In this document: positions 1 to 64,000 of the stretch, piece after piece
Layout of the letters: each line of letters starts with the position of its first letter
How positions within the stretch are numbered: position 1 is the stretch's first letter
Source: Robiginitomaculum sp.
Lineage (GTDB): Bacteria > Pseudomonadota > Alphaproteobacteria > Caulobacterales > Maricaulaceae
Length of the DNA stretch: 64,000 nt
Assembly (NCBI GenBank): GCA_015485155.1
Contig: WFUF01000016.1
Location: forward strand, 62,001-126,000
Reading direction: 5' to 3'
The notes under the pieces: generated by a model
Database searches by the model: none
Seen by the model: the letters and a program-made list of their open reading frames with translations, nothing else
Told to the model about the DNA's origin: nothing
Position numbers and translations under genes: made by a program

Positions 1-251
1 CAGTTATGGGGGCAAAGGGTGCTGTTGAGATTATTTTTAGATCAGAAGCAAATGATCCAGAAAAAATCGCAGAACGAACCAGAGAGTATGAGGATAATTT
101 TGCCAATCCATTTGTGGCAGCGCGCCGGGGCTATATTGATGATGTTATTATGCCTCGCAATACCAGAGGCCGCATAATCGCAGCCCTTCGCACCTTACAG
201 AAAAAACAGCTAAAGAATCCATGGAAGAAACACGACAATATTCCACTATAG
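1..251 (+). CDS. pccB: Propionyl-CoA carboxylase beta chain, C-terminal end (5' end outside window)
   Basis: Only the last 82 or so residues are present; the reading frame is open to the first base of the window. The segment has the carboxyltransferase C-terminus MGAKGAVEIIFR, then NPFVAARRGYIDDVI and a final NPWKKHDNIPL, which are typical of the biotin-dependent propionyl-CoA carboxylase beta subunit. In that family this subunit moves the carboxyl group from biotin to propionyl-CoA to form methylmalonyl-CoA in the cytoplasm. The gene converges on the DUF2783 gene, with ten bases between the stop codons. Acetyl-CoA carboxylase-like paralogues share this fold, but the tail matches PccB best. 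Confidence 0.9.
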   Translation, partial: VMGAKGAVEIIFRSEANDPEKIAERTREYEDNFANPFVAARRGYIDDVIMPRNTRGRIIAALRTLQKKQLKNPWKKHDNIPL

Positions 252-260
252 GATCAGAAT

Positions 261-467
261 TTATACGGATTTAGATGTTGTTTTAGCTGCCATAATTGCC
301 TCCATTATAACATCCTCATCACCAATATGATTGATTAGCAGCAGTATAAGCCTGGCATTTAACTTGCTGCTCTCATCATCGGATAAGTCATTATGGGCAT
401 TGATCAAGGCTTCATACACCTTGTCGCAATCGTCCAGATTTGGGCTGGTGTTTAAACTTGCTGTCAT
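261..467 (-). CDS. DUF2783 family small protein
   Basis: A 68-residue protein beginning MTASLNTSPNLDD. It carries the family pattern of an acidic N-terminus, YEALINAH and then LNARLILLLINHIGD, which I recognise as DUF2783. The function is unknown. In other alphaproteobacteria this small protein commonly sits next to an FAD-dependent aromatic monooxygenase, as here. The ATG at 467 lies one base after the upstream gene's TGA, so the two are probably translationally coupled. A longer reading starting at 500 would overlap the monooxygenase and add residues unlike the family. Confidence 0.75.
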   Translation of the reverse strand: MTASLNTSPNLDDCDKVYEALINAHNDLSDDESSKLNARLILLLINHIGDEDVIMEAIMAAKTTSKSV

Positions 468-468
468 T

Positions 469-2058
469 TCATGCTCCGTCCTGAGCAGTGGCTTTTGCAT
501 AGGCCTGCATTATTTGTTTTGGTTCCGGATTTCTCCACCGGGCGGCTACGATATTGTCGGGGCGAACCAGATAGCTCATATTGCTTCCATAGCGTTCTGC
601 CACCAGACCCTCACAAGGCAGAGCAAGAACCGGCAAATCAGAAGCCAATTCCTGCTCACCAATGTGCAGCAGACAAAAACCATCGGGCAGGCTTTCCAGC
701 AACCATGCCGCTTTGCCGTCCCGTTCAATGGGCGCATCAGGACAGATATCTCCGGGCCGCGGGCCACAGGGAAACTCTTCTTCGTCCATGGTTGCAATTG
801 GGCTGTCATAACATGGCGTAGGCGCCGACAATCGCCCGGAATTTACCAATGGCCGTGCAAATTCGTACTCACTTGCCAACTCAAGAACCGCATCCCTGAA
901 AAGGGTGGAGTTTTTTGATTTCGGGGTAATAAAATCCGTAGAGCGGCTCGAGTTCAGAATATTCTCGTCGGCTCCTCTAGTGCGCTCAATATCATAGCTT
1001 TGCAGCAGGCTTTTTGGTGCGTCTCCCCGCAAAACAAGATCCAGCTTCCAGCTTAGGTTTTGAACGTCTGGCAGGCCGGAATTTGCGCCTCTGGCTCCAA
1101 ACGGGCTGACCTGATGGGCGGCATCACCGGCAAAGATAACCCGGCCATGAACAAAATTCTTCATGCGCCGACACTGAAACGTATATACGCTCAACCAGTC
1201 TTCTTGATATTCGACACCATCGCCAAGCATGCCCTTGATATAAGGAGCAAGATTTTCAGTCTTTATCGCCTGTTCCCTGTCGGCATCCCAGCCAATTTGA
1301 AAATCCAGGCGCCAAATATCATCAGGCTGTTTATGCAGTAATGCTGTCCGGCCCCGATTAAATGGTGGATCAAACCAGAACCAGCGCTCTGATGGTCGGC
1401 TCTGTTTGAATTTAACATCAGCAATTAAAAAGCTGTCTTCAAAAATGCGTCCCTCAAAATCCAGCCCCATTAAATGCCGAATCGTAGACTTTGATCCATC
1501 ACAGGCCAGTACATAATCTGTATCAAGCTCATAATCACCGTCTTCGGTGTGTATGTTTAATCTGGCGTAAGTGCCCGAAACATCCAGATCCGTAACCGCA
1601 TGACCCCAGCGTATTTCCACATTCTCCATAGCTTCAAGGGCATCAACCAGATAATCTTCCACATAATATTGCTGTATATTGACAAATCCGGGGTTTTTTT
1701 GGTTTTTTACGGGCAGCATATCAAACTGATAAACCGGATCAGGGCTATCACCCCAAAACACCTTGCCCACATTCCAGATCACACCCTTGTCGACAATTCT
1801 TTTGCCAATCCCAAGCTGATCAAAAATATCAAGCGCTTCCTTGGAATAACAAATTCCCTTACTGCCCGCCGGGATAAAATCAAATGCCGTCAAGATCAGA
1901 ACCTCATGACCTTTTTTCGCCATAAACAGCGCCAGCGCCAATCCAATAGGGCCAGAGCCAACCACGACAAACGGGCGTCTTTTTGTTGAGGATCTGGATA
2001 GTTCCGGAGCTTTTTTATAGGTTTTTTTCTTATAGACAGGTATGCCGTCAAAGCTCAT
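469..2058 (-). CDS. FAD-dependent aromatic-ring monooxygenase (PHBH/MhpA-like)
   Basis: A 529-residue class A flavoprotein monooxygenase. Visible motifs are the FAD dinucleotide fold GSGPIGL at about residues 34-40, the DG motif ACDGSKST near 186-192 and the second FAD motif GDAAH at 311-315, followed by PFGARGANSGL. The length and the C-terminal thioredoxin-like extension fit the phenol hydroxylase / 3-(3-hydroxyphenyl)propionate hydroxylase branch. Such enzymes hydroxylate a phenolic ring using NAD(P)H and O2. The substrate cannot be read from the sequence. The start is preceded by AGGGGAA. It lies between a metallo-beta-lactamase-fold gene and a DUF2783 gene in what looks like a marR-led operon. 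Confidence 0.88.
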   Translation of the reverse strand: MSFDGIPVYKKKTYKKAPELSRSSTKRRPFVVVGSGPIGLALALFMAKKGHEVLILTAFDFIPAGSKGICYSKEALDIFDQLGIGKRIVDKGVIWNVGKVFWGDSPDPVYQFDMLPVKNQKNPGFVNIQQYYVEDYLVDALEAMENVEIRWGHAVTDLDVSGTYARLNIHTEDGDYELDTDYVLACDGSKSTIRHLMGLDFEGRIFEDSFLIADVKFKQSRPSERWFWFDPPFNRGRTALLHKQPDDIWRLDFQIGWDADREQAIKTENLAPYIKGMLGDGVEYQEDWLSVYTFQCRRMKNFVHGRVIFAGDAAHQVSPFGARGANSGLPDVQNLSWKLDLVLRGDAPKSLLQSYDIERTRGADENILNSSRSTDFITPKSKNSTLFRDAVLELASEYEFARPLVNSGRLSAPTPCYDSPIATMDEEEFPCGPRPGDICPDAPIERDGKAAWLLESLPDGFCLLHIGEQELASDLPVLALPCEGLVAERYGSNMSYLVRPDNIVAARWRNPEPKQIMQAYAKATAQDGA

Positions 2059-2070
2059 AGCAATGTTCCC

Positions 2071-3030
2071 CTAGTCCTGTAACAGCGCCCATACCTCGCG
2101 ATCACGTTCCATTGTCCAAATACGCGGCCAATCGATGCCGTCATATTCGTCCCAAAGCCTTTGCACATTAAATGGCAGGCAATGCTCGAATATTGGCCAG
2201 TGCCCAAACTTTGGCGCCAGTGCCTTGTGGGTCGCTTCAAACGCGTCTTTTAGCGTGCCGCCATTATCATGGGCGGCTTTGACGTGTTTTTGCATGCCAA
2301 GTAAAAATTCGCGGGTTTGTTCAATAGCTGCATCAACAGCCTTCCTTCCGCGGGCCACATCCCCCCTGCCCCCAATAAGCATTTCCGCCTGAAACTTTTT
2401 AACAGTATCCAAAGTTCCCTTTGACCAATCCATGTGAAATGCGTCACCAGTATAAAGCGCAGCTTCAGCCTCAACCAGATCCCCGGCAAACAGGATTTTA
2501 TGTTTTGGATACCAAACAGCAATATCACCGGCAGTATGACCACGACCACAGAATTTCAGCTCCAGATGGCCGCGATCACCACCAAGCTCGATGGTCATTT
2601 CATCGGAAAACGTCAAAGTCGGGTGGGTTAAACCGGGAATTCCCTCCGGCTCACGAAACAGGCGCGGCATCCGGCCAAACTCACTATCCCAATCTTCCTG
2701 CCCACGTTCATTTAATAAAAAAGCGGTCTGATCATGAGCAATAATCTCATTTGCATTAAAGGCCGATGCGCCCAAAACCCGCACTGCGTGATAATGGGTC
2801 AGCACCAGATATCTAACTGGCTTGGAAGTATGTTCGCGCAGCTTTTCAAGCCAGTCCGATGCAGCCTTTGGCGTAGCTCTGGCCTCAATAGCAACGATAA
2901 AGTCCTCACCCTCAATTGCGCCAATATTAGGATCACCCTCAGCGGTTAGCGCATATACGCCATCAGCCAACACATTTAGGGTTTCGGTTTTTTCTTCCAT
3001 GTCCGTAGAGGACGCAAAGGCCTTTGCCAT
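2071..3030 (-). CDS. Metallo-beta-lactamase-fold hydrolase with atypical metal motif
   Basis: A 319-residue MBL-fold protein. The first metal motif reads THYHAVRVLGA, where the family normally has HxHxDH, so the two ligands usually given to the second metal (Asp and His) are Val and Arg. Later ligands remain recognisable: GRGHTAGDIAVW with a His, and LFAGDLVE with the bridging Asp. The C-terminal third is helical. I chose the ATG at 3030 because AAGGA lies just upstream and it follows the marR stop; an upstream in-frame ATG would overlap marR. It probably acts on an ester or thioester intermediate of the neighbouring oxygenase pathway, but the reaction is not known. Confidence 0.8.
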   Translation of the reverse strand: MAKAFASSTDMEEKTETLNVLADGVYALTAEGDPNIGAIEGEDFIVAIEARATPKAASDWLEKLREHTSKPVRYLVLTHYHAVRVLGASAFNANEIIAHDQTAFLLNERGQEDWDSEFGRMPRLFREPEGIPGLTHPTLTFSDEMTIELGGDRGHLELKFCGRGHTAGDIAVWYPKHKILFAGDLVEAEAALYTGDAFHMDWSKGTLDTVKKFQAEMLIGGRGDVARGRKAVDAAIEQTREFLLGMQKHVKAAHDNGGTLKDAFEATHKALAPKFGHWPIFEHCLPFNVQRLWDEYDGIDWPRIWTMERDREVWALLQD

Positions 3031-3034
3031 GAGT

Positions 3035-3520
3035 TTATCCTTGTTGCTTTTTGGTGAATTCATCAAATTCCAGCTCAGCAATTTGTGTGTCCTTGATGTG
3101 CCTGCTGGCTAATGTTTTTAAGATGGATTTGAGATTATTTTGATCTGATGGCGAGAGTTTTGCCAGCACACTTGCTTCATGAGCTTTTGCCTGCTCAATC
3201 AATGGTGCAACCAGTTTTGTTCCAGCTTCGGTGATATGAATGCTGACCCGGCGGCGATCCTGATGGCTGGTTTTCTTTTCCACCAGTTTTTCCGAAACCA
3301 ATTGATCAACCAGCTTGGTTACTCTTGACTGCTCATAAAGCACATATTTTGCCAAAGAGGTTAAATACATGCCGGGACAATCAAACAGGTTAATCAAAAT
3401 TCTCCATTTGGCAGGGCTGACCCCTTTGGCGCGTAATTGTTGGTAAAATTCCTCGGAAAAAGTATGAGAAGCTAAGGCCAACTGAAACAAAAGATAATTG
3501 TCGATAAATTTTTCCGGCAT
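3035..3520 (-). CDS. MarR family transcriptional regulator
   Basis: A 161-residue winged-helix protein. The central region has MYLTSLAKYVLYEQSRVTK, then LVEKKTSHQDRRRVSIHIT, which is the recognition helix and the wing with the DRR signature of MarR proteins. The start at 3520 follows a strong GGAGG; an upstream frame extension has no ribosome site. It is the first gene ahead of the MBL-fold, FAD monooxygenase and DUF2783 genes, so it is probably their local repressor and responds to a pathway aromatic. A short inverted repeat just upstream (3543-3561) is a candidate operator. Confidence 0.88.
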   Translation of the reverse strand: MPEKFIDNYLLFQLALASHTFSEEFYQQLRAKGVSPAKWRILINLFDCPGMYLTSLAKYVLYEQSRVTKLVDQLVSEKLVEKKTSHQDRRRVSIHITEAGTKLVAPLIEQAKAHEASVLAKLSPSDQNNLKSILKTLASRHIKDTQIAELEFDEFTKKQQG

Positions 3521-3542
3521 TGGCGCCTCCAATTTACATGAA

Positions 3543-3561
3543 AAATCATATACATTGATTT
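3543..3561. promoter_or_regulatory. Candidate MarR operator (inverted repeat)
   Basis: AAATCA and TGATTT form perfect 6-bp arms separated by seven bases, 23 to 41 bases ahead of the marR start codon. The size and position suit a MarR dimer and autoregulation. This is inference from symmetry and position only; AT-rich inverted repeats of this length also occur by chance. Confidence 0.35.
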
Positions 3562-3616
3562 GCACCACCTGTCAAATCGGACAGAACTTTGAAAAACTTG
3601 GTGTTTTGACAAATAT

Positions 3617-4165
3617 CTATGGCCTGCGGATAATGTCCTTGCCATCCCAATTGGTGCTCATATCCTTTACCATTGCGAACAAGCCCTCAACTTCCGGGCT
3701 TATTTCAATCAGCTCGATCATGCCACCATTGTCTTTGAGGGTATCAATATAGGCAAAACGCTTACCGCCCACGGGCCGAACTTCGCCGTAAAAAGCTACC
3801 CTGTAGCCCTGTGACTTGTAACGGGCCACATCTTCATCAAAGTTTTTAGTGGAAATAGCCCAGTGGTGAAAACAGCCAAAACCTTTTTCTTTAACCACAT
3901 CGGCGTAAACATTGGGCACATCATTATGCACGAACACCAGCTCGTAACACATGGAGCCCGTATAAGCCAAAGCTACCGACAGATCTATATTCGTTGGCTC
4001 TCCATAATAGGTCATATTGTCAGCTTCAAAATGCTCCAATAACAACCACGGGCCAATGCCAAGGGTTTTTGTCCATTTGGCTGCTGCGGCCTCAAGATCA
4101 TCAACCACATAAGCAGTTTGCATAATTGCGCCCAAAGGCTGTCCAAAGTTAAGCATTTTAGTCAT
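3617..4165 (-). CDS. VOC (glyoxalase-like) family protein
   Basis: A 182-residue protein with a vicinal-oxygen-chelate fold. It begins with LGAIMQTAYVVDDLEAAAAKW and ends with a metal-site strand GGMIELIEISP; a central HHWAIST supplies a possible His ligand. Family members include glyoxalases, epimerases and extradiol dioxygenases, and the sequence does not decide between them. AGGAGG lies seven bases upstream of the ATG. It is the last gene of the esterase-AOC-SDR-VOC series and is 12 bases from the SDR, so it probably acts on the same catabolic substrate. Confidence 0.82.
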   Translation of the reverse strand: MTKMLNFGQPLGAIMQTAYVVDDLEAAAAKWTKTLGIGPWLLLEHFEADNMTYYGEPTNIDLSVALAYTGSMCYELVFVHNDVPNVYADVVKEKGFGCFHHWAISTKNFDEDVARYKSQGYRVAFYGEVRPVGGKRFAYIDTLKDNGGMIELIEISPEVEGLFAMVKDMSTNWDGKDIIRRP

Positions 4166-4177
4166 GACACCTCCTGT

Positions 4178-4966
4178 TTAATTTATAAGCTGCATACCGC
4201 CATCAACCACCATTTGGGCGCCCGTGACATAGCGACTTTCATCACTGGCCAGAAATAGGACCATATTTGCTATATCCTCGCTCAGGCCAAACTCACCGAA
4301 CGGAATTCGCGCTTCAAAACCGTCTTGCACTTCGCTTAATGGTGCTCCAGCAATGGCAGCGGCATCAGCAACCAGATCATTGTGCATATCAGTTTGCACT
4401 TGTCCCGGATGTACGGAATTGCAACGAATCCTGTCTGGTGCGCCGTGTAAAGCAATGGATGTGCTAAGGTGGGCTACTGCTGCCTTGCTGGCGCCATAGG
4501 CAGTCAAAAACGGTGTCGGCGTCATAGATGCCACCGAAGACATATTGATGATTGATCCTCCACCGTTTTTTCTCATAGCGGGGATCACTGCACGACAGCC
4601 AAGAAATACACCCTCGACATTGACACTGAACGTTCGCCGCCATGAGGACAGCGAAGTATCCTCAGGCGATACACCATCGCCAATTCCCGCCAGCCCGGCA
4701 TTGCTAACCAGTACATCAAGTCCGCCAAATTTATCCTGGCAATGTTTTACAATATTTGACCATTGTTCCTCATCACACACGTCCTGAACAGCAAAGCCTG
4801 CACCAATTTCGCTGGCAGTTTTGGAAAGTGCATCAGCATCAATATCGGTGATTAAAACCTGCGCGCCTTGTTCTATAAATAATTCTGCAATCGCACGGCC
4901 AAGCCCGCGAGCGCCGCCAGTTACAATACATGCCTTGTTAGATAATCTTTGCTGTTTCGTGTTCAT
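4178..4966 (-). CDS. SDR family NAD(P)-dependent oxidoreductase
   Basis: A 262-residue classical short-chain dehydrogenase. It has the cofactor loop TGGARGLG near residues 16-23, ITDID at the end of strand 2 (an acidic residue suggesting NAD preference), NNAG-like VSNAGLAG, the active-site serine in NMSSVAS and the catalytic Tyr-Lys in AYGASKAA. The C-terminus YVTGAQMVVDGGM is standard. Substrate specificity cannot be read; its place in the island suggests alcohol/ketone interconversion of a pathway intermediate. It follows the AOC-like gene by 15 bases and precedes the VOC gene, in one transcription direction. Confidence 0.9.
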   Translation of the reverse strand: MNTKQQRLSNKACIVTGGARGLGRAIAELFIEQGAQVLITDIDADALSKTASEIGAGFAVQDVCDEEQWSNIVKHCQDKFGGLDVLVSNAGLAGIGDGVSPEDTSLSSWRRTFSVNVEGVFLGCRAVIPAMRKNGGGSIINMSSVASMTPTPFLTAYGASKAAVAHLSTSIALHGAPDRIRCNSVHPGQVQTDMHNDLVADAAAIAGAPLSEVQDGFEARIPFGEFGLSEDIANMVLFLASDESRYVTGAQMVVDGGMQLIN

Positions 4967-4981
4967 TTAATATCCTGAATT

Positions 4982-5602
4982 TTAATCCAGATATATCTGC
5001 AAAATCATTATACCACGCATTTTGCCATCTATGCTCAAAGCCTGAAGATCAACCTTTTCAACAAAGGTTCCGCTGGCTCCAGCATAAACACCGGTTCCGC
5101 CAATAATAATCCCGCGCCCTGAAGCATGAGGGCCGGAGGATATCTGCCCCATCAAGGAACCTTCCCAGTTTTTGCCTTCCATCAATTGAGCAAAAGCCGT
5201 AATATGAACTGCGGGCACCTGTTCATCCTGATGGATATAAAGTGATCCAGTCGAAGTGGTAATCGTCCAAGCAGTTTTCCAACTGATATCAGGGCGCGGG
5301 CCAAGCTCATCAGGAAATATTTCCAGTTGGCTGGCCATACCGACCAAATTGCCGCCTTTATCACGCAGGCGAAATGTAGCTGCGATCATCGGACTTAATG
5401 GGCCGTTTTCAAAACTCTTAATCTGCTCAGGAATACGCATTAAGCCTGTAGAAAAGCCATGGGTAAAAGAAAGCACATCTTCTGGCATGTTGACGGTAAA
5501 TTCGACAGGTTCTCCGGCAGAACTTGCATAAGCAGAACCGGCACCCAGCCCGAATCCCGGCAGTAACAAATACACAAACAGCAATTTCATTATCTTGTTC
5601 AT
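4982..5602 (-). CDS. Secreted allene-oxide-cyclase/dirigent-barrel-like protein
   Basis: A 206-residue protein with a clear signal peptide (MNKIMKLLFVYLLLPGFGLG, probable cleavage after AYA near residue 26). The mature part is beta-rich and contains IIIGGTGVYAGASGTF, a glycine-rich turn that I associate with the allene oxide cyclase / dirigent barrel superfamily. It is probably periplasmic. The role is unknown: bacterial relatives are mostly uncharacterised, and they may bind or direct cyclisation of a hydrophobic or phenolic substrate. Its ribosome site GGAG overlaps the end of the upstream esterase gene, so the two are likely coupled. Confidence 0.65.
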   Translation of the reverse strand: MNKIMKLLFVYLLLPGFGLGAGSAYASSAGEPVEFTVNMPEDVLSFTHGFSTGLMRIPEQIKSFENGPLSPMIAATFRLRDKGGNLVGMASQLEIFPDELGPRPDISWKTAWTITTSTGSLYIHQDEQVPAVHITAFAQLMEGKNWEGSLMGQISSGPHASGRGIIIGGTGVYAGASGTFVEKVDLQALSIDGKMRGIMILQIYLD

Positions 5603-5605
5603 GAG

Positions 5606-6565
5606 TTACTCCTGTTTCTTAATTGCTTGTCCCAGATATTTTGCACCATCTTCAAGTGCTTTAAGTGCTTTGGCAGACAAAGCGGTCATAGAGCAAAACC
5701 CGTGTGTCATGCCCTCATAATGGGCATGGTGCGCGGATACACCTGCTTTTTCCAACATATCAGCATATGCAAAAGCATCGTCTTGTAACGGATCATGACC
5801 TGCCGAAATGATATAAGCTGGCGGTGCACCTTCAAATTGATCACACAATAATGGCCAAAGTCGGCTGTCCGTCAGTTCATTGGCATCTGCCCCGGCATAA
5901 GAGCTAATAAAAAAGTCCATATCAGCAATATCAAGAGCATAACCCTGACCAAAGGCCTCATGGGATTTAGCCCGGCCAAACGGTTGTAATGCCGGGTAAA
6001 TCAGAAACTGAAATACAGGCTCGCCACGGTCATCACCACGAAGCGACAAGGAAAGGGAAGCCGCAATATTGCCGCCGGCACTGTCACCACCAACTGCAAG
6101 GCGATTTTGATCTATACCGAATTCGCCAGAGTGTTCACAAAGCCAATGAAATGCCGTTTCCGCATCATCAATAGCAGCCGGAAACGGATGCTCTGGCGCC
6201 AGACGATAATCAACTGCCAGCACCGGAATATTTGCTATATCGCAGATTCTGCGACACGGGCGATCATGGCTATCAAGCCCGCCCATAACCCAACCTCCGC
6301 CATGAAAAAACACCAGGGCAGGACTGTTAGGCTCCTGATTTTTTGGTAAATAAAGCCGAGCCTTTAATGGCCCGGCAGCTCCTGATATTTCAAGATCACG
6401 CACCTCGCCGATTTCAACAGCAGGCAAGTCTACCATATCAGGAAAAGCATCAAGCATGGCCCGGGCATTTTGCAGGCCCACTGCTTCAAATCCTACTTTT
6501 TCCGCTGCATAAAACTGGTTGATAAACTGCAACATTCCGGGGTCAACTTTGGAATAATCAGTCAT
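5606..6565 (-). CDS. Alpha/beta hydrolase, hormone-sensitive-lipase family esterase
   Basis: A 319-residue family IV esterase. It carries the oxyanion motif HGGGWVMGG, the nucleophile elbow GGDSAGGN, the Asp in SAGHDPLQDD and the catalytic His in EGMTHGF. It should hydrolyse a short-chain or aromatic ester. There is no signal peptide, so it is cytoplasmic. The ATG at 6565 (MTDYSKVD) was chosen over an upstream one at 6601 because it has AAGG upstream and the family usually begins near here. It lies downstream of the TonB receptor gene but is separated from it by a hairpin, and it heads the esterase-AOC-SDR-VOC series. Confidence 0.9.
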   Translation of the reverse strand: MTDYSKVDPGMLQFINQFYAAEKVGFEAVGLQNARAMLDAFPDMVDLPAVEIGEVRDLEISGAAGPLKARLYLPKNQEPNSPALVFFHGGGWVMGGLDSHDRPCRRICDIANIPVLAVDYRLAPEHPFPAAIDDAETAFHWLCEHSGEFGIDQNRLAVGGDSAGGNIAASLSLSLRGDDRGEPVFQFLIYPALQPFGRAKSHEAFGQGYALDIADMDFFISSYAGADANELTDSRLWPLLCDQFEGAPPAYIISAGHDPLQDDAFAYADMLEKAGVSAHHAHYEGMTHGFCSMTALSAKALKALEDGAKYLGQAIKKQE

Positions 6566-6619
6566 TTTACAAAACCTTTCTGGTGCAAATGAGTTCATCA
6601 TGAATATGAGTCAAAACTT

Positions 6620-6660
6620 TCACGCCCCTACCCTCAAATCAATATGAGATAGGGGCGTGA
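6620..6660 (-). terminator. Hairpin terminator after the TonB receptor gene
   Basis: A perfect 11-bp inverted repeat (TCACGCCCCTA ... TAGGGGCGTGA) with a partly paired loop, 24 bases past the receptor stop codon. The following T tract on the minus strand is weak (AAAGTTTTG), so termination may be partial. It separates the receptor from the downstream esterase gene. Confidence 0.65.
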
Positions 6661-6683
6661 TATGCATAGCTTGTTTTGTAAGA

Positions 6684-9041
6684 TCAGAACCGGAACAAGG
6701 TGGTAATGCCCCATTCTGCCGGTAAGCCATAACTACCTTCAACAATACCAAAACTATCCAAAGTGGTAAGACCAGCCTGTAGATACAGTTCATTGGTTAT
6801 ATTGGTTCCGTAAACAGTAACTTCCCAGTTCGCATTTTCAGGACGCAAGGTCATTCGGGCACTCAGCAAGCCATAGCCATCTTGAATAATAGCGGCGGTA
6901 TTAGCCGGATCAAGGGCCTGTGAGCTTTGATAGGAATAGTCACCGCGAACTGTAAGATCAAAATTGTCGGCAACATCAAACACATATTCACCGCCAAGTG
7001 AGAAGGTCAGATCCGGAGTTCGCGCCAATAACAAGTCAGTTGTTACCGTAGCGCCCGGGTTTAGTGTGTCATATCTGGCATCAAGAATACCAATAGTGGC
7101 ATCAATGGTGAAATTATCGGAAACCATCGCCCTTAGTTCAGCCTCAAAGCCAGAGATTTTTGCCGTACCGGCGTTTTCTGTCACTAGCAATAAGTTACCA
7201 GTTGGATCAGCACGAACCGAAGTAAGCTGCATGTCCTGATAATCATAAATAAAGGCTGCCATGGACAGCAAGGCCCGCCTGTCGGCAAAACTGGTTTTCA
7301 CACCGGCTTCATATGACCATACAAATTCCGGAGCATAACTATCAACTTCACTCTGGGTTGTTGGGCGACCGTTAAAGCCACCACTCTTAAAGCCGCGTGA
7401 CGCAGAAGTATAAAGCAAGGTGTTGTCATTGGCCTGAAAATCAAGACTGAATTTTGGCGACCACGAACTCCAGCTATCACTTAGGGATGTTGGAGGAATA
7501 ATCGCCACGCCGGCATTAACCCGGCTGTGATCAAGAAAATACTCTTTGCTTTCATCGGAATAACGAAGACCGGCAGTGAAGTTCAACTGATCTGTCAAAG
7601 CAAATGTGCCGCTGCCAAATACAGCATAGCTATCAACCCGAACCTTGTTATAGATATTAAAATCCAGATCAAGTCCGGGATTAAATGGGTTTCCCGCACC
7701 GCCCGCACAAACATTTGGCGGAAATGGCCCCGGACAGGTTGAGCCTGGAACCAATGGTATGATCGCTCCTGGTAAACTTTCCAGCGCATTATACAGCCCC
7801 GATGCCAAACGCACATCATTGGTATCTTTGGCCAATTCATTAAAATAATAAACTCCGCCAACCCAGTTGAGGCGATTATCAAAGCTGTTGCCAGTCATTT
7901 GCAATTCTTGCGAATACTGCTGTTGCACAACCTTGTTATTCGTCTCAAGGAATGAATTTGGAGTTCCATCACCATCACGGCCAAACTCGGCATTTAGAGT
8001 GCGAACCGAACTTATTGACTTTAACACCGCATTACCGAAGTCATATTCCATGGTAAGGCCAACACCGAATACCTCATTATCATCAACATTAGGTCCGGTG
8101 GAATTACTTTGCCGTGGATTGGTATTCACCACGGATGGCGGATTGCCCGGCCCACCAACGATTCCAGCCCACAAAGCAGCCAGTGGAGCAGTTGGCTCAA
8201 ACTGTAAAATTGCGGTTTCGGCTGTTGTTCCATTGCGGTTGCTGTAATCTATGGCCAGATCAGCAGTAAATTGATCATTAGGCGTCCATTCAAACATTGC
8301 ACGAGCGGCAAATGTACGCTCATCGCCTTCACGTTCGCCGGTCAGCAGGCGGTCTGTATAGCCGTCTTTGGTTTTGTAAAGCGCCGCAAACCGTGAATTC
8401 AGATTATCACTGATTGGCGCATCAATCATTGCGCGGCCTTCAAAATAATTGTTTTTACCGCCGCGAAGCTCTAGTTTTCCACCACCATCGGGGTTGGGCT
8501 TGGCCGAGATATAGCTGATGGCACCACCAATAGTGTTTTTACCAAACAATGTACCTTGTGGTCCGCGCAACACCTCAACCCGCTCAAGATCAAGCAAATC
8601 CATGATAGAGGCAGTGGCTCTGGCATAATATACGCCATCAATATATATGCCGACCCCGGGGTCAGTGGTAATTAGAAAGTCGCTTTGCCCAATACCGCGC
8701 AAAAACACATTTGAAGTACTGCCGCTACCGCCGGCACCGCCATTGCTGTTAATACTCAGGTTGGGAACAAATCGTGCAACATCAACGATATTGACAATGC
8801 CCCGTTCCTCCATGGTTTCCCCGGTAAAGGCGGAAATGGCAATTGGTGTTGTTTCAACGCTCTCCTCGCGCTTACGAGCAGTAACTACAATTTCATCAAA
8901 CCCCTTTGCTTCTTCTTCTGATTGAGCCATAGCCGCACCCGATGAAAAGGCGACACCCGTGACACAAACAGCCATGCTGATTGCGGTTGATGAAAGCATT
9001 GACGCAATAGACTTCTTACTATTTTCAGAAAACGATGACAT
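6684..9041 (-). CDS. TonB-dependent outer-membrane receptor
   Basis: A 785-residue receptor. The signal peptide ends at AMA near residue 39, followed by a TonB-box-like stretch EIVVTARKREES and a plug domain with LDLERVEVLRGPQGTLFGKNT and GGAISYISAKP. The rest is a 22-strand barrel ending in the aromatic ITTLFRF. Such receptors import scarce ligands through the outer membrane using TonB energy. The RKREES-type plug is common in sphingomonad and caulobacterial receptors for organic substrates rather than siderophores only. It is divergent from the cupin-ligase operon, which suggests it feeds this pathway. I chose the ATG at 9041 because AGGGGG precedes it. Confidence 0.92.
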   Translation of the reverse strand: MSSFSENSKKSIASMLSSTAISMAVCVTGVAFSSGAAMAQSEEEAKGFDEIVVTARKREESVETTPIAISAFTGETMEERGIVNIVDVARFVPNLSINSNGGAGGSGSTSNVFLRGIGQSDFLITTDPGVGIYIDGVYYARATASIMDLLDLERVEVLRGPQGTLFGKNTIGGAISYISAKPNPDGGGKLELRGGKNNYFEGRAMIDAPISDNLNSRFAALYKTKDGYTDRLLTGEREGDERTFAARAMFEWTPNDQFTADLAIDYSNRNGTTAETAILQFEPTAPLAALWAGIVGGPGNPPSVVNTNPRQSNSTGPNVDDNEVFGVGLTMEYDFGNAVLKSISSVRTLNAEFGRDGDGTPNSFLETNNKVVQQQYSQELQMTGNSFDNRLNWVGGVYYFNELAKDTNDVRLASGLYNALESLPGAIIPLVPGSTCPGPFPPNVCAGGAGNPFNPGLDLDFNIYNKVRVDSYAVFGSGTFALTDQLNFTAGLRYSDESKEYFLDHSRVNAGVAIIPPTSLSDSWSSWSPKFSLDFQANDNTLLYTSASRGFKSGGFNGRPTTQSEVDSYAPEFVWSYEAGVKTSFADRRALLSMAAFIYDYQDMQLTSVRADPTGNLLLVTENAGTAKISGFEAELRAMVSDNFTIDATIGILDARYDTLNPGATVTTDLLLARTPDLTFSLGGEYVFDVADNFDLTVRGDYSYQSSQALDPANTAAIIQDGYGLLSARMTLRPENANWEVTVYGTNITNELYLQAGLTTLDSFGIVEGSYGLPAEWGITTLFRF

Positions 9042-9150
9042 GATTCCCCCTAAAGTTTTCCAAGTTTTGGTTGCGTCAATTTGACCCGATTGAGTAGGTC
9101 TCGCCAATAGCGTAAACTACTCAGTTTTTTTGGATTCAGCCAAAATTCGT

Positions 9151-9170
9151 GCAAAAAAGCCGGTTTTTGC
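9151..9170. promoter_or_regulatory. Inverted repeat in the divergent receptor/cupin promoter region
   Basis: GCAAAAA and TTTTTGC form 7-bp arms around a six-base centre, about midway between the receptor start (9041) and the cupin start (9276). This 235-base region must hold two divergent promoters; I see no clear -35/-10 pairs. The repeat is a candidate operator for the LuxR-type or MarR-type regulator of the island, on symmetry alone. Confidence 0.3.
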
Positions 9171-9275
9171 CTAAAAAAATAGCGGTAACTAGGGGGTTCC
9201 CGTCATTTCCCAGAGGCTGATAAATGCAAAACAATTACCAGACTTCTAAAATTTTTATAACAAGGGGAACTCTAA

Positions 9276-9764
9276 ATGGCTACCATACAATTGAAAAAAA
9301 CTGATACAATGTCCGTAAAGACAGTAAAGCCGCGCGTATCGGTATTCCTGGACACCAATAGCATAAAATGGCTACCATGGGTGATCGAGGGAACCTGGTT
9401 CAAATTGCTTAATGTAGACATGAAAACCGGAGGCTATTCCATGATCCTGAAGGTGGATCCTGAAAATGAAGCCCCGGTACACGGGCATGTGGGCGCAGTT
9501 GAAGGGCTCATTCTAGAGGGTGAATTTGGTTATGATGATGATCGTGGCCCCGGAATGCACTATGTCTGGGAACCGGCAGGAGCCATTCACCAGCCAGACA
9601 GCCCAAGCGGGTTTACCATGTTTGCAGTTATGCACGGCCCATTGCTGGGGTATAATGACGATGGATCTATTGCTGCAGTGGTCGATGGTAAAATGATGTA
9701 TCAGATGGCCCGTGACGGTGGTCAGGCCGATCATATAAATGTTGATTTTCCTGATATTGACTAA
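9276..9764 (+). CDS. Cupin protein, 2,4'-dihydroxyacetophenone dioxygenase-like
   Basis: A 162-residue single-domain cupin. Motif 1 is seen as [22 protein letters not shown] (metal ligands His-x-His and Glu), and motif 2 as [16 protein letters not shown] with a further His. The pattern resembles the ChrR-like and 2,4'-dihydroxyacetophenone dioxygenase group, which includes iron enzymes cleaving aryl ketones. AAGGGG lies just upstream of the ATG. It is first in an operon with an acyl-CoA ligase and a LuxR regulator, which suits oxidative attack followed by CoA activation. A non-enzymatic cupin is possible. Confidence 0.75.
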
Positions 9765-9793
9765 TACCAAAACCGGGGGCCAAGCATAATTTT

Positions 9794-11446
9794 ATGAGCA
9801 CCAGCTTAAGTCATGTAACAGGCGTCAAATACCCTCCCCTATACGAGGGAACCATTGGTGATGCCCTGCAACGAGCCGCCCGTCTCTGGCCTGATGCCGA
9901 GGCACTGGTGTCGTGTCACCAGAATACGCGGCTTAGCTTTGCAGAAATACTTGAACAGGCCGAGAGTCTTGCTCTTGGCCTGTTAGCTCAGGGACTAAAG
10001 ACAGGAGACCGGGTTGGCATCTGGGCTCCTAATTGCACTGAGTGGACAATAACCCAGTATGCAACTGCTTTGGCTGGCATGATTTTGGTAAATATCAATC
10101 CGGATTATCAAAGCCGGGAGCTGGAATATGCATTAAACAAGGTCGGGTGCAAAGCTCTGGTTATGGTGCCCAAGTCAAAGCATATTGATTATCTGGACAT
10201 GGTAAACACCTTAAGCTGGGAGCAAAAACTCCCTGATCTTGCAGTAAAAATACTGATCTCACCAGACCATGAGAGCGGATATCAGCGTTTTGATGATTTG
10301 TTACAAGCAGGCCGGGCTGCCGATCCTGCTGACTTGCAACATATTCAATCAAAACTTAGCGCTAATGATCCGATCAATATCCAGTTCACCAGCGGGACCA
10401 CCGGCTCGCCCAAAGGTGCTACCCTCACCCACAGAAATATTCTTAACAATGCCTATTTTGTAGGAGCTGCACAGAATCTGTCCCCCGATGACAGGTTGTG
10501 TATTCCTGTACCCCTATATCATTGCTTTGGTATGGTTATGGGCAGTCTGGCCTGTTGTATGCATGGCACTACTGCGGTTTACGCTTCCAACAGGTTTGAC
10601 CCGGGTTTGGTATTGCAAACCCTGCAAAGTGAAAAATGCACCGCTGTTTATGGTGTACCCACCATGTTCATTGCCATGCTTGACCACCCGGATTTCAAAA
10701 ATTTTGATTTATCCTCTTTACGAACCGGAACCATGGCTGGTTCCCCGTGCCCGATAGAAGTCATGAAGCGGGTCATTAACGACATGAACATGGACGAAGT
10801 CACCATAGCCTATGGCATGACAGAAACATCTCCGGTCAGCTTCCAGACCGCCAAAACTGATCCTTTAGACAAGCGTGTATCCTCGGTTGGGCGCATTCAT
10901 CCGCATGTGGAAGTGAAAATAATTGATGAAAGCGGAGCAACCACCAAACGCGGCGTAAAGGGCGAATTATGCACCCGTGGATATTCGCTCATGCAGGGTT
11001 ATTGGAACGATACGGAAAAAACCGACCTTTGCATTGATGATGAGGGCTGGATGCACACAGGGGATTTGGCTGTTATTGATGATGAGGGCTATTGCGATAT
11101 TGTTGGCCGGGTAAAGGACATGCTTATTCGTGGTGGCGAAAATATCTTCCCCCGCGAAATAGAGGATTTCTTGTTTACCCATCCTGATATTGCCGAAGCT
11201 CAAGTTTTTGGCGTGCCTTGCGAAAAATATGGAGAGGAAGTCTGCGCGTGGATACGTTTAACCCCAAACAGCACCTTGTCCGAAGCAGAAATAAAAGATT
11301 TCTGCGTCGGCAAAATAGCCCATTTCAAAATCCCGAAATATGTCCGTCTTGTTAGTGAGTTTCCGATGACGGTAACCGGGAAAGTCAAAAAAAACACCAT
11401 GCGTGAGCAGATGACAAGAGAATTAGAGACAAACGCCTCCTCTTGA
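9794..11446 (+). CDS. AMP-dependent acyl/aryl-CoA ligase
   Basis: A 550-residue adenylate-forming ligase. The P-loop [14 protein letters not shown] is at about residues 200-213, the A5 motif AYGMTETSP follows, then GWMHTGDLA, the hinge [16 protein letters not shown] and the catalytic lysine in TVTGKVKKN near the end. It activates a carboxylic acid as its CoA thioester in the cytoplasm. The overall form is FadD-like (medium-chain or aryl acid), and the exact acid cannot be read. It follows the cupin by 29 bases and shares its direction, so it probably activates a product of the island. Confidence 0.9.
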
Positions 11447-11495
11447 CGTAAGGGCTGGTTTACAGCACCATTCATCGTGTCAGAGCTTAAATCAG

Positions 11496-12641
11496 GTGAA
11501 ACATTTGTCTACTTTACAGCTTCAAAACGAAGACTATCCGTCCCCGCATCTCTTTGGTGAGATTGCCGAGTGCTATGATTATCCTTCACTGGAAAGCACC
11601 CTGTTAAGATCAATGGCACAGGATATTGGCGCCGACACGAGTGTCTTGATGCACTTTCAAAAAGATGATGACGGATACCGCGTTGGTCATAATCTGGCGC
11701 AAGGAGTTGCCAATAGGGTGCACTCACAATACATCAACAAGTATCACCGCACCGACCCGGTAATTGTAAACCGAGCATCGCAGCAACCAGTTAAAACAAA
11801 ACTTGATGCCATAACAGATGTCTATCGCCTGTCAGACGTTTGCGATCAGAAAAAATTCATAAAATCAGGCTATTACAACAATTTCCTAAAGCCGGGAGGC
11901 ATTCGTCATGTTCTGGCTCTGGCAATTAGGCCACAAATTCAACACAATGATTTAATGGTGGTAGTAGGGTTCCACCGTGCAATTGGTTCCCGTGATTTTG
12001 GCACAAATGCCTTGCGAAAAGCTGTAAGTGTTGCTCCGGTTATTGGCTCTACCATAGCTCGTTTGACTTTTAAGGAAAGCCTTTCGCGCTTCCAAGTGCT
12101 TAGTGAAAACCTGCAGTCCATTCTAAAGGACACTGGATATATTATCCTTGATGAAGCCCTGCAAATTCAGGAAATGAGCCACAAGGTAACTTCGGAAGTT
12201 TTTGGCGATCTGCCGTTTTTAATGCATCATATTTCCAAAGGCATTCGCACAATGATCCGTAACGGCACCCAGTATATGGAGTTCAACTGTCATCTTCATG
12301 GCGAAGACCGTTCTTTGCTCAATGAGAATATCAATTTTGAGATTCAGCGAAGCCAATCCAGCAATGGCCAGTCGCGTTTTACTGTCCGCCTTGGCTTTAC
12401 TCATGCTGATATGGCTATAGCCAGATGCGCCGAGCAATTTGGCTGGACATTGCGTGAAAGTGAGATTGTAATTGCCCTTTCCAAGGGGCTGAGCAATTCG
12501 GAAATCTCAGATAATCTGTCTATCAGCATAAGAACAGTGGAAAACCATTTACGTTCCATTTATGTCAAGGCCGATGTCACAAGCCGCACCCAGCTATTGC
12601 GCCAGCTCTTAATCCATACCCCGCCATCACATAAGGTTTGA
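11496..12641 (+). CDS. LuxR-type transcriptional regulator
   Basis: A 381-residue protein with a C-terminal LuxR/GerE helix-turn-helix: LSKGLSNSEISDNLSISIRT, then VENHLRSIYVKADVTSRTQL. The N-terminal 300 residues are a sensor region I do not recognise; it lacks the autoinducer-binding signature and a receiver domain. The start used is a GTG with no strong ribosome site, so a downstream start is possible. It lies 49 bases after the ligase gene in the same direction, so it probably regulates the cupin-ligase operon and perhaps the divergent receptor. Confidence 0.8.
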   Translation: MKHLSTLQLQNEDYPSPHLFGEIAECYDYPSLESTLLRSMAQDIGADTSVLMHFQKDDDGYRVGHNLAQGVANRVHSQYINKYHRTDPVIVNRASQQPVKTKLDAITDVYRLSDVCDQKKFIKSGYYNNFLKPGGIRHVLALAIRPQIQHNDLMVVVGFHRAIGSRDFGTNALRKAVSVAPVIGSTIARLTFKESLSRFQVLSENLQSILKDTGYIILDEALQIQEMSHKVTSEVFGDLPFLMHHISKGIRTMIRNGTQYMEFNCHLHGEDRSLLNENINFEIQRSQSSNGQSRFTVRLGFTHADMAIARCAEQFGWTLRESEIVIALSKGLSNSEISDNLSISIRTVENHLRSIYVKADVTSRTQLLRQLLIHTPPSHKV

Positions 12642-12699
12642 TCAGGCACCCGCAAATAATTGTGGCAATAGGTGGAAGTGTCATTTGCCAGGGTCACTA

Positions 12700-12758
12700 T
12701 TGGGGTCAGTGCCATTTTTCGCTGTCCCTTGAGTGATACTTGATATCCCCTGTAATCA
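12700..12758. repeat. Dispersed repeat, copy 1
   Basis: About 58 bases shared with 42556-42616. The cores GCTGTCCCTTGAGTGATACT and CCTGTAATCA are identical in both copies, and upstream GGTCAG and TTTTT are also shared. The GGGGTCAG start resembles sequences seen flanking REP-associated transposase genes. Copy 2 lies beside an IS5-type transposase remnant, so both are probably relics of mobile elements. Confidence 0.6.
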
Positions 12759-12786
12759 CACCAAAACAGCACTTAAGGGTAATAAA

Positions 12787-12834
12787 CTGACCCTTAAATG
12801 ACCCTTGATGACACTGACTGACCCTTGAACTACG
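12787..12834. repeat. Short TGACCCTTRA direct repeats
   Basis: Three copies of TGACCCTT followed by AAA, GAT or GAA lie within about 45 bases, next to dispersed repeat copy 1. No gene is seen here. They may be part of the same decayed mobile element. Confidence 0.45.
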
Positions 12835-12873
12835 GGGATAAATGATAACGATGCCCGCACTTGCCAAACCTGT

Positions 12874-13057
12874 TATAATGTAATGGTTGGGGGCAAAGCC
12901 CCTTACAAAATGCTCTTTGACAGGTAAATATTTTTCTCAAAACCAATAAAACAAAAGGTTTTGTGCGCCAGCGTGCGCGCAAGCAATTCTGACAGGCAGT
13001 CGTGCAAATGCGCCTGCCTTGGCTCTTATCCCGTGGAAAATGAGGATAAGGTTTTTT
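12874..13057 (+). ncRNA. Candidate small RNA with terminal hairpin and U tract
   Basis: A perfect TATAAT (12874-12879) is followed by a GGGGC/GCCCC hairpin. A long gene-free stretch then leads to an AGGCAG/CTGCCT hairpin and a CTTATCC/GGATAAG hairpin (13025-13050) followed by GTTTTTT, which is the form of an intrinsic terminator. No open reading frame with coding character ends here, and the LuxR gene stops 380 bases earlier. A good -35 box for the TATAAT is not visible. This is inference; the family is not recognised. Confidence 0.3.
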
Positions 13058-13078
13058 ACAGGCGTTTCATTTCTAAAA

Positions 13079-13222
13079 TAGCGAAGCGGTAGCGCAGCAA
13101 ATAGCTTCCCACTTTTGCTAAAAATGCAAATCTTTGTTTGTCGCATTTTTTACCGCAAAACCCGCGCTCAAGTAGCGAAGCGGTAGCGCAGCAAATAGCT
13201 TCCCACTTTTACTAAAAATGCT
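13079..13222. repeat. Alphaproteobacterial intergenic repeat, two units
   Basis: Two nearly identical 50-base units (13079-13128 and 13173-13222) start TAGCGAAGCGGTAGCGCAGC and end CCCACTTTTGCTAAAAATGC (one base differs in unit 2). Between them is TCGCATTTTTTACCGCAAAACC. Related units occur at 54549-54764. The reverse complement matches the common alphaproteobacterial AGCATTTT...AAAAGTGGGAACCGGTTTTGCGG type. The 12641-13236 interval holds this, the candidate RNA and the dispersed repeat, and no gene. Confidence 0.75.
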
Positions 13223-13235
13223 CTAGACTCCCAAA

Positions 13236-14384
13236 ATGAAGATTCTTACAAGCACTGACGATCTGGCAGAAGTCTGCAAAACAGCCCGCAAATCTGATTT
13301 TGTTGCTCTGGATACCGAATTCATGCGCGAGCGTACCTTTTGGTCGCAATTGTGCTTAATTCAAATGGCTACCAATGATGTTGAGGCAATCATCGACCCG
13401 CTGGCCGATGGTCTTGATCTAGAGCCGTTTCTTGACCTGCTCCGGGAGAGCAGCATCATAAAGGTGTTCCATGCTGCCAGACAGGATATGGAAATATTCT
13501 ATTCCTTATTGGGTGAAGTACCCTACCCGATCTTTGACAGTCAAATCGCAGCAATGGCTGCCGGACTTGGTGACAGCATCGGTTATGACAAGCTGGTGCG
13601 TGCCCTGCTTGACATAAATGTGGACAAAGGTTCACGCTTTACAGATTGGGCCAGACGCCCCTTATCGAAAAAACAACTGTCCTACGCATTAGCCGATGTT
13701 ACTCATTTGCGTGACCTCTACCCAATTCTGGTAAAAAAACTTCAGGATCAAAACCGAAGTCACTGGCTGGATGAGGAAATGGAAATACTGGCCAATCCGG
13801 ATATTTACTCCTTCAAGCCGGAAAATGCCTGGAAGCGAATGAAAATTCGCAAATACACCGACAAATGGCTGGCAATTATGGCACAGCTAAGTAAATGGCG
13901 CGAAGAAGAAGCCCAACGCCTAGATCGCCCAAGAAACCGCATCCTGAAAGACGACGCCATCTATGAAATAGCAACACAGGAACCCACATCTGTTGAGGCC
14001 CTGGCGCGATTGCGGGCAATTCCCAAAGGGTTTGAACGCTCCCGATCTGCTGAGAGCCTGTTACAAATCGTCAAAACCGCGTTAAGTGACCCCAAAAAAT
14101 ATGCGCCAAAGGTGGATATGCCCAAACGCAATCCTGCAGGTCTCGGCCCAGTGGTAGAAATGCTGAAAGTATTGCTGAAAATAAGGGCGCAGGAAATTGG
14201 TGTGGCTCCACGGCTTATTGCCAATTCAGCAGATATTGAAAGACTGGCAGCCGATGATGAAGCTGATATCCCGGCGCTAAAAGGGTGGCGGCGCAAGGAA
14301 TTTGGCCTTGATGCGCTGCAAATGAAAGCTGGAAATATTGGTTTGCGCCTGAAAAATGGTGTGATTGTCCTTGAGCGTTATTAA
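13236..14384 (+). CDS. rnd: Ribonuclease D
   Basis: A 382-residue 3'-5' exoribonuclease that trims tRNA and other structured RNA precursors. The DEDDy nuclease domain is seen as ALDTEFMRERTFW (D26, E28), VFHAARQDMEIF and YALADVTHLRDLYPIL, with the catalytic Tyr and Asp. An HRDC domain follows around residues 210-290, and the usual RNase D C-terminal helical region completes the protein. The length is normal. It is transcribed toward tgt with about 30 bases between the stop codons. The start ATG follows the intergenic repeat closely and has no strong ribosome site. Confidence 0.94.
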   Translation: MKILTSTDDLAEVCKTARKSDFVALDTEFMRERTFWSQLCLIQMATNDVEAIIDPLADGLDLEPFLDLLRESSIIKVFHAARQDMEIFYSLLGEVPYPIFDSQIAAMAAGLGDSIGYDKLVRALLDINVDKGSRFTDWARRPLSKKQLSYALADVTHLRDLYPILVKKLQDQNRSHWLDEEMEILANPDIYSFKPENAWKRMKIRKYTDKWLAIMAQLSKWREEEAQRLDRPRNRILKDDAIYEIATQEPTSVEALARLRAIPKGFERSRSAESLLQIVKTALSDPKKYAPKVDMPKRNPAGLGPVVEMLKVLLKIRAQEIGVAPRLIANSADIERLAADDEADIPALKGWRRKEFGLDALQMKAGNIGLRLKNGVIVLERY

Positions 14385-14415
14385 AGCGCGCTCAGGCTCG
14401 TTACAGATGCCGATA

Positions 14416-15534
14416 CTATGGCAGGCCTATTGTAGTTTTCTCGATCAATTCCAGTCGCAGATCATCCAGTTTACCGGCCAAAATAGCACTTCTTATTCTT
14501 GCCATAAGATTTTGATAATAAGAAATATTATGCCATGAAAGTAGAATTGCTGCCAATGGTTCATTGCACTTGACCAAATGGTGAATATAGGCTCTGCAAT
14601 AATCCTGACTTGCCGGGCAGTCAATCTCGGCAAGCAATGGCAACGGATCATCTCTAAATCTGGCATTTTTGAGATTAAATGCGCCATAATCGCTCCATGC
14701 CTGCCCGTGACGACCAGCCCTTGTCGGCATCACGCAGTCAAACATGTCAACGCCTCTTACCACGCTTTCGATTATATCAAGTGGACGACCCACCCCCATA
14801 AGATATCGCGGTCGGTTAACAGGTAAAAAGTCAGGAGTGTAATTCAGCACCTCGCACATGGCCTCAAAACCCTCACCCACAGCCAAACCGCCAATGGCAT
14901 AGCCGTCAAAACCCTGCTTTACCACTTCGGCGGCGCTTTGTTCTCGCAAATCCGCATAGGTAGAGCCTTGCACAATTCCAAACAAATTCTGGCTTTGACG
15001 GGTGCCAAAGGCGGTTTTTGAGCGCTCACCCCAGCGCAAGGACAACCCCATGCTAGCTTGTGCCGCATCGTGGGTGACTGGATGCTCTGTGCATTCATCA
15101 AATTGCATGGAGATGTCTGCCCCTAGCAAATCAGCCTGTATCTCTATGCTGCGCTCTGCTGTCAGATTGTGGCTGGAGCCGTCAATATGGCTTTGGAATA
15201 TTACGCCCTGTTCGGATTTCTTCGCCAACTGGCTTAGGGAAAACACCTGAAACCCACCTGAATCAGTTAGAATCGGGCCCTGCCATGTGCTGAATTTATG
15301 CAAACCGCCCAAATTATGTATCCGTTCAGCACCGGGGCGCAGCATTAAATGATACGTATTACCCAAGATAATGTCAGAGCCTGCACCCTTAACCTGATCC
15401 ATGGTTAGGGCTTTGACTGTTCCTGCGGTTCCTACCGGCATGAAGGCTGGCGTGCGGATGTCTCCTCTGCTGGTGCGCAAAACCCCGGTTCTGGCCTTGC
15501 CATCAGTGCCAATTATGTCAAAGGCAAAGCTCAT
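14416..15534 (-). CDS. tgt: Queuine tRNA-ribosyltransferase
   Basis: A 372-residue tRNA-guanine transglycosylase that exchanges G34 for preQ1 in GUN anticodons. The active-site segments [12 protein letters not shown] and [19 protein letters not shown], with both catalytic Asp residues, are intact. The C-terminal zinc site is unusual: the normal CxCxxC before RAYLHHL reads IDCPAS here, so two of three cysteines are missing, while the later His in WHNISYY remains. Extra cysteines lie nearby (QDYC, VKC). The start MSFAFDI at 15534 matches the family; an ATG three codons earlier is also in frame. Confidence 0.93.
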
Positions 15535-15636
15535 AATGAACAAAACTCAAAAGCACAGGCCCAAGAAACCCCAAAAAGAGCACCATCAAACCCGATATTA
15601 TTAGCTATGTTACTGTATGGATTTATCATAGTCGCC

Positions 15637-17241
15637 TTACATTCGGAAAATACCAAACCGGGTGTCTGTATCCGGGGCATTTTGGCTCATGGCAAGGGAC
15701 AGGCCCAGTACACGGCGACTATCAGCAGGCGCGATAATACCATCATCCCAGATCCGGGCGCTTGAATAATAAGGGGATCCTTCAACTTCGTATTTTTCGC
15801 GGATTGGGTTCTTGAACTGCTCTTCTGCTTCTTCACTCCAGCTGTCACCATTTTGCTCTATGCCGTCGCGCTTTACAGTTGCCAGAACACTGGCAGCCTG
15901 CTCTCCCCCCATTACAGATATCCGGGAATTTGGCCACATAAACATCAGGCGCGGAGAATATGCCCGTCCACACATGCCGTAATTACCAGCCCCGTATGAG
16001 CCACCTATTACCAATGTGAATTTTGGCACTTGTGCGCAAGCCACAGCGGTCACCATTTTAGCACCGTGTTTGGCAATGCCTCCGGCTTCATACTTTCCGC
16101 CAACCATAAACCCGGAAATGTTCTGCAAGAACACCAAAGGCGTATTGCGCTGACAGCATAGCTCAATGAAATGGGCGGCCTTTTGCGCACTTTCTGCAAA
16201 TAAAACGCCATTATTCGCCAAAATACCAACCCGCTGCCCATAGATACGGGCAAAACCTGTAACCAGTGTGGTGCCAAACAGTTTTTTGAACTCGTCAAAC
16301 TCTGAGCCATCGACAATCCGTGCAATTACCTCGCGCACATCATAAGAAGCACGAAGATCAACAGGAACAATACCATGTAACTCTTCCATGTCGTATAAGG
16401 GCTCATTGAACGAAACAGCAGAATTTGTAAGCTGTGGCGGCTTTAGATTACGAACAATGCTTCTTACTATTTGCAAGGCGTGATGATCATCATTGGCCAC
16501 ATGATCGACTACTCCAGAATTACGGCCATGTACATCAGCACCACCAAGATCTTCGGCAGAAATCACCTCACCGGTCGCAGCCTTTACCAATGGCGGGCCG
16601 GCCAGAAAAATAGTCCCCGTACCCCGGACGATCACCGTTTCATCAGCCATGGCCGGAACATAAGCCCCGCCAGCAGTACAAGAACCCATTACGGCAGCTA
16701 TTTGGGAAATACCCTTTGCCGACAGATTGGCCTGATTAAAAAAGATACGGCCAAAATGGTCCCGGTCTGGAAACACTTCGGCCTGATGGGGTAAATTGGC
16801 TCCGCCACTGTCTACCAGATAAATACACGGCAAATGGTTCTCCAGCGCAATTTCCTGCGCACGCAAATGCTTTTTCACGGTCAAGGGATAATAGGTGCCG
16901 CCCTTGACCGTAGCATCATTGGCCACCACCATTACTTCGCGGCCCTCAACTCTGCCAATGCCGGTAATTATTCCAGCGCCTGGAATGTCTGCATCATAGA
17001 CACCGTTCGCAGCCAATGCTGAGAGCTCCAAGAATGGCGATCCGGGATCAAGCAATAATTCAACACGGTCTCTGGGCAGTAATTTGCCCCTGCTGGTGTG
17101 CTTGTTGCGCGCCCGCTCAGATCCGCCTTTGGCCGCTTGCGCCGTTTTTTGGCGCAATTCTGATACCAGTGCCTCCATCGCAGATTTGTTGTTTGCATAG
17201 GTCTGGTCTGCGGTATTGATTTGGGTTTGAAGCACACTCAT
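15637..17241 (-). CDS. mccB: Methylcrotonyl-CoA carboxylase beta subunit
   Basis: A 534-residue biotin-dependent carboxyltransferase. The N-terminal half has [20 protein letters not shown] and [11 protein letters not shown]. The middle has [16 protein letters not shown], and the C-terminal half has NISGFMVG and [16 protein letters not shown], all typical of the leucine-degradation enzyme rather than PccB. It carboxylates 3-methylcrotonyl-CoA. The usual neighbours mccA, liuC and mvaB are not here, and isovaleryl-CoA dehydrogenase lies 17 kb away, so the leucine pathway is split in this genome. About 95 bases separate it from tgt. Confidence 0.93.
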
Positions 17242-17420
17242 CGCGTATTTCCTTGTGAATCGTTTTAGATTTTGGTTGTAATGTGCTTCGAGCTGGCGGT
17301 CGAGTTGCTTATGAGAAATTCTCTTAAGAGCCTAAACAAATAGCAATTTTGGGATATGAAACTTTCAAACTGCCGACAGCTTGTCGCATTGTTTACCGTT
17401 TTATAGTAGATTACCTGATT

Positions 17421-18044
17421 ATGAGAATGAACAGAAGATCAGTATTGGCAAGTCTGTCCGCCTTTTCCCTTGCAGGCGGTGTCGTGGCGCAAGGTCTGCC
17501 CCCAGCTATTTTTGCACTGATGAACCACCCCGCTGCCAGCTTTTTCGAAGCGCCGCCACCAAATTCAGGTATTCCGTTGAATCTGCCGATTGACAGTTTG
17601 CAAGGCTCTGCCAACTGGCAGCAATTATTTGAGGGGCGCGCTGTATTACTTGATTTATGGGCGAGCTGGTGCGCTCCATGTCTGGTTGAAACCCCGGGCT
17701 TAAATGCCTTATCGGAACAATATGGCTCAGACACCTTTGCAGTGGCGGTCTTAAAAACTGCTGACCCCAATACCAGCCTGATGCAAATGCAGCAGATATT
17801 TGATCGGGGAAATTACAATGCGCTTACTGCGTTTGCTGATGGCTCTGCCGATGGCTGGGGGTTCTTTCGGGCATTAAAGGTAAATATGCGAAACTCACAA
17901 AAGCAGGCCGGACTGCCAATGGCGGCATTAGTCGGCCCTGATGGCCGCGAGATTGCCCGCACATATGGCACCATTAAGGGGCGAAAATGGGAACACCCGC
18001 AAATCGCTGATTTTATCGCCCAATTTTCCAAAGCGTGGAGTTGA
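17421..18044 (+). CDS. TlpA-like exported thioredoxin-fold protein
   Basis: A 207-residue protein with an N-terminal signal (MRMNRRSVLASLSAF), whose twin arginine suggests Tat export or possibly a lipid-free anchor. The thioredoxin domain has LLDLWASWCAPCLVETPGL with the WCAPC redox pair, and later GLPMAALVGPDG with the cis-Pro region. TlpA/ResA-like proteins reduce periplasmic disulphides, often for cytochrome c assembly. The start is uncertain (17421 or 17427); a longer in-frame reading from 17349 would bury the signal. The patatin gene begins one base after the stop codon, so the two are coupled. Confidence 0.85.
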   Translation: MRMNRRSVLASLSAFSLAGGVVAQGLPPAIFALMNHPAASFFEAPPPNSGIPLNLPIDSLQGSANWQQLFEGRAVLLDLWASWCAPCLVETPGLNALSEQYGSDTFAVAVLKTADPNTSLMQMQQIFDRGNYNALTAFADGSADGWGFFRALKVNMRNSQKQAGLPMAALVGPDGREIARTYGTIKGRKWEHPQIADFIAQFSKAWS

Positions 18045-18045
18045 T

Positions 18046-19794
18046 ATGCCCAGCGAGCCTTCACGACCTGACTTTGAATATATCAGCGAAATAGCCATTC
18101 TCTCTGCTGCTCCCAAAGGCGCCTTAAAGGCTTTGGCTAAGAAATCTGAGAAGATCATGGTGCTGGGCGGAAAACCTTTGTTTCAGCCGGGCGAAATTGC
18201 CGACAGTATCTATTTTGTTAAATCCGGAGTTTTGGGAGCTTTTCACATAGCAACAGATGGTGAGTTGGAACTGCTAGGCTATATCCGTTCTGGCGAACCA
18301 GTTGGGGAAATGGCGTTTTTGGGATCAACTCCGCACTCAAGTGCAGTTTATGCGCTGCGCGATGCGGAACTGGTGCGGGTCTCACGATCTGCTTTTGAGA
18401 AATTTTCTCTTAAATTCCCCCAATTACTGCAAGGTCTCTCACAGATGATCGTCTTGCGCATGCGCTCAAATAACAGGTGCAGCGCCCATGAGCGCAGCCA
18501 GCCCAAAGTGTTTGCCATGCTGGCTACTTCACCAACCATCCCTTGCGAGTTTCTGGCTAACAGATTGCTAAAGCATCTGGCAAAGTTTGGAAAAAGAGCA
18601 ATCATTATCGGCCCGGATGCCAAAAACCAGTCTCCTGGCTGGTTTGATAAACAGGAGCAAGGTCACGATATTGTCCTGATGCACAGCCCTATTGCTGATG
18701 ATGACTGGTATCGATTATGCTTAAGACAGGCTGATCGGCTATGGATATTGGGACGTGCCGACGCACGACCATCTGAGCCGCTTCTGCCCCCGGAAAATTC
18801 TCCGGCCAGATCCATGCGGCTGGTGGATGTAATTTTATTGCACAATGAGGGAGAACGTGCAGTAAGCGCTGGGAAAGACTGGAAACATGCTGCCGGAGCA
18901 TCCCGTATTTTTAACTGGCGAACAGGCAATAAACAAGATGCAGCCCGCATTGCACGAACTGCAGCCGGGCGCTCGGTGGGACTGGTGCTGTCTGGTGGAG
19001 GGGCCCGGGCCTATGCTCATATTGGTGCTGTGCGCGCCTTGCGCGAAGCCAAAATACCTATTGATTTTTGTGGTGGCACTTCAATGGGAGCCATAATTGC
19101 CGCCAATGTAGCCATGGGCTGGGATGACGAACAGATTGAACGAAGCATTTTAGATGCCTTTGTAAACTCTAACCCGGTTGATGATTACCGGCTGCCAGTG
19201 GTGGCGCTGACCAAGGGTATTAAAGTTCGCCGCCGACTGGCAAGGTATTTTGGTGACATGCAGATTGAAAATATGGCTCTGCCGTTTTTTTGCCTGTCAA
19301 CCAATTTGACCACTGGAAAACCCACGGTTCATCGTACCGGATTGCTTAGAAGGTCTTTGCGCGCCTCCATTGCCTTACCTGGTGTATTGCCGCCTGTGGT
19401 TATCAATTCCGAAGTACATGTAGATGGAGCAGTGCTGAATAATTTTCCGGTTGATGTGATGCAGGATTTTCACCGCGGTTCAGTTCTAGGCGTTGATGTC
19501 TCACAGGTTCGTGGCCTTGATGCCGAAGAGTTTATCAACCCTCCGGGTTTTTTCTCATGGGTATTGCAAAATGGATTACGCACAGCTCCGCCGATTGCAT
19601 CGCTTTTATTGCGCACAGCAACCCTGTCCACCAGCAATCTGGACGCAAGACGATCTCATGCTGATATACTGGTTTTACCCAAAATGGATGAGATTGATCT
19701 TCGGGATTGGAAAGCTTTTGATAAGGCGACCCATGCCGGATATGAAGCCACGGTTAAGGTGTTGGAAGCCGGCCTGTTAGATCATTTGCAATAG
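18046..19794 (+). CDS. Patatin-like phospholipase with cyclic-nucleotide-binding domain
   Basis: A 582-residue NTE-type protein. Residues about 25-140 form a cNMP-binding domain (GEIADSIYFVKSGVLG, GEPVGEMAFLG). The patatin domain begins near 311 with the oxyanion loop SGGGARAYAH (316 on), then the nucleophile Ser346 in GTSMG, and later VDGAVLNNFP with the catalytic Asp. These enzymes deacylate lysophospholipids. The cNMP pocket may be degenerate, as in many bacterial NTEs. The start at 18046 has GTGGAG upstream and follows the thioredoxin gene's TGA; an upstream start would overlap that gene by 100 bases. Confidence 0.9.
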   Translation: MPSEPSRPDFEYISEIAILSAAPKGALKALAKKSEKIMVLGGKPLFQPGEIADSIYFVKSGVLGAFHIATDGELELLGYIRSGEPVGEMAFLGSTPHSSAVYALRDAELVRVSRSAFEKFSLKFPQLLQGLSQMIVLRMRSNNRCSAHERSQPKVFAMLATSPTIPCEFLANRLLKHLAKFGKRAIIIGPDAKNQSPGWFDKQEQGHDIVLMHSPIADDDWYRLCLRQADRLWILGRADARPSEPLLPPENSPARSMRLVDVILLHNEGERAVSAGKDWKHAAGASRIFNWRTGNKQDAARIARTAAGRSVGLVLSGGGARAYAHIGAVRALREAKIPIDFCGGTSMGAIIAANVAMGWDDEQIERSILDAFVNSNPVDDYRLPVVALTKGIKVRRRLARYFGDMQIENMALPFFCLSTNLTTGKPTVHRTGLLRRSLRASIALPGVLPPVVINSEVHVDGAVLNNFPVDVMQDFHRGSVLGVDVSQVRGLDAEEFINPPGFFSWVLQNGLRTAPPIASLLLRTATLSTSNLDARRSHADILVLPKMDEIDLRDWKAFDKATHAGYEATVKVLEAGLLDHLQ

Positions 19795-19818
19795 CCTCAA
19801 TCACAATTGCCCCAATGT

Positions 19819-19850
19819 AAACAACCCCGCCATAACATGACGGGGTTGTT
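19819..19850. terminator. Bidirectional terminator between patatin and TonB receptor genes
   Basis: AACAACCCCG and CGGGGTTGTT form a perfect 10-bp stem with an 11-base loop. It sits 25 bases past the patatin gene stop and about 80 bases past the convergent receptor stop. Its A and T ends give a short U tract in either direction. Confidence 0.75.
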
Positions 19851-19929
19851 CATTTGCAAGAAAGGTTGATCAAAGGATCGAGTTATACACGTGATGGCTG
19901 GAGCATTTGCCAACAGAAGTGGAAACGCT

Positions 19930-22359
19930 CTAGAACGTGTAACTCACACCAGCATACCAGGATCCACCTTCATAGTTCGCCGCGCTGCGACGGGGGTATG
20001 GCAAGCCAACGCTTAAGCGATTTGCATTAGGCGGGCCAATGGTATCCACAAAGCTATCAAAAATATTGGATCCACCAACTTTTAATCTGATACGGTCGGT
20101 AGCCTGATAGCCAACTTCCATATCAAAATAAATTGTTGCACCAATCTTGGCCGATGGTGGCTTACCATCAACACCATTGATTCTGCCCCGTTCATCATAG
20201 TGAGCACCATAATAATTGGCACGCATCATAACATTCCAGGCATCACCAAACCATGTATTGGCAGTCATGGTGAAACGGTTGTTTGGATAATTGTTCTCAA
20301 TATCTTCAACATTAGCATCACTAACCGGCTTAACACCGTTAACAAGCCTTTGGTTTACAACATTGATTTTGTTGTAGCTGTAGGCGAATGAGAAGTCAGT
20401 CGAAGCATTGTTTGACCATTCCTGAGTCGATGTAATGACGACATCCACCCCTTTATAATCAACGTCTAATGCATTGGTGAAGAACGAAATAGTTGAACCA
20501 TCCGCAGCAGTTATATCACCAGAGCGATAAATCCGATTATCAACGCCAATTCTGTACATATCGACGGTCATAGTGGTATTATCACCAAGAGCAGCCGTTG
20601 CACCAAAGCTCAAATTTACGGATTTTTCTTCTGTTAGCGCCTTGCCACCGGCAGCTATTGCTCTTGGGTCGGTTGGCGAGATCAGGCCCTCAAGAACCAA
20701 ACCGCCTGTTGCACCGTCAACGGTACTAATGGTGGCCTTGACATTCGCCTGACCTGGAGTCGGGGCCTTAAAGCCTGTTGAGGCTGCACCACGCAAGGTA
20801 AAGTCATCAGTGAGCTTGTATCGTGCAGCAATCTTGCCGTTTAATGTACCGCCAAAATCTGAGAAATCTTCATATCTTGCAGCATATTGAACCAGAAACT
20901 TGTCCGTAATATCATGCTCAATATCAATATAAGCAGCCCAGTTATTGCGGCTGAACCGTCCGGCATCACTAGGTGAAATTCGACCGTCAACACCAACTCC
21001 TTCATTGCCGTTTTCGTCAACCCATGAATTGCGCTCACCAGCATTAGCCGTAAAGGTCTCCCGGCGCCATTCAGCACCATAAGCCAAATTGATATTATCG
21101 GTAACCATCTTGGAAAAATCAGCATTAAAGCTCAACTCTTCCTGTTCATAGCCACCCATGACGAAATCTGTTTGCGGGATTTCACCTGTTGGCGTCAGCC
21201 CCAGACCTGGGTTGATTTCATTGTTGAGAAACAAGGACAATTTGTTCTGACCATAGCCGAAGCTAAAGTCGTATAATGTACCATCGCCAAATTGACCTTT
21301 TGCACCGGTTGACAGGCTGTAATCCTTTTGGTTTCCGTCCAGATAAGGAGTGTAACCAGTTACAGATAAAGGCCCATTATATCCAAGCTGTGTAACAAGA
21401 TAATCCAATGCCGCAGCATCATCGTCATCTCCGGGCCTTCTGTAGAAGAACCGGTAACGCCCGAAAGTATCACCATAGCCAGCGCGGGTATAAAGAGAAA
21501 GATTATCATTAATATCAATGCCGGAATTTAAGAAAAACCGCAGCGCATTGGTCTCAGGACGACCCCATGTTTGCACCAGTGGCGCATCATCAAATGGAGA
21601 GTCAGCACCAACGCCAACCACACCGGCATCAATCATGGCTTGTGCATCTGGTCTTTGCACACCGCGAGAAAGAGCCTGATTGTCCTGATATTCAAAGCTG
21701 ACATTGGCAAAGCCCTTATCGCCCAGAGAAAAACCCTGATTCATTCCCAGCTTATAATTAACTTCGCCCTGGTAGTGCTGACCATATTGCAGCTCATAAG
21801 ATCCGCCTTCTGCAGCATCCTTGGTCACAAAATTGATCACACCAGCAATGGCATCTGAACCATATTGTGAAGATGCACCATCCCGCAGCACTTCAACCCG
21901 CTTTAGTGCAATAGAGGGGATCATGCCAATGTCCACACCTTGTGCACCATTACCAGCGGCAGGTGCAAAAAACTGAATGACTGCAGATCTGTGCCGCCGT
22001 TTTCCATCAACGAGCACCAGGGTCTCATCCGGAGCAGTTCCGCGCAAGGCAGTAGGTCGCACAAATGCACTGGTATCACCAGTTGCCGGAATAGCAGTAT
22101 AAGAAGGTATCAAATTCTTCAGATTATCAGTTAAATCTGCAGTACCCCCCATAGCAACAAGATCATCTGCAGAGATAACATCCACAGGAACCGTGGTATC
22201 CTGTGCGGATCTAGGCTTTGTACTACGTGAACCAATTGTCACGATTTCATCAACATAAGCCTCGTCAGAACTTTGCGCCAGAACCGGTGTACCCAGCGCC
22301 AGCGCAACCAGACAGGTTGAGCCCAGCAGTGTGGTTGTGGTTTTTCGATAAATACTCAT
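19930..22359 (-). CDS. TonB-dependent outer-membrane receptor
   Basis: An 809-residue receptor. The signal peptide ends after VLA near residue 28, followed by VDEIVTIGSRS as the TonB-box region. The plug has ETLVLVDGKRRHRSAVIQFF and SIALKRVEVLRDGASSQYGS, then GVINFVTK. The barrel ends with an aromatic WYAGVSYTF. The RRHRSA plug type is frequent in caulobacterial and gammaproteobacterial receptors for organic ligands; the ligand is unknown. It stands alone, divergent from the branched-chain amino acid operon and ending at a shared terminator. Confidence 0.92.
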   Translation of the reverse strand: MSIYRKTTTTLLGSTCLVALALGTPVLAQSSDEAYVDEIVTIGSRSTKPRSAQDTTVPVDVISADDLVAMGGTADLTDNLKNLIPSYTAIPATGDTSAFVRPTALRGTAPDETLVLVDGKRRHRSAVIQFFAPAAGNGAQGVDIGMIPSIALKRVEVLRDGASSQYGSDAIAGVINFVTKDAAEGGSYELQYGQHYQGEVNYKLGMNQGFSLGDKGFANVSFEYQDNQALSRGVQRPDAQAMIDAGVVGVGADSPFDDAPLVQTWGRPETNALRFFLNSGIDINDNLSLYTRAGYGDTFGRYRFFYRRPGDDDDAAALDYLVTQLGYNGPLSVTGYTPYLDGNQKDYSLSTGAKGQFGDGTLYDFSFGYGQNKLSLFLNNEINPGLGLTPTGEIPQTDFVMGGYEQEELSFNADFSKMVTDNINLAYGAEWRRETFTANAGERNSWVDENGNEGVGVDGRISPSDAGRFSRNNWAAYIDIEHDITDKFLVQYAARYEDFSDFGGTLNGKIAARYKLTDDFTLRGAASTGFKAPTPGQANVKATISTVDGATGGLVLEGLISPTDPRAIAAGGKALTEEKSVNLSFGATAALGDNTTMTVDMYRIGVDNRIYRSGDITAADGSTISFFTNALDVDYKGVDVVITSTQEWSNNASTDFSFAYSYNKINVVNQRLVNGVKPVSDANVEDIENNYPNNRFTMTANTWFGDAWNVMMRANYYGAHYDERGRINGVDGKPPSAKIGATIYFDMEVGYQATDRIRLKVGGSNIFDSFVDTIGPPNANRLSVGLPYPRRSAANYEGGSWYAGVSYTF

Positions 22360-22590
22360 AAATTTCGCCCCTATTTTGCGTTTATGATTGTGTTACGTTT
22401 TGGGACGCTGTTTCCCTTGAAAATAATTGCATTAGAACCCAGGGCCTGATCCAAGCTGTTTATGCTAAAAGGTTTTTTCAATTCTTTGTTTTACGTGGCA
22501 ATAACTGACTACCGCAAGCGCACTGTTTTAATAAGCTGCCGCTGCCCTATCGGGACGCAGGATCACTCATTAAACTTTGCAAAAAAAGCC

Positions 22591-22629
22591 TAAGGAATAG
22601 AATTTCCACAAGGAAGCGATCATTCCTTA
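22591..22629. promoter_or_regulatory. Nested inverted repeat upstream of the ilv leader
   Basis: TAAGGAAT and ATTCCTTA form 8-bp arms, with a smaller TTCC/GGAA repeat inside. It lies between the divergent TonB receptor and ilv leader, about 230 bases from the receptor start and 210 from the leader start. It may be a regulator-binding site. No other gene is seen between 22359 and 22836, and I could not assign a promoter with confidence. Confidence 0.3.
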
Positions 22630-22835
22630 ATAGGGAAAATCTTTTCTTGATTTCATCAAAATGATGGCAAAACGAAAGAAAAAACTATTTTTTTGCAGTT
22701 TTTATAAAATTAATGCTTGCATATGCAGATTATGGCTGTAGAGAAGCAAACAAGCAAAGCGTTGCCTATGCAACTCTTCAATGTGTATGGAGACAATTCG
22801 TGAATAAAGTCGCGAACAATAGTAAGATCACCGCC

Positions 22836-22937
22836 ATGGTCACCTCCCCAATGCTCACAAGGCATGTGTCTGTGCGCGCCCTCCTCATTCTAGTCAGCCT
22901 CATTATCGTCGTGCTTCCACCAGGAGCAGGCAACTAG
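22836..22937 (+). CDS. Leader peptide of the ilv-leu operon
   Basis: A 33-codon reading frame, or 28 codons if the second ATG at 22851 is used. It reads ...[20 protein letters not shown] and stops, so 14 of the last 28 codons are Leu, Val or Ile. The tail VVLPPGAGN resembles the enterobacterial ilvGMEDA leader, which has runs of Val and Ile followed by PPCGA. It is not a structural gene: ribosome stalling in the run should set the state of the downstream attenuator. An AGTAAGA lies upstream of the first ATG. A longer frame from 22713 exists but lacks coding character. Confidence 0.85.
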
Positions 22938-22998
22938 ATTAGCGCATATAAATGTACCGATCACCCGCCCGCTTCTCGAACAGAAGCGGGTTTTTTTT
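22878..22998 (+). promoter_or_regulatory. Transcription attenuator of the ilv-leu operon
   Basis: Four complementary segments can be read. Segment 1, GCCCTCCT (22878-22885), can pair with segment 2, AGGAGCAGGC (22922-22931), with a two-base bulge. Segment 2 can instead pair with segment 3, GCCCGCTTCT (22967-22976), in nine of ten positions including one G-U pair. Segments 3 and 4 form the terminator. Stalling at the Leu/Ile/Val codons (22881-22916) would free segment 2 and favour read-through. A ribosome reaching the stop at 22935 would cover segment 2 and favour termination. Confidence 0.8.
22968..22998 (+). terminator. Attenuator terminator ahead of ilvC
   Basis: CCCGCTTCT and AGAAGCGGG form a perfect 9-bp stem with a five-base loop, followed directly by eight T residues. 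It lies between the leader stop codon and the ilvC start at 23014, exactly where an attenuator terminator belongs. Confidence 0.93.
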
Positions 22999-23013
22999 GC
23001 AAGGAATAATTCA

Positions 23014-23988
23014 ATGACAACTACTGAAACAACAATCGCCATAATCGGTTATGGCAGTCAGGGCCGGGCCCACGCTCTGAACTTGCATGAAAGCGGCTTT
23101 GATGTGGTTGTTGGTGTCCGCGAAGACGGGCCCGGACATAAAAGGGCCACACAGGACGGCTTGCCTACTGCAAGCCCTGCCGATGCCGCAGCACAGGCAA
23201 GCCTGATAGCAATGCTCACCCCTGATCTTAGTCATCAGGAAATATTTCAAAACAGCATTGTCACAAACCTTTCGCCAAATGATGCATTATTGTTCGCACA
23301 CGGATTTACCGTTCACTATGGTCAGATAGAACCGCCGGCCATGGTTGATGTGGTTCTGGTTGCTCCCAAGGGGCCAGGTGATTTGGTGCGACGTGAATAT
23401 CAGCGTGGCCGGGGAGTGCCATGCCTGTTTGCGGTGCATCAGGATGCAACCGGTACAGCAGATGCCCGGGCACAGGCTTATGCGGCCGGTATCGGCGGCG
23501 CAAAAACCAAAGCCATCAAAACCAGTTTTGCCGAAGAAACCGAAACTGATCTGTTTGGTGAACAGGCCGTATTGTGCGGCGGAGTGACAGAACTGATCAC
23601 TGCCGGATTTGATACTCTGGTTGATGCCGGATACCAGCCGGAAGTTGCCTATTATGAATGTTTGCATGAATTAAAGCTGATTGTTGATCTGCTCTATGAG
23701 GGCGGATTGTCAAAAATGCATAAATATATTTCAGAAACAGCAATTTATGGCGACCTTACCGCCGGCCCTCATATTATCAATAATGAAACCCGCAATCGCA
23801 TGCGGGAAATATTGAGCCATATTCAAAAGGGTAATTTCGCCAAAGAGTGGATTTCGGAGAATCAGGCCGGAAAGCCAAAATACCAATCCCTGATGCAACA
23901 GGACATGGCTCACCCAATTGAACAGGTGGGCGCCCGTTTGCGTGCAGATATGGCATGGCTGAACACAAGCAAGCCCCTTGCCGAATAA
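23014..23988 (+). CDS. ilvC: Ketol-acid reductoisomerase
   Basis: A 324-residue class I enzyme. It converts acetolactate and acetohydroxybutyrate to the dihydroxy acids, using NADPH and Mg. Features seen: the Rossmann motif [17 protein letters not shown] at the extreme N-terminus, [17 protein letters not shown], and the metal-binding [16 protein letters not shown] with later [14 protein letters not shown]. The sequence begins almost directly with the Rossmann strand, lacking the leader of common alphaproteobacterial IlvC; this form resembles Xanthomonas-type proteins. AAGGA precedes the ATG. It is first in the operon, directly after the attenuator. Confidence 0.95.
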
Positions 23989-24024
23989 TTCTGATCTGGC
24001 CCAAAACAACCCGGTGAATTTATC

Positions 24025-25725
24025 ATGTCAGCCTCAAATCCTGATCAATTTGAAAATGAACGCACTGCCACCAGTTCGCAAACTGGTGCACAGCTTGTGG
24101 TTAAAGCCCTGCAGGATCAAGGGGTTGATCTGGTGTTTGGCTATCCTGGGGGTACCATTATGCCATTTTATGATGCCCTGCCCGGCTCATCATTAAGGCA
24201 TATTCTGGTGCGTCATGAACAAGCAGCAGCATTTGCTGCTGATGCCTATGCTCGCGCCACAGGCAAAGCCGGGGTTTGCATTGCAACTTCAGGCCCCGGC
24301 GCCACCAATTTATTGACCGGAATTGCCAATGCTTTTTTGGACTCGGTGCCAATGATCGCCATTACAGGTCAGGTGCCAACTGCAGTAATGGGTACAGACG
24401 CATTTCAGGAAATTGATATTTTTGGCATGGCCATGCCAGTGGTGAAACACAGCTTTTTAATCCGAAAAGCCGAAGATATACCGCACATCATCGCCAGAGC
24501 CTTTCAAATCGCAACATCAGGGCGACCTGGCCCGGTATTGATTGATCTGCCCAAGGATATTGCCCAAATGCAGGTGCCATCACCAGTTAAGGCCATTTTA
24601 CCCCCTGCCCCGACCCGGCAACCGGCCATGGCTGATATTTCTGATGCCATAGAATTACTAAAAACCGCAAAACAACCAGTGCTTTATATAGGTGGCGGAG
24701 TTGCCAAGTCCGGAGCCAGCAAGGCCTTGCGCTCCATGAACGAAATAGCCGGTATTCCAGCGGTGGCAACCTTGACCGGACTGGGGGTTCTGCCAACCGG
24801 ATCTGAGAATTTTTTTGGTATGCTCGGCATGCATGGCAGTAAGGCTGCCAATATCCTTGTGCAAAAATCAGATGTGCTGCTGGTGTGTGGCGCGCGCTTT
24901 GACGATAGGGCCACAGGCAAGCTGGACAGTTTTGCCGCCGGTGCCAGAGTTATCCATCTTGATTGTGATCCAGCAGAAATCAGCAAATTGCGTCATGTTG
25001 ATGTTGCTGTACCTGGTGCCTTGAAAGCGGCCATTGAACAATTAAAAGTACCAAAGCTGAACATTGAACCATGGCGTAAACAGGCAAAGGATTTGCGCAG
25101 GCAATTTGCCTTTGACTATAACGCCCCTGGAGCCGGTGTTTTTGCACCGGCCTTTTTAGAGAAACTTTCGCGCAGGGCTCCAAATAATTTTGTCGCCACA
25201 TGTGATGTGGGACAACATCAGATGTGGGTGGCACAGCATTGTAATTTCAACCGTCCTGAAGCCCACCTGACTTCCGGCGGTCTTGGAGCCATGGGCTACG
25301 GGATTCCGGCTGGCATTGGTGCAAAGCTGGGCAATCCCAAAGACTGTGTTGTCACCATAACCGGTGATGGCTCGATCATGATGAATATTCAGGAACTGGC
25401 CACTATACGGCGCTATGGCATCGGGTTGAAAATCGTCCTGTTTGACAATTCAGCATTGGGCCTGGTTCGCCAATGGCAGGAGCTGTTTTACGAACAGAAT
25501 TTTAGCGAAGTTGATCTGTATGACAATCCTGACTTCGCCAGTGTCGCCCGCGCATTTGGCATTGAAGCTTTTACGGTGTCCCGCCGGGAACAGGTCGATG
25601 GGGCAATTGAGAGATTACTAAAAACCGACGGCCCGGTTCTGGCTCATGTGCGTATTGATCCGCGTGAAAATGTCTGGCCGCTGGTTCCTCCGGGAAAATC
25701 CAACGCTGAAATGATGGAGCCTTAA
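24025..25725 (+). CDS. ilvG: Acetolactate synthase, catalytic subunit
   Basis: A 566-residue thiamine-diphosphate enzyme that condenses pyruvate with pyruvate or 2-oxobutyrate. Features seen: VFGYPGGTIMPFYDALP, the catalytic Glu in LVRHEQAAAFAADAYAR, GPGATNLLTGIANA, QEIDIFGMAMPVVKHSF and the ThDP/Mg motif from ITGDGSIMMN to FDNSALGLVRQWQ. I use ilvG because the partner small subunit is of the short IlvM type; ilvB or ilvI would be equivalent functional names. It lies 36 bases after ilvC. Confidence 0.93.
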   Translation: MSASNPDQFENERTATSSQTGAQLVVKALQDQGVDLVFGYPGGTIMPFYDALPGSSLRHILVRHEQAAAFAADAYARATGKAGVCIATSGPGATNLLTGIANAFLDSVPMIAITGQVPTAVMGTDAFQEIDIFGMAMPVVKHSFLIRKAEDIPHIIARAFQIATSGRPGPVLIDLPKDIAQMQVPSPVKAILPPAPTRQPAMADISDAIELLKTAKQPVLYIGGGVAKSGASKALRSMNEIAGIPAVATLTGLGVLPTGSENFFGMLGMHGSKAANILVQKSDVLLVCGARFDDRATGKLDSFAAGARVIHLDCDPAEISKLRHVDVAVPGALKAAIEQLKVPKLNIEPWRKQAKDLRRQFAFDYNAPGAGVFAPAFLEKLSRRAPNNFVATCDVGQHQMWVAQHCNFNRPEAHLTSGGLGAMGYGIPAGIGAKLGNPKDCVVTITGDGSIMMNIQELATIRRYGIGLKIVLFDNSALGLVRQWQELFYEQNFSEVDLYDNPDFASVARAFGIEAFTVSRREQVDGAIERLLKTDGPVLAHVRIDPRENVWPLVPPGKSNAEMMEP

Positions 25726-25726
25726 A

Positions 25727-25996
25727 ATGCAAACCCAAGTTCTGACTATAGAATTTTTCCCTGAAGAAGGCGCGATCATACGCCTGCTCGGTCTTGTGGA
25801 GCGCCGGGGCTATGAGGTCAAAACCATTAATCTTCCGCTTGCCAGCAAGAACAAGTCCAGCCTCGACATTGCAGTAATTGCCCGAGATGCGGGCAGGGAT
25901 ATCGGGGTGCTACAGCGCCAGATATCTCGTCTTATCGGAGTGCAGCGGGTGCTGACAAATATCAAAACCAATGAAACAGAGGCTCAAAATGTCTGA
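25727..25996 (+). CDS. ilvM: Acetolactate synthase small subunit, IlvM type
   Basis: An 89-residue single ACT-domain protein (LTIEFFPEEGAIIRLLGLVERRGY). The usual alphaproteobacterial IlvH/IlvN has two domains and roughly 160-190 residues; this matches the size and shape of enterobacterial IlvM, the partner of acetolactate synthase II. The E. coli enzyme of this type is insensitive to valine, which may hold here but is inference. The ATG is one base after the ilvG stop, and the 3' end overlaps leuA by eight bases, so translation is coupled on both sides. Confidence 0.88.
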   Translation: MQTQVLTIEFFPEEGAIIRLLGLVERRGYEVKTINLPLASKNKSSLDIAVIARDAGRDIGVLQRQISRLIGVQRVLTNIKTNETEAQNV

Positions 25997-27569
25997 ATCT
26001 GAAAATCAAAAAAACAGGATAGCCCTGTTTGATACAACCCTGCGCGATGGCGAGCAGGCCCCGGGGTTTTCCATGTCCTCAGAGGAAAAGCTGCTAATGG
26101 CCGGTTCCTTGCGCGATTTGGGGGTTGATGTAATCGAAGCAGGATTTGCCGCAGCCTCCAAAGACGACGCGCAGGCAATTCACCGCATCGCCCGGGAAAT
26201 TGACGGCCCAACAATTTGCAGCCTGTCACGGGCGACAAGCGGCGATATTCTATGTGCCGCCAAGGCTCTAAAACCTGCCCGCAAGAGCCGTATTCATATT
26301 TTTCTGGGCACCAGCCCAATTCATCGAGCAGCCAAGCTTAACATGAGTTGTTCGCAAGTTCTTGCCGCTATTGAACGCTCGGTGAAACTGGCTGCGGGGC
26401 AGTGCATGGAAGTGGAGTTTTCAGCCGAAGATGCCATCCGCACCGAGAGGGCATTTCTGGTTGAAGCTCTTGAATGTGCGGCCAAGGCAGGAGCGCGCAT
26501 ACTGAATGTTCCAGATACGGTTGGCTATACGACACCAGATGAAATCCATGATTTGTTTTCATTTCTGATTGCCAATGTCCGGGGTGCTGAACAGGCAATT
26601 TTCAGTACCCATTGCCATGATGATCTAGGCATGGCCGTAGCCAATTCAATTGCTGCGGTACGAGCCGGGGCCAGACAGGTGGAAGGCGCTATCAATGGCA
26701 TTGGTGAGCGAGCCGGCAATTGTGCACTGGAAGAAATTATGATGATCTTTGCCACGCGCGAGGATGTTCTGGAAGCCAAGACCAATGTGGATACGACTAA
26801 AATCCACGCAGCAAGTCAGATGCTTTGCAAGATAACCGGAAACCCGGTTCCAAGAAACAAGGCCATTGTCGGGCGTAATGCTTTTGCCCATGAAGCCGGT
26901 ATTCATCAGCACGGCGTACTTAATGATCGCAGAACTTATGAAATCATGACCCCCGAAGCCATTGGACTGCCGGGTAATGCCCTTATTTTGGGCAAGCACA
27001 GCGGCAAACATGCACTGGCAGCTCGGGCCAAAGAGCTTGGCTGTGAAATTGCCGAAAATGAATTGTCCAAGGTGTTTAGCGCGTTCAAAACTCTGGCCGA
27101 TGAAATTGGCGAAGTGGCGGATGCGCAACTGATTGATCTGATATTTGGAGAAACAGGAACCAACAGCCAGGTCTGGCAGCTAAAACGGGTAGAAATGCGC
27201 GCGGCCCATGGAACCAGCATCGAGCCATTTGCCCGCGTCGAGCTTGAACATCCGGCACGGGGGCTGGTTACAGACATTGCCACCGGTGAAGGCCCGATTC
27301 ACGCAGCTTTTAACGCCGTACAGCACATTACAGGCATTACCGCCACGGTAGAAGAGCTGACCATCAATCATGTGGGAAGCAAGGGACGAACTGATTGTAT
27401 TTCAGACATTGTGCTTAACATTGAAAATGAGAGCTTTGCCGGACGTTCGCGCACCCGTGACGTAATACCGGCCGGCGTTGAATCATATGTTGATGCCATC
27501 AACCGCGCCATAGCCCGGCAAGGTCGGGATGAATTTGGACAAGTAACAAGACAGCAAAGCGTGGCCTGA
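25989..27569 (+). CDS. leuA: 2-Isopropylmalate synthase
   Basis: A 526-residue enzyme for the first step of leucine synthesis, from acetyl-CoA and 2-oxoisovalerate. The N-terminal TIM barrel has FDTTLRDGEQAPGFSMS, the metal ligands in THCHDDLGMAVANS and GAINGIGERAGNCALEE. The C-terminal LeuA regulatory domain (leucine feedback) includes GTNSQVWQLKRVE and NHVGSKGRTDC. The length and motifs fit the E. coli-type LeuA. I start at the ATG at 25989, with GAGG just upstream, rather than the in-frame one at 25971 that lies inside ilvM. Confidence 0.95.
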   Translation: MSESENQKNRIALFDTTLRDGEQAPGFSMSSEEKLLMAGSLRDLGVDVIEAGFAAASKDDAQAIHRIAREIDGPTICSLSRATSGDILCAAKALKPARKSRIHIFLGTSPIHRAAKLNMSCSQVLAAIERSVKLAAGQCMEVEFSAEDAIRTERAFLVEALECAAKAGARILNVPDTVGYTTPDEIHDLFSFLIANVRGAEQAIFSTHCHDDLGMAVANSIAAVRAGARQVEGAINGIGERAGNCALEEIMMIFATREDVLEAKTNVDTTKIHAASQMLCKITGNPVPRNKAIVGRNAFAHEAGIHQHGVLNDRRTYEIMTPEAIGLPGNALILGKHSGKHALAARAKELGCEIAENELSKVFSAFKTLADEIGEVADAQLIDLIFGETGTNSQVWQLKRVEMRAAHGTSIEPFARVELEHPARGLVTDIATGEGPIHAAFNAVQHITGITATVEELTINHVGSKGRTDCISDIVLNIENESFAGRSRTRDVIPAGVESYVDAINRAIARQGRDEFGQVTRQQSVA

Positions 27570-27588
27570 CAGCCCCAAGGAGAAAATT

Positions 27589-28548
27589 ATGAGTATTTCA
27601 GAGGCAAAATTCATCTGGCAGGACGGGCGCATGATCCCGTGGGCGCAGGCTACCACCCATGTTCTTAGCCATGGCCTGCATTATGGCACTGCCATGTTTG
27701 AGGGCATACGGGTATATGACACTCATCAAGGCCCGTGCGGATTTAGGTTAAGCGAACATGTATTGCGGCTGTTTGCATCGGCCAAGATTTACGCAATGGA
27801 AATTCCATTTGAGCCTGAGGAACTTATTGAGGCATGTCTTGAACTTGTGCGCGCCAACGATCTTTTAAGCGCCTATTTACGGCCCATTGCATATTTTGGA
27901 TATGGGGATATTGGAGTTGCTCCTGGTACAAACACGCCGGTAAATGTTGCTATTGCTGCTTTTCCTTGGGGTGCGTATCTGGGTGAGGACGGGCGGAAAA
28001 ACGGAGTTGATGTCTGTGTTTCTTCATGGCGGCGGCCGGCTCCGGGAACCCTGCCGATGGCAGCCAAGGCCGCCGGTAATTATTTATCTGGCTTTTTAAT
28101 TTCACGGGAAGCAAAACGCAATGGATTTGCCGAAGGAATAGCTTTGGATATAGATGGGCGCCTATCCGAAGGCGCAGGAGAAAACCTGTTTATTGTCAAA
28201 GACAACACCCTTTTTACACCGCCTGCTTCCTCATCAATTTTAAGCGGGATCACTCGCGACACGGTAATGCAATTGGCTAAGAGGAACGGCCTTGCGGTTA
28301 ATGAGCAATCATTGCCCCGCGAAATGCTATATGTGGCAGATGAGTTGTTCTTCACTGGAACTGCTGCCGAGATCACCCCGATACGCTCGGTTGATGGAAG
28401 CCCCACCAGATCAAATGGCTGCGGCCCAATTACCAAAACCCTTCAGGATCAGTTCTTTGGGCTGTTTTCCGGAAGCACAAAAGATACCGAAGGCTGGTTG
28501 GAACCTGTTTATAAGGAGGACAATCATGTCAGCAAAATCGCTGTTTGA
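27589..28548 (+). CDS. ilvE: Branched-chain amino acid aminotransferase
   Basis: A 319-residue fold-type IV PLP enzyme that makes Leu, Ile and Val from their 2-oxo acids with glutamate. Recognisable parts: [29 protein letters not shown], the PLP lysine in [23 protein letters not shown]-like [19 protein letters not shown], and [20 protein letters not shown] lies upstream of the ATG. The last 23 bases overlap the leuC start, whose ribosome site is inside ilvE, so the two are coupled. Confidence 0.95.
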
Positions 28549-29941
28549 AAAAGTATGGGACAGCCATCTGGTTTGCGAGCAAACCGCAGAGCATCCGGCT
28601 ATTCTTTATATTGATAGGCATCTGGTTCATGAGGTTACCTCACCGCAAGCCTTTACCGAGTTAAGGCAAAGGGGGCTGAAATTACGGTGTCCGGAGCGAA
28701 CCTTTGCCACTATGGATCATTCAACACCCACCGTGCCGCTGGCCGCAGATGGCTCGCCGGTTTATGCCAGCGAAGCCAGCAGATTGCAGGTTCAGACCCT
28801 GCATGAAAATTGCCAGCAATTCGGTATTGAGCTTTTTGGCTGGGACAGTCCCAATCGGGGAGTTATTCATGTAATGGCACCCGAACTTGGCCTGACCCTG
28901 CCGGGCATGACCATTGTCTGTGGGGACAGTCATACTGCCACCCACGGGGCGTTTGGCGCTTTGGCCTTTGGCATTGGAACCACCGAAGTTGGCCATGTGC
29001 TGGCCACCCAATGCCTGTTACAGCACAAACCAAAATCAATGCTGGTCACGATTGATGGTAAATTGCCACCCAATGCCAGTGCCAAGGATATTGCGCTTAG
29101 CGTTATTGCAAAACTGGGCGCCAGCGGCGGAGTTGGTTATGTCATTGAATATGCAGGAGAAGCCGTGCGCTCACTTGATATGGAAGCTAGAATGACCCTG
29201 TGCAATATGACCATAGAAGCAGGTGCCCGTGCCGGCATGATTGCCCCTGATGAAGTTACATTTGCCTGGTTGCAAGGCAAAAAACATGCCCCTTCGGGAA
29301 TAAAATGGGAGCAGGCAATTAGCCAATGGCAAAAGCTGCGCAGCGATAAAGACGCAAAGTTTGACGCACAAATAACACTCAATGCCAGCTTAATAGAACC
29401 GATGATCACCTATGGCCCGTCACCGGATCTGGCAATGCCTGTAAGTGGAACAGTCCCAAAACCCATTGATGAGGTTGAACAACAGGGTCTTGATTATATG
29501 AATTTTTCATCTGATCAGCCGCTTCTTGGCCAAAGTGTAGACGTGGTCTTTATCGGTAGCTGCACCAATGGCCGCATTAGCGATCTGCGAGATGCTGCCC
29601 GTATTTTGCTGCGACACAAAATTCATCAGAGGGTAAGAATGCTGGTGGTTCCGGGATCTGAACAGGTAAGAAGACAGGCTGAAGATGAGGGGCTGGACGA
29701 AATATTCAAAAACGCAGGAGCCGAATGGAGACTGCCCGGATGCTCCATGTGCATTGCCATGAACGGTGATCAGGCCGAGGCCGGGCAATTGGTGGTTTCC
29801 ACCTCTAACCGAAACTTTGAAGGCAGGCAGGGAAAAGGCGCAAGAACTGTGCTTGCCTCTCCGGCAACAGCCGCCGCCTGTGCCATTTGGGGGCAGATAG
29901 CTGATCCCAGACCATTTATGGAGCTGCCCCATGTCGCATAA
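28526..29941 (+). CDS. leuC: 3-Isopropylmalate dehydratase large subunit
   Basis: A 471-residue aconitase-family subunit that isomerises isopropylmalate with LeuD. Iron-sulphur ligands appear in [15 protein letters not shown] and [41 protein letters not shown] and [19 protein letters not shown] are also typical. The ATG at 28526 has a strong AAGGAGGA. An upstream in-frame reading from 28292 lies inside ilvE and is not real. The stop overlaps the leuD start. Confidence 0.95.
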
Positions 29942-30512
29942 AAAATTCACCCGCCTGGTCTCCAAAACTGTGATACTGCCTCAGGAAAACATCGATACAG
30001 ATCAAATAATTCCAGCAAGGTTCCTAACCACAACCAGCCGGGGCGGTTTGGGCCGGGCTGCATTTTATGATTGGCGCTTTGATGCAGATGGACAAGCCAA
30101 AGCCACCAACCCATTTGCTAAATTTGAGCCTGAATCACATCAAATTCTGGTGGCGGGGGCTAATTTTGGCTGTGGCTCGTCCCGTGAACACGCGCCATGG
30201 GCCTTGTTTAATTACGGGTTCAGGGCCGTAATCAGCACTAAAATTGCAGATATATTCAAAAGCAATGCACTTAAAAACGGAATCGTTCCAATTGAAATTC
30301 CCGCACAGCGACACAATGATCTGATGGGCCGGGTTGCAGCAGAACTCATAATAGATTTGGAGCATTGCAAGATTGAGCTTCCCGGTCATTGGACGGAGAG
30401 TTTTTTAATCGACCCCTTTGGCAGGCGCTGCCTGCTTGATGGCGTTGATCCGCTGGATTTTTTGCAGGCCCGTGAAGCTGACATATCAAAATTTGAGGCC
30501 AGAGCACTATGA
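29931..30512 (+). CDS. leuD: 3-Isopropylmalate dehydratase small subunit
   Basis: A 193-residue swivel-domain partner of LeuC. Motifs seen: [54 protein letters not shown] and NGIVPIEI. The start overlaps leuC by eleven bases and the stop overlaps leuB by four (ATGA), so expression is tightly coupled. The length is slightly below the usual 200 residues. Confidence 0.95.
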
Positions 30513-31555
30513 GCTATCAAATTGCTGTTTTGCCCGGCGATGGTGTCGGGCCCGAAGTAAGCAATGCTGCAATGCAGGTTTTGGCCGCTTTGGCGCAAAA
30601 ATACGATATTGAACTAGAATGTCGTGAATATGTATTTGGCGGTGCCGCTATCGATGCCTGCAATAACCCCCTGCCCGATGTAACTCTAACGGCCTGCCAG
30701 CAGGCAGATGCAGTATTTCTTGGTGCTGTTGGTGGCCCGAAATGGGATGGCGGAGCCATGCGTCCCGAAGCGGGACTGCTGGATTTACGTCAAAAACTGG
30801 GCCTGTTTGCCAATTTGCGCCCGGTCAAGCTGCACCCGGCACTGGCTGAATATTCTCCGCTAAAAGCAGAGCGTATCAAGAATGTAGACATTTTGATTTT
30901 GCGCGAACTGACCGGCGGACTGTATTTTGGTGAAAAGCAACGAAAAAATAATCAGGCCAGTGATCTTTGCTCCTATTCCAAGTATGAAATTATCAGAATT
31001 GCCAAAGTGGCATTTGAGGCCGCCCGCAATCGAGGCCGTCATGTAACATCAATTGACAAGGCAAATGTATTGGAAACCAGCAGGTTATGGCGTGAAACTG
31101 TCTCCTGGCTACAGCAAAGCAGATACCCTGATATTGAACTGCGCCATGAACTGGTAGACTCAGCGGCCATGAAGATAATTACCGATCCACAAACTTATGA
31201 TGTGATACTTACAGAAAATCTGTTTGGGGACATATTAAGTGATGAGTGTTCGGTTTTAAGCGGCTCTATCGGGCTGCTCGGATCGGCTTCCCTTGGCGCC
31301 GGCAAACAAGGTTTGTACGAACCAATTCACGGCTCGGCTCCTGATATCGCCGGGCAGAATATCGCCAATCCGCTAGGTGCAATTGCCAGTGTCGCAATGT
31401 TACTGCGCCACAGCCTTAACCACCACAAGGCAGCCATGGCCCTTGATGATGCCATTAACAGGGTTATTAAAAGGGGTGTCCGGACAAGGGATATTGGCGG
31501 TGCGGCCTCATGCCAGGAAGTTGCCGACAAAATCATTCACACTATCAATAAATAA
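30509..31555 (+). CDS. leuB: 3-Isopropylmalate dehydrogenase
   Basis: A 348-residue NAD-dependent enzyme oxidising and decarboxylating 3-isopropylmalate. Motifs seen: VLPGDGVGPEVSNAA, GAVGGPKWD, LRELTGGLYFGEKQ, DKANVLETSRLWRE, ENLFGDILSDECSVLSGSIG and EPIHGSAPDIAGQNIANPLG. It is the last gene of the operon. The stop is only seven bases from the convergent ilvD stop, and no terminator hairpin fits between them, so transcripts from the two sides probably overlap. Confidence 0.95.
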   Translation: MSYQIAVLPGDGVGPEVSNAAMQVLAALAQKYDIELECREYVFGGAAIDACNNPLPDVTLTACQQADAVFLGAVGGPKWDGGAMRPEAGLLDLRQKLGLFANLRPVKLHPALAEYSPLKAERIKNVDILILRELTGGLYFGEKQRKNNQASDLCSYSKYEIIRIAKVAFEAARNRGRHVTSIDKANVLETSRLWRETVSWLQQSRYPDIELRHELVDSAAMKIITDPQTYDVILTENLFGDILSDECSVLSGSIGLLGSASLGAGKQGLYEPIHGSAPDIAGQNIANPLGAIASVAMLLRHSLNHHKAAMALDDAINRVIKRGVRTRDIGGAASCQEVADKIIHTINK

Positions 31556-31562
31556 AAGCCAC

Positions 31563-33413
31563 TTATTTGATCTGGGATAAATCGCGAACTGCCCCTTTGG
31601 ACGCATTACTGACCATAGAGGCATAGGCCCGCAAAGAAGTTGATATTTTTCTTGGCCTTGGGATTGCCGGTTGCCATGCTTCCTTTCCCAGATCATTCAT
31701 GGCTTCTCGGCGCGCATCCAGGATATCATCAGATACATTTAAGTGAATTGAACGGTTTGGAATATCAATTTGAATAATATCGCCCTCTTCAATCAGGCCG
31801 ATAAGACCACCCTCGGCAGCCTCAGGGGACACATGACCGATGGAAAGGCCAGATGTTCCTCCGGAGAACCTTCCATCGGTAATAAGCGCACAGCTTTTGC
31901 CCAGCCCCATTGCCTTCAAATATGAGGTTGGATACAGCATTTCCTGCATGCCGGGGCCGCCCTTTGGCCCTTCATAGCGGATAATGACAACATCACCACT
32001 TTGGATATCTTTGCCCAGGATGCGTTTTACGGCTTCTTCCTGACTTTCGCAGATTTTGGCCGGGCCGCAAAAAAACCATATGCTTTCGTCAACACCAGCA
32101 GTTTTTACCACACAGCCCTGTTCGGCAAGATTTCCCTTCAAAACCGCCAGACCACCATCAATGGTAAAGGCATGTTGCACCGAGCGAATAACCCCTGATT
32201 TGCGATCCTTATCCAATTGCGAATAGCGATTGCTCTGGCTAAATGCTGTTGTGGTGCGCCGACCACCGGGAGCAGCCAGATAAAATTCTTGAACCCTGGC
32301 ATCATCAGACCGTGAAATATCCCATGAATTGATCACTTCTTCCATGGTTTTACCCAAAACTGTTGGCGCATCACCATTAAGCAGGCCACCAGCCAGCAAC
32401 TGACCAAGAATCGCAAAAACGCCACCAGCCCGGTGCACATCTTCTATGTGAACATCCAAGGCTGCCGGAGCCACCTTGCAAAGACAGGGAATTTTTCTGG
32501 ATAAAGCATCCATATGCTCAAGCGTAAAATCAACTTTTGCCTCTTTGGCAATGGCTAAAAGATGCAAAATAGTATTGGTGGAGCCACCCATTGCAATATC
32601 AAGCGCCATGGCGTTTTCAAAAGCTGCAAAATTAGCAATACCCCGTGCAGAAGCAGTGCGATCTTCCTGCTTGTAAAACCGTTCGGTCAATTCAACAATT
32701 CGTCTGGCTGCCTGTAAAAACAGTTGTTTGCGGTCACTATGTGTTGCCAGCAAAGTACCATTTCCCGGTAAGGCCAGACCAAGGGCCTCGGCCAGACAAT
32801 TCATTGAATTAGCGGTAAACATGCCTGAACATGAACCACAGGTTGGGCAGGCATTTTGCTCTATCTCAGTAATTTGCGCATCTGAAACATCGGGATTTGC
32901 AGCCTGCACCATGGCATCAACCAGATCCAAAGCCTGCTCCTGCCCTTCCAGCACCACTTTGCCGGCCTCCATTGGCCCGCCGGTTACAAAAATCACCGGA
33001 ATATCAAGTCGCATGGCGGCCATCATCATGCCCGGAGTAATCTTGTCACAATTAGAGATGCAGATCATGGCATCAGCACAATGAGCATTGAGCATATATT
33101 CCACTGAATCGGCAATTAAGTCTCGTGATGGCAGGGAATACAACATTCCATCATGACCCATTGCAATGCCATCATCGACTGCAATTGTGTTGAACTCTTT
33201 TGCTATTGCCCCATTGGCTTCGATTTCACGGGCAACCATCTGCCCCAAATCTTTTAAGTGCACATGACCCGGTACAAATTGAGTAAAGGAATTTACAACG
33301 GCAATAATGGGTTTACCAAAATCCTCATCCCTCACCCCTGTTGCCCGCCACAGGCTGCGCGCACCAGCCATATTACGGCCATTAGTGGATGTATTAGAGC
33401 GATAAGGAATCAT
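31563..33413 (-). CDS. ilvD: Dihydroxy-acid dehydratase
   Basis: A 616-residue iron-sulphur dehydratase, the usual length, making the 2-oxo acids for Val and Ile. Motifs include [12 protein letters not shown], the cluster and Mg region [16 protein letters not shown] and [19 protein letters not shown], and [21 protein letters not shown]. It completes the branched-chain pathway but faces the main operon, so it is not under the same attenuator. I see no leader peptide in the 36 bases between it and vapC. Confidence 0.95.
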
Positions 33414-33452
33414 AGCAAATATCTTTAACTACTTTTAGCAAACAATTTACAA

Positions 33453-33824
33453 TCAATATGGCCGCGATAAATTTTCCAACATCGGGAAATGACGAACATT
33501 CAGCGTAACAAGCTTTCGCTTACTGATTTTAGCACTGGCGGCAATCAATGCATCAGCCAAGCCAACATTATGGCTTGCTCTGAACTCGTGCACAAACAGC
33601 CCCGCTTGAACTGCAATTTCCGAAGTTACCGGAACCAGTGTTGAAACCCCCAACATTTTCTCAAGAGCAAACCTCTCTTCGCCATCCCGGACACCTGCAA
33701 ATAACTCAGCAACCGTAATTGCTGAAATAGCAGGCGTATCATTCATGGCAATAATGAATTGCAGAGCCTTTGGCTTGCCGCGCAAGAAATCAATAAAAAT
33801 ACATGTATCCAGCAATAACGACAT
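33453..33824 (-). CDS. vapC: VapC-type PIN-domain ribonuclease toxin
   Basis: A 123-residue PIN protein. The acidic catalytic set is visible: the Asp in LLLDTCIFIDFLRG, the Glu in AITVAELFAG and the Asp in VGLADALIAASA, followed by LVTLNVRHFPML. VapC toxins cleave tRNA or rRNA. The ATG shares its first base with the TGA of the antitoxin gene (TGATG), so translation is coupled. It is a complete, apparently intact module. Confidence 0.88.
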   Translation of the reverse strand: MSLLLDTCIFIDFLRGKPKALQFIIAMNDTPAISAITVAELFAGVRDGEERFALEKMLGVSTLVPVTSEIAVQAGLFVHEFRASHNVGLADALIAASAKISKRKLVTLNVRHFPMLENLSRPY

Positions 33825-34063
33825 CAATCCCGATCCAGTGACCGGCGAATATCGACCATCTCACTTTCAATATTATCCCGGTTTTTCCATAATCCGGCAC
33901 TACGCCGGTAAACCGTTTTCCAATCTTGATTATTAGCCGCATCAATCAAAAAAGCACTGACCGCCTGCCGAACCAGACTGCTACGGCGTTTGCCCTGACG
34001 TTTGGCCAGCTCATCCAACTGGCGAATTTGCTCTTCTTCGAGATATATCTGTGTACGGTTCAT
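33824..34063 (-). CDS. vapB: Ribbon-helix-helix antitoxin of the VapC pair
   Basis: A 79-residue CopG/RHH protein: MNRTQIYLEEEQIRQLDEL, then KRRSSLVRQAVSAFL, with an acidic C-terminal toxin-binding tail. It should neutralise VapC and repress the operon. I begin at the ATG at 34063; the longer frame from 34093 adds an unlike cysteine-rich stretch. CATACA repeats just upstream may be its operator. Confidence 0.83.
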   Translation of the reverse strand: MNRTQIYLEEEQIRQLDELAKRQGKRRSSLVRQAVSAFLIDAANNQDWKTVYRRSAGLWKNRDNIESEMVDIRRSLDRD

Positions 34064-34090
34064 ACAATAACATACACCATAAACATACAT
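34061..34090. promoter_or_regulatory. Candidate operator of the vapBC operon
   Basis: CATACA occurs three times in 30 bases (34061, 34071 and 34084), two of them within a longer ACATACA direct repeat 13 bases apart. RHH antitoxins often bind such short repeats beside their own start codon. Assigned from position and repetition only. Confidence 0.35.
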
Positions 34091-34149
34091 CACTGCAAGC
34101 TTAAGGTCAGGATTTGGTGGCGTTAATTGATTGTGCGCCTTTAGGGGCT

Positions 34150-35322
34150 TTAACCGCTTTCGGCAAACAATTCCCGGCCGATCAACCAGCGACGGATTTC
34201 CGAAGTGCCAGCTCCGATCTCATATAATTTGGCATCACGCAAAAGCCTACCGGTTGGGTATTCATTGATGTAACCATTTCCGCCCAAAATCTGAATCGCC
34301 TCCAGCGCCATCCAGGTTCCAGCCTCAGCAGCATAAAGAATGGCCCCGGCTGCATCTTTTCGCGTAGTTTGCCCGGCATCACAGGCTTTTGCTACAGAAT
34401 AAACATAGGCACGTGTCGCATTCAGCCGCACATACATGTCCGCGAGCTTGCCCTGCATTAGCTGAAACTCGCCAATGGATTTGCCGAATTGCTTGCGGTC
34501 ATGCACATAGGGCAAGACCACATCCATACAGGCCTGCATAATTCCGATGGAACCGGCGGCAAGCACTGTGCGTTCATAATCAAGGCCAGACATTAATACG
34601 CCAACCCCGCCGCCCAGCGGCCCCATTATGTTTTCTTCGGGTACTTCGCAATCTTCAAACACCAACTCGCAAGTATCCGAGCCACGCATGCCGAGCTTGT
34701 CCAGTTTCTGCGCCGTGGAAAAACCTTTCATGCCCTTTTCAATCAAAAAGGCAGTAATTCCCCGCGACCCGGCATCAGGATCTGTTTTGGCATAAACCAC
34801 CAGCACATCGGCATCGGGGCCATTGGTTATCCACATTTTATTGCCATTCAGGATATATTGATCGCCTCGCTTCTCAGCTTTAAGACGCATGGAAACCACG
34901 TCAGAACCGGCACCTGGCTCAGACATGGCAAGCGCCCCTAAGTGCTCGCCAGTAATCAATTTATGCAGGTATCGGCCCTTTTGCTCAGGGTTCGCCCAAC
35001 GGCGGATCTGATTAACACATAGATTGGAATGAGCGCCATAAGACAAGCCAACAGAAGCAGAAGCCCGGCTGATTTCCTCCATGGCCAATGCATGCTCAAG
35101 ATAGCCAAGGCCAGAGCCGCCATCTTCTTCTTCCACCGTAATGCCAAGCAGTCCCAAAGCACCCATTTGGGGCCATAAATCACGAGGAAAAGTATTGGTT
35201 TTATCAATCTCCTCGGCACGTGGAGCAATATTATCTGCAGCAAAGTTTGCAACAGTGTCACGTATCATATCAGCGGTTTCGCCAAGATGAAAATCAAAAA
35301 GTCTGGATGTATTTTTTATCAT
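34150..35322 (-). CDS. ivd: Isovaleryl-CoA dehydrogenase
   Basis: A 390-residue acyl-CoA dehydrogenase for the third step of leucine degradation. Diagnostic segments: [53 protein letters not shown], the long [15 protein letters not shown] stretch whose Glu serves as the catalytic base in this subfamily, and [16 protein letters not shown] at the end. The ATG at 35322 matches the family; an earlier in-frame start adds an unrelated stretch. It is monocistronic here, and the rest of the liu operon is absent. Confidence 0.92.
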
Positions 35323-35469
35323 AGGCACTGCTGTACTCCGAGTACGACCCGGTTTCAAGAACCAGAATGTTATCAAGTCCGGCAATATAACATTAACCGA
35401 GTTTAGAAGGCTGGTTTTAACAGACTGATGAGAAAATCAGGACAACTTGCAGGAAGATTATGTGATAAT

Positions 35470-36720
35470 ATGCCAAAGACGCATGAAATAAAAGCTCTGA
35501 TACGTGCTCTTATTAGTGACCAGCGCGGCAATACAGCCATGTTTTTTTCTCTTGCCCTGTTGGGCATTGCACTGGTCATCGGGCTTGGTCTGGATTTTTC
35601 CAGAGCGCAAAACACCAAAACCAGCCTGCAAAATGCTGCTGATGCAGCAGCGCTGGCAATTGCGCGCGATCTTGATGTTGACGCAGACAATCTGCAAACA
35701 AGAGCCACTGACTTTTTCAATGCCAATTTCACCGGACAATCATTTGGGGTTAATTCAATAGTAAGCGCACAGGAAATTGAAAATGGTGCCGGGGTCAGGG
35801 TAACTGTTACATCCGAAATAGAAACCGCATTTGCAGCCCTGGCCGGCATAGAATACTTTACCGTAGGCACTGTTGCCGAAGTCATGTATTCCGCCTCCAA
35901 AGTTGAACTAGTGCTGGCGCTGGACAATACCGGATCAATGGGGTGGAATGGTAAGATTGAAACCCTGCGTCAGGCTTCCACGGATCTGGTAGATCAGCTT
36001 CTACCCGAAGGTTCAGCCGAAGAGAATGTAAAAATCGGCGTGGTTCCGTTTAACTATATGGTGCGTCTACCTACCAGCTATAAGAACCAGAGCTGGATGA
36101 AATTTGATCTGGTAAGCCCCGGTCACTGGAATGGTTGTGTGGCGCCGCGCAAACCTCCCCATGACACCAGAGACAGCAGCCCCAATACCAATTCAAAAAA
36201 ATTCTTTGCTTTGGATTCCAATGCCTGTCCCTCACAGGAGCTGACTACTTTGACCAGTGACCGTGAAGTCCTGTTGGCTACTATAGATCAGATGGAGGCC
36301 AATAACTGGACCTATGTTCCAGAAGGATTAGCGTGGGCGTGGCGGGTGTTATCAAAGAAAAAACCATTGCGTGAGGCTGTGGCCTATTCAGATGAGGACT
36401 GGACCAAAATTTTGGTATTGATGACTGATGGTGCCAATACGGTGGAATGGGACTGGCCAGGAGGCATACCTCATCAAACCATCAATACACCAAGCACTCA
36501 GGGTGATAATGCCACCGAGCTATTGTGTCAGCGCATAAAGAACAAAGGCATTTATATTTACACCATTGCCTTTGAGGTAAACAATAATAGCACAAGGCAA
36601 ATGCTTGAAGATTGTGCCACCGAGCCAAATATGTATTTTGACGCTCAAAATCAGGCGCAGCTAATTGCCGCCTTTGCCAAAATCTCCGGTGATATTACCA
36701 ATTTGCGACTCAGCCGCTAA
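35470..36720 (+). CDS. TadG-like protein with von Willebrand factor A domain
   Basis: About 416 residues. The N-terminus has the TadE/TadG form: DQRGNTAMFF, then a membrane helix (LALLGIALVIGLGLDFSRA) and AADAAALAIARD. A vWA domain starts near residue 150 with LVLALDNTGSMG, a DxTxS form of the metal site, and continues with VLMTDGAN. Such proteins assist Flp/Tad pilus assembly or surface adhesion and are membrane-anchored with the vWA domain outside. No other tad gene is in the window. The start may instead be at 35428; I prefer 35470 on family length. It ends tail-to-tail over four bases with spmX. Confidence 0.8.
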   Translation: MPKTHEIKALIRALISDQRGNTAMFFSLALLGIALVIGLGLDFSRAQNTKTSLQNAADAAALAIARDLDVDADNLQTRATDFFNANFTGQSFGVNSIVSAQEIENGAGVRVTVTSEIETAFAALAGIEYFTVGTVAEVMYSASKVELVLALDNTGSMGWNGKIETLRQASTDLVDQLLPEGSAEENVKIGVVPFNYMVRLPTSYKNQSWMKFDLVSPGHWNGCVAPRKPPHDTRDSSPNTNSKKFFALDSNACPSQELTTLTSDREVLLATIDQMEANNWTYVPEGLAWAWRVLSKKKPLREAVAYSDEDWTKILVLMTDGANTVEWDWPGGIPHQTINTPSTQGDNATELLCQRIKNKGIYIYTIAFEVNNNSTRQMLEDCATEPNMYFDAQNQAQLIAAFAKISGDITNLRLSR

Positions 36721-38141
36721 ACCTTCTTGTTTTTTGGCTTATTGAACAAAAAATACAAGGTAACCAAAACCAGCAATATGCCAAACCCGGCCAGACCCGG
36801 CCCCTTGATCATATCTGTAAGAGTAACCACCGTCTCGGACTTGCTGGTTTCATAAATGCCACCAGCCCCCAAAATCAGCCCGGAAATACCCATCAGTGTA
36901 AACATGCCGGTATTACGTTTTTCCAGCACTTCAAACGGCTGGTCACGAGGTTCCGCCAATTCACTGGACAGGCTTTGCGGGCTCGGCTCATCCCCTTCAT
37001 CAAAATCCATAACCGGAGGAACATCATCAAAAATACGATCGGCAAAATCCAAAGCCAAGACATCTTCATCAAGAGCAGTTGGCGGAGATTTAGGTTCATC
37101 ATCAGATATTGGCGGAAGATCCTCAAACTCCGGCTCGGCTGCAAGAGGCTCCTCCACCTCTGTTTCCATACTGTTCTGAATGTCCTTATCATCATCCAGA
37201 GCCGTATCTTTTTTAATTTCTTCATCAGAATCGTTAAGTTCCACCGCAATTGAAGCCAGTCTCCCAGAAATATTTTCTGCAACTTCACGAATAGGAGCCT
37301 CTGACTTTTGCTCGTCAAACACACCGCCCAATGGAACCAGTTTTTCAGTGGATGTATCTGTTTGCTCTTCTGCTTCCTGCTTTGGTTCTTCGTCTTTTGG
37401 CTTTGCTTCTGCGATATTTGCAGCCTCTTCTTGTTCCGGATCATCATCAGAATAAATTATTTCCGGTTCAATATCCGCCTTTGGCTTCGAGGAAAACAGT
37501 ATGCCGTCTTCGTTTATATTATCGGCAGTCAGCAAAGAACCAAGAGCTGCTGAGTTTGACAAATCAATGGATACTTCCACAGAATTTTGTTCATCAGCAT
37601 GTTTTTTGCTGTCTGCTTCAATTAAACCGGCAAGCTCCGTGTCACTTTCTGGTTGCAGACGGGCGCTTGGAGCCAGAACTACACCTTGTTCTACGTCTAA
37701 AAATCGTGCTTTTTCCGCAGTACGACGACGCACCAGAGCATCAAGAACTACTTCATGGCCACCAAGGTGAGCTTTTCTCCACACATCGAATGCAGCAGCA
37801 GAACCAAGAATATTCCCCTCATTCAAATACCTAACCACATCCGAACTGGCAAAATTATCCATGCCGATATTAAAGGCTAAAGACAATAAGGCATCCATTT
37901 GCGCCTGTGACAGCGGAGCAAAAATACAATCCTTAATCTTTGGCGCTAATTGAGACATGTCCCAAATCAGGAGGGTTTCTGCGTCCTTTTCGTCAACAAT
38001 CCCGCCTTCTTTCGCCGAAACCGTGTGGCCATGACCAATCACCCATATTCCATTTGGTAACAGGGTTGCATTGGCCCGAAAGCCCTCAAATGCCTTAATC
38101 AGCGCCAGGCCAGCATAGGAAATTGGTGCAGTTTTAGTCAT
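36717..38141 (-). CDS. spmX: SpmX-like muramidase-fold polarity protein
   Basis: A 474-residue protein with an N-terminal GH24 lysozyme-like domain (LIKAFEGFRANA, GIWVIGHGHT, LLSLAFNIGMDNF, DALVRRRTAEKA; residues about 8-145). A very acidic low-complexity linker of some 250 residues follows, then two C-terminal membrane helices (GISGLILGAGGIY and GLAGFGILLVLVTLYFLF). This is the architecture of Caulobacter SpmX, which localises the kinase DivJ and stalk proteins at the pole. The lysozyme Glu is kept (E19), but the positions of the catalytic Asp and Thr hold Leu28 and Val34, so it is probably not a normal muramidase. No phage genes are nearby. Confidence 0.85.
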   Translation of the reverse strand: MTKTAPISYAGLALIKAFEGFRANATLLPNGIWVIGHGHTVSAKEGGIVDEKDAETLLIWDMSQLAPKIKDCIFAPLSQAQMDALLSLAFNIGMDNFASSDVVRYLNEGNILGSAAAFDVWRKAHLGGHEVVLDALVRRRTAEKARFLDVEQGVVLAPSARLQPESDTELAGLIEADSKKHADEQNSVEVSIDLSNSAALGSLLTADNINEDGILFSSKPKADIEPEIIYSDDDPEQEEAANIAEAKPKDEEPKQEAEEQTDTSTEKLVPLGGVFDEQKSEAPIREVAENISGRLASIAVELNDSDEEIKKDTALDDDKDIQNSMETEVEEPLAAEPEFEDLPPISDDEPKSPPTALDEDVLALDFADRIFDDVPPVMDFDEGDEPSPQSLSSELAEPRDQPFEVLEKRNTGMFTLMGISGLILGAGGIYETSKSETVVTLTDMIKGPGLAGFGILLVLVTLYFLFNKPKNKKV

Positions 38142-38238
38142 ATTGCGTCTCACAACGAAACAGATTGGCTATAGTTCAGTCCTGTTCCTGCAAGCTGCGG
38201 GCCGAAGGGCTAATGTGCCCAATTAATAGGCCATGACC

Positions 38239-39174
38239 TTAAAACCCGGGAAGTTTTCGCAGAACTTCAACGGAATCAGTAGCGGTGAAACTGGCATAAA
38301 ACCCGCCACCTGAACCGCCGCCAATAACATATAACCCGGCACCTGCTGCTATAGCGCCAGCTCCGGTGCGCGGTGCCGACAGATCCGGGCCTCGCGACCA
38401 ATTTCCGCTATCCGGATCCAAGACCCAATGGTCTTTTAAGGTTTCGCCACGGCCACCGCCCCTGCCGCCCATTACATGAATTTTGCCGTTAAATACTGCT
38501 GCTGCATGGCCGGAGCGAGCCAGAGGCAGCGGCGCTCCTGTCCGCCATGTTGCGGTGGAAATATTAAATATATCCAGCCTGTTAGAAGGAGAACTGGCAG
38601 AACCGCCACCAATAAAATAAATATCATCACCCAAGGCCAGAGCAACACCGCCACGGCGGGCAACAGGCCCGCCCTCAAGCAATTGCCACTGATTGATTGC
38701 TGGATCAAATATGGCCATTTGATTGGCAATATCACCGGAGCCGCCTATTGCGTATAGCTTCCCCTTGGCTGCAACCATGGAAAATGCCGCCCGGCTGCCC
38801 GGCATGGCCGGAGCCTGCACCCATTCGCCACCGGCTTCGTCATAGCTCCACATTTCGTTGCCTGGGCTACCATCTCCATCTGCCGCATAACCACCGGCAG
38901 CATATAGTTTCCCATTTAGAGCCGCCAGACCAAATTGCTCCAGACCTACGGGCAAGGCTGCAATACTGCGCCAACTGCCTGCCGCCGGGTTATAACGCTC
39001 GGCCACGCTCATTGGTGCAAGCCTCCCGGCACCACCAACCGCATATATTTTACCATCCATTTGCGCCACAGCCAAAGCCGCACGGGCAGTTCCCATCGAC
39101 TGGCCTTCGCTCCATCCTTGAGCAAAGCCAAAACCGGGAACCAACAACAAGATCACAAAGGCAATTACGCGCAT
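38239..39174 (-). CDS. Secreted Kelch-repeat beta-propeller protein
   Basis: A 311-residue protein with a signal peptide (MRVIAFVILLLVPGFGFAQG). About six Kelch blades follow, each with the pattern GKIYAVGGAG, GKLYAAGGYA, GKLYAIGGSG, DDIYFIGGGS, GKIHVMGGRG and GLYVIGGGSG. It is probably periplasmic or secreted. Kelch propellers bind proteins or sugars; some family members are sialate mutarotases, but no such active site can be assigned here. It follows mgtE by ten bases on the same strand, so the two may be cotranscribed. Confidence 0.85.
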   Translation of the reverse strand: MRVIAFVILLLVPGFGFAQGWSEGQSMGTARAALAVAQMDGKIYAVGGAGRLAPMSVAERYNPAAGSWRSIAALPVGLEQFGLAALNGKLYAAGGYAADGDGSPGNEMWSYDEAGGEWVQAPAMPGSRAAFSMVAAKGKLYAIGGSGDIANQMAIFDPAINQWQLLEGGPVARRGGVALALGDDIYFIGGGSASSPSNRLDIFNISTATWRTGAPLPLARSGHAAAVFNGKIHVMGGRGGGRGETLKDHWVLDPDSGNWSRGPDLSAPRTGAGAIAAGAGLYVIGGGSGGGFYASFTATDSVEVLRKLPGF

Positions 39175-39184
39175 GAGAAATTCC

Positions 39185-40579
39185 TCAATTTGAAAGAACC
39201 AGCGCCGCCAGCCCTAAAAACACAAAAAAACCAACAACATCAGTCACAGTGGTCACAAACACACTAGAGGCCACCGCCGGATCAGCATTTAACCGCTTCA
39301 ACCCAAGGGGCACCAGCACGCCGGCACTTCCTGCAACAATATGGTTTACAACCATAGCCGATGCAATGACCATGGCCAGAGTAAGCGATTGAAACCAGAT
39401 CAATACAATAATAGCCATAATAATGGCAAACAAAAGGCCATGCACGAAACCGGCCAGAGTTTCCCGCCAGATAATTCTTCTGGCATTTACTGCAGTGATC
39501 TCGCGCATTGCCAAAGCCCGCACCGTTACCGTCAGCCCCTGAGTGGCAGCATTGCCACCCATAGAGGCCACAATCGGCATTAACACCGCTAATGCTATAA
39601 CTTTCTCCATAGAACCTTCAAAAATAGAAATTACCATGGAGGCCAGAATAGCCGTTGCCAAATTCACAAGCAGCCATGGCGCCCTGCCCAAGACCACATC
39701 CAGCACCCTGTCGCCGACACCGGCCTCAGAAACCCCGGCTAAAGCCAGCAAGTCCTCGGTGTGCTCATCTTGCATCACCTCCACCATGTCATCCATGGTC
39801 AACATGCCCACTAACCGGCCAAAATCATCTGTTACCGGGCTTGATGGAAGGTCATATTTCTCAAATAAATAAGCAGCATCCTCTTTATCTGTTTCCTGCG
39901 TCACCAGAACCTGTAAATCGGTCATCAGGTCTTTTAGCTTCACCTGATTTTCTGCACGCAACAAAGCAGACAGGGCAATTTTTCCTATGGGGCGATAGGA
40001 CGGATCAACCACATATATTTCGTAAAATATCTCCGGCAACTGCTCTTTTGGCATTTCCCGAATAGCATTAACCGCCTGTTTTGCCGTAAAGAATTTCGGC
40101 AGCGCAATAAATTCGCGTTGCATCAGCCGGCCGACACTATCCTCATTAAATGACAAGGAGTGTTCAAGTGCTACCCGGCTTTTTGGATCGACCTCATCTA
40201 AAACTTCGGCGCGAAAATCATCATCCAGATCCTCAACTACCTGTACCGCATCATCAGACTCAAGCTCGCCAATGGCATCTGCTACGGTTTTAGCATCAAG
40301 GTCCTCAACCACGTCCTCAAGCAGATCGTCAGAAAGCTCACTTAAGACCTCTCCGGAGAAAACCGATGGAATGGTCTTGGCTAATTGCTTTAGCTGATCT
40401 GAGGGCAATTGCTCTATCACATCAGCCGCATCAGCCGCATGCAAATCCGCCAGTGCCGCAGCCCCTGCCCCGGCATCATTTTTGTCAAGAGCATCAAAAA
40501 GCAAAGCCAGCGCGTCCACATTTACGTCAACGCCGCTGGTTTGCTCGCGATCCTTGCTGTGCTGGCTTTGCTCTGTCAT
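39185..40579 (-). CDS. mgtE: MgtE-family magnesium transporter
   Basis: A 464-residue transporter with the MgtE order: an acidic N domain of helical repeats (LADLHAADAADVIEQL onward), two CBS domains (about residues 140-265) and a five-helix membrane domain from about 300. The pore signature is seen in MPIVASMGGNAATQ and DPAVASSVFVTTVTDVVGFF. The N and CBS domains sense cytoplasmic Mg and gate the channel. I find no clear Mg riboswitch in the 180 bases shared with arsR. Confidence 0.93.
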   Translation of the reverse strand: MTEQSQHSKDREQTSGVDVNVDALALLFDALDKNDAGAGAAALADLHAADAADVIEQLPSDQLKQLAKTIPSVFSGEVLSELSDDLLEDVVEDLDAKTVADAIGELESDDAVQVVEDLDDDFRAEVLDEVDPKSRVALEHSLSFNEDSVGRLMQREFIALPKFFTAKQAVNAIREMPKEQLPEIFYEIYVVDPSYRPIGKIALSALLRAENQVKLKDLMTDLQVLVTQETDKEDAAYLFEKYDLPSSPVTDDFGRLVGMLTMDDMVEVMQDEHTEDLLALAGVSEAGVGDRVLDVVLGRAPWLLVNLATAILASMVISIFEGSMEKVIALAVLMPIVASMGGNAATQGLTVTVRALAMREITAVNARRIIWRETLAGFVHGLLFAIIMAIIVLIWFQSLTLAMVIASAMVVNHIVAGSAGVLVPLGLKRLNADPAVASSVFVTTVTDVVGFFVFLGLAALVLSN

Positions 40580-40737
40580 GACCTGCCTTTGATAATAAGA
40601 TAGTTGTGTCTATAAGCCCAGAATAAGAGCCAGATTACCATAGGCTTATCCAGGCTCGCGATCAGCCCAATGGTATGAAACAATTTTATTTAATGTGTAA
40701 GCCTGTTTTTTGATCAAAAACAAGTTGCATCTAATCT

Positions 40738-40759
40738 TATATCTATATAACTAGATATA
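40738..40759. promoter_or_regulatory. Candidate ArsR operator overlapping the arsR start
   Basis: TATATCTA and TAGATATA form perfect 8-bp arms around a six-base centre. The right arm runs into the arsR start codon at 40759. A dimeric ArsR could bind it to block both transcription and initiation of its own operon. The position on the start codon is unusual and leaves no room for a ribosome site. Confidence 0.55.
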
Positions 40760-41097
40760 TGGATACAAAAGAAGTAATAAGCGCCCTAGATGCACTTGCA
40801 CAGGAAAACAGGCTGGCTGTTTTTCGTCTGCTTATTAAAATTGCCCCAGATGGCATGATGGTCGGAGACATTGGGCGCAAGATGAAAATACCAGCGACCA
40901 CCTTGTCTTTTCATCTCGATAAATTGCGACAGGCAGAACTGATTGACAAGCACCGCGAAGGCCGGGCCAGTATTTACACCGCAAACTATACGACACTGGT
41001 TGGCGCCATAAAATATCTTACGGAAAACTGTTGCAGGGATAGTGAACAAATGCCCTGCCATATCATCATAAAAGGCAAGGCGGATTGCCAACAATGA
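40759..41097 (+). CDS. arsR: ArsR-family arsenic-responsive repressor
   Basis: A 112-residue winged-helix repressor ([15 protein letters not shown], then [19 protein letters not shown]). The metalloid site is C-terminal: Cys91, Cys92 and Cys100 in [12 protein letters not shown], as in the Acidithiobacillus-type ArsR rather than the E. coli type with its cysteines in the DNA-binding helix. It is first in an arsR-acr3-arsC operon and overlaps acr3 by four bases. No Shine-Dalgarno sequence precedes the ATG; translation may be leaderless. Confidence 0.92.
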
Positions 41098-42134
41098 AAA
41101 CAAATAGATTATCATTTCTGGACAGATATTTAACCCTATGGATTATCATGGCAATGATGTCAGGAGTAGCTCTGGGTAGTGCTTTTACTGATTTTCCTCT
41201 ATGGTTGAACAGTTTAAGCTTTGGCAGCACCAATATTCCAATTGCCTTTGGCCTGATCCTGATGATGTACCCGCCATTGGCAAAAGTACGCTATGAACAA
41301 CTGCCAGGCGTCTTTCTTGACAAGCGTGTTTTATTGCTATCGCTGTTGCAGAACTGGCTTATCGGCCCGGTATTGATGTTTGTGCTCGCCGTTAGTTTTC
41401 TGGCTGATTATCCGGCATATATGACTGGCTTAATCTTGATTGGACTGGCTCGCTGTATTGCAATGGTCATAGTATGGAACCAACTGGCCGGTGGCAGTCG
41501 CGAATATGCGGCGGCTCTTGTGGCATTTAACAGTATTTTCCAGATTTTATTTTTTAGTGTCTATGCATGGTTTTTCCTGTCCGTATTGCCTGAGATACTC
41601 GGCTTGCAGGGACAAATAATCAATGTCAGTTTTGCCATGATTGCTCAATCAGTAATGATTTATCTTGGCATTCCTTTTCTCGCAGGCTTTCTTACCAGAA
41701 AGGTACTGATTAGCCGCAAGGGAATTGACTGGTATACAACAAGGTTTGAGCCGCTCATCAGCCCGATCACCCTGATTGCCTTGCTTTTTACCATAATTGC
41801 CATGTTTAGCCTAAAAGGAGCCATGGTTCTGGAATTACCTTTTGATGTGCTGCGTATTGCGATTCCGTTGACGATTTATTTTGTAGTAATGTTCCTTGTA
41901 AGCTTTGCCATGGGCAAGTGGATTGGTTCTGACTATGAGCGCACGACGTCTATTGCCTTTACTGCTGCCAGCAATAATTTTGAACTGGCAATTGCCGTTG
42001 CAATTGCTGCTTTTGGTCTGGCTTCACCAGTAGCATTTGCCACCGTAATCGGGCCTCTTGTGGAAGTTCCGGTATTGGTTTTGCTGGTTAGTGTTGCGCT
42101 TTGGCTAAAACGCAAATGGTTCGGATTTAGGTAG
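41094..42134 (+). CDS. acr3: Acr3-family arsenite efflux transporter
   Basis: A 346-residue membrane protein with about ten helices. Characteristic segments are [18 protein letters not shown], which carries the conserved cysteine, and [19 protein letters not shown]. It exports arsenite using the proton motive force. The start at 41094 overlaps the arsR stop (ATGA). The arsC gene follows after five bases. Confidence 0.94.
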
Positions 42135-42139
42135 CAAAT

Positions 42140-42529
42140 ATGAAAACAGTTCTGTTTCTTTGTGTGGCCAACAGCGCCCGCAGTCAGATGGCTCAAGGGC
42201 TTGCACAACATTATTTAGGCGACAGGATAACAGCTTTGAGCGCCGGATCTGAGCCATCGGGCGAGGTTAACCCGCTGGCCATTCAGGTAATGCAGGATGC
42301 CGGTATTGATATCAGCGAACAATTTTCAAAATCTGTTGATGATATTGATCTTGATGAAATTGATATTGTGATAACGCTTTGCGCCGAAGAGGTCTGCCCG
42401 GCAGCTCCTGGAAAATTTATGCGGTTGCATTGGCCGATTTCAGATCCGGCTGCTCTTGATACTGAACAGGCATTTGCAACAGCACGGGATTTAATTTTAG
42501 AAAAACTAATGAATGATCTGCCCGAATAA
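42140..42529 (+). CDS. arsC: Arsenate reductase, low-molecular-weight phosphatase type
   Basis: A 129-residue enzyme reducing arsenate to arsenite with thioredoxin. The P-loop CVANSAR begins at Cys8, and the two redox cysteines, Cys81 and Cys86, lie in TLCAEEVCP; the final DP motif is in HWPISDP. It supplies arsenite to the Acr3 pump encoded just before it. The length is that of the S. aureus-type family. Confidence 0.93.
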
Positions 42530-42555
42530 CAGGCTTAACCTTAGGGCCAGCGCTA

Positions 42556-42616
42556 AAGGTCAGCATAATTTTTGCTGTCCCTTGAGTGATACTTAAAAAA
42601 CCCTGTAATCAGGTAA
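42556..42616. repeat. Dispersed repeat, copy 2
   Basis: Shares its core with the copy at 12700-12758. It lies between arsC and the transposase remnant, on the side that would be downstream of that remnant, so it may be the decayed end of the same element. A GTAATGCCCC/GGGGGTATTAC hairpin follows at 42613-42640. Confidence 0.6.
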
Positions 42617-42636
42617 TGCCCCTATAAAAGGGGGTA

Positions 42637-42720
42637 TTACGGAGGCGCGCCATGGGCCAGGGGAAGGCAGGGCTTGATAATGGCCAATTGCGCCTCTGAA
42701 AGCCAAAAAAAAACATCCAT
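42637..42720 (-). pseudogene. Remnant of an IS5-family transposase, N-terminal 27 codons
   Basis: Reads MDVFFWLSEAQLAIIKPCLP then LAHGAPP and a stop. FWLSEAQ...I-P-LP...HG-P is the N-terminus of IS5-group transposases (usually continuing RVDDRRVISG). A good ribosome site, AAGGAGA, precedes the ATG, but everything after residue 27 is lost. It is too short to function. The repeat at 42556 lies just beyond the break. Confidence 0.65.
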
Positions 42721-42793
42721 GACAAATCTCCTTTGCCATGATGAATCACAAATCAACCCAACTGGGAATCCCCGAATTTAATAGCTCCTAAGT

Positions 42794-43285
42794 CTAGCCA
42801 CACCACAGACGGCCAATAACCCCTTGTTCAGTAATATCAAGATTAAGGCGCTTAGGGTTATGGTCTTGTGTGATCATCTGCCCAGGCAATATAATCCGGA
42901 TCAATTGCCGAAAACTACGACTCCTCAAAGACGCCAGCGCCTGTCCTTGCAAAAACGACAGCTCACTGGCCCCGCAATCACCTGCCTGTGCCTTTTGCCG
43001 GTCATAGCTGCCGGTGACAGATTCGGTGCCGGTGGCTGAACGGCGCAGCCCCTGAAGCGGTTGTATTGTGCTGGTACTGACCGGTGTGCGTGGTGCAGCT
43101 TTTGGCGGTGCAAAGCCGCCATTTATGTCGCTGTCAGGGGCGGACTGTGGCGCAGGATGTTCAATATCAGCGGATTGCTTACGGCCATAAACTTCTGCTC
43201 TCTCCTCCGGCGTAAGGCAGGCGGCGAGAAAAACCGGAAGCAAAAGCGCCAAAACAATCATGTTCTGATTCTGCAAACAGGCCAT
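42794..43285 (-). CDS. Lipoprotein with I78 peptidase-inhibitor domain
   Basis: A 163-residue protein with a lipoprotein signal (IVLALLLPVFLAAC, lipid Cys23), a Pro/Ser-rich linker, and a C-terminal I78 inhibitor domain seen as CGASELSFLQGQALASL, IILPGQMITQD, RLNLDITEQG and a final WCG. I78 proteins inhibit serine peptidases, probably protecting the periplasm. GGAG lies six bases before the ATG at 43285. It follows holC by 18 bases on the same strand. Confidence 0.82.
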   Translation of the reverse strand: MACLQNQNMIVLALLLPVFLAACLTPEERAEVYGRKQSADIEHPAPQSAPDSDINGGFAPPKAAPRTPVSTSTIQPLQGLRRSATGTESVTGSYDRQKAQAGDCGASELSFLQGQALASLRSRSFRQLIRIILPGQMITQDHNPKRLNLDITEQGVIGRLWCG

Positions 43286-43303
43286 GCTCAACTCCGTATT
43301 TAA

Positions 43304-43750
43304 TCAGGCCATGTTCTTCCACACACCTGATTCGTTCTGCTTCCAGTATAATACGGTTTGCCCCTTTGCCTTAGAGCGTTTCCAAAGTTCTCTGGCCTGT
43401 TGTACCGCTGCCTCATCAGCACCATCGAACATCAAGATAATCCGCTCATATCCTTCGAATTTATCCGGATCAGCCCCATCCAGCAAAATGGAAATTTTTG
43501 CATCATTCTCATTGTGCGCACCAGTACTTAACAATACCGGCTGCAGGTGTGCGCGCGGCGTATCAGCAGTTCCATGCGGCAGAAAACTGTCTTCACGCCA
43601 CGTCCACAGCCATTCATCCAGCCATTTTATGCGTTCAGAATCTGGTGAACTGATCAGTACCCGCCAGTTTCTGGCGAGACTTTTCTCAAGCAGTCCAGGC
43701 AGAACCTGATCCAGCGGGGTGCGCTCCAGATGATAGAACCAAAGCTCCAT
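43304..43750 (-). CDS. holC: DNA polymerase III chi subunit
   Basis: A 148-residue protein (MELWFYHLERTPLDQVLPGL, WLWTWREDSFLPHG, IILMFDGADEAAVQQARELW). Chi links the clamp loader to single-strand-binding protein. The order pepA-holC is widespread in proteobacteria and supports the call. The ATG at 43750 is nine bases past the pepA stop and has AAGG upstream. Confidence 0.92.
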   Translation of the reverse strand: MELWFYHLERTPLDQVLPGLLEKSLARNWRVLISSPDSERIKWLDEWLWTWREDSFLPHGTADTPRAHLQPVLLSTGAHNENDAKISILLDGADPDKFEGYERIILMFDGADEAAVQQARELWKRSKAKGQTVLYWKQNESGVWKNMA

Positions 43751-43759
43751 CACCTTTGC

Positions 43760-45232
43760 CTAGCTTTCGTGGTATTCGGCAATAAAGCGATCCAACAAAC
43801 GCACACCAAAGCCAGTCGCCCACACGGACTCTCTTGGGTCTGGGCGCTTCTCTTTCCATGCCATGCCGGCAATGTCTATGTGTGCCCACGGCACATCACC
43901 GACAAAACGCTGCAGGAATTGCGCAGCCGTAATTGAACCTGCTGTCGGGCCGCCAATATTCTTCATATCGGCATTAGGCGTATCAATCAGCTTGTCATAA
44001 CCGGAACCCAAAGGCAGACGCCATACGGGCTCCCCGGATAATTTGCCCGCAGAAGTCAAGTCTCCAGCCAGACTATCATCATTGCAAAAAAGACCTGCAT
44101 TTTCATGACCAAGAGATACAATAATAGCCCCGGTTAGGGTCGCAAGATCAATAATCCTGCTCGGCTTAAAACTGGTTAGACCATACCAAAGCGCATCCAC
44201 CAACACCAACCTGCCTTCAGCATCAGTATTTTGTATTTCAATGGTTTGACCATTGGCAGAAGTTACAATATCGCCGGGACGGGTAGCCAGCGCATCGGGC
44301 ATATTCTCTACAAGTCCGACAATGCCAATGACATTGGCTTTGGCTTTGCGGCCGGCCAGCGACCGCATAGCACCGGTTACCGCTGCCGCACCGCCCATAT
44401 CTCCTTTCATGTCCCACATGCCATTACCGGGTTTTAAGGAGATGCCACCAGTGTCAAAGGTTACGCCCTTGCCGACTAATACCACGGGAGCTTCGCCTTT
44501 GGGGCCGCCAAACCATTTCATTATCGCCAGCTTGCTGCCATATTTTGAACCCGCGCCCACACTGAGCAAAGCATTCATACCAAGCTTGCCCATATCTTTT
44601 TCATCAAGAATCTCAATTTCAAGACCATTCTTTGATAAAGACTCTACCCGCTCAGCAAAGCTTTCAGGATGAATCATATTTCCAGGCTCGGAAACCAAGT
44701 CACGGGCCAAATGCACACCTTCTGCGACCTCATCCAACAAGGAAAATTCGTCCCTTGCCCGCTTTTTATTGGAGGTTTCAATGCAGATGCTGGTGATTGA
44801 TGGTTTCTTGTCCTCTTGCAATTTAGTGCGATGTTTATCAAAGCGATAAGCGGCAAGCTTAGCCCCAAACGCAATACGCGCACAATACGAGCCATCAAGA
44901 TCGCCGGTAATAAACGTCAGTTCCTGTTCACCGCTGGTCAATACCTTTTGCAACACGCCAGCACCAAAAGCCTCCCATGCCAAAGTCATATCATTGTTCT
45001 GCTCGCCGACACCTGCGATTATTATCCGGCTGGCGTTAACGCCAACAGGGGCAAGCACTTCGATAATTTGAGCTGGCTTACCACCAAACCGTGAACTGTC
45101 GATGGCACGGCGAATCGCACCACCGCTGGCGTCGTCCATGGCATTGGCCGCATCGCTAAATTTGGAACCGGCGAAAATAGCAACACAAACAGCCCCTTTA
45201 GTGCTGGCTTGCTCTGTGAACTTGAATTTCAT
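43760..45232 (-). CDS. pepA: Leucyl (cytosol) aminopeptidase
   Basis: A 490-residue M17 metallopeptidase. The two-metal site is seen in VGKGVTFDTGGISLKP, MWDMKGDMGGAAAV and the signature NTDAEGRLVLVDAL. It releases N-terminal residues from peptides in the cytoplasm. The length is normal. It diverges from lptF across a 170-base region and leads a pepA-holC-I78 unit. Confidence 0.95.
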   Translation of the reverse strand: MKFKFTEQASTKGAVCVAIFAGSKFSDAANAMDDASGGAIRRAIDSSRFGGKPAQIIEVLAPVGVNASRIIIAGVGEQNNDMTLAWEAFGAGVLQKVLTSGEQELTFITGDLDGSYCARIAFGAKLAAYRFDKHRTKLQEDKKPSITSICIETSNKKRARDEFSLLDEVAEGVHLARDLVSEPGNMIHPESFAERVESLSKNGLEIEILDEKDMGKLGMNALLSVGAGSKYGSKLAIMKWFGGPKGEAPVVLVGKGVTFDTGGISLKPGNGMWDMKGDMGGAAAVTGAMRSLAGRKAKANVIGIVGLVENMPDALATRPGDIVTSANGQTIEIQNTDAEGRLVLVDALWYGLTSFKPSRIIDLATLTGAIIVSLGHENAGLFCNDDSLAGDLTSAGKLSGEPVWRLPLGSGYDKLIDTPNADMKNIGGPTAGSITAAQFLQRFVGDVPWAHIDIAGMAWKEKRPDPRESVWATGFGVRLLDRFIAEYHES

Positions 45233-45302
45233 GTTTTTTTCCTGATTTTTTTATAGAACACTATCATTTAGGCATACTAATTTGGATATTGTAACCTGGC
45301 CC

Positions 45303-45316
45303 TGTACAATGGTACA
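45303..45316. promoter_or_regulatory. Small inverted repeat in the pepA/lptF divergent region
   Basis: TGTAC-AATG-GTACA, a perfect short palindrome in the 170-base region that must contain both the pepA and lptF promoters. A regulatory role is speculative; no boxes could be assigned with confidence. Confidence 0.2.
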
Positions 45317-45401
45317 CACAAGGCACCTCTTGATACAATATTGGTAACGGACACAAGAGCAATAGAGAAGCCTGCAGATGCAATTAACGGACAAGCCTTA
45401 A

Positions 45402-46511
45402 GTGACCTTATTACAATCCTATTTTTTCAGACAGATATTGCGCCCATTACTGGTCACTTCCTTTGTTCTGGCAATACTTGCCTTATTGACGCAAAGCTTA
45501 TCATCACTCGACCTGATTGTGGAAAACCGGGCCAGCCTGATTGCAGTGCTGAAAATCACTCTTCTCGCATTGCCGCAATTGTTTGCCATAATCCTTCCCT
45601 TTGCCATTTTTATTGCGATCGGTTACGCAATACAGCAATTACAAAGTGACAATGAGATTATGGTTGTATATGCAGCCGGAATGACCCAGTGGCAAATTCT
45701 TTCACCTGCCCTGCGCGTAATCAGCTATGCTGTACTTGTTAATCTGCTACTAAATTTGTTTGCGCAGCCCATGGCTTTTCGATCCATGCGCGAAACTATC
45801 TATCAGGTAAGATCCGATCTTGCCACAGCAATAATCCGTCCGGGAGAATTCGTATCACCAGCGGTAAACTTAACAATATTCGTTAGAGAAATGAATAATG
45901 GCCTTATGTCAGATGTGTTTATTCACGACGGCAGAGACGAAGAAAACCCTATGACCTTCTTTGCAAAATCAGGGGCCTTTGCCAATATATCTGAAAACCC
46001 CTCGATTACCCTGAACAACGCATCAAGGCAGAACCTGTCTGAAGACGGGGTGCTGGAATTTTTACAATTTTCAAGCACCTCATTTGAACTGAACGGGGTT
46101 ATAGAGCCACAAGGGGAGTTACTTTATAAATACTCTGATCGCTATATTAGCGAGCTTTTTAACCCGGATCCGTTAAATTTCTGGGAAATGCAGAATGCAG
46201 ATAATCTGCGTGCTGAAGGACATTATCGACTGGCATCACCACTTTATAATTATACTTTAGGCCTGCTTGCATTGCTTGCGCTGTTGGGTGGGGAATTCAA
46301 CAAGCTGGGTTATGGACGCAGACTCATAACGTTTGGCGCCGTGGCACTGGTGGTTCGCCTTGTGGGATTTACACTTACCTCCGCAGCGCAAGACATGCCC
46401 GGCTTAAACGCACTGCAATATATTTTTCCGATAATTGTAAGCCTGTTCTGTATTGGCGCCTTGCTGCGCAACAAAAGATCCGTGCCAGAAACATCATTGG
46501 CAGGTGCGTAA
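45402..46511 (+). CDS. lptF: LPS export permease LptF
   Basis: A 369-residue inner-membrane protein of the YjgP/YjgQ family: N-terminal helices (YFFRQILRPLLVTSFVLAIL, with LTQSLSSLDLIVEN), a periplasmic beta-jellyroll domain and C-terminal helices. With LptG and LptB it extracts lipopolysaccharide from the inner membrane. The start is a GTG. A seven-codon frame (MQLTDKP) ends at the base just before this GTG (TAAGTG), which may couple initiation. It diverges from pepA, a common arrangement. Confidence 0.93.
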   Translation: MTLLQSYFFRQILRPLLVTSFVLAILALLTQSLSSLDLIVENRASLIAVLKITLLALPQLFAIILPFAIFIAIGYAIQQLQSDNEIMVVYAAGMTQWQILSPALRVISYAVLVNLLLNLFAQPMAFRSMRETIYQVRSDLATAIIRPGEFVSPAVNLTIFVREMNNGLMSDVFIHDGRDEENPMTFFAKSGAFANISENPSITLNNASRQNLSEDGVLEFLQFSSTSFELNGVIEPQGELLYKYSDRYISELFNPDPLNFWEMQNADNLRAEGHYRLASPLYNYTLGLLALLALLGGEFNKLGYGRRLITFGAVALVVRLVGFTLTSAAQDMPGLNALQYIFPIIVSLFCIGALLRNKRSVPETSLAGA

Positions 46512-47609
46512 ATGGGTACTTTAAGTCGCTATTTGTATAAACAAACCATTTTGGGCCTGATCCTTGCGTTCACCATAATCATATCTCTGGTGATTTTGAT
46601 TGATTTTGTGGAATTATCCCGGCAATTCGGTTCCTTTTCCCAGGTCTCAACACTTTCAATCTTGTACTTGAGCCTGCTTAAAATGCCTGGCGTGCTTGAA
46701 CAGACACTCCCGTTTATTGTGCTGTTTGGCGTAATGTGGAGCATGTTCCGTCTCAACCGGCGCTCAGAGCTAATAGCAATGCGCGCCGCAGGTTATTCAG
46801 CATGGAGATTTGTCGCCCCTCCAACAATAATTGCCTTGATCCTGGGTGTGTTAAGCATGACCGCACTTAATCCGGCAGTGGCTGCCTTGAATGAGAAGTT
46901 TGAAACAGAGCGCGTAAAAATATCAAGAAGCATCGGTGCGCCAGTATCAGGCAATCAGGAGAACATCTGGATGCGAGAGGCAACACAAACCGGAGCTCTG
47001 ATTATTCTGGCAAAAGATACCAATCCGCAAACAGCGGAACTATTGGAGACAACCTTCTATTTTTATCATCTTGATGAAACCGGAACACCGGTATTTGAAA
47101 ACAGAATTGATGCTAAAAGTGCGATACTTAAATCCGGTTTCTGGATACTTGAGGACGCATTTGAAACCCGCCCCAGAGAATTACCAATCCGTCATCAGAC
47201 TTTTGAAATTCCTACCGACCTTGATACCAACACATTGCTGAAAAAAATTTCTCCCAATCAAACCAATTCATTTTGGAGCCTGCCGCAAATGATTAAAAAT
47301 GCTCGTGCGGCAAATCTGGATTCAAGTCGCTTTGAATTGCAATGGGGCCGTCTGCTGTCTCTTCCGCTTACCCTGGCAGCCATGGCAATTATCGGTGCTT
47401 CATTCAGCTTTAGGCTAAGCCGGTTGGGAGGTGCATTTGGAATGATGATAACTGCCGGTGCCATTGGGTTTTTCCTGTATTTTGCCGGAGACCTTCTTGA
47501 AGCATTAGGGGCAACAAGGGTTCTGCCCCCCCTGCTTGCCAGTTGGGCTGCTCCTGCCTTTATTTTCTTTGCTGGTCTGGCTCGCATTACCATCATTGAG
47601 GATGGTTGA
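46512..47609 (+). CDS. lptG: LPS export permease LptG
   Basis: A 365-residue partner of LptF with the same fold: SRYLYKQTILGLILAFTIII, LYLSLLKMPGVLEQTLPFIV and, in the C-terminal half, FSFRLSRLGGAFGMMITAGA. The ATG directly abuts the lptF TAA, so the two are co-translated. LptF and LptG form the transmembrane pair of the LptB2FG ABC transporter. Confidence 0.94.
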   Translation: MGTLSRYLYKQTILGLILAFTIIISLVILIDFVELSRQFGSFSQVSTLSILYLSLLKMPGVLEQTLPFIVLFGVMWSMFRLNRRSELIAMRAAGYSAWRFVAPPTIIALILGVLSMTALNPAVAALNEKFETERVKISRSIGAPVSGNQENIWMREATQTGALIILAKDTNPQTAELLETTFYFYHLDETGTPVFENRIDAKSAILKSGFWILEDAFETRPRELPIRHQTFEIPTDLDTNTLLKKISPNQTNSFWSLPQMIKNARAANLDSSRFELQWGRLLSLPLTLAAMAIIGASFSFRLSRLGGAFGMMITAGAIGFFLYFAGDLLEALGATRVLPPLLASWAAPAFIFFAGLARITIIEDG

Positions 47610-47733
47610 TCCTGTCGCAATTCATGATAAACGTGCAAAATAATATTTGCCTTACCCATGCCATAATACCGACAACAATGTGCTAGAGTAACGAAGAAAA
47701 CAGCAAAACCAAAGAGAAACGGATACGACATTT

Positions 47734-50037
47734 ATGTTTGACTTTTTATTTCGGCCAAAACTTTGGGGACTAGCTGGTATTTTCTCACTGGCTTTTTTGA
47801 TGCCAGCTTTTGCCGAAGATCCAGATGTCGCCCCGGATTTTGAGCAAGGAGCTGTGTTCCTTGAGGCCGATGAAATGTTCAAGGACCCGGAGCAGAATCG
47901 CTATGTAGCCCGGGGTGACGTTGAGGCCAGATATGAAAACAGAATTTTACGAGCCAATGAGGTCATCTATTTCCCCGATGCCGGCAAAGTCCATGCCAAA
48001 GGCTCTGTAATAGTGGTTGAAAGCGATGGAGCGGTTTCTTTTGCTGATGAGGTGGAGTTGGACGAGGATCTGACTACCGGGGTTGCGCTTGGTTTTTTTG
48101 CCCGTCTTGAAAACAACGCAAAAGTTGGTGCCACGCACGCTATTCATTCTGATAATGGTCGCGTTAACTCTTTGAGAAAGGCATTTTATACAGCCTGCGA
48201 ATCCTGCGCGCGCAAAGATGGTACCTCCAGCAAACCAACCTGGCGCCTGCGCGCTCGCGAAGCCATACAGAATCAAGACGATAAAATGTTTTATTATCGC
48301 GATGCTGTTCTGGAGGTAAAAGGAGTGCCATTGCTGTATTCCCCGTATTTTGCTCATGCTGACCCAACAGCCGGGCGACGATCCGGGCTGTTATTTCCCA
48401 ATGTTGGCCAGTCGCAAAAATATGGGTTCTACATTCAGCAGCCATATTACAGGGTTTTATCCGATTACTCCGATTTGACCATTACTCCACGTATATTCAC
48501 CGGCAAGCGCCCACTCATATTCGGAGAATACCGCCGCAATTTCTATTCCGGATCAGTAAAGATAGACGGCGGCATTACCAAGGAACAAGAGTTTGACGGA
48601 GTGGGACAACGCTTTGGACAAGACAAGTTTCGTGGCTATATATTTGGACAGGGAAAGTTTGATATAAACAGTAATACATATTGGGGGTTTGGTGCCGAAG
48701 CGGTCAGTGATGATTTGTTTTTCCTGCGCTATGATATTCCATACGGGGAAACTAGGGGCTTGTTCAGGAACAGCTCAAACCGCCTAAGCAATCAATTATA
48801 CGCCGTACGCCAGACCAGCGATTTTTATGGAAGCATTGCTGCTATTCGCTATCAGGGGCTTCGCGGTGGAGATGTTGACCGGGAGTTGCCAATAGCGGCT
48901 CCTTTGGTGGACGTTAAAAAGGTAATAAGCAACACCCCTGTCGGCGGCAAATTCACTGTAGGATTAAATACTGCCGTCCTCACCAGGCTTGATGGTATTG
49001 ACAGCAGAAGAGCCTCTGTATCTCTGGACTGGGATCGGCGATTTGTCACCAGGAACGGTATTGTTGCGAAGCCCTTTGCTACTGGTCGTGCCGATGTTTA
49101 CAGCATACAAAATCAGGAATATGTAGCTGATCTTGGTACGGACACCCAAAGTTTTGGCCGGGCTCTTGGTGTGGTGGGAGCCGAGGTGCGCTGGCCGTGG
49201 ATAAAACCCGGTAAATCAGTAAACTGGGTGGTCGAGCCTATTGTGCATTTCTCTGCCAGCCCAAATGGCAACGGCGTTGGCACCTTTGATGTTATAACTA
49301 CTGATAATCTGGGAAATATTGTTCGTACGCCAACCTCATTACTGCCCAATGAGGACAGTCTGGCCGTTGATTTTGATGAAACCAACCTGTTCCGCTCTTC
49401 AAGGTTCTCCGGATACGATTTGTGGGAAGATGGCATTCGGGCCAGTGTGGGCGGGCGCATCGGGGCGCGCTGGGGTGAACAGGGATATGCGTCACTAACC
49501 GCAGGACAGATATTTCGCTCCAGGGCAAATGCCGGATTTGCAGCTAATTCAGGATTAAGCGGTACAAAGTCTGACTATGTTGCCGGGCTGTCATTTAGCA
49601 CCGGGCGAACCTTTACTCTTGCATCCCACGCCCGCTTTGACCAAAGCAATATGAGCGTACAAAGGTTTGATGCCAAATTGACTTCATATCTATCCAAAGA
49701 AGACCTCGGTCCATTACGGTCTGTGCTTCATTCAGTAAATACCAGCGTTCTTTACACCAATGTTCCAGCAGGAGCAGCCGGCAGTCGGGCCTTTGACGAA
49801 ATAACTGTATCGGGCCAAACCCTCTTTTCAAAAAACTGGGGCTTTAACTACAGCAATATCTATAATTTTGAAAGCAATGAAAGCCGCAGGTCTTCTATTG
49901 GCTTTGTGTATCAGGATGATTGCTCACGTTTTGAACTGGTTTATCAGCGCAGCAATATTCTGGATCGCTCCCTTGCCACAGGAGATTCCATCCGGTTTCG
50001 TTTTACTCTTACAACACTGGGTAGCTTTGGTGATTAG
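47734..50037 (+). CDS. lptD: LPS assembly outer-membrane protein LptD
   Basis: A 767-residue protein with a signal peptide (AFLMPAFA), an N-terminal OstA/LptA-like jellyroll (FLEADEMFKDPEQNRYVARGDVEARYENRILRANE, in segments) and a large C-terminal barrel of the LptD type (AVLEVKGVPLLYSPYFAHADPTAGRRSGLLFP, in segments). It inserts LPS into the outer leaflet. A Cys pair lies near CESCARK, and a late Cys in DDCSRFELVY fits the LptD disulphide pattern. The order lptFG-lptD-surA is the classical one. Confidence 0.93.
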   Translation: MFDFLFRPKLWGLAGIFSLAFLMPAFAEDPDVAPDFEQGAVFLEADEMFKDPEQNRYVARGDVEARYENRILRANEVIYFPDAGKVHAKGSVIVVESDGAVSFADEVELDEDLTTGVALGFFARLENNAKVGATHAIHSDNGRVNSLRKAFYTACESCARKDGTSSKPTWRLRAREAIQNQDDKMFYYRDAVLEVKGVPLLYSPYFAHADPTAGRRSGLLFPNVGQSQKYGFYIQQPYYRVLSDYSDLTITPRIFTGKRPLIFGEYRRNFYSGSVKIDGGITKEQEFDGVGQRFGQDKFRGYIFGQGKFDINSNTYWGFGAEAVSDDLFFLRYDIPYGETRGLFRNSSNRLSNQLYAVRQTSDFYGSIAAIRYQGLRGGDVDRELPIAAPLVDVKKVISNTPVGGKFTVGLNTAVLTRLDGIDSRRASVSLDWDRRFVTRNGIVAKPFATGRADVYSIQNQEYVADLGTDTQSFGRALGVVGAEVRWPWIKPGKSVNWVVEPIVHFSASPNGNGVGTFDVITTDNLGNIVRTPTSLLPNEDSLAVDFDETNLFRSSRFSGYDLWEDGIRASVGGRIGARWGEQGYASLTAGQIFRSRANAGFAANSGLSGTKSDYVAGLSFSTGRTFTLASHARFDQSNMSVQRFDAKLTSYLSKEDLGPLRSVLHSVNTSVLYTNVPAGAAGSRAFDEITVSGQTLFSKNWGFNYSNIYNFESNESRRSSIGFVYQDDCSRFELVYQRSNILDRSLATGDSIRFRFTLTTLGSFGD

Positions 50038-50130
50038 GCATTTCCAGCAAAACCGATTGCACAACTCAAATTGGGCGCTATGTTACCCGCCGAGCCGTAC
50101 CCCTCGCATTTCTTCTGGTAAAAGCCAAAC

Positions 50131-51357
50131 ATGACTTTTAAGAGCCCGCTTATTCTCACGATGATGTTCGTGACCGCATTGTTTCCACTAAAAGCTTCCG
50201 CGCAAGTTGCAGAAGGTGTTGCTGCAGTCGTCAACGACCAGATAATCTCCACCTTTGATGTTCGCCAGCGCATGCGGTTGATGATTTTATCCACAAGAAC
50301 CCAGCCAACCGAAGAATCCCTTATTCGCTTTCAAAGACAGGCAATCAGGTCACTGGTTGATGAAAGTCTGAAACTGCAGGAAGCAAAAAAATACGACATC
50401 GAGGTCACAGATGCTGAAATTAACCAGCAAATATCCCGGCTTGCCCGCCAGAATGATGTAACAGCAGAATCAATCCGTGATGATCTGCGCAGGGCAAATA
50501 TTTCTCCCAGGACACTGGAAGATCAGATCAGAGCAGATATTGCCTGGCAAATTCTTATCAATGGTCGTTATGGATCACGCATCCGGGTCAGTAATAATCA
50601 AATTGCATTAGAAAAAAAGCGATTTGAAGACAATCTTGCCAAGCCGCAATATCTGGTTTCGGAAATTTTACTTGAATCCCCGGGCCCGCAACAGGATTCA
50701 GCCATTTATGCCGGTGGCCTTTCCCTAATCCAGCAAATGCGTGAAGGCGCTCCGTTCGTGGCAGTTGCCCAACAATTCTCCGCCGCGCCGTCTGCTGCCC
50801 AAGGTGGTGATATGGGCTGGATTCGCAAAGGTGATCTGCCAGCGGAGGTGGAAAGCGTTTTAGCCCGTATGCAGCCCGGCATGGTTTCTGACCCGATCAA
50901 GGTTCCCGGAGGATTTTATATTATCGCTTTGCGTGATCGCAAAGAAGGCGGGTCGCCAAAAATTGCAAATTTCAGACAAATCGTAGCCCCTTTGGAGGCC
51001 AAGGATAAATTAGTAAAGGCCTTGTCAAAACTTTCAACTTGCGCTGATACTGACCAAATTCCCAAAACCATCGAAGGTTCCTTTGTAAATCCATTTGACA
51101 ATATAACCATAAGTGACCTGGCACCGGCATTTCGCTCCATATTGGAGGCCTTGCAACCCAATCAATGGTCACAGCCCATGGATAGCCCCAATGGAGCTGT
51201 TTCCATCATGTTATGCAGTAAAGGCTATGGTGAGGACTCCGGCATTCCGTCTTCTGATGAAATTGTCAACCGCTTAACCGACCAGAAGCTAAGCATGATG
51301 TCGAGACGGCTATTACGGGATTTACGCAGGGATTCAACCATCGAATACCGAAACTAG
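50131..51357 (+). CDS. surA: Periplasmic chaperone/isomerase SurA
   Basis: A 408-residue protein with a signal peptide (LFPLKASAQ), a SurA N domain starting VAAVVNDQIISTFDVRQRM, and one clear parvulin domain (QYLVSEILLESPG, then FVAVAQQFSAAPSAAQGGDMGW and GGFYIIALRDRKEG). A second parvulin-like part at the C-terminus is too divergent to be sure of. It assists folding of barrel proteins such as LptD, encoded just upstream. The common downstream partners pdxA and ksgA are missing here. Confidence 0.92.
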   Translation: MTFKSPLILTMMFVTALFPLKASAQVAEGVAAVVNDQIISTFDVRQRMRLMILSTRTQPTEESLIRFQRQAIRSLVDESLKLQEAKKYDIEVTDAEINQQISRLARQNDVTAESIRDDLRRANISPRTLEDQIRADIAWQILINGRYGSRIRVSNNQIALEKKRFEDNLAKPQYLVSEILLESPGPQQDSAIYAGGLSLIQQMREGAPFVAVAQQFSAAPSAAQGGDMGWIRKGDLPAEVESVLARMQPGMVSDPIKVPGGFYIIALRDRKEGGSPKIANFRQIVAPLEAKDKLVKALSKLSTCADTDQIPKTIEGSFVNPFDNITISDLAPAFRSILEALQPNQWSQPMDSPNGAVSIMLCSKGYGEDSGIPSSDEIVNRLTDQKLSMMSRRLLRDLRRDSTIEYRN

Positions 51358-51364
51358 AGATTTT

Positions 51365-52237
51365 ATGACAAAACCTGTCCCTTATACGCCCCCAAAAGTA
51401 TGGAAATGGGATGCTGAAACTGGAGGCCGGTTTGCAAGTATAAACCGCCCGATATCAGGGGCTACTCATGAGAAGAAGCTACCCGTAGGCAAGCACCCCT
51501 TTCAACTGTATTCGCTGGCAACTCCAAACGGGATCAAGGTAACTGTGATGCTTGAGGAATTGCTTGCCCTGGGGCATAAGGAGGCTGAATATGATGCCTG
51601 GATCATCAATATTATGGATGGTGAGCAATTTGGCAGTGGATTTGTTGAAATAAACCCAAATTCCAAGATCCCGGCACTAGTGGACCACAGTACCACCCCC
51701 GCAACCAGAGTTTTTGAGTCCGGTGCCATATTATTATATCTGGCAGAAAAGTTCGATGAATTTATCCCCTCACAACCAGCACAAAGAGCCGAATGCTTAT
51801 CATGGCTGTTTTGGCAAATGGGTGCCGGGCCGTATCTTGGTGGTGGTTTTGGTCATTTTTACACATATGCCCCGGAAAAACTCCAATATCCGATTGACCG
51901 TTTTACCATGGAAGTAAAGCGCCAGCTTGATGTGTTGGATAAAAGACTTGCCGATAATGAATATATAAGTGGTGACACCTACACAATTGCCGATATGGCT
52001 ATCTGGCCATGGTATGGAGATTTGGTGAAGAACAAAATATATGATGCTGCAGAGTTTCTGCAAGCTCATGAATATTCTAATGTTTTACGCTGGACAGAGC
52101 AAATTGCCAAACGCGATGCAGTTAAACGCGGACGCATGGTTAATCGCTCATGGGGAAATCCTAAATACCAGCTTCGGGAGCGCCATGACAGCAGTGATTT
52201 TGCAACCAGAACTCAAGATAAGATTAGTACGTCTTAA
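51365..52237 (+). CDS. yghU: Glutathione S-transferase, YghU-like disulphide-bond reductase
   Basis: A 290-residue GST. The Nu-class features are visible: the long N-terminal extension KVWKWDAETGGRFASINRPI, the TPNGIKVTVMLEE active-site helix, NPNSKIPAL, ESGAILLYLAEKF and the C-terminal YTIADMAIWPWYG. YghU-type proteins bind two glutathiones and reduce disulphides. The ATG lies seven bases after surA, so it may be cotranscribed, but no functional link is known. Confidence 0.92.
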   Translation: MTKPVPYTPPKVWKWDAETGGRFASINRPISGATHEKKLPVGKHPFQLYSLATPNGIKVTVMLEELLALGHKEAEYDAWIINIMDGEQFGSGFVEINPNSKIPALVDHSTTPATRVFESGAILLYLAEKFDEFIPSQPAQRAECLSWLFWQMGAGPYLGGGFGHFYTYAPEKLQYPIDRFTMEVKRQLDVLDKRLADNEYISGDTYTIADMAIWPWYGDLVKNKIYDAAEFLQAHEYSNVLRWTEQIAKRDAVKRGRMVNRSWGNPKYQLRERHDSSDFATRTQDKISTS

Positions 52238-52253
52238 GGGCTATGCCCCCAAC

Positions 52254-52802
52254 TCAGGAACAATCATCAAATCCATGCGTCAAGCACCCGGTGCACGAAT
52301 TTAGCATGGCTGTGCGAATTGCCTGACGGGCGCGGTGCAGACGTACAGCAAGCGCGCCGGTAGTAATACCAAGTTCAGTTGCCACTTCTGCTCTGTCACC
52401 ATCTGTTATGTCCAGTTTCTGCAAAAGTTCCGCCTGATCCGGACGTAAAGCCGGTAATAATCCATGCATGCACTGGCAAAAACTGGCAAAACTCTCCTCC
52501 GTACTAAAATGCTCAACCAAAGCGGCAGTTTGCTGTTGATAGCTCTGTTTAAGCCGCCCCTGACGCCCCAATTTACGATAATAATCGGCAATAGTTGAGC
52601 GCAGAACCGAGTATAACCACGCAACCATGCTTTCATTACGTTTCAACTGTTTTTGGTGCGTAATCGCCCGCACACAAAAATCCTGTAACACATCCTCAGC
52701 ATCACTGGTGCTGTCAATCCTGCTGGCGATAAAGCCTAAAAACTGCTCCCGGTTATCTACCAATACTGAACTAAGGTCGGGACTCTTTAATTTCATCCGC
52801 AT
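52254..52802 (-). CDS. ECF-type RNA polymerase sigma factor with cysteine-rich tail
   Basis: A 182-residue sigma-70 family factor. Region 2 is around SDAEDVLQDFCVRA and VAWLYSVLRSTIADYYRK, and region 4 around DITDGDRAEVATELGITTGA with LHRARQAIRTAM. It ends in CTGCLTHGFDDCS, a Cys-x2-Cys-x2-His...Cys tail that could bind a metal or sense redox state. No anti-sigma gene adjoins it. A second in-frame ATG six bases in has slightly better spacing to GAGGA, so the start is uncertain by two codons. Confidence 0.85.
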   Translation of the reverse strand: MRMKLKSPDLSSVLVDNREQFLGFIASRIDSTSDAEDVLQDFCVRAITHQKQLKRNESMVAWLYSVLRSTIADYYRKLGRQGRLKQSYQQQTAALVEHFSTEESFASFCQCMHGLLPALRPDQAELLQKLDITDGDRAEVATELGITTGALAVRLHRARQAIRTAMLNSCTGCLTHGFDDCS

Positions 52803-52934
52803 CTTTCCTCTGACATATCACCTTAACACCATGACCAGCCTAACAGTCTTCTTCTGACTCTTGCATCAAATAGATGACATCCTGCATGCACAAGGGTATT
52901 ATGACAGATCCTGTTAATTACCGATTGCCAAAAC

Positions 52935-54482
52935 ATGACCAAATACTCTGACAAGCTTGCCCATATGACATTGTTTTCCGCGCTCCTGAAGGCCAAATCC
53001 AGATATGGGGCCAAAACCGATGCGCTGGTTGATGCTGACGATAAGTCCTATACTTACGGGGATTTGGTCAGAGCCAGTTTTGCCATTGGCAGCGTATTAA
53101 AGCGCCATAGCAAACCTGGTGAAAAAGTTGGCATTATGCTACCTACTGGGGCCGGGGCCCTGATCGCCTTTTTTGCGATTTTAGTTGCCGGAAGAATTCC
53201 GGCAATGATGAATTTCACCGCTGGAACCCGCAATATAAAACTAGCCTGCAAGATGGCTGAGGTCAGCTCAATAGTCACTGCACACAGGTTTGTAAAACTG
53301 GCTGAACTTGATGATTTAATTGACTCCTTAACCGATACTGTCACCTTCCTTTATCTTGAGGATTTGCGCGAAGAGCTAAATATCAAAGACAAGCTAACAG
53401 CAGTGTTGGGGCCGATTTTTCCATGGTTGTTCAAGGCCCGCTCAAACTGGTCAGACCCAGGGGTAATATTGTTTACTTCCGGCACGGAAGGCGATCCCAA
53501 GGGAGTGGTCCTCTCCCATGCAAATGTCGTGGGAAATGTCGAACAAATACGCGCTCATATTGATTTGCGCACTGACGATATTGTGTTTAACCCGCTACCT
53601 ACTTTTCATTGCTTCGGGTTAACTGGCGGTGCGTTATTGCCGCTTTTTACTGGCATGAAAGCCTCTTTATACCCATCGCCACTACACACCAAAACCATAC
53701 CGGAGCGTATCAGAAAATCCGGGGCAACAATTTTATTTGCCACAGATACATTTGTCACTCGCTATGCCCGTGCCGGTAATCAGGGGGATATGGACAAATT
53801 ACGCTTTGCCGTATGCGGTGCTGAAAGGGTCCGCGATGAAACCAGAGCCATGATCCGCAAAAAGTTCGATTTTCCGATACTTGAGGGATATGGCGCCACT
53901 GAAGCTGCCCCTGTGATTGCAGTCAATAAGCCAGAAGACAATCGTCATGGAACGGTTGGCAAATTGTTACCCGGTATTGAATCACGTCTGGAGCCGGTAG
54001 CTGGAATTAAAAAAGGCGGGCGCTTGTTTGTACGCGGCGTAAATGTGATGAAAGGTTATATATACGCCCAGAACCCGGGGGAAATCGTCCCTACGACAGA
54101 CGGCTGGCACGATACTGGCGACATTGTTGAAATTGATGAGGAAGGCTATGTCTCCATTAAGGGGCGGGCCAAACGCTTTGCAAAAATTGCTGGTGAAATG
54201 GTGTCTTTAGCCGTGGTGGAGAACTGCGCAAAAGCTGTATGGCCTGATAATGAACACGTAGCCATTTGCCGTCCTCACAAGACCAAGGGCGAAACTATCA
54301 TTTTGACCAGTGATTGCGACTGCGCCAATCGTTCTGAATTGCTGGCATGGGCGCAATCCCACGGAGTGCCGGAACTGGCCGTTCCCAAAAAGATCGAAAT
54401 TGTAAGCTCAATCCCCGTGCTTGGAACCGGCAAGGTGGATTATTCTGCTGTGGAACGGGACCTGGAACAAAAGGGCTATTAG
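52935..54482 (+). CDS. AMP-forming acyl ligase, Aas/acyl-ACP-synthetase-like
   Basis: A 515-residue adenylating enzyme. It has LFTSGTEGDPKGVVLSHANV, PLPTFHCFGLTGG, EGYGATEAAPVIAVN and the C-terminal GTGKVDYSAVE with the catalytic Lys. The form is that of the ligase half of Aas (2-acylglycerophosphoethanolamine acyltransferase/acyl-ACP synthetase), but the N-terminal acyltransferase domain is absent. It may activate free fatty acids for phospholipid repair. It is monocistronic, divergent from the sigma factor. Confidence 0.87.
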   Translation: MTKYSDKLAHMTLFSALLKAKSRYGAKTDALVDADDKSYTYGDLVRASFAIGSVLKRHSKPGEKVGIMLPTGAGALIAFFAILVAGRIPAMMNFTAGTRNIKLACKMAEVSSIVTAHRFVKLAELDDLIDSLTDTVTFLYLEDLREELNIKDKLTAVLGPIFPWLFKARSNWSDPGVILFTSGTEGDPKGVVLSHANVVGNVEQIRAHIDLRTDDIVFNPLPTFHCFGLTGGALLPLFTGMKASLYPSPLHTKTIPERIRKSGATILFATDTFVTRYARAGNQGDMDKLRFAVCGAERVRDETRAMIRKKFDFPILEGYGATEAAPVIAVNKPEDNRHGTVGKLLPGIESRLEPVAGIKKGGRLFVRGVNVMKGYIYAQNPGEIVPTTDGWHDTGDIVEIDEEGYVSIKGRAKRFAKIAGEMVSLAVVENCAKAVWPDNEHVAICRPHKTKGETIILTSDCDCANRSELLAWAQSHGVPELAVPKKIEIVSSIPVLGTGKVDYSAVERDLEQKGY

Positions 54483-54548
54483 TTCATTTCAGGGTCATGC
54501 CCCCAGGTTAAAGGAGAACCAGAAACCTATTCTGAACATTTGTTTTAT

Positions 54549-54764
54549 CGCATTTTTGAACCGCAAAACCCCGTCCTCAACTAGCCGCTAGGCGATAGGA
54601 CAGATAAAGACTCCTCAACTAGCCGCTAGGCGATAGGACATTAAAGACTCCCTCAAGTAGCGAAGCGGTAGCGCAAATAAAGACTCCCACTTTTGCTAAA
54701 AATGCAAATCTTTATCTGTCGCATTTTTGGCCGCAAAACCGGTTCCCACTTTTGCTAAAAATGC
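54549..54764. repeat. Intergenic repeat block with 29-base tandem direct repeats
   Basis: A 29-base unit around CAACTAGCCGCTAGGCGATA occurs at 54574-54602 and 54612-54640, followed by a variant unit with AGCGAAGCGGTAGCGCA near 54657. CCCACTTTTGCTAAAAATGC occurs at 54686-54705 and 54745-54764, and GCATTTTT...CCGCAAAACC twice. It is the same composite element as at 13079-13222. The last copy runs up to the stop codon of the PBP gene. No gene is seen between 54482 and 54765. Confidence 0.75.
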
Positions 54765-57257
54765 TCAATAAACCCCATCAAGTAACAAATCTTCTTCGGT
54801 GGCTTCTTCCTCATCACCCTCGCCATCTACAGGAGCAGTCCGCAAACCGCCGCCAATGGACAGGCGTATGCCACGATCTGCCCTTGTCGGTTCCGTTCCC
54901 GGTCTGAAAGCTTCAAGAATTGCTCCGGGGGCATCAGGTCTGGCAATTTCGCCGGTTTTGGCATCAACCCAAACTAGGCTAACCCCGTCTGGAATACGAA
55001 ACGGAGCATTGGTTACGTCTTTTAGGGCCTTTTCCATAAACCGCTTAAAAACCGGCAGTGCCACCCGGCTCCCCGCTTCATCCTTACCCAAAGTGGACGG
55101 GGTATCAAAACCGGTATAAACTCCGACCACAAGATCTGGTGAAAAACCCAAAAACCACGCATCCTTCATATCATTTGTAGTACCGGTCTTGCCGCCCAGG
55201 GTCTTGCCAAGAGAGCGCAGTCTTACACCGGTTCCGCGCTGTACAGCCCCTTCCAGAATACTCACCATCTGATAGGCCGTAACCGGGTCCAGGACCTCCT
55301 TGCGGGAATCGGGAAGGGTCGGCTCGACAAGAACCGGGCGCGCGGAAATAGCGTCATCCATTGGCTCTTCCACAGGAACTACACAGCCAGGACAATCACG
55401 AACATCATGTTTTAGAATGGTTTTCCCATCCCGATCCTGTACCCGATCCAAAATAGTCGGCTCCACCAGTTTTCCCCCATTGACCAGAGCCGCATAAGCG
55501 CCAACCAGCCGCCACAGGGTAGTTTCGCCGGCTCCTAAAGACATGGCCAGAACCGGAGCAAGTTCATCATATATCCCGACCCGCTTCCCCATCTCCACAA
55601 TAGGTTTCATGCCGATTTCCTGCGCCAGACGCACAGTCATCACATTGCGGGATTTTTCAATGCCAAGGCGTAATGTAGACAGGCCGTAAAACTGACCGGA
55701 TTCATAATTCTGGGGCTTGTAAAATCTGGTTTGCGCTCCGCCATCCGCAATAAACGGAGCATCCAGAATCAGGCTTACCGGCGTGTAATCCATCTCCAGA
55801 GCTGCTGAATACACAAATGGCTTAAAAGCCGAACCGATTTGCCGTCTGGCCTGTGTTGCCCGGTTAAACTCACTCAAGGCATGGCTGTAACCACCAACCA
55901 TGGCCAGCACTCGCCCGGTATGAGGGTCCATGGCAATGATTGCGCCATTGACCTTGGGTATTTGCCGCAATCCGTATTGCTGTTCATCATCTTTGAGCCG
56001 CTCAACCAAAATCAGATCATTCTTGGATAATACTTCATGAGCAGTCTTGATATTTGGCCCTAGCGCTGCCCTTGGCAATGGCTTGCGTGCCCAGGTCAAC
56101 TCCGATAGGGCAATACTGCCAGTTTCGCCATCACTTAATACAATTTGCGCTGCTTCATCACTAACAGCAACCACCTGTGCCAGCTCCCAGCTTTGATCAA
56201 TACCTGCAGGCCGCTTCATATCGGCAAGGGCAATGTCGTCTCCTTCGGGGGTTTTACGCGCTGCAAGCGGGCCACGAAACCCATGACGGCGATCATATTC
56301 CTCCAGACTGTCACGCAAGGCGCTACGTGCGATTTGCTGTAAATTTGTGTCCAGCGTGGTACGGATGGAAAGCCCGCCGTCATAAAGCTGATCCTCACCA
56401 TAAAGGGAAAACACCTGACGGCGTATGGCTTCAACAAAATAGGCAGCGGCAACAAATCTATCCCCTTGCAATCGCTTTGCAGATACCAACTCATCCTGTT
56501 TTGCAGTCTCGGCCTCTTCTTCAGTGATATAGCCATTTGCTGCCATTCGCCCCAGCACCCAGTTTCTACGCGCGGTTGCCCGCTCTTTTCTGCGTATTGG
56601 GTGATAATTGGCAGGACCTTTGGGCAGAGCTGCCAGAAATGCCATTTCCGACAAGCTCAACTCATCAAGGGACTTGCCAAAATAATTGAGTGCTGCTGCA
56701 GCAACCCCATAAGCACGATTGCCCAGATAAATCTCATTTAAGTAAAGCTCAAGAATATGATCCTTGGAAAACACTTTCTCAATCCGACCGGCAACAATCA
56801 TTTTGCGGATTTTTTGTGAATAGTCCTGTTCAGTATCCACCAGAAAGTTTTCCGCAACCTGTTGGGTGAGTGTTGATGCGCCTTCCAGTCGTCTGCCAAC
56901 AATTTTATTCCTGACATTTACCAAAGTGGCCCGCACCACCCCTTTCCAGTCCACCCCCTTATGCTGATAGAAAGTTTTGTCCTCAGCAGAAATAAAGGCA
57001 GCAATGACCTGTTCAGGAATTGCGGCAATTGGCACAAAAACCCTGTGCTGGCGGGCATATTCAGCAATCAAAGTACCATCGCCTGCATGTACCCGGCTCA
57101 TTACCGGAGGCTCATATTTGGCCAGTGCTTCAAGATCCGGCAGGTCCGCAGAAATACGAACCAGATAAATACCAACCGCAAGCGCCATTGCAACAGCGCT
57201 AACTGCGCCTGCGGTAAACAGTCTTTTCCCCCATTTCAAAAAAGTCTGCAATTTCAT
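54765..57257 (-). CDS. mrcA: Penicillin-binding protein 1A (bifunctional)
   Basis: An 830-residue class A PBP. A membrane anchor near residues 15-35 is followed by a GT51 glycosyltransferase domain (AAFISAEDKTFYQHKGVDWK, EGASTLTQQVAENFL). An OB-like linker comes next, then a transpeptidase with GSAFKPFVYSAAL (SxxK), EKSRNVMTVRLA (SxN) and LGGKTGTTNDMKDAWF (KTG). It polymerises and crosslinks peptidoglycan. An acidic C-terminal tail (EGDEEEATEEDLLLDGVY) is unusual but may be disordered. Confidence 0.94.
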   Translation of the reverse strand: MKLQTFLKWGKRLFTAGAVSAVAMALAVGIYLVRISADLPDLEALAKYEPPVMSRVHAGDGTLIAEYARQHRVFVPIAAIPEQVIAAFISAEDKTFYQHKGVDWKGVVRATLVNVRNKIVGRRLEGASTLTQQVAENFLVDTEQDYSQKIRKMIVAGRIEKVFSKDHILELYLNEIYLGNRAYGVAAAALNYFGKSLDELSLSEMAFLAALPKGPANYHPIRRKERATARRNWVLGRMAANGYITEEEAETAKQDELVSAKRLQGDRFVAAAYFVEAIRRQVFSLYGEDQLYDGGLSIRTTLDTNLQQIARSALRDSLEEYDRRHGFRGPLAARKTPEGDDIALADMKRPAGIDQSWELAQVVAVSDEAAQIVLSDGETGSIALSELTWARKPLPRAALGPNIKTAHEVLSKNDLILVERLKDDEQQYGLRQIPKVNGAIIAMDPHTGRVLAMVGGYSHALSEFNRATQARRQIGSAFKPFVYSAALEMDYTPVSLILDAPFIADGGAQTRFYKPQNYESGQFYGLSTLRLGIEKSRNVMTVRLAQEIGMKPIVEMGKRVGIYDELAPVLAMSLGAGETTLWRLVGAYAALVNGGKLVEPTILDRVQDRDGKTILKHDVRDCPGCVVPVEEPMDDAISARPVLVEPTLPDSRKEVLDPVTAYQMVSILEGAVQRGTGVRLRSLGKTLGGKTGTTNDMKDAWFLGFSPDLVVGVYTGFDTPSTLGKDEAGSRVALPVFKRFMEKALKDVTNAPFRIPDGVSLVWVDAKTGEIARPDAPGAILEAFRPGTEPTRADRGIRLSIGGGLRTAPVDGEGDEEEATEEDLLLDGVY

Positions 57258-57358
57258 ATTATTCTATGTCCACCAGCATCCTGTCATCAAATCACCCAGG
57301 ACTTCGGCAAAATTATGACCGCATGACCTAAAGACAGGCATAGTGTACAGGACGTTTT

Positions 57359-58333
57359 TTAAGGAACCAATACCAATTTACCTTTTGCCCGCCGTTCAGC
57401 CAGATCGGCAAAACCTTGAGCAAAATCAGAGAATGGTATTTCCCGCGAAACAGTTACCTTGATTTTGCCTGCCACAAACATCTCTATCAGTTCACGCATA
57501 TTCTCGCCATGCCCTTTAAGGTCACGCATCGCCCATGCCCCCCAGAACACACCAACAATGCTCGCAGTTTTAAGTAAGGGTAAATTAAGCGGCAAAGCCG
57601 GAATATCACCAGCAGCAAAGCCTATAACCAGATAGCGGCCATTAAAAGCCATAGAGCGAAATGCAGGTTCCGCCAGATCCCCGCCAACAGGGTCGTAAAT
57701 CACATCAACTCCCTTACCGCCGGTTATATCTTTTATTCTACTTCGTAAGTCTTCATTAGAATAATTTATCAGCTCATCAGCACCATGAGCCTTGGTCAGG
57801 GCCAGTTTTTCATCAGTGCTGGCGGCGGCTATTACCTTGGCCCCGGCAGCTTTGGCCAGTTCCACGGTGGCCAGACCAACTCCGCCTGCGGCCCCTAATA
57901 CCAGCACTATCTCACCGGCTTGCAAATTGGCCCGCTGTTTTAATGCATAATGGCTGGTGGCATAGGTGGTGGTAAGGCCCGCACCATTGGCAAAGGGCAT
58001 GCTCTGCGGCAATGGGATCAGATTGCTTGCAGGAACCAGTACTTGTTCAGCCATTGCACCAAGCATGGTATAGGCAATCACACGATCACCGACTTTCCAG
58101 TTCTCAACCCCATCACCCACAGCCGAGATAACTCCTGAACACTCAGAACCAGGTACAAAGGGCGTATCCGGTTTCATCTGGTATTTTCCGGCAATCAACA
58201 ACAGATCAGGAAAATTCAGACCGGCAGCCTTGACATCAACAACCACCTGTCCGGCTTTAGCTTCAGGGGCAGGCATGTCCAGCAATTGCAAATCTTTGAA
58301 ACTGGTGAACTCTTTGCATACGATCGCTTTCAT
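57359..58333 (-). CDS. NADPH:quinone oxidoreductase-like MDR enzyme
   Basis: A 324-residue medium-chain dehydrogenase/reductase without the structural zinc cysteines. The cofactor motif LGAAGGVGLATVELAKAAGA is clear, preceded by VPGSECSGVISAVGDGV. Family members reduce quinones or enoyl thioesters. It is the last gene of the acyl-CoA operon and overlaps the upstream SDR by four bases (ATGA), so it probably acts as an enoyl-CoA or enone reductase of that pathway. Confidence 0.88.
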   Translation of the reverse strand: MKAIVCKEFTSFKDLQLLDMPAPEAKAGQVVVDVKAAGLNFPDLLLIAGKYQMKPDTPFVPGSECSGVISAVGDGVENWKVGDRVIAYTMLGAMAEQVLVPASNLIPLPQSMPFANGAGLTTTYATSHYALKQRANLQAGEIVLVLGAAGGVGLATVELAKAAGAKVIAAASTDEKLALTKAHGADELINYSNEDLRSRIKDITGGKGVDVIYDPVGGDLAEPAFRSMAFNGRYLVIGFAAGDIPALPLNLPLLKTASIVGVFWGAWAMRDLKGHGENMRELIEMFVAGKIKVTVSREIPFSDFAQGFADLAERRAKGKLVLVP

Positions 58334-59253
58334 CGGCTTAAATCAATTCCCTTTGCAGCGGCCGCCTTGCCCAGAAACTTAATAGACTGGCTGGAGCCCG
58401 TTGTGTATTCCTCTGCGCCCGCAGGGTCGATAATATTATCCCAGTTTTTGGCAATATTCTCCGCAGACTGGTCCGCATCATCCAGATATATGCCGTTGGT
58501 TTCCACAATCATTGCCTTGGCATAACCACCGGCACCAGCAGCCAGAATAGTACGGTTTGGGCCATTTTCGCTAACAAGAAATACCAGTCCAGCAGCTACT
58601 GATTCTGGTGTTAACACCGACAACACCTGTTCGGGCATCAAATCCTCGGTCATGCGCGTGGCTGCTACTGGCGCCAAGGCATTGACACGAATATCGTATT
58701 TGGCACCCTCAAGGCACAAAGTATTCATAAAGCCAACCAGGCCCAATTTGGCAGCGCCATAATTACTTTGGCCAAAATTACCATAAAGGCCTGAGGATGA
58801 GGTGGTCATGGCAATGCGGCCATATCCGGCCTCTTTCATAATTGGCCATACCGCCTTGGTACAGTTTACCGAGCCCATCAAATGCACATCCATAACCATT
58901 TCAAAGTCGGACAAGTCCATCTTTATAAAGGTTTTATCACGTAAAATCCCGGCATTATTGACCAGAATATCAACCCGGCCCCAGCGTGACATTGCCTCAT
59001 CGACCATTGCCTGCACTTCGTCCATTTTGGTGACATTGGCACCGTTGGCAATGGCTTCACCACCATCCTTGTTAATCTCATCAGCGACCATTTGCGCCGC
59101 AGAAAGCGAGGCTCCTTCGCCATCTCTGGCTCCGCCGAGATCATTAACCACCACCTTGGCCCCGCGACGAGCCAGTTCCATGGCATGGGCCCGGCCCAGA
59201 CCATTGCCAGCCCCGGTTACAATAGCAACTCGATTTTCAAATGAAATTTTCAT
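58330..59253 (-). CDS. SDR family 3-hydroxyacyl-CoA dehydrogenase-like protein
   Basis: A 307-residue SDR of the type related to the dehydrogenase part of peroxisomal multifunctional enzyme 2. Motifs: TGAGNGLGRAHAMELARRGA, VVNDLGG, NNAGILRD, the serine in TTSSSGLYGNFGQ and the Tyr-Lys in NYGAAKLG. The C-terminal extension is longer than in simple SDRs. It probably oxidises a (3R)-hydroxyacyl-CoA made by the adjacent MaoC hydratase, eight bases away. Confidence 0.9.
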   Translation of the reverse strand: MKISFENRVAIVTGAGNGLGRAHAMELARRGAKVVVNDLGGARDGEGASLSAAQMVADEINKDGGEAIANGANVTKMDEVQAMVDEAMSRWGRVDILVNNAGILRDKTFIKMDLSDFEMVMDVHLMGSVNCTKAVWPIMKEAGYGRIAMTTSSSGLYGNFGQSNYGAAKLGLVGFMNTLCLEGAKYDIRVNALAPVAATRMTEDLMPEQVLSVLTPESVAAGLVFLVSENGPNRTILAAGAGGYAKAMIVETNGIYLDDADQSAENIAKNWDNIIDPAGAEEYTTGSSQSIKFLGKAAAAKGIDLSR

Positions 59254-59261
59254 GTTCTATC

Positions 59262-59720
59262 CTATCCTGTAAATATCATAGTCAGCCATTCCGCGACCAA
59301 AGCCGGCTTTTCTACGCCTTCTATTTCCAGTGCAACGGCATAAGTTATAAGATATTGTCCCGGCTTCTTTTCCACGACTTCCTTAACACTTACATTGGCG
59401 CGCACTTTGGAATTTACTGGTACCGGAGACAAGAAGCGCAAAGAATTAAAGCCATAATTGACCCCCATCACCACATTATCAGGCACCAAAGTTAAATCCT
59501 TCATCAAAAAGGGCAGCAAAGACAGGCTTAAAAACCCGTGGGCCACCGTGCCGCCAAATGGGGTTTTTGCCGCAGCAACCGGATCAATATGGATAAATTG
59601 ATGATCAAGAGTTACATCGGCAAACTGATTGATCCTCTCCTGATCCACCTGCAGCCAATCAGAGGTTCCAAGATTAGTTCCCCCTGCGGACAGTAATTCT
59701 TCTTTACTTACAATTGCCAT
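59262..59720 (-). CDS. MaoC-family enoyl-CoA hydratase
   Basis: A 152-residue hot-dog-fold protein. The hydratase-2 motif with the catalytic Asp and His is visible as DHQFIHIDPVAAAKTPFGGT followed by VAHGFLSLSLLPFL. It should hydrate an enoyl-CoA to the (3R)-hydroxy form. It lies between two SDR genes of the acyl-CoA operon. The single-domain length is normal. Confidence 0.9.
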   Translation of the reverse strand: MAIVSKEELLSAGGTNLGTSDWLQVDQERINQFADVTLDHQFIHIDPVAAAKTPFGGTVAHGFLSLSLLPFLMKDLTLVPDNVVMGVNYGFNSLRFLSPVPVNSKVRANVSVKEVVEKKPGQYLITYAVALEIEGVEKPALVAEWLTMIFTG

Positions 59721-59738
59721 TTTATGCTCCTGTTTTGT

Positions 59739-60533
59739 TTAAGGTTTTGCTGCCATGGCACCATCAAGGGGCAATATGGCACCAGACACATATGATCCTG
59801 CCCTTGAACACAAGAACAGCATGGCGCCTGCAACATCATCAGGGCGCCCCAACCGACCCAGAGGTACTTCGGCCTTCATCATTGCGGATAATTTTTCATC
59901 CTCGGTAACAAAAGCCATCATCCGGGAAGGAAAAGGGCCCGGAGCGATTGCATTTACAGTAATTTGCCTCGCAGCCAGTTCATTGGCCAGAATCCTGGTA
60001 ATATGATGCACCGCCGCCTTTGATGCCGCATAAGAATAGGCATTATTTCCCACCGCACGGGTGCCTACGAATGAGCCCAGATTAACAATGCGTGCTGGAT
60101 CTTCCTCTGTGGCAGCATGCTCCAATAATGGCAGCAGGCTTTGGGTTAAGCCAAAGACACCGGTAACATTAACCGCCATAATCTTGTCCCAGCCAGACCA
60201 CGGGAACTCTCCTAATGGCGCCCCCCATGTGGCCCCGGCATTATTCATCAAAATATCCAGACGATCAGTTCGCGATCTGATTTCCTCCACCAGGGTCGCC
60301 ACCCCGGCTTCGGACGACAAGTCACCAGCCATGCCTGTCACCCGATCTTCACCCAATTCGGCGTTGACAGCATTAGCAGCCTGCACACAGACCTCGCCCT
60401 TGCGCGAAGCGATCAACACCTTGCATCCCGCCTCGGCCAAAGCACGTGTAGCCATTAGACCAATGCCGCTGGCCCCGCCGGTAACAAGGGCGGTTTTTCC
60501 TGCTATGTCAAAAAGCTTTGATATGTCACCCAT
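59739..60533 (-). CDS. SDR family oxidoreductase
   Basis: A 264-residue classical SDR: TGGASGIGLMATRALAEAG near residues 18-36, SRKGE after strand 2 (an Arg suggesting NADP), NNAGATWG, the serine in NLGSFVGTR and the Tyr-Lys in SYAASKAA, then YVSGAILPLDGA. Resembles RhlG-type enzymes. Part of the acyl-CoA operon, 18 bases before maoC. Confidence 0.89.
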   Translation of the reverse strand: MGDISKLFDIAGKTALVTGGASGIGLMATRALAEAGCKVLIASRKGEVCVQAANAVNAELGEDRVTGMAGDLSSEAGVATLVEEIRSRTDRLDILMNNAGATWGAPLGEFPWSGWDKIMAVNVTGVFGLTQSLLPLLEHAATEEDPARIVNLGSFVGTRAVGNNAYSYAASKAAVHHITRILANELAARQITVNAIAPGPFPSRMMAFVTEDEKLSAMMKAEVPLGRLGRPDDVAGAMLFLCSRAGSYVSGAILPLDGAMAAKP

Positions 60534-60538
60534 GGAAT

Positions 60539-61774
60539 TTATACTTTCGCATTCATGTAATGGCGCAGTTCTGATCTTGCCACCTGCATACGGTGTACCG
60601 CATCGGGCCCATCAGCAAAACGCAATGTACGAAGAGCCGTCCACATATTAGCCAATGGTGTATCCTGTGACACCCCAAGTCCGCCGTGCATTTGAATAGC
60701 TTCATCAAGCACATTTAACGCCATTGAAGGCGCGGCAACCTTAATCATTGAAATATAGGTTTGTGCCGCCTTGACCCCTTGAGTGTCCATCATCCACGCA
60801 GCCTTTAGGCATAATAAGCGGGCGCTTTCTATTTCGATGCGGCAATTGGCAATAATATCATAATTGGCCCCCAACTTGGCCAAAGGTCGACCAAAAGCCT
60901 GACGTGAAACTGAACGCTTGCATAATTGTTCCAATGCCCGCTCGGCCTGTCCAATGGCGCGCATGCAATGATGAATACGCCCCGGCCCCAAACGCCCTTG
61001 TGCCACTTCAAAACCCCGGCCCCGGCCCAAAATTATATTCTCTTCTGGCACGCGTACATCTGTGAAACGAAGATGCATGTGCCCGTGCGGGGCATCATCC
61101 CCGCCAAAAATCGTCATTGGGCGAATAATTTCCAGACCCGGAGTATCAGCGGGAACCAAAATCATTGCATGCTGGGCATGGCGCGGCGCTTCAGGGTCAG
61201 TCTTGACCATTACAATATAAATGCTGCATCTGGGGTCTCCTGCCCCCGATGCCCAGTGCTTTTCACCATTTAACACCCATTTGCCATCTTCAAGCACTGC
61301 TGGCATGGCAATATTGGTGGCATCAGACGAAGCCACGTCCGGCTCAGTCATCACATAGGCAGAGCGAATTTCGCCAGCAAGCAAAGGCAACAGGTATTTT
61401 TGCTTTTGCTCCTCGCTACCATAACGCTCCAGCACTTCCATATTACCAGTATCAGGGGCCGCACAATTAAACACCTCCGGGGCCAAATGGCTCCAGCCGG
61501 TTTCTTCGGCCAAATAAGCATATTCAACGGTATTCAAGCCAAAGCCATGCTCGGAATCTGTCAGCCAGAAATTCCACAAACCCTGCTCCTTGGCTTTGGT
61601 TTTAAGGCTTTCGAGAATTTCCGTCTGCCGGGCAGTAAACGCAAAGCGGTTGCCTCCTTCGGCCTTGCCAACCTCAGAAAAATACTCCCCTTCCAAAGGC
61701 ATGATCTCATTGCGGATCATATGGCGCACCTTTTGTATCAAAGGCTCTACTTTTTTGCTTATTCCCAAGTCCAT
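60539..61774 (-). CDS. Acyl-CoA dehydrogenase (ACAD10/11-like)
   Basis: A 411-residue flavoprotein. Landmarks: YVMTEPDVASSDATNI (the FAD/substrate loop), LNGEKHWASGAGDPRCSI, GRIHHCMRAIGQAERAL, MHGGLGVSQDTPLANMW and a C-terminal LRFADGPDAVHRMQVARSEL. The last motif is typical of ACAD10/11-like enzymes that act on long or unusual acyl chains. The ATG at 61774 follows an AGGGGG site and lies two bases after the upstream stop; an earlier in-frame start would overlap that gene. Confidence 0.91.
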   Translation of the reverse strand: MDLGISKKVEPLIQKVRHMIRNEIMPLEGEYFSEVGKAEGGNRFAFTARQTEILESLKTKAKEQGLWNFWLTDSEHGFGLNTVEYAYLAEETGWSHLAPEVFNCAAPDTGNMEVLERYGSEEQKQKYLLPLLAGEIRSAYVMTEPDVASSDATNIAMPAVLEDGKWVLNGEKHWASGAGDPRCSIYIVMVKTDPEAPRHAQHAMILVPADTPGLEIIRPMTIFGGDDAPHGHMHLRFTDVRVPEENIILGRGRGFEVAQGRLGPGRIHHCMRAIGQAERALEQLCKRSVSRQAFGRPLAKLGANYDIIANCRIEIESARLLCLKAAWMMDTQGVKAAQTYISMIKVAAPSMALNVLDEAIQMHGGLGVSQDTPLANMWTALRTLRFADGPDAVHRMQVARSELRHYMNAKV

Positions 61775-61776
61775 GT

Positions 61777-62913
61777 TCAAAACCCCCTGAATCTGGCAAA
61801 CCGGTTTGAGTGAAACCATCCATCACCCAGCAATTCCTGTGCAGCGCGTATGCGCTTCATATAAAGCCCCATGTCCAACTCGTCCGTCATGCCAATACCA
61901 CCCAGCATCTGCACACCTTCATTGGCTGCCAGAATTGCAACCTCACCCGATTTTGCCTTGGCCAAAGAAGCAATCATCGCCGCATGTTCAGGAGCATTCT
62001 CAAAATCCTGCGCCGCCTTTAATACTGCCGAGCGCACCAGCTCCAACTCCGAGTACAAATGAGCCGCACGGTGTTGCAGACCTTGAAATGAGCCGATGAT
62101 CTGCCCGAATTGTTTGCGCTCTTTCAAATATGCAATGCTGGTTTCAAAACAGGCCAGAGACGCACCAAGCATTTCCGCTGACAAGCCAATGCGCCCGGCA
62201 TTTAGTGCTGGCTCAAGCATGGATAGACCAGCCCCTTCTTCGCCAATCAAATCGCCACCGGAAACTTCTACATTATCAAAACTGATATTGGCATAATTGC
62301 GCGAATCCAGCAATTTGATCTGCTCCGAAACTATGCCATTTGCATTGGCATCAAGCATAAACAGACTTAAACCATCAACGTCTTTTGCCTGACCTCCGGT
62401 TCGGGCCAGAACCAACAGGCCATCAGCTTGCAATCCCTCAAATACATATGATTTTTGTCCATTTAGCCGATAGCCATTGCCGGATTTTTCCGCAGACATG
62501 GACACGGCAGAAGGATCATGTTTCACCCCTTCTTCCAATGCCAGGGCAATTACCGCCTCGCCTTTAGCCAGCTTTGGCAGCCAATTGGATTTAGTGTCTT
62601 CACTGGCACCGCGCAGTGCCGTTGCCGCAATTACCGAGCTGGATAAAAATGGACTGGCGGTTAAATTACGACCCATTTCCTCCAAAATCAAAGCAGCACC
62701 ACCAAGACCAAAATCAAGCCCGCCGAATTGTTCCTCGACCAGAATCCCGGCCCAGCCCATCTCGGCCATTTGCGCCCACAAATCCCGTGACCAGCCCAGA
62801 GCATCACCATTATCACGCAAGGCACGAAATGCACTTACCGGCGCAGCATCACTTAAAAAACCTTTGGCTGCATCGCGCAGCATTTCCTGTTCTTCGGTAT
62901 AAATCAGAGCCAT
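61777..62913 (-). CDS. Acyl-CoA dehydrogenase, probable non-catalytic partner subunit
   Basis: A 378-residue ACAD-fold protein: an N-terminal MALIYTEEQEMLRDAAKGFL, GGLDFGLGGAALILEEMGR, RKQFGQIIGSFQGLQHRAAH and MLGGIGMTDELDMGLYMKRI. It ends in ELLGDGWFHSNRFARF, where catalytic members have an EGT segment with the base Glu, and no such Glu is seen here. With the adjacent 62915 gene it matches the two-chain (alpha-beta) acyl-CoA dehydrogenases described for steroid-side-chain and related pathways. The ATG is one base past the upstream stop. Confidence 0.88.
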   Translation of the reverse strand: MALIYTEEQEMLRDAAKGFLSDAAPVSAFRALRDNGDALGWSRDLWAQMAEMGWAGILVEEQFGGLDFGLGGAALILEEMGRNLTASPFLSSSVIAATALRGASEDTKSNWLPKLAKGEAVIALALEEGVKHDPSAVSMSAEKSGNGYRLNGQKSYVFEGLQADGLLVLARTGGQAKDVDGLSLFMLDANANGIVSEQIKLLDSRNYANISFDNVEVSGGDLIGEEGAGLSMLEPALNAGRIGLSAEMLGASLACFETSIAYLKERKQFGQIIGSFQGLQHRAAHLYSELELVRSAVLKAAQDFENAPEHAAMIASLAKAKSGEVAILAANEGVQMLGGIGMTDELDMGLYMKRIRAAQELLGDGWFHSNRFARFRGF

Positions 62914-62914
62914 T

Positions 62915-64000
62915 TCAAACCACCTTGGGATCAGGAAGACCCAGAATTCGCTTGGAAATAATGTTCAATTGCACCTCCGAAGTGCCCCCCTCAATGGAAT
63001 TGCCCTTGGTGCGCAGCCATTGCCGGGCGAGTTGCCCATCTTTTGAGGCCTCACCCTCCCATTGTAGAGCAGACAAGCCTTTGCTGGCCATCATCAGTTC
63101 AAAACGGCGCTTGTTTAACTCGGTACCATAGTATTTTAGCATTGATGAACGCGCTCCAACCCCCTGCCCGGCTTTGGCCTCGTCCTTGGCCCGTTCCATG
63201 GTCAACAAGAACGCCCAGCCATCCATCTCGGCGCTGGCTATTTTGCTTCTTAACGAGGTATCAATTAGCTCACCATTTTCATTTGCCCCAAGGGCAAGAA
63301 CTGCAATTTCACCCAAGCTGCGTGAAGCAGATGAAGACCCGCCGGAGCCACCTATCATTTCACGCTCATGAGTAAGCAGGTATTTGGCAATATCCCAACC
63401 GCGATCAAGAGTGCCCACAAGGTTTTCTTTTGGAACCTTCACATTGTCAAAAAACGTCTCGCAAAACGGGGACTTGCCTGAGATCAGGGTGATCGGCTTG
63501 GTACTGACCCCGGGGCTGGCCATATCGAACAACACGAATGAAATACCCAAATGCTTGGGAGCCTCACGATTGGTGCGTACCAGACAAAATATCCAGTCCG
63601 ATTGATCAGCATAGGATGTCCAGATTTTTTGGCCATTGATCAAAAAGTGATCGCCCTTATCCTCGCATTTGGTTTGCAAACTGGCCAGATCAGAACCGGC
63701 TCCCGGTTCAGAATAACCCTGACACCATCTGATCTCACCGCGAACGATTGGCGGCAGGAACCGTTTTTTTTGTTCCTCAGAGCCAAACTTTAACAAAGCT
63801 GGCCCCAACATCCATACTCCAAAACTTTGCAATGGAGGACGGGCCTTAATGCGTGCCATTTCGGATTTCAAAATTTTGGCCTGATCTTTGTCCAGTCCGC
63901 CGCCGCCATATTCGCGGGGCCACTCAGGCGCTGTCCAGCCCTTTGCCGCCATCGCGTCCAGCCAGTTCTTCTGATCTTCGCTGATGAATTTTGCATTGCG
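62915..64000 (-). CDS. Acyl-CoA dehydrogenase, catalytic partner (5' end outside window)
   Basis: At least 361 residues; the frame is open to the end of the window, so the N-terminus is missing. It has [36 protein letters not shown], a loop FCETFFDNVKVPKENLVG, and a C-terminal NSIEGGTSEVQLNIISKRIL with the Glu of the EGT-type catalytic segment. This is the larger, active chain of a probable heteromeric dehydrogenase with the next gene. Further operon genes may lie upstream of the window. Confidence 0.9.
   Translation of the reverse strand, partial: RNAKFISEDQKNWLDAMAAKGWTAPEWPREYGGGGLDKDQAKILKSEMARIKARPPLQSFGVWMLGPALLKFGSEEQKKRFLPPIVRGEIRWCQGYSEPGAGSDLASLQTKCEDKGDHFLINGQKIWTSYADQSDWIFCLVRTNREAPKHLGISFVLFDMASPGVSTKPITLISGKSPFCETFFDNVKVPKENLVGTLDRGWDIAKYLLTHEREMIGGSGGSSSASRSLGEIAVLALGANENGELIDTSLRSKIASAEMDGWAFLLTMERAKDEAKAGQGVGARSSMLKYYGTELNKRRFELMMASKGLSALQWEGEASKDGQLARQWLRTKGNSIEGGTSEVQLNIISKRILGLPDPKVV

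Follow-up and report, generated by a model that had tools for sequence, protein, structure and literature searches.

A conserved leader with the features of a leucine-, isoleucine- and valine-responsive attenuator precedes the ilv-leu operon of Robiginitomaculum sp.

What switches the branched-chain amino acid genes of Robiginitomaculum sp. on and off, and does the short stretch ahead of ilvC take part? We examined a window of 64,000 nucleotides (the whole stretch of DNA analysed here) from a genome of 2.39 Mb. NCBI taxonomy places Robiginitomaculum in the Maricaulales and holds this order apart from that of Caulobacter; in GTDB, both belong to the Caulobacterales. On its forward strand, the window carries an eight-gene operon, ilvC-ilvG-ilvM-leuA-ilvE-leuC-leuD-leuB (23014-31555), with gene names from NCBIfam and, for ilvM, from Pfam ACT_5. 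It opens with ilvC for ketol-acid reductoisomerase (23014-23988, above the NCBIfam cut-off), followed by ilvG for the catalytic subunit of acetolactate synthase 2 (24025-25725, above the cut-off of NF006524), an ilvM-like gene for an ACT-domain small subunit (25727-25996; ACT_5 above and NCBIfam IlvM below cut-off), leuA for 2-isopropylmalate synthase (25971-27569), ilvE for branched-chain transaminase (27589-28548), leuC and leuD for the large and small subunits of isopropylmalate dehydratase (28520-29941, its start chosen from the family match, and 29931-30512), and leuB for isopropylmalate dehydrogenase (30509-31555). An ilvD gene of another type, assigned by sequence identity comparisons and NCBIfam, lies convergent on the reverse strand (31563-33413), outside the attenuated transcript. 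The leader of interest sits between a putative promoter and ilvC. A preliminary description had taken it for a complete leucine/valine/isoleucine attenuator, and its core, that an ilv-leu operon of an alphaproteobacterium is attenuated through its leader, is upheld by a conserved leader, antiterminator and terminator and by strongly biased Leu codons.

For comparison, IlvC was searched in 61 genomes and matched in 54. We assembled 29 loci: 25 from genomes whose IlvC is full-length and at least 60% identical, and four from alphaproteobacterial contigs (L003, L005, L009, L025). L002, which duplicates G008, and G001, a partial match, were left out; 21 loci with ilvG ahead of ilvC lay outside the leader scan. 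All 29 alphaproteobacterial loci carry a leader open reading frame (ORF) rich in Leu, Ile and Val codons at the operon head. Three further genomes of the genus (G009, G014, G016) gave no ilvC match, and two of them, G014 and G016, are 92-93% complete; these organisms are possibly branched-chain auxotrophs, or contigs may be missing.

Where does the leader peptide begin? It had been described as 28-33 codons long with 14 Leu, Val or Ile codons. The codon richness stood: these residues take 15 of the 33 codons of the ORF 22836-22937 (14/28 counted from the second ATG), and nine of the ten codons at 22881-22910. The start and length did not. An in-frame ATG 28 to 34 codons ahead of the stop occurs in only 5/14 genus sequences, and starts at ATG 22836 or 22851 were rejected for this reason; in the closest relative (96% identity in IlvC), the leader frame survives a 12-nt deletion just behind ATG 22836. 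Because an in-frame GTG is kept in all 14 genus sequences, giving peptides of 41 to 48 codons, the leader gene most likely starts at GTG 22800, the predicted peptide then having 45 codons, 17 of them for Leu, Ile or Val, before the stop (22800-22937, forward strand). A Shine-Dalgarno-like GGAG (22789-22792) stands 7 nt before this GTG, and the same motif precedes the conserved GTG in 11/14 genus sequences, with another purine-rich sequence in the other three. A longer ORF of 74 codons from 22713 was rejected, as it begins inside the putative promoter and is interrupted by a TAA in the closest relative. This promoter, proposed from by-eye comparison within the genus, would comprise a -35 element CTTGCA (22716-22721), a 17-nt spacer and a -10 element TAGAGA (22739-22744), with transcription starting at about 22750. 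By eye, a CTTG/TTGC element at similar spacing from a TA-rich element is present in 11/14 genus sequences, whereas in the remaining three the sequence starts too late or aligns poorly; a scan for E. coli-type promoters did not include 22716-22744 among its predictions. Among the relatives, the N-terminal part of the leader varies in sequence and length, while its last part is similar.

Downstream of the peptide gene lies an intrinsic terminator with a 5-nt loop (22967-22998, forward strand). A 9-bp stem with a T8 tract had been reported here; terminator prediction confirmed it and added a closing G-U, giving ten pairs, nine of them Watson-Crick, at 22967-22991 and the T8 at 22991-22998. The terminator was detected automatically in 27/29 loci and placed by hand in L009, which has no proper T run, and L120; its pairing is kept in 88.6% of cells. 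The proposed antiterminator likewise held up. Its 5′ strand, segment 2 (22922-22931), is contained in the peptide gene as GGA GCA GGC and pairs with segment 3 (22967-22976), the strand common to antiterminator and terminator, at nine of ten positions (one G-U), leaving one A-C mismatch. Tested against dinucleotide shuffles, the segment 2:3 duplex gave p = 0.01 in the window and p <= 0.05 in 22/29 alphaproteobacterial leaders, and its cells are paired to 85.7% over the 14 genus sequences and 84.1% over the 29 loci, compared with 47-67% and 47-59% in slid controls.

Covariation in relatives gave a divided answer. Within the genus, two-sided changes in the antiterminator did not exceed shuffles (455/500 reach that number); over 29 sequences, 13 cells with two-sided changes exceeded all 500 shuffles, in a control that ignores kinship, and a control slid by -1 also yielded 13. 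The strongest sign came from between groups, where alphaproteobacterial strands such as GGAGCGG/CCGCTCC stand against GGTGCGG/CCGCACC in Gammaproteobacteria. Swapping strands between the two costs 9.8 kcal/mol on average for the sum of both duplexes, with an unfavourable outcome in 89% of combinations, and in 38/48 loci the native strands outperform the average of the exchanged ones. Within the gammaproteobacterial loci, own strands were no better than exchanged ones (-24.1 vs -23.8 kcal/mol), and in 5/16 of these loci the duplex failed to beat shuffles at p <= 0.05. Judged from these alignments, the antiterminator appears to exclude the terminator and to be preserved by selection, with covariation mainly between distant groups.

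The same pairing bears on the end of the peptide, PPGAGN, which had been singled out as an enterobacterial-like tail. It is better explained by the RNA, because GGA GCA GGC is the antiterminator strand and, in many gammaproteobacterial loci, its counterpart GGTGCGG (read as RCG) differs together with the terminator arm. The likeness of leader-peptide tails across classes thus suggests an origin in an RNA pairing constraint.

An attenuator of the classical kind also has a protector that occupies segment 2, and here the preliminary description had paired 22878-22885 with 22922-22931. Seven such pairs can be drawn, and their mean probability reaches 0.93 in the full-length RNA with the ribosome at 22905 or 22908; it is 0.02-0.03 without a ribosome, and across the genus 72% of cells pair, compared with 24-61% in slid controls and 95.9% in a neighbouring hairpin. 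As the main 1:2 helix, this pairing was rejected for its weak ribosome-free probability and lower conservation. Genus pairing instead suggests a short hairpin adjoining and overlapping segment 2 as the better conserved protector, or else as a pause hairpin; in the window, it is GCTTC (22913-22917) with GGAGC (22923-22927). It is the counterpart of this hairpin that pairs in 95.9% of cells over the 14 genus sequences, with 38-67% in slid controls, and C-G to U-A two-sided changes occur in three sequences, two of them the window and its congener G006. This pair has lost two of seven hairpin pairs in the genus register and has a 5-pair helix one step over instead. Tested against shuffles, the short hairpin reached p <= 0.05 in 13/29 loci (p = 0.087 in the window). 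Until segment 3 has been transcribed, segment 2 is largely paired in 29/29 loci; at equilibrium, the majority favour the antiterminator. A longer protector specific to the window (22871-22948; z -2.2, 3/200 shuffles as good) was rejected, since the closest relative has a substitution in one strand and, by eye, the helix is absent from other congeners. The full classical set of parts therefore needs correction in two places, with the peptide start probably misplaced and the better conserved protector elsewhere. A further hairpin, variable in sequence and similar in place, occurs between the start and the control codons, 85-126 nt before the leader end; its z is -1.8 or lower in 19/29 leaders and -1.4, not significant, in the window, and it is possibly a pause site for RNA polymerase.

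If ribosomes read this leader as a sensor, the choice among synonymous codons could carry a mark of it. Leaders avoid CTG (9-12%), the commonest Leu codon of the operon genes (43-52%). In its place, the window and G006 favour CTC (55% in leaders vs 3% in operon genes, with CTG 9% vs 43%), the rest of the genus CTA (30% vs 3%; CTG 11% vs 46%) and the other loci CTT (40% vs 12%; CTG 12% vs 52%). The bias has p = 2.8e-13, 2.9e-42 and 5.5e-21 in these three groups, values that overstate it because related sequences were pooled and the window pair contributes just 11 Leu codons. Val codons in leaders also differ from those in operon genes; for Ile codons, a clear difference is confined to the other loci, and neither the window pair (p = 0.52) nor the remaining genus members (p = 0.10) show significant bias. 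Part of the bias, CTC above all, may be structural, because leader codons also serve as pairing strands. Theory (PMC1183508) holds that the codons used for control have the greatest sensitivity to supply, CUA in the case of Leu.

We folded the transcript with and without a ribosome, assuming a footprint of 18 nt upstream and 12 nt downstream of the A site, a given transcript start and equilibrium folding of truncated RNA. In this model, a stalled ribosome frees segment 2 over a control region spanning 22878-22910 on the forward strand (GCC CTC CTC ATT CTA GTC AGC CTC ATT ATC GTC). Before segment 4 is made, the antiterminator has a probability of 0.88-0.98 with the A site at 22878-22908 and 0.68 at 22911, dropping to 0.21 at 22914 and 0.00 from 22917 to the stop. 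Across the 29 loci modelled, the antiterminator exceeds 0.5 on stalling in 25 and stays below 0.1 with the ribosome at the stop in 25; a switch, defined as a difference above 0.5 between the two, was obtained in 22 and not in 7. Two loci, L123 and L005, have segment 2 too far from the stop for a ribosome there to cover it. The stall-dependent antiterminator thus emerged in truncated RNA, while ribosome-free folding gave no general off state: the antiterminator falls below 0.5 in only 6/29 loci, with probabilities of 0.17-0.32 in the window and 0.93 in the closest relative. Because most relatives fold the antiterminator without a ribosome, thermodynamics does not account for basal termination. 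With the transcript at full length, the terminator prevailed in all of the ribosome states modelled, so the switch would have to be kinetic.

On these grounds, the element very likely acts by ribosome-mediated transcription attenuation with multivalent sensing of Leu, Ile and Val. RNA polymerase would start near 22750 and a ribosome at GTG 22800. With all three charged tRNAs plentiful, the ribosome would reach the stop at 22935 and cover segment 2 (22922-22931), whereupon the terminator at 22967-22991 would form and transcription would end in the T8 before ilvC. With Leu, Ile or Val short, it would stall with its A site at about 22878-22910, covering at most the 5′ arm of the short protector hairpin and leaving segment 2 free. 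Segment 2 could then pair with segment 3 as the latter emerges, blocking the terminator and allowing the eight-gene ilv-leu operon to be transcribed.

How far does this element extend? We built a covariance model from the 29 leaders, which matched 141/299 genomes of the order at E <= 0.001 and 2/385 genomes drawn from the class at E <= 1e-5, including the window's own; as the cut-offs differ, the two tallies are not strictly comparable. In the window, an Rfam search at gathering scores returned no match, and in 22700-23014 up to E = 5 it found only two sRNA families, the best at 12.5 bits, and no amino acid leader. Of 20 further regions chosen by hand, 19 held a match and L183 gave none. Ten matches precede ilvD together with ilvC or ilvG, one leuA-ilvE, three threonine dehydratase (one named by library search, two likened by eye), one thrA-thrB-thrC and four a small ORF, so that 15/19 stand before branched-chain or threonine genes. 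The leaders ahead of threonine dehydratase genes (L174, L175, L176) come from another genus of the family. In a congener, a Thr/Ile-rich leader with a terminator (L184, G017:C19, 4230-4364, minus strand) precedes genes for an aspartokinase-homoserine dehydrogenase fusion, a GHMP-type kinase that is likely homoserine kinase, and threonine synthase. The four leaders ahead of a small ORF (L167, L169, L181, L182) belong to one family and, by eye, contain Thr, Ile, Leu or Met codons; the ORF of L169 shows a sub-threshold Pfam similarity to SDH_beta (23 bits against a cut-off of 26), its counterparts in the other three were matched to it by eye, and L169 and L181 have a further small ORF. A search of the window's own genome with thrA of a congener and ilvA of another genus returned partial or weak homologues only.

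Other explanations of the leader were weighed against attenuation. The peptide might be a small hydrophobic protein with a function of its own, possibly in trans, its transcript ended by the terminator and the operon served by a promoter further downstream. It is indeed hydrophobic, relatives resemble one another in its last part, and there is a precedent in the Sinorhizobium leader peptide peTrpL, which is described as acting in trans (PMC7298713). However, the N-terminal part varies, the conserved tail coincides with a pairing strand and the synonymous Leu codons are strongly non-random; in addition, the T8 tract lies only 15 nt from the ilvC start, which leaves little room for a promoter. 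We regard this account as very unlikely. A similarly low probability attaches to regulation that bypasses stalling at starved codons, be it through general coupling of transcription and translation or through action of a metabolite or a sensor protein on the leader RNA. The extra hairpin upstream of the control codons and the inconsistency of the ribosome-free folds would suit such control, yet the Leu/Ile/Val run keeps a similar distance from segment 2 across relatives, Leu codons are biased in all three groups, and the thrA-thrB-thrC leader matched by the same model has many Thr and Ile codons.

Finally, a fixed terminator might adjoin a chance ORF and regulate nothing. Terminators are common between genes, but against chance stands a scan of both strands for a short ORF with at least nine Leu, Ile or Val in 12 codons and a terminator within about 75 nt: it returned one element in the 64-kb window and none in 40 Markov-simulated 64-kb sequences (one and one, respectively, at a looser cut-off of eight in 12). 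With 141/299 genomes of the order matched by the model and branched-chain or threonine genes behind 15 of the 19 inspected matches, this explanation is the least credible of all. The leader is real and beyond chance.

Attenuation of the operon as the preferred reading raises the matter of which gene the leader serves. Its head gene is ilvD in 24/29 loci and ilvC in five (the window, G006, G030, G031 and Oceanicaulis). In an IlvC tree, rooted for drawing only, the 29 alphaproteobacterial sequences form one clade (99/98) beside four Xanthomonadales-like IlvC (join 94/81), and the window and G006 are nested within the genus on a long branch; the ilvC-first order is therefore probably derived. The window's convergent ilvD shares about 35-41% identity with the operon-head ilvD of congeners and 69-73% with ilvD in five genomes of the order that belong to other families. 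Of the remaining genus members searched, G006 alone has a close match to the window-type ilvD (98%, a fragment at a contig end), and the scan of the window found no attenuator for this gene. In the window lineage, the convergent gene has probably taken the place of the ilvD at the operon head. The simplest account would be displacement of the head gene with the attenuator staying in place, a direction and mechanism that we infer.

More tentatively, since it might as easily fail as hold, we propose that an uncurated RNA family of mobile attenuators runs a branched-chain and threonine regulon in the order, with copies before ilvD-ilvC-ilvG, leuA-ilvE, ilvA and thrA-thrB-thrC and codons that fit each operon. 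The short hairpin would set the sensing window at genus-invariant ATT-ATY-GT codons, in a geometry unlike the enterobacterial one, and in the window lineage the target would have passed from ilvD to ilvC as ilvD was displaced. If this is true, dihydroxy-acid dehydratase would be left outside attenuator control in that lineage.

The attenuators of the E. coli ilvGMEDA and leu operons have runs of control codons, an antiterminator that overlaps a terminator arm, and avoidance of the major Leu codon; the leu leader uses CUA control codons. The window's leader is like them in all three respects. It differs in that its antiterminator strand lies inside the peptide gene and a short hairpin adjoining that strand is its best conserved protector. 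Leaders of ilvC-leuA type operons in Steroidobacter-like Gammaproteobacteria share the operon-head position, the segment 2:3 logic and often GGTGCGG with CCGCACC, but their peptides and strands differ, and the 29 alphaproteobacterial IlvC form a clade beside the Xanthomonadales IlvC.

Nearer in kinship, attenuation of Caulobacter crescentus ilvBN is described, citing Tarleton 1994, in PMC4117421. There, acetolactate synthase genes of a related alphaproteobacterium are preceded by a leader in which Ile and Val codons stand in tandem and by a rho-independent terminator; that leader precedes ilvBN/ilvIH, whereas the window's precedes ilvC (ilvD in relatives) of an ilv(D)CGM-leuA-ilvE-leuCDB operon. 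An alphaproteobacterial ilvB leader peptide from Vitreschak 2004 is mentioned in PMC1273637, and both studies may cover related operons. These reports take away from the novelty claimed for the lineage. Among the titles and abstract openings that our literature search covered, none dealt with this element in the Maricaulales.

The mechanism is thus an ordinary one, and the locus is a well-supported further instance of it without an Rfam match. It adds an attenuator family to a lineage in which the Caulobacter ilv leader and the alphaproteobacterial ilvB leader are the nearest reports in the literature surveyed. It also offers a natural case of an attenuator kept at the operon head while the first gene beneath it was probably replaced, and the element can be used to predict starvation-responsive amino acid operons in uncultured members of the order.
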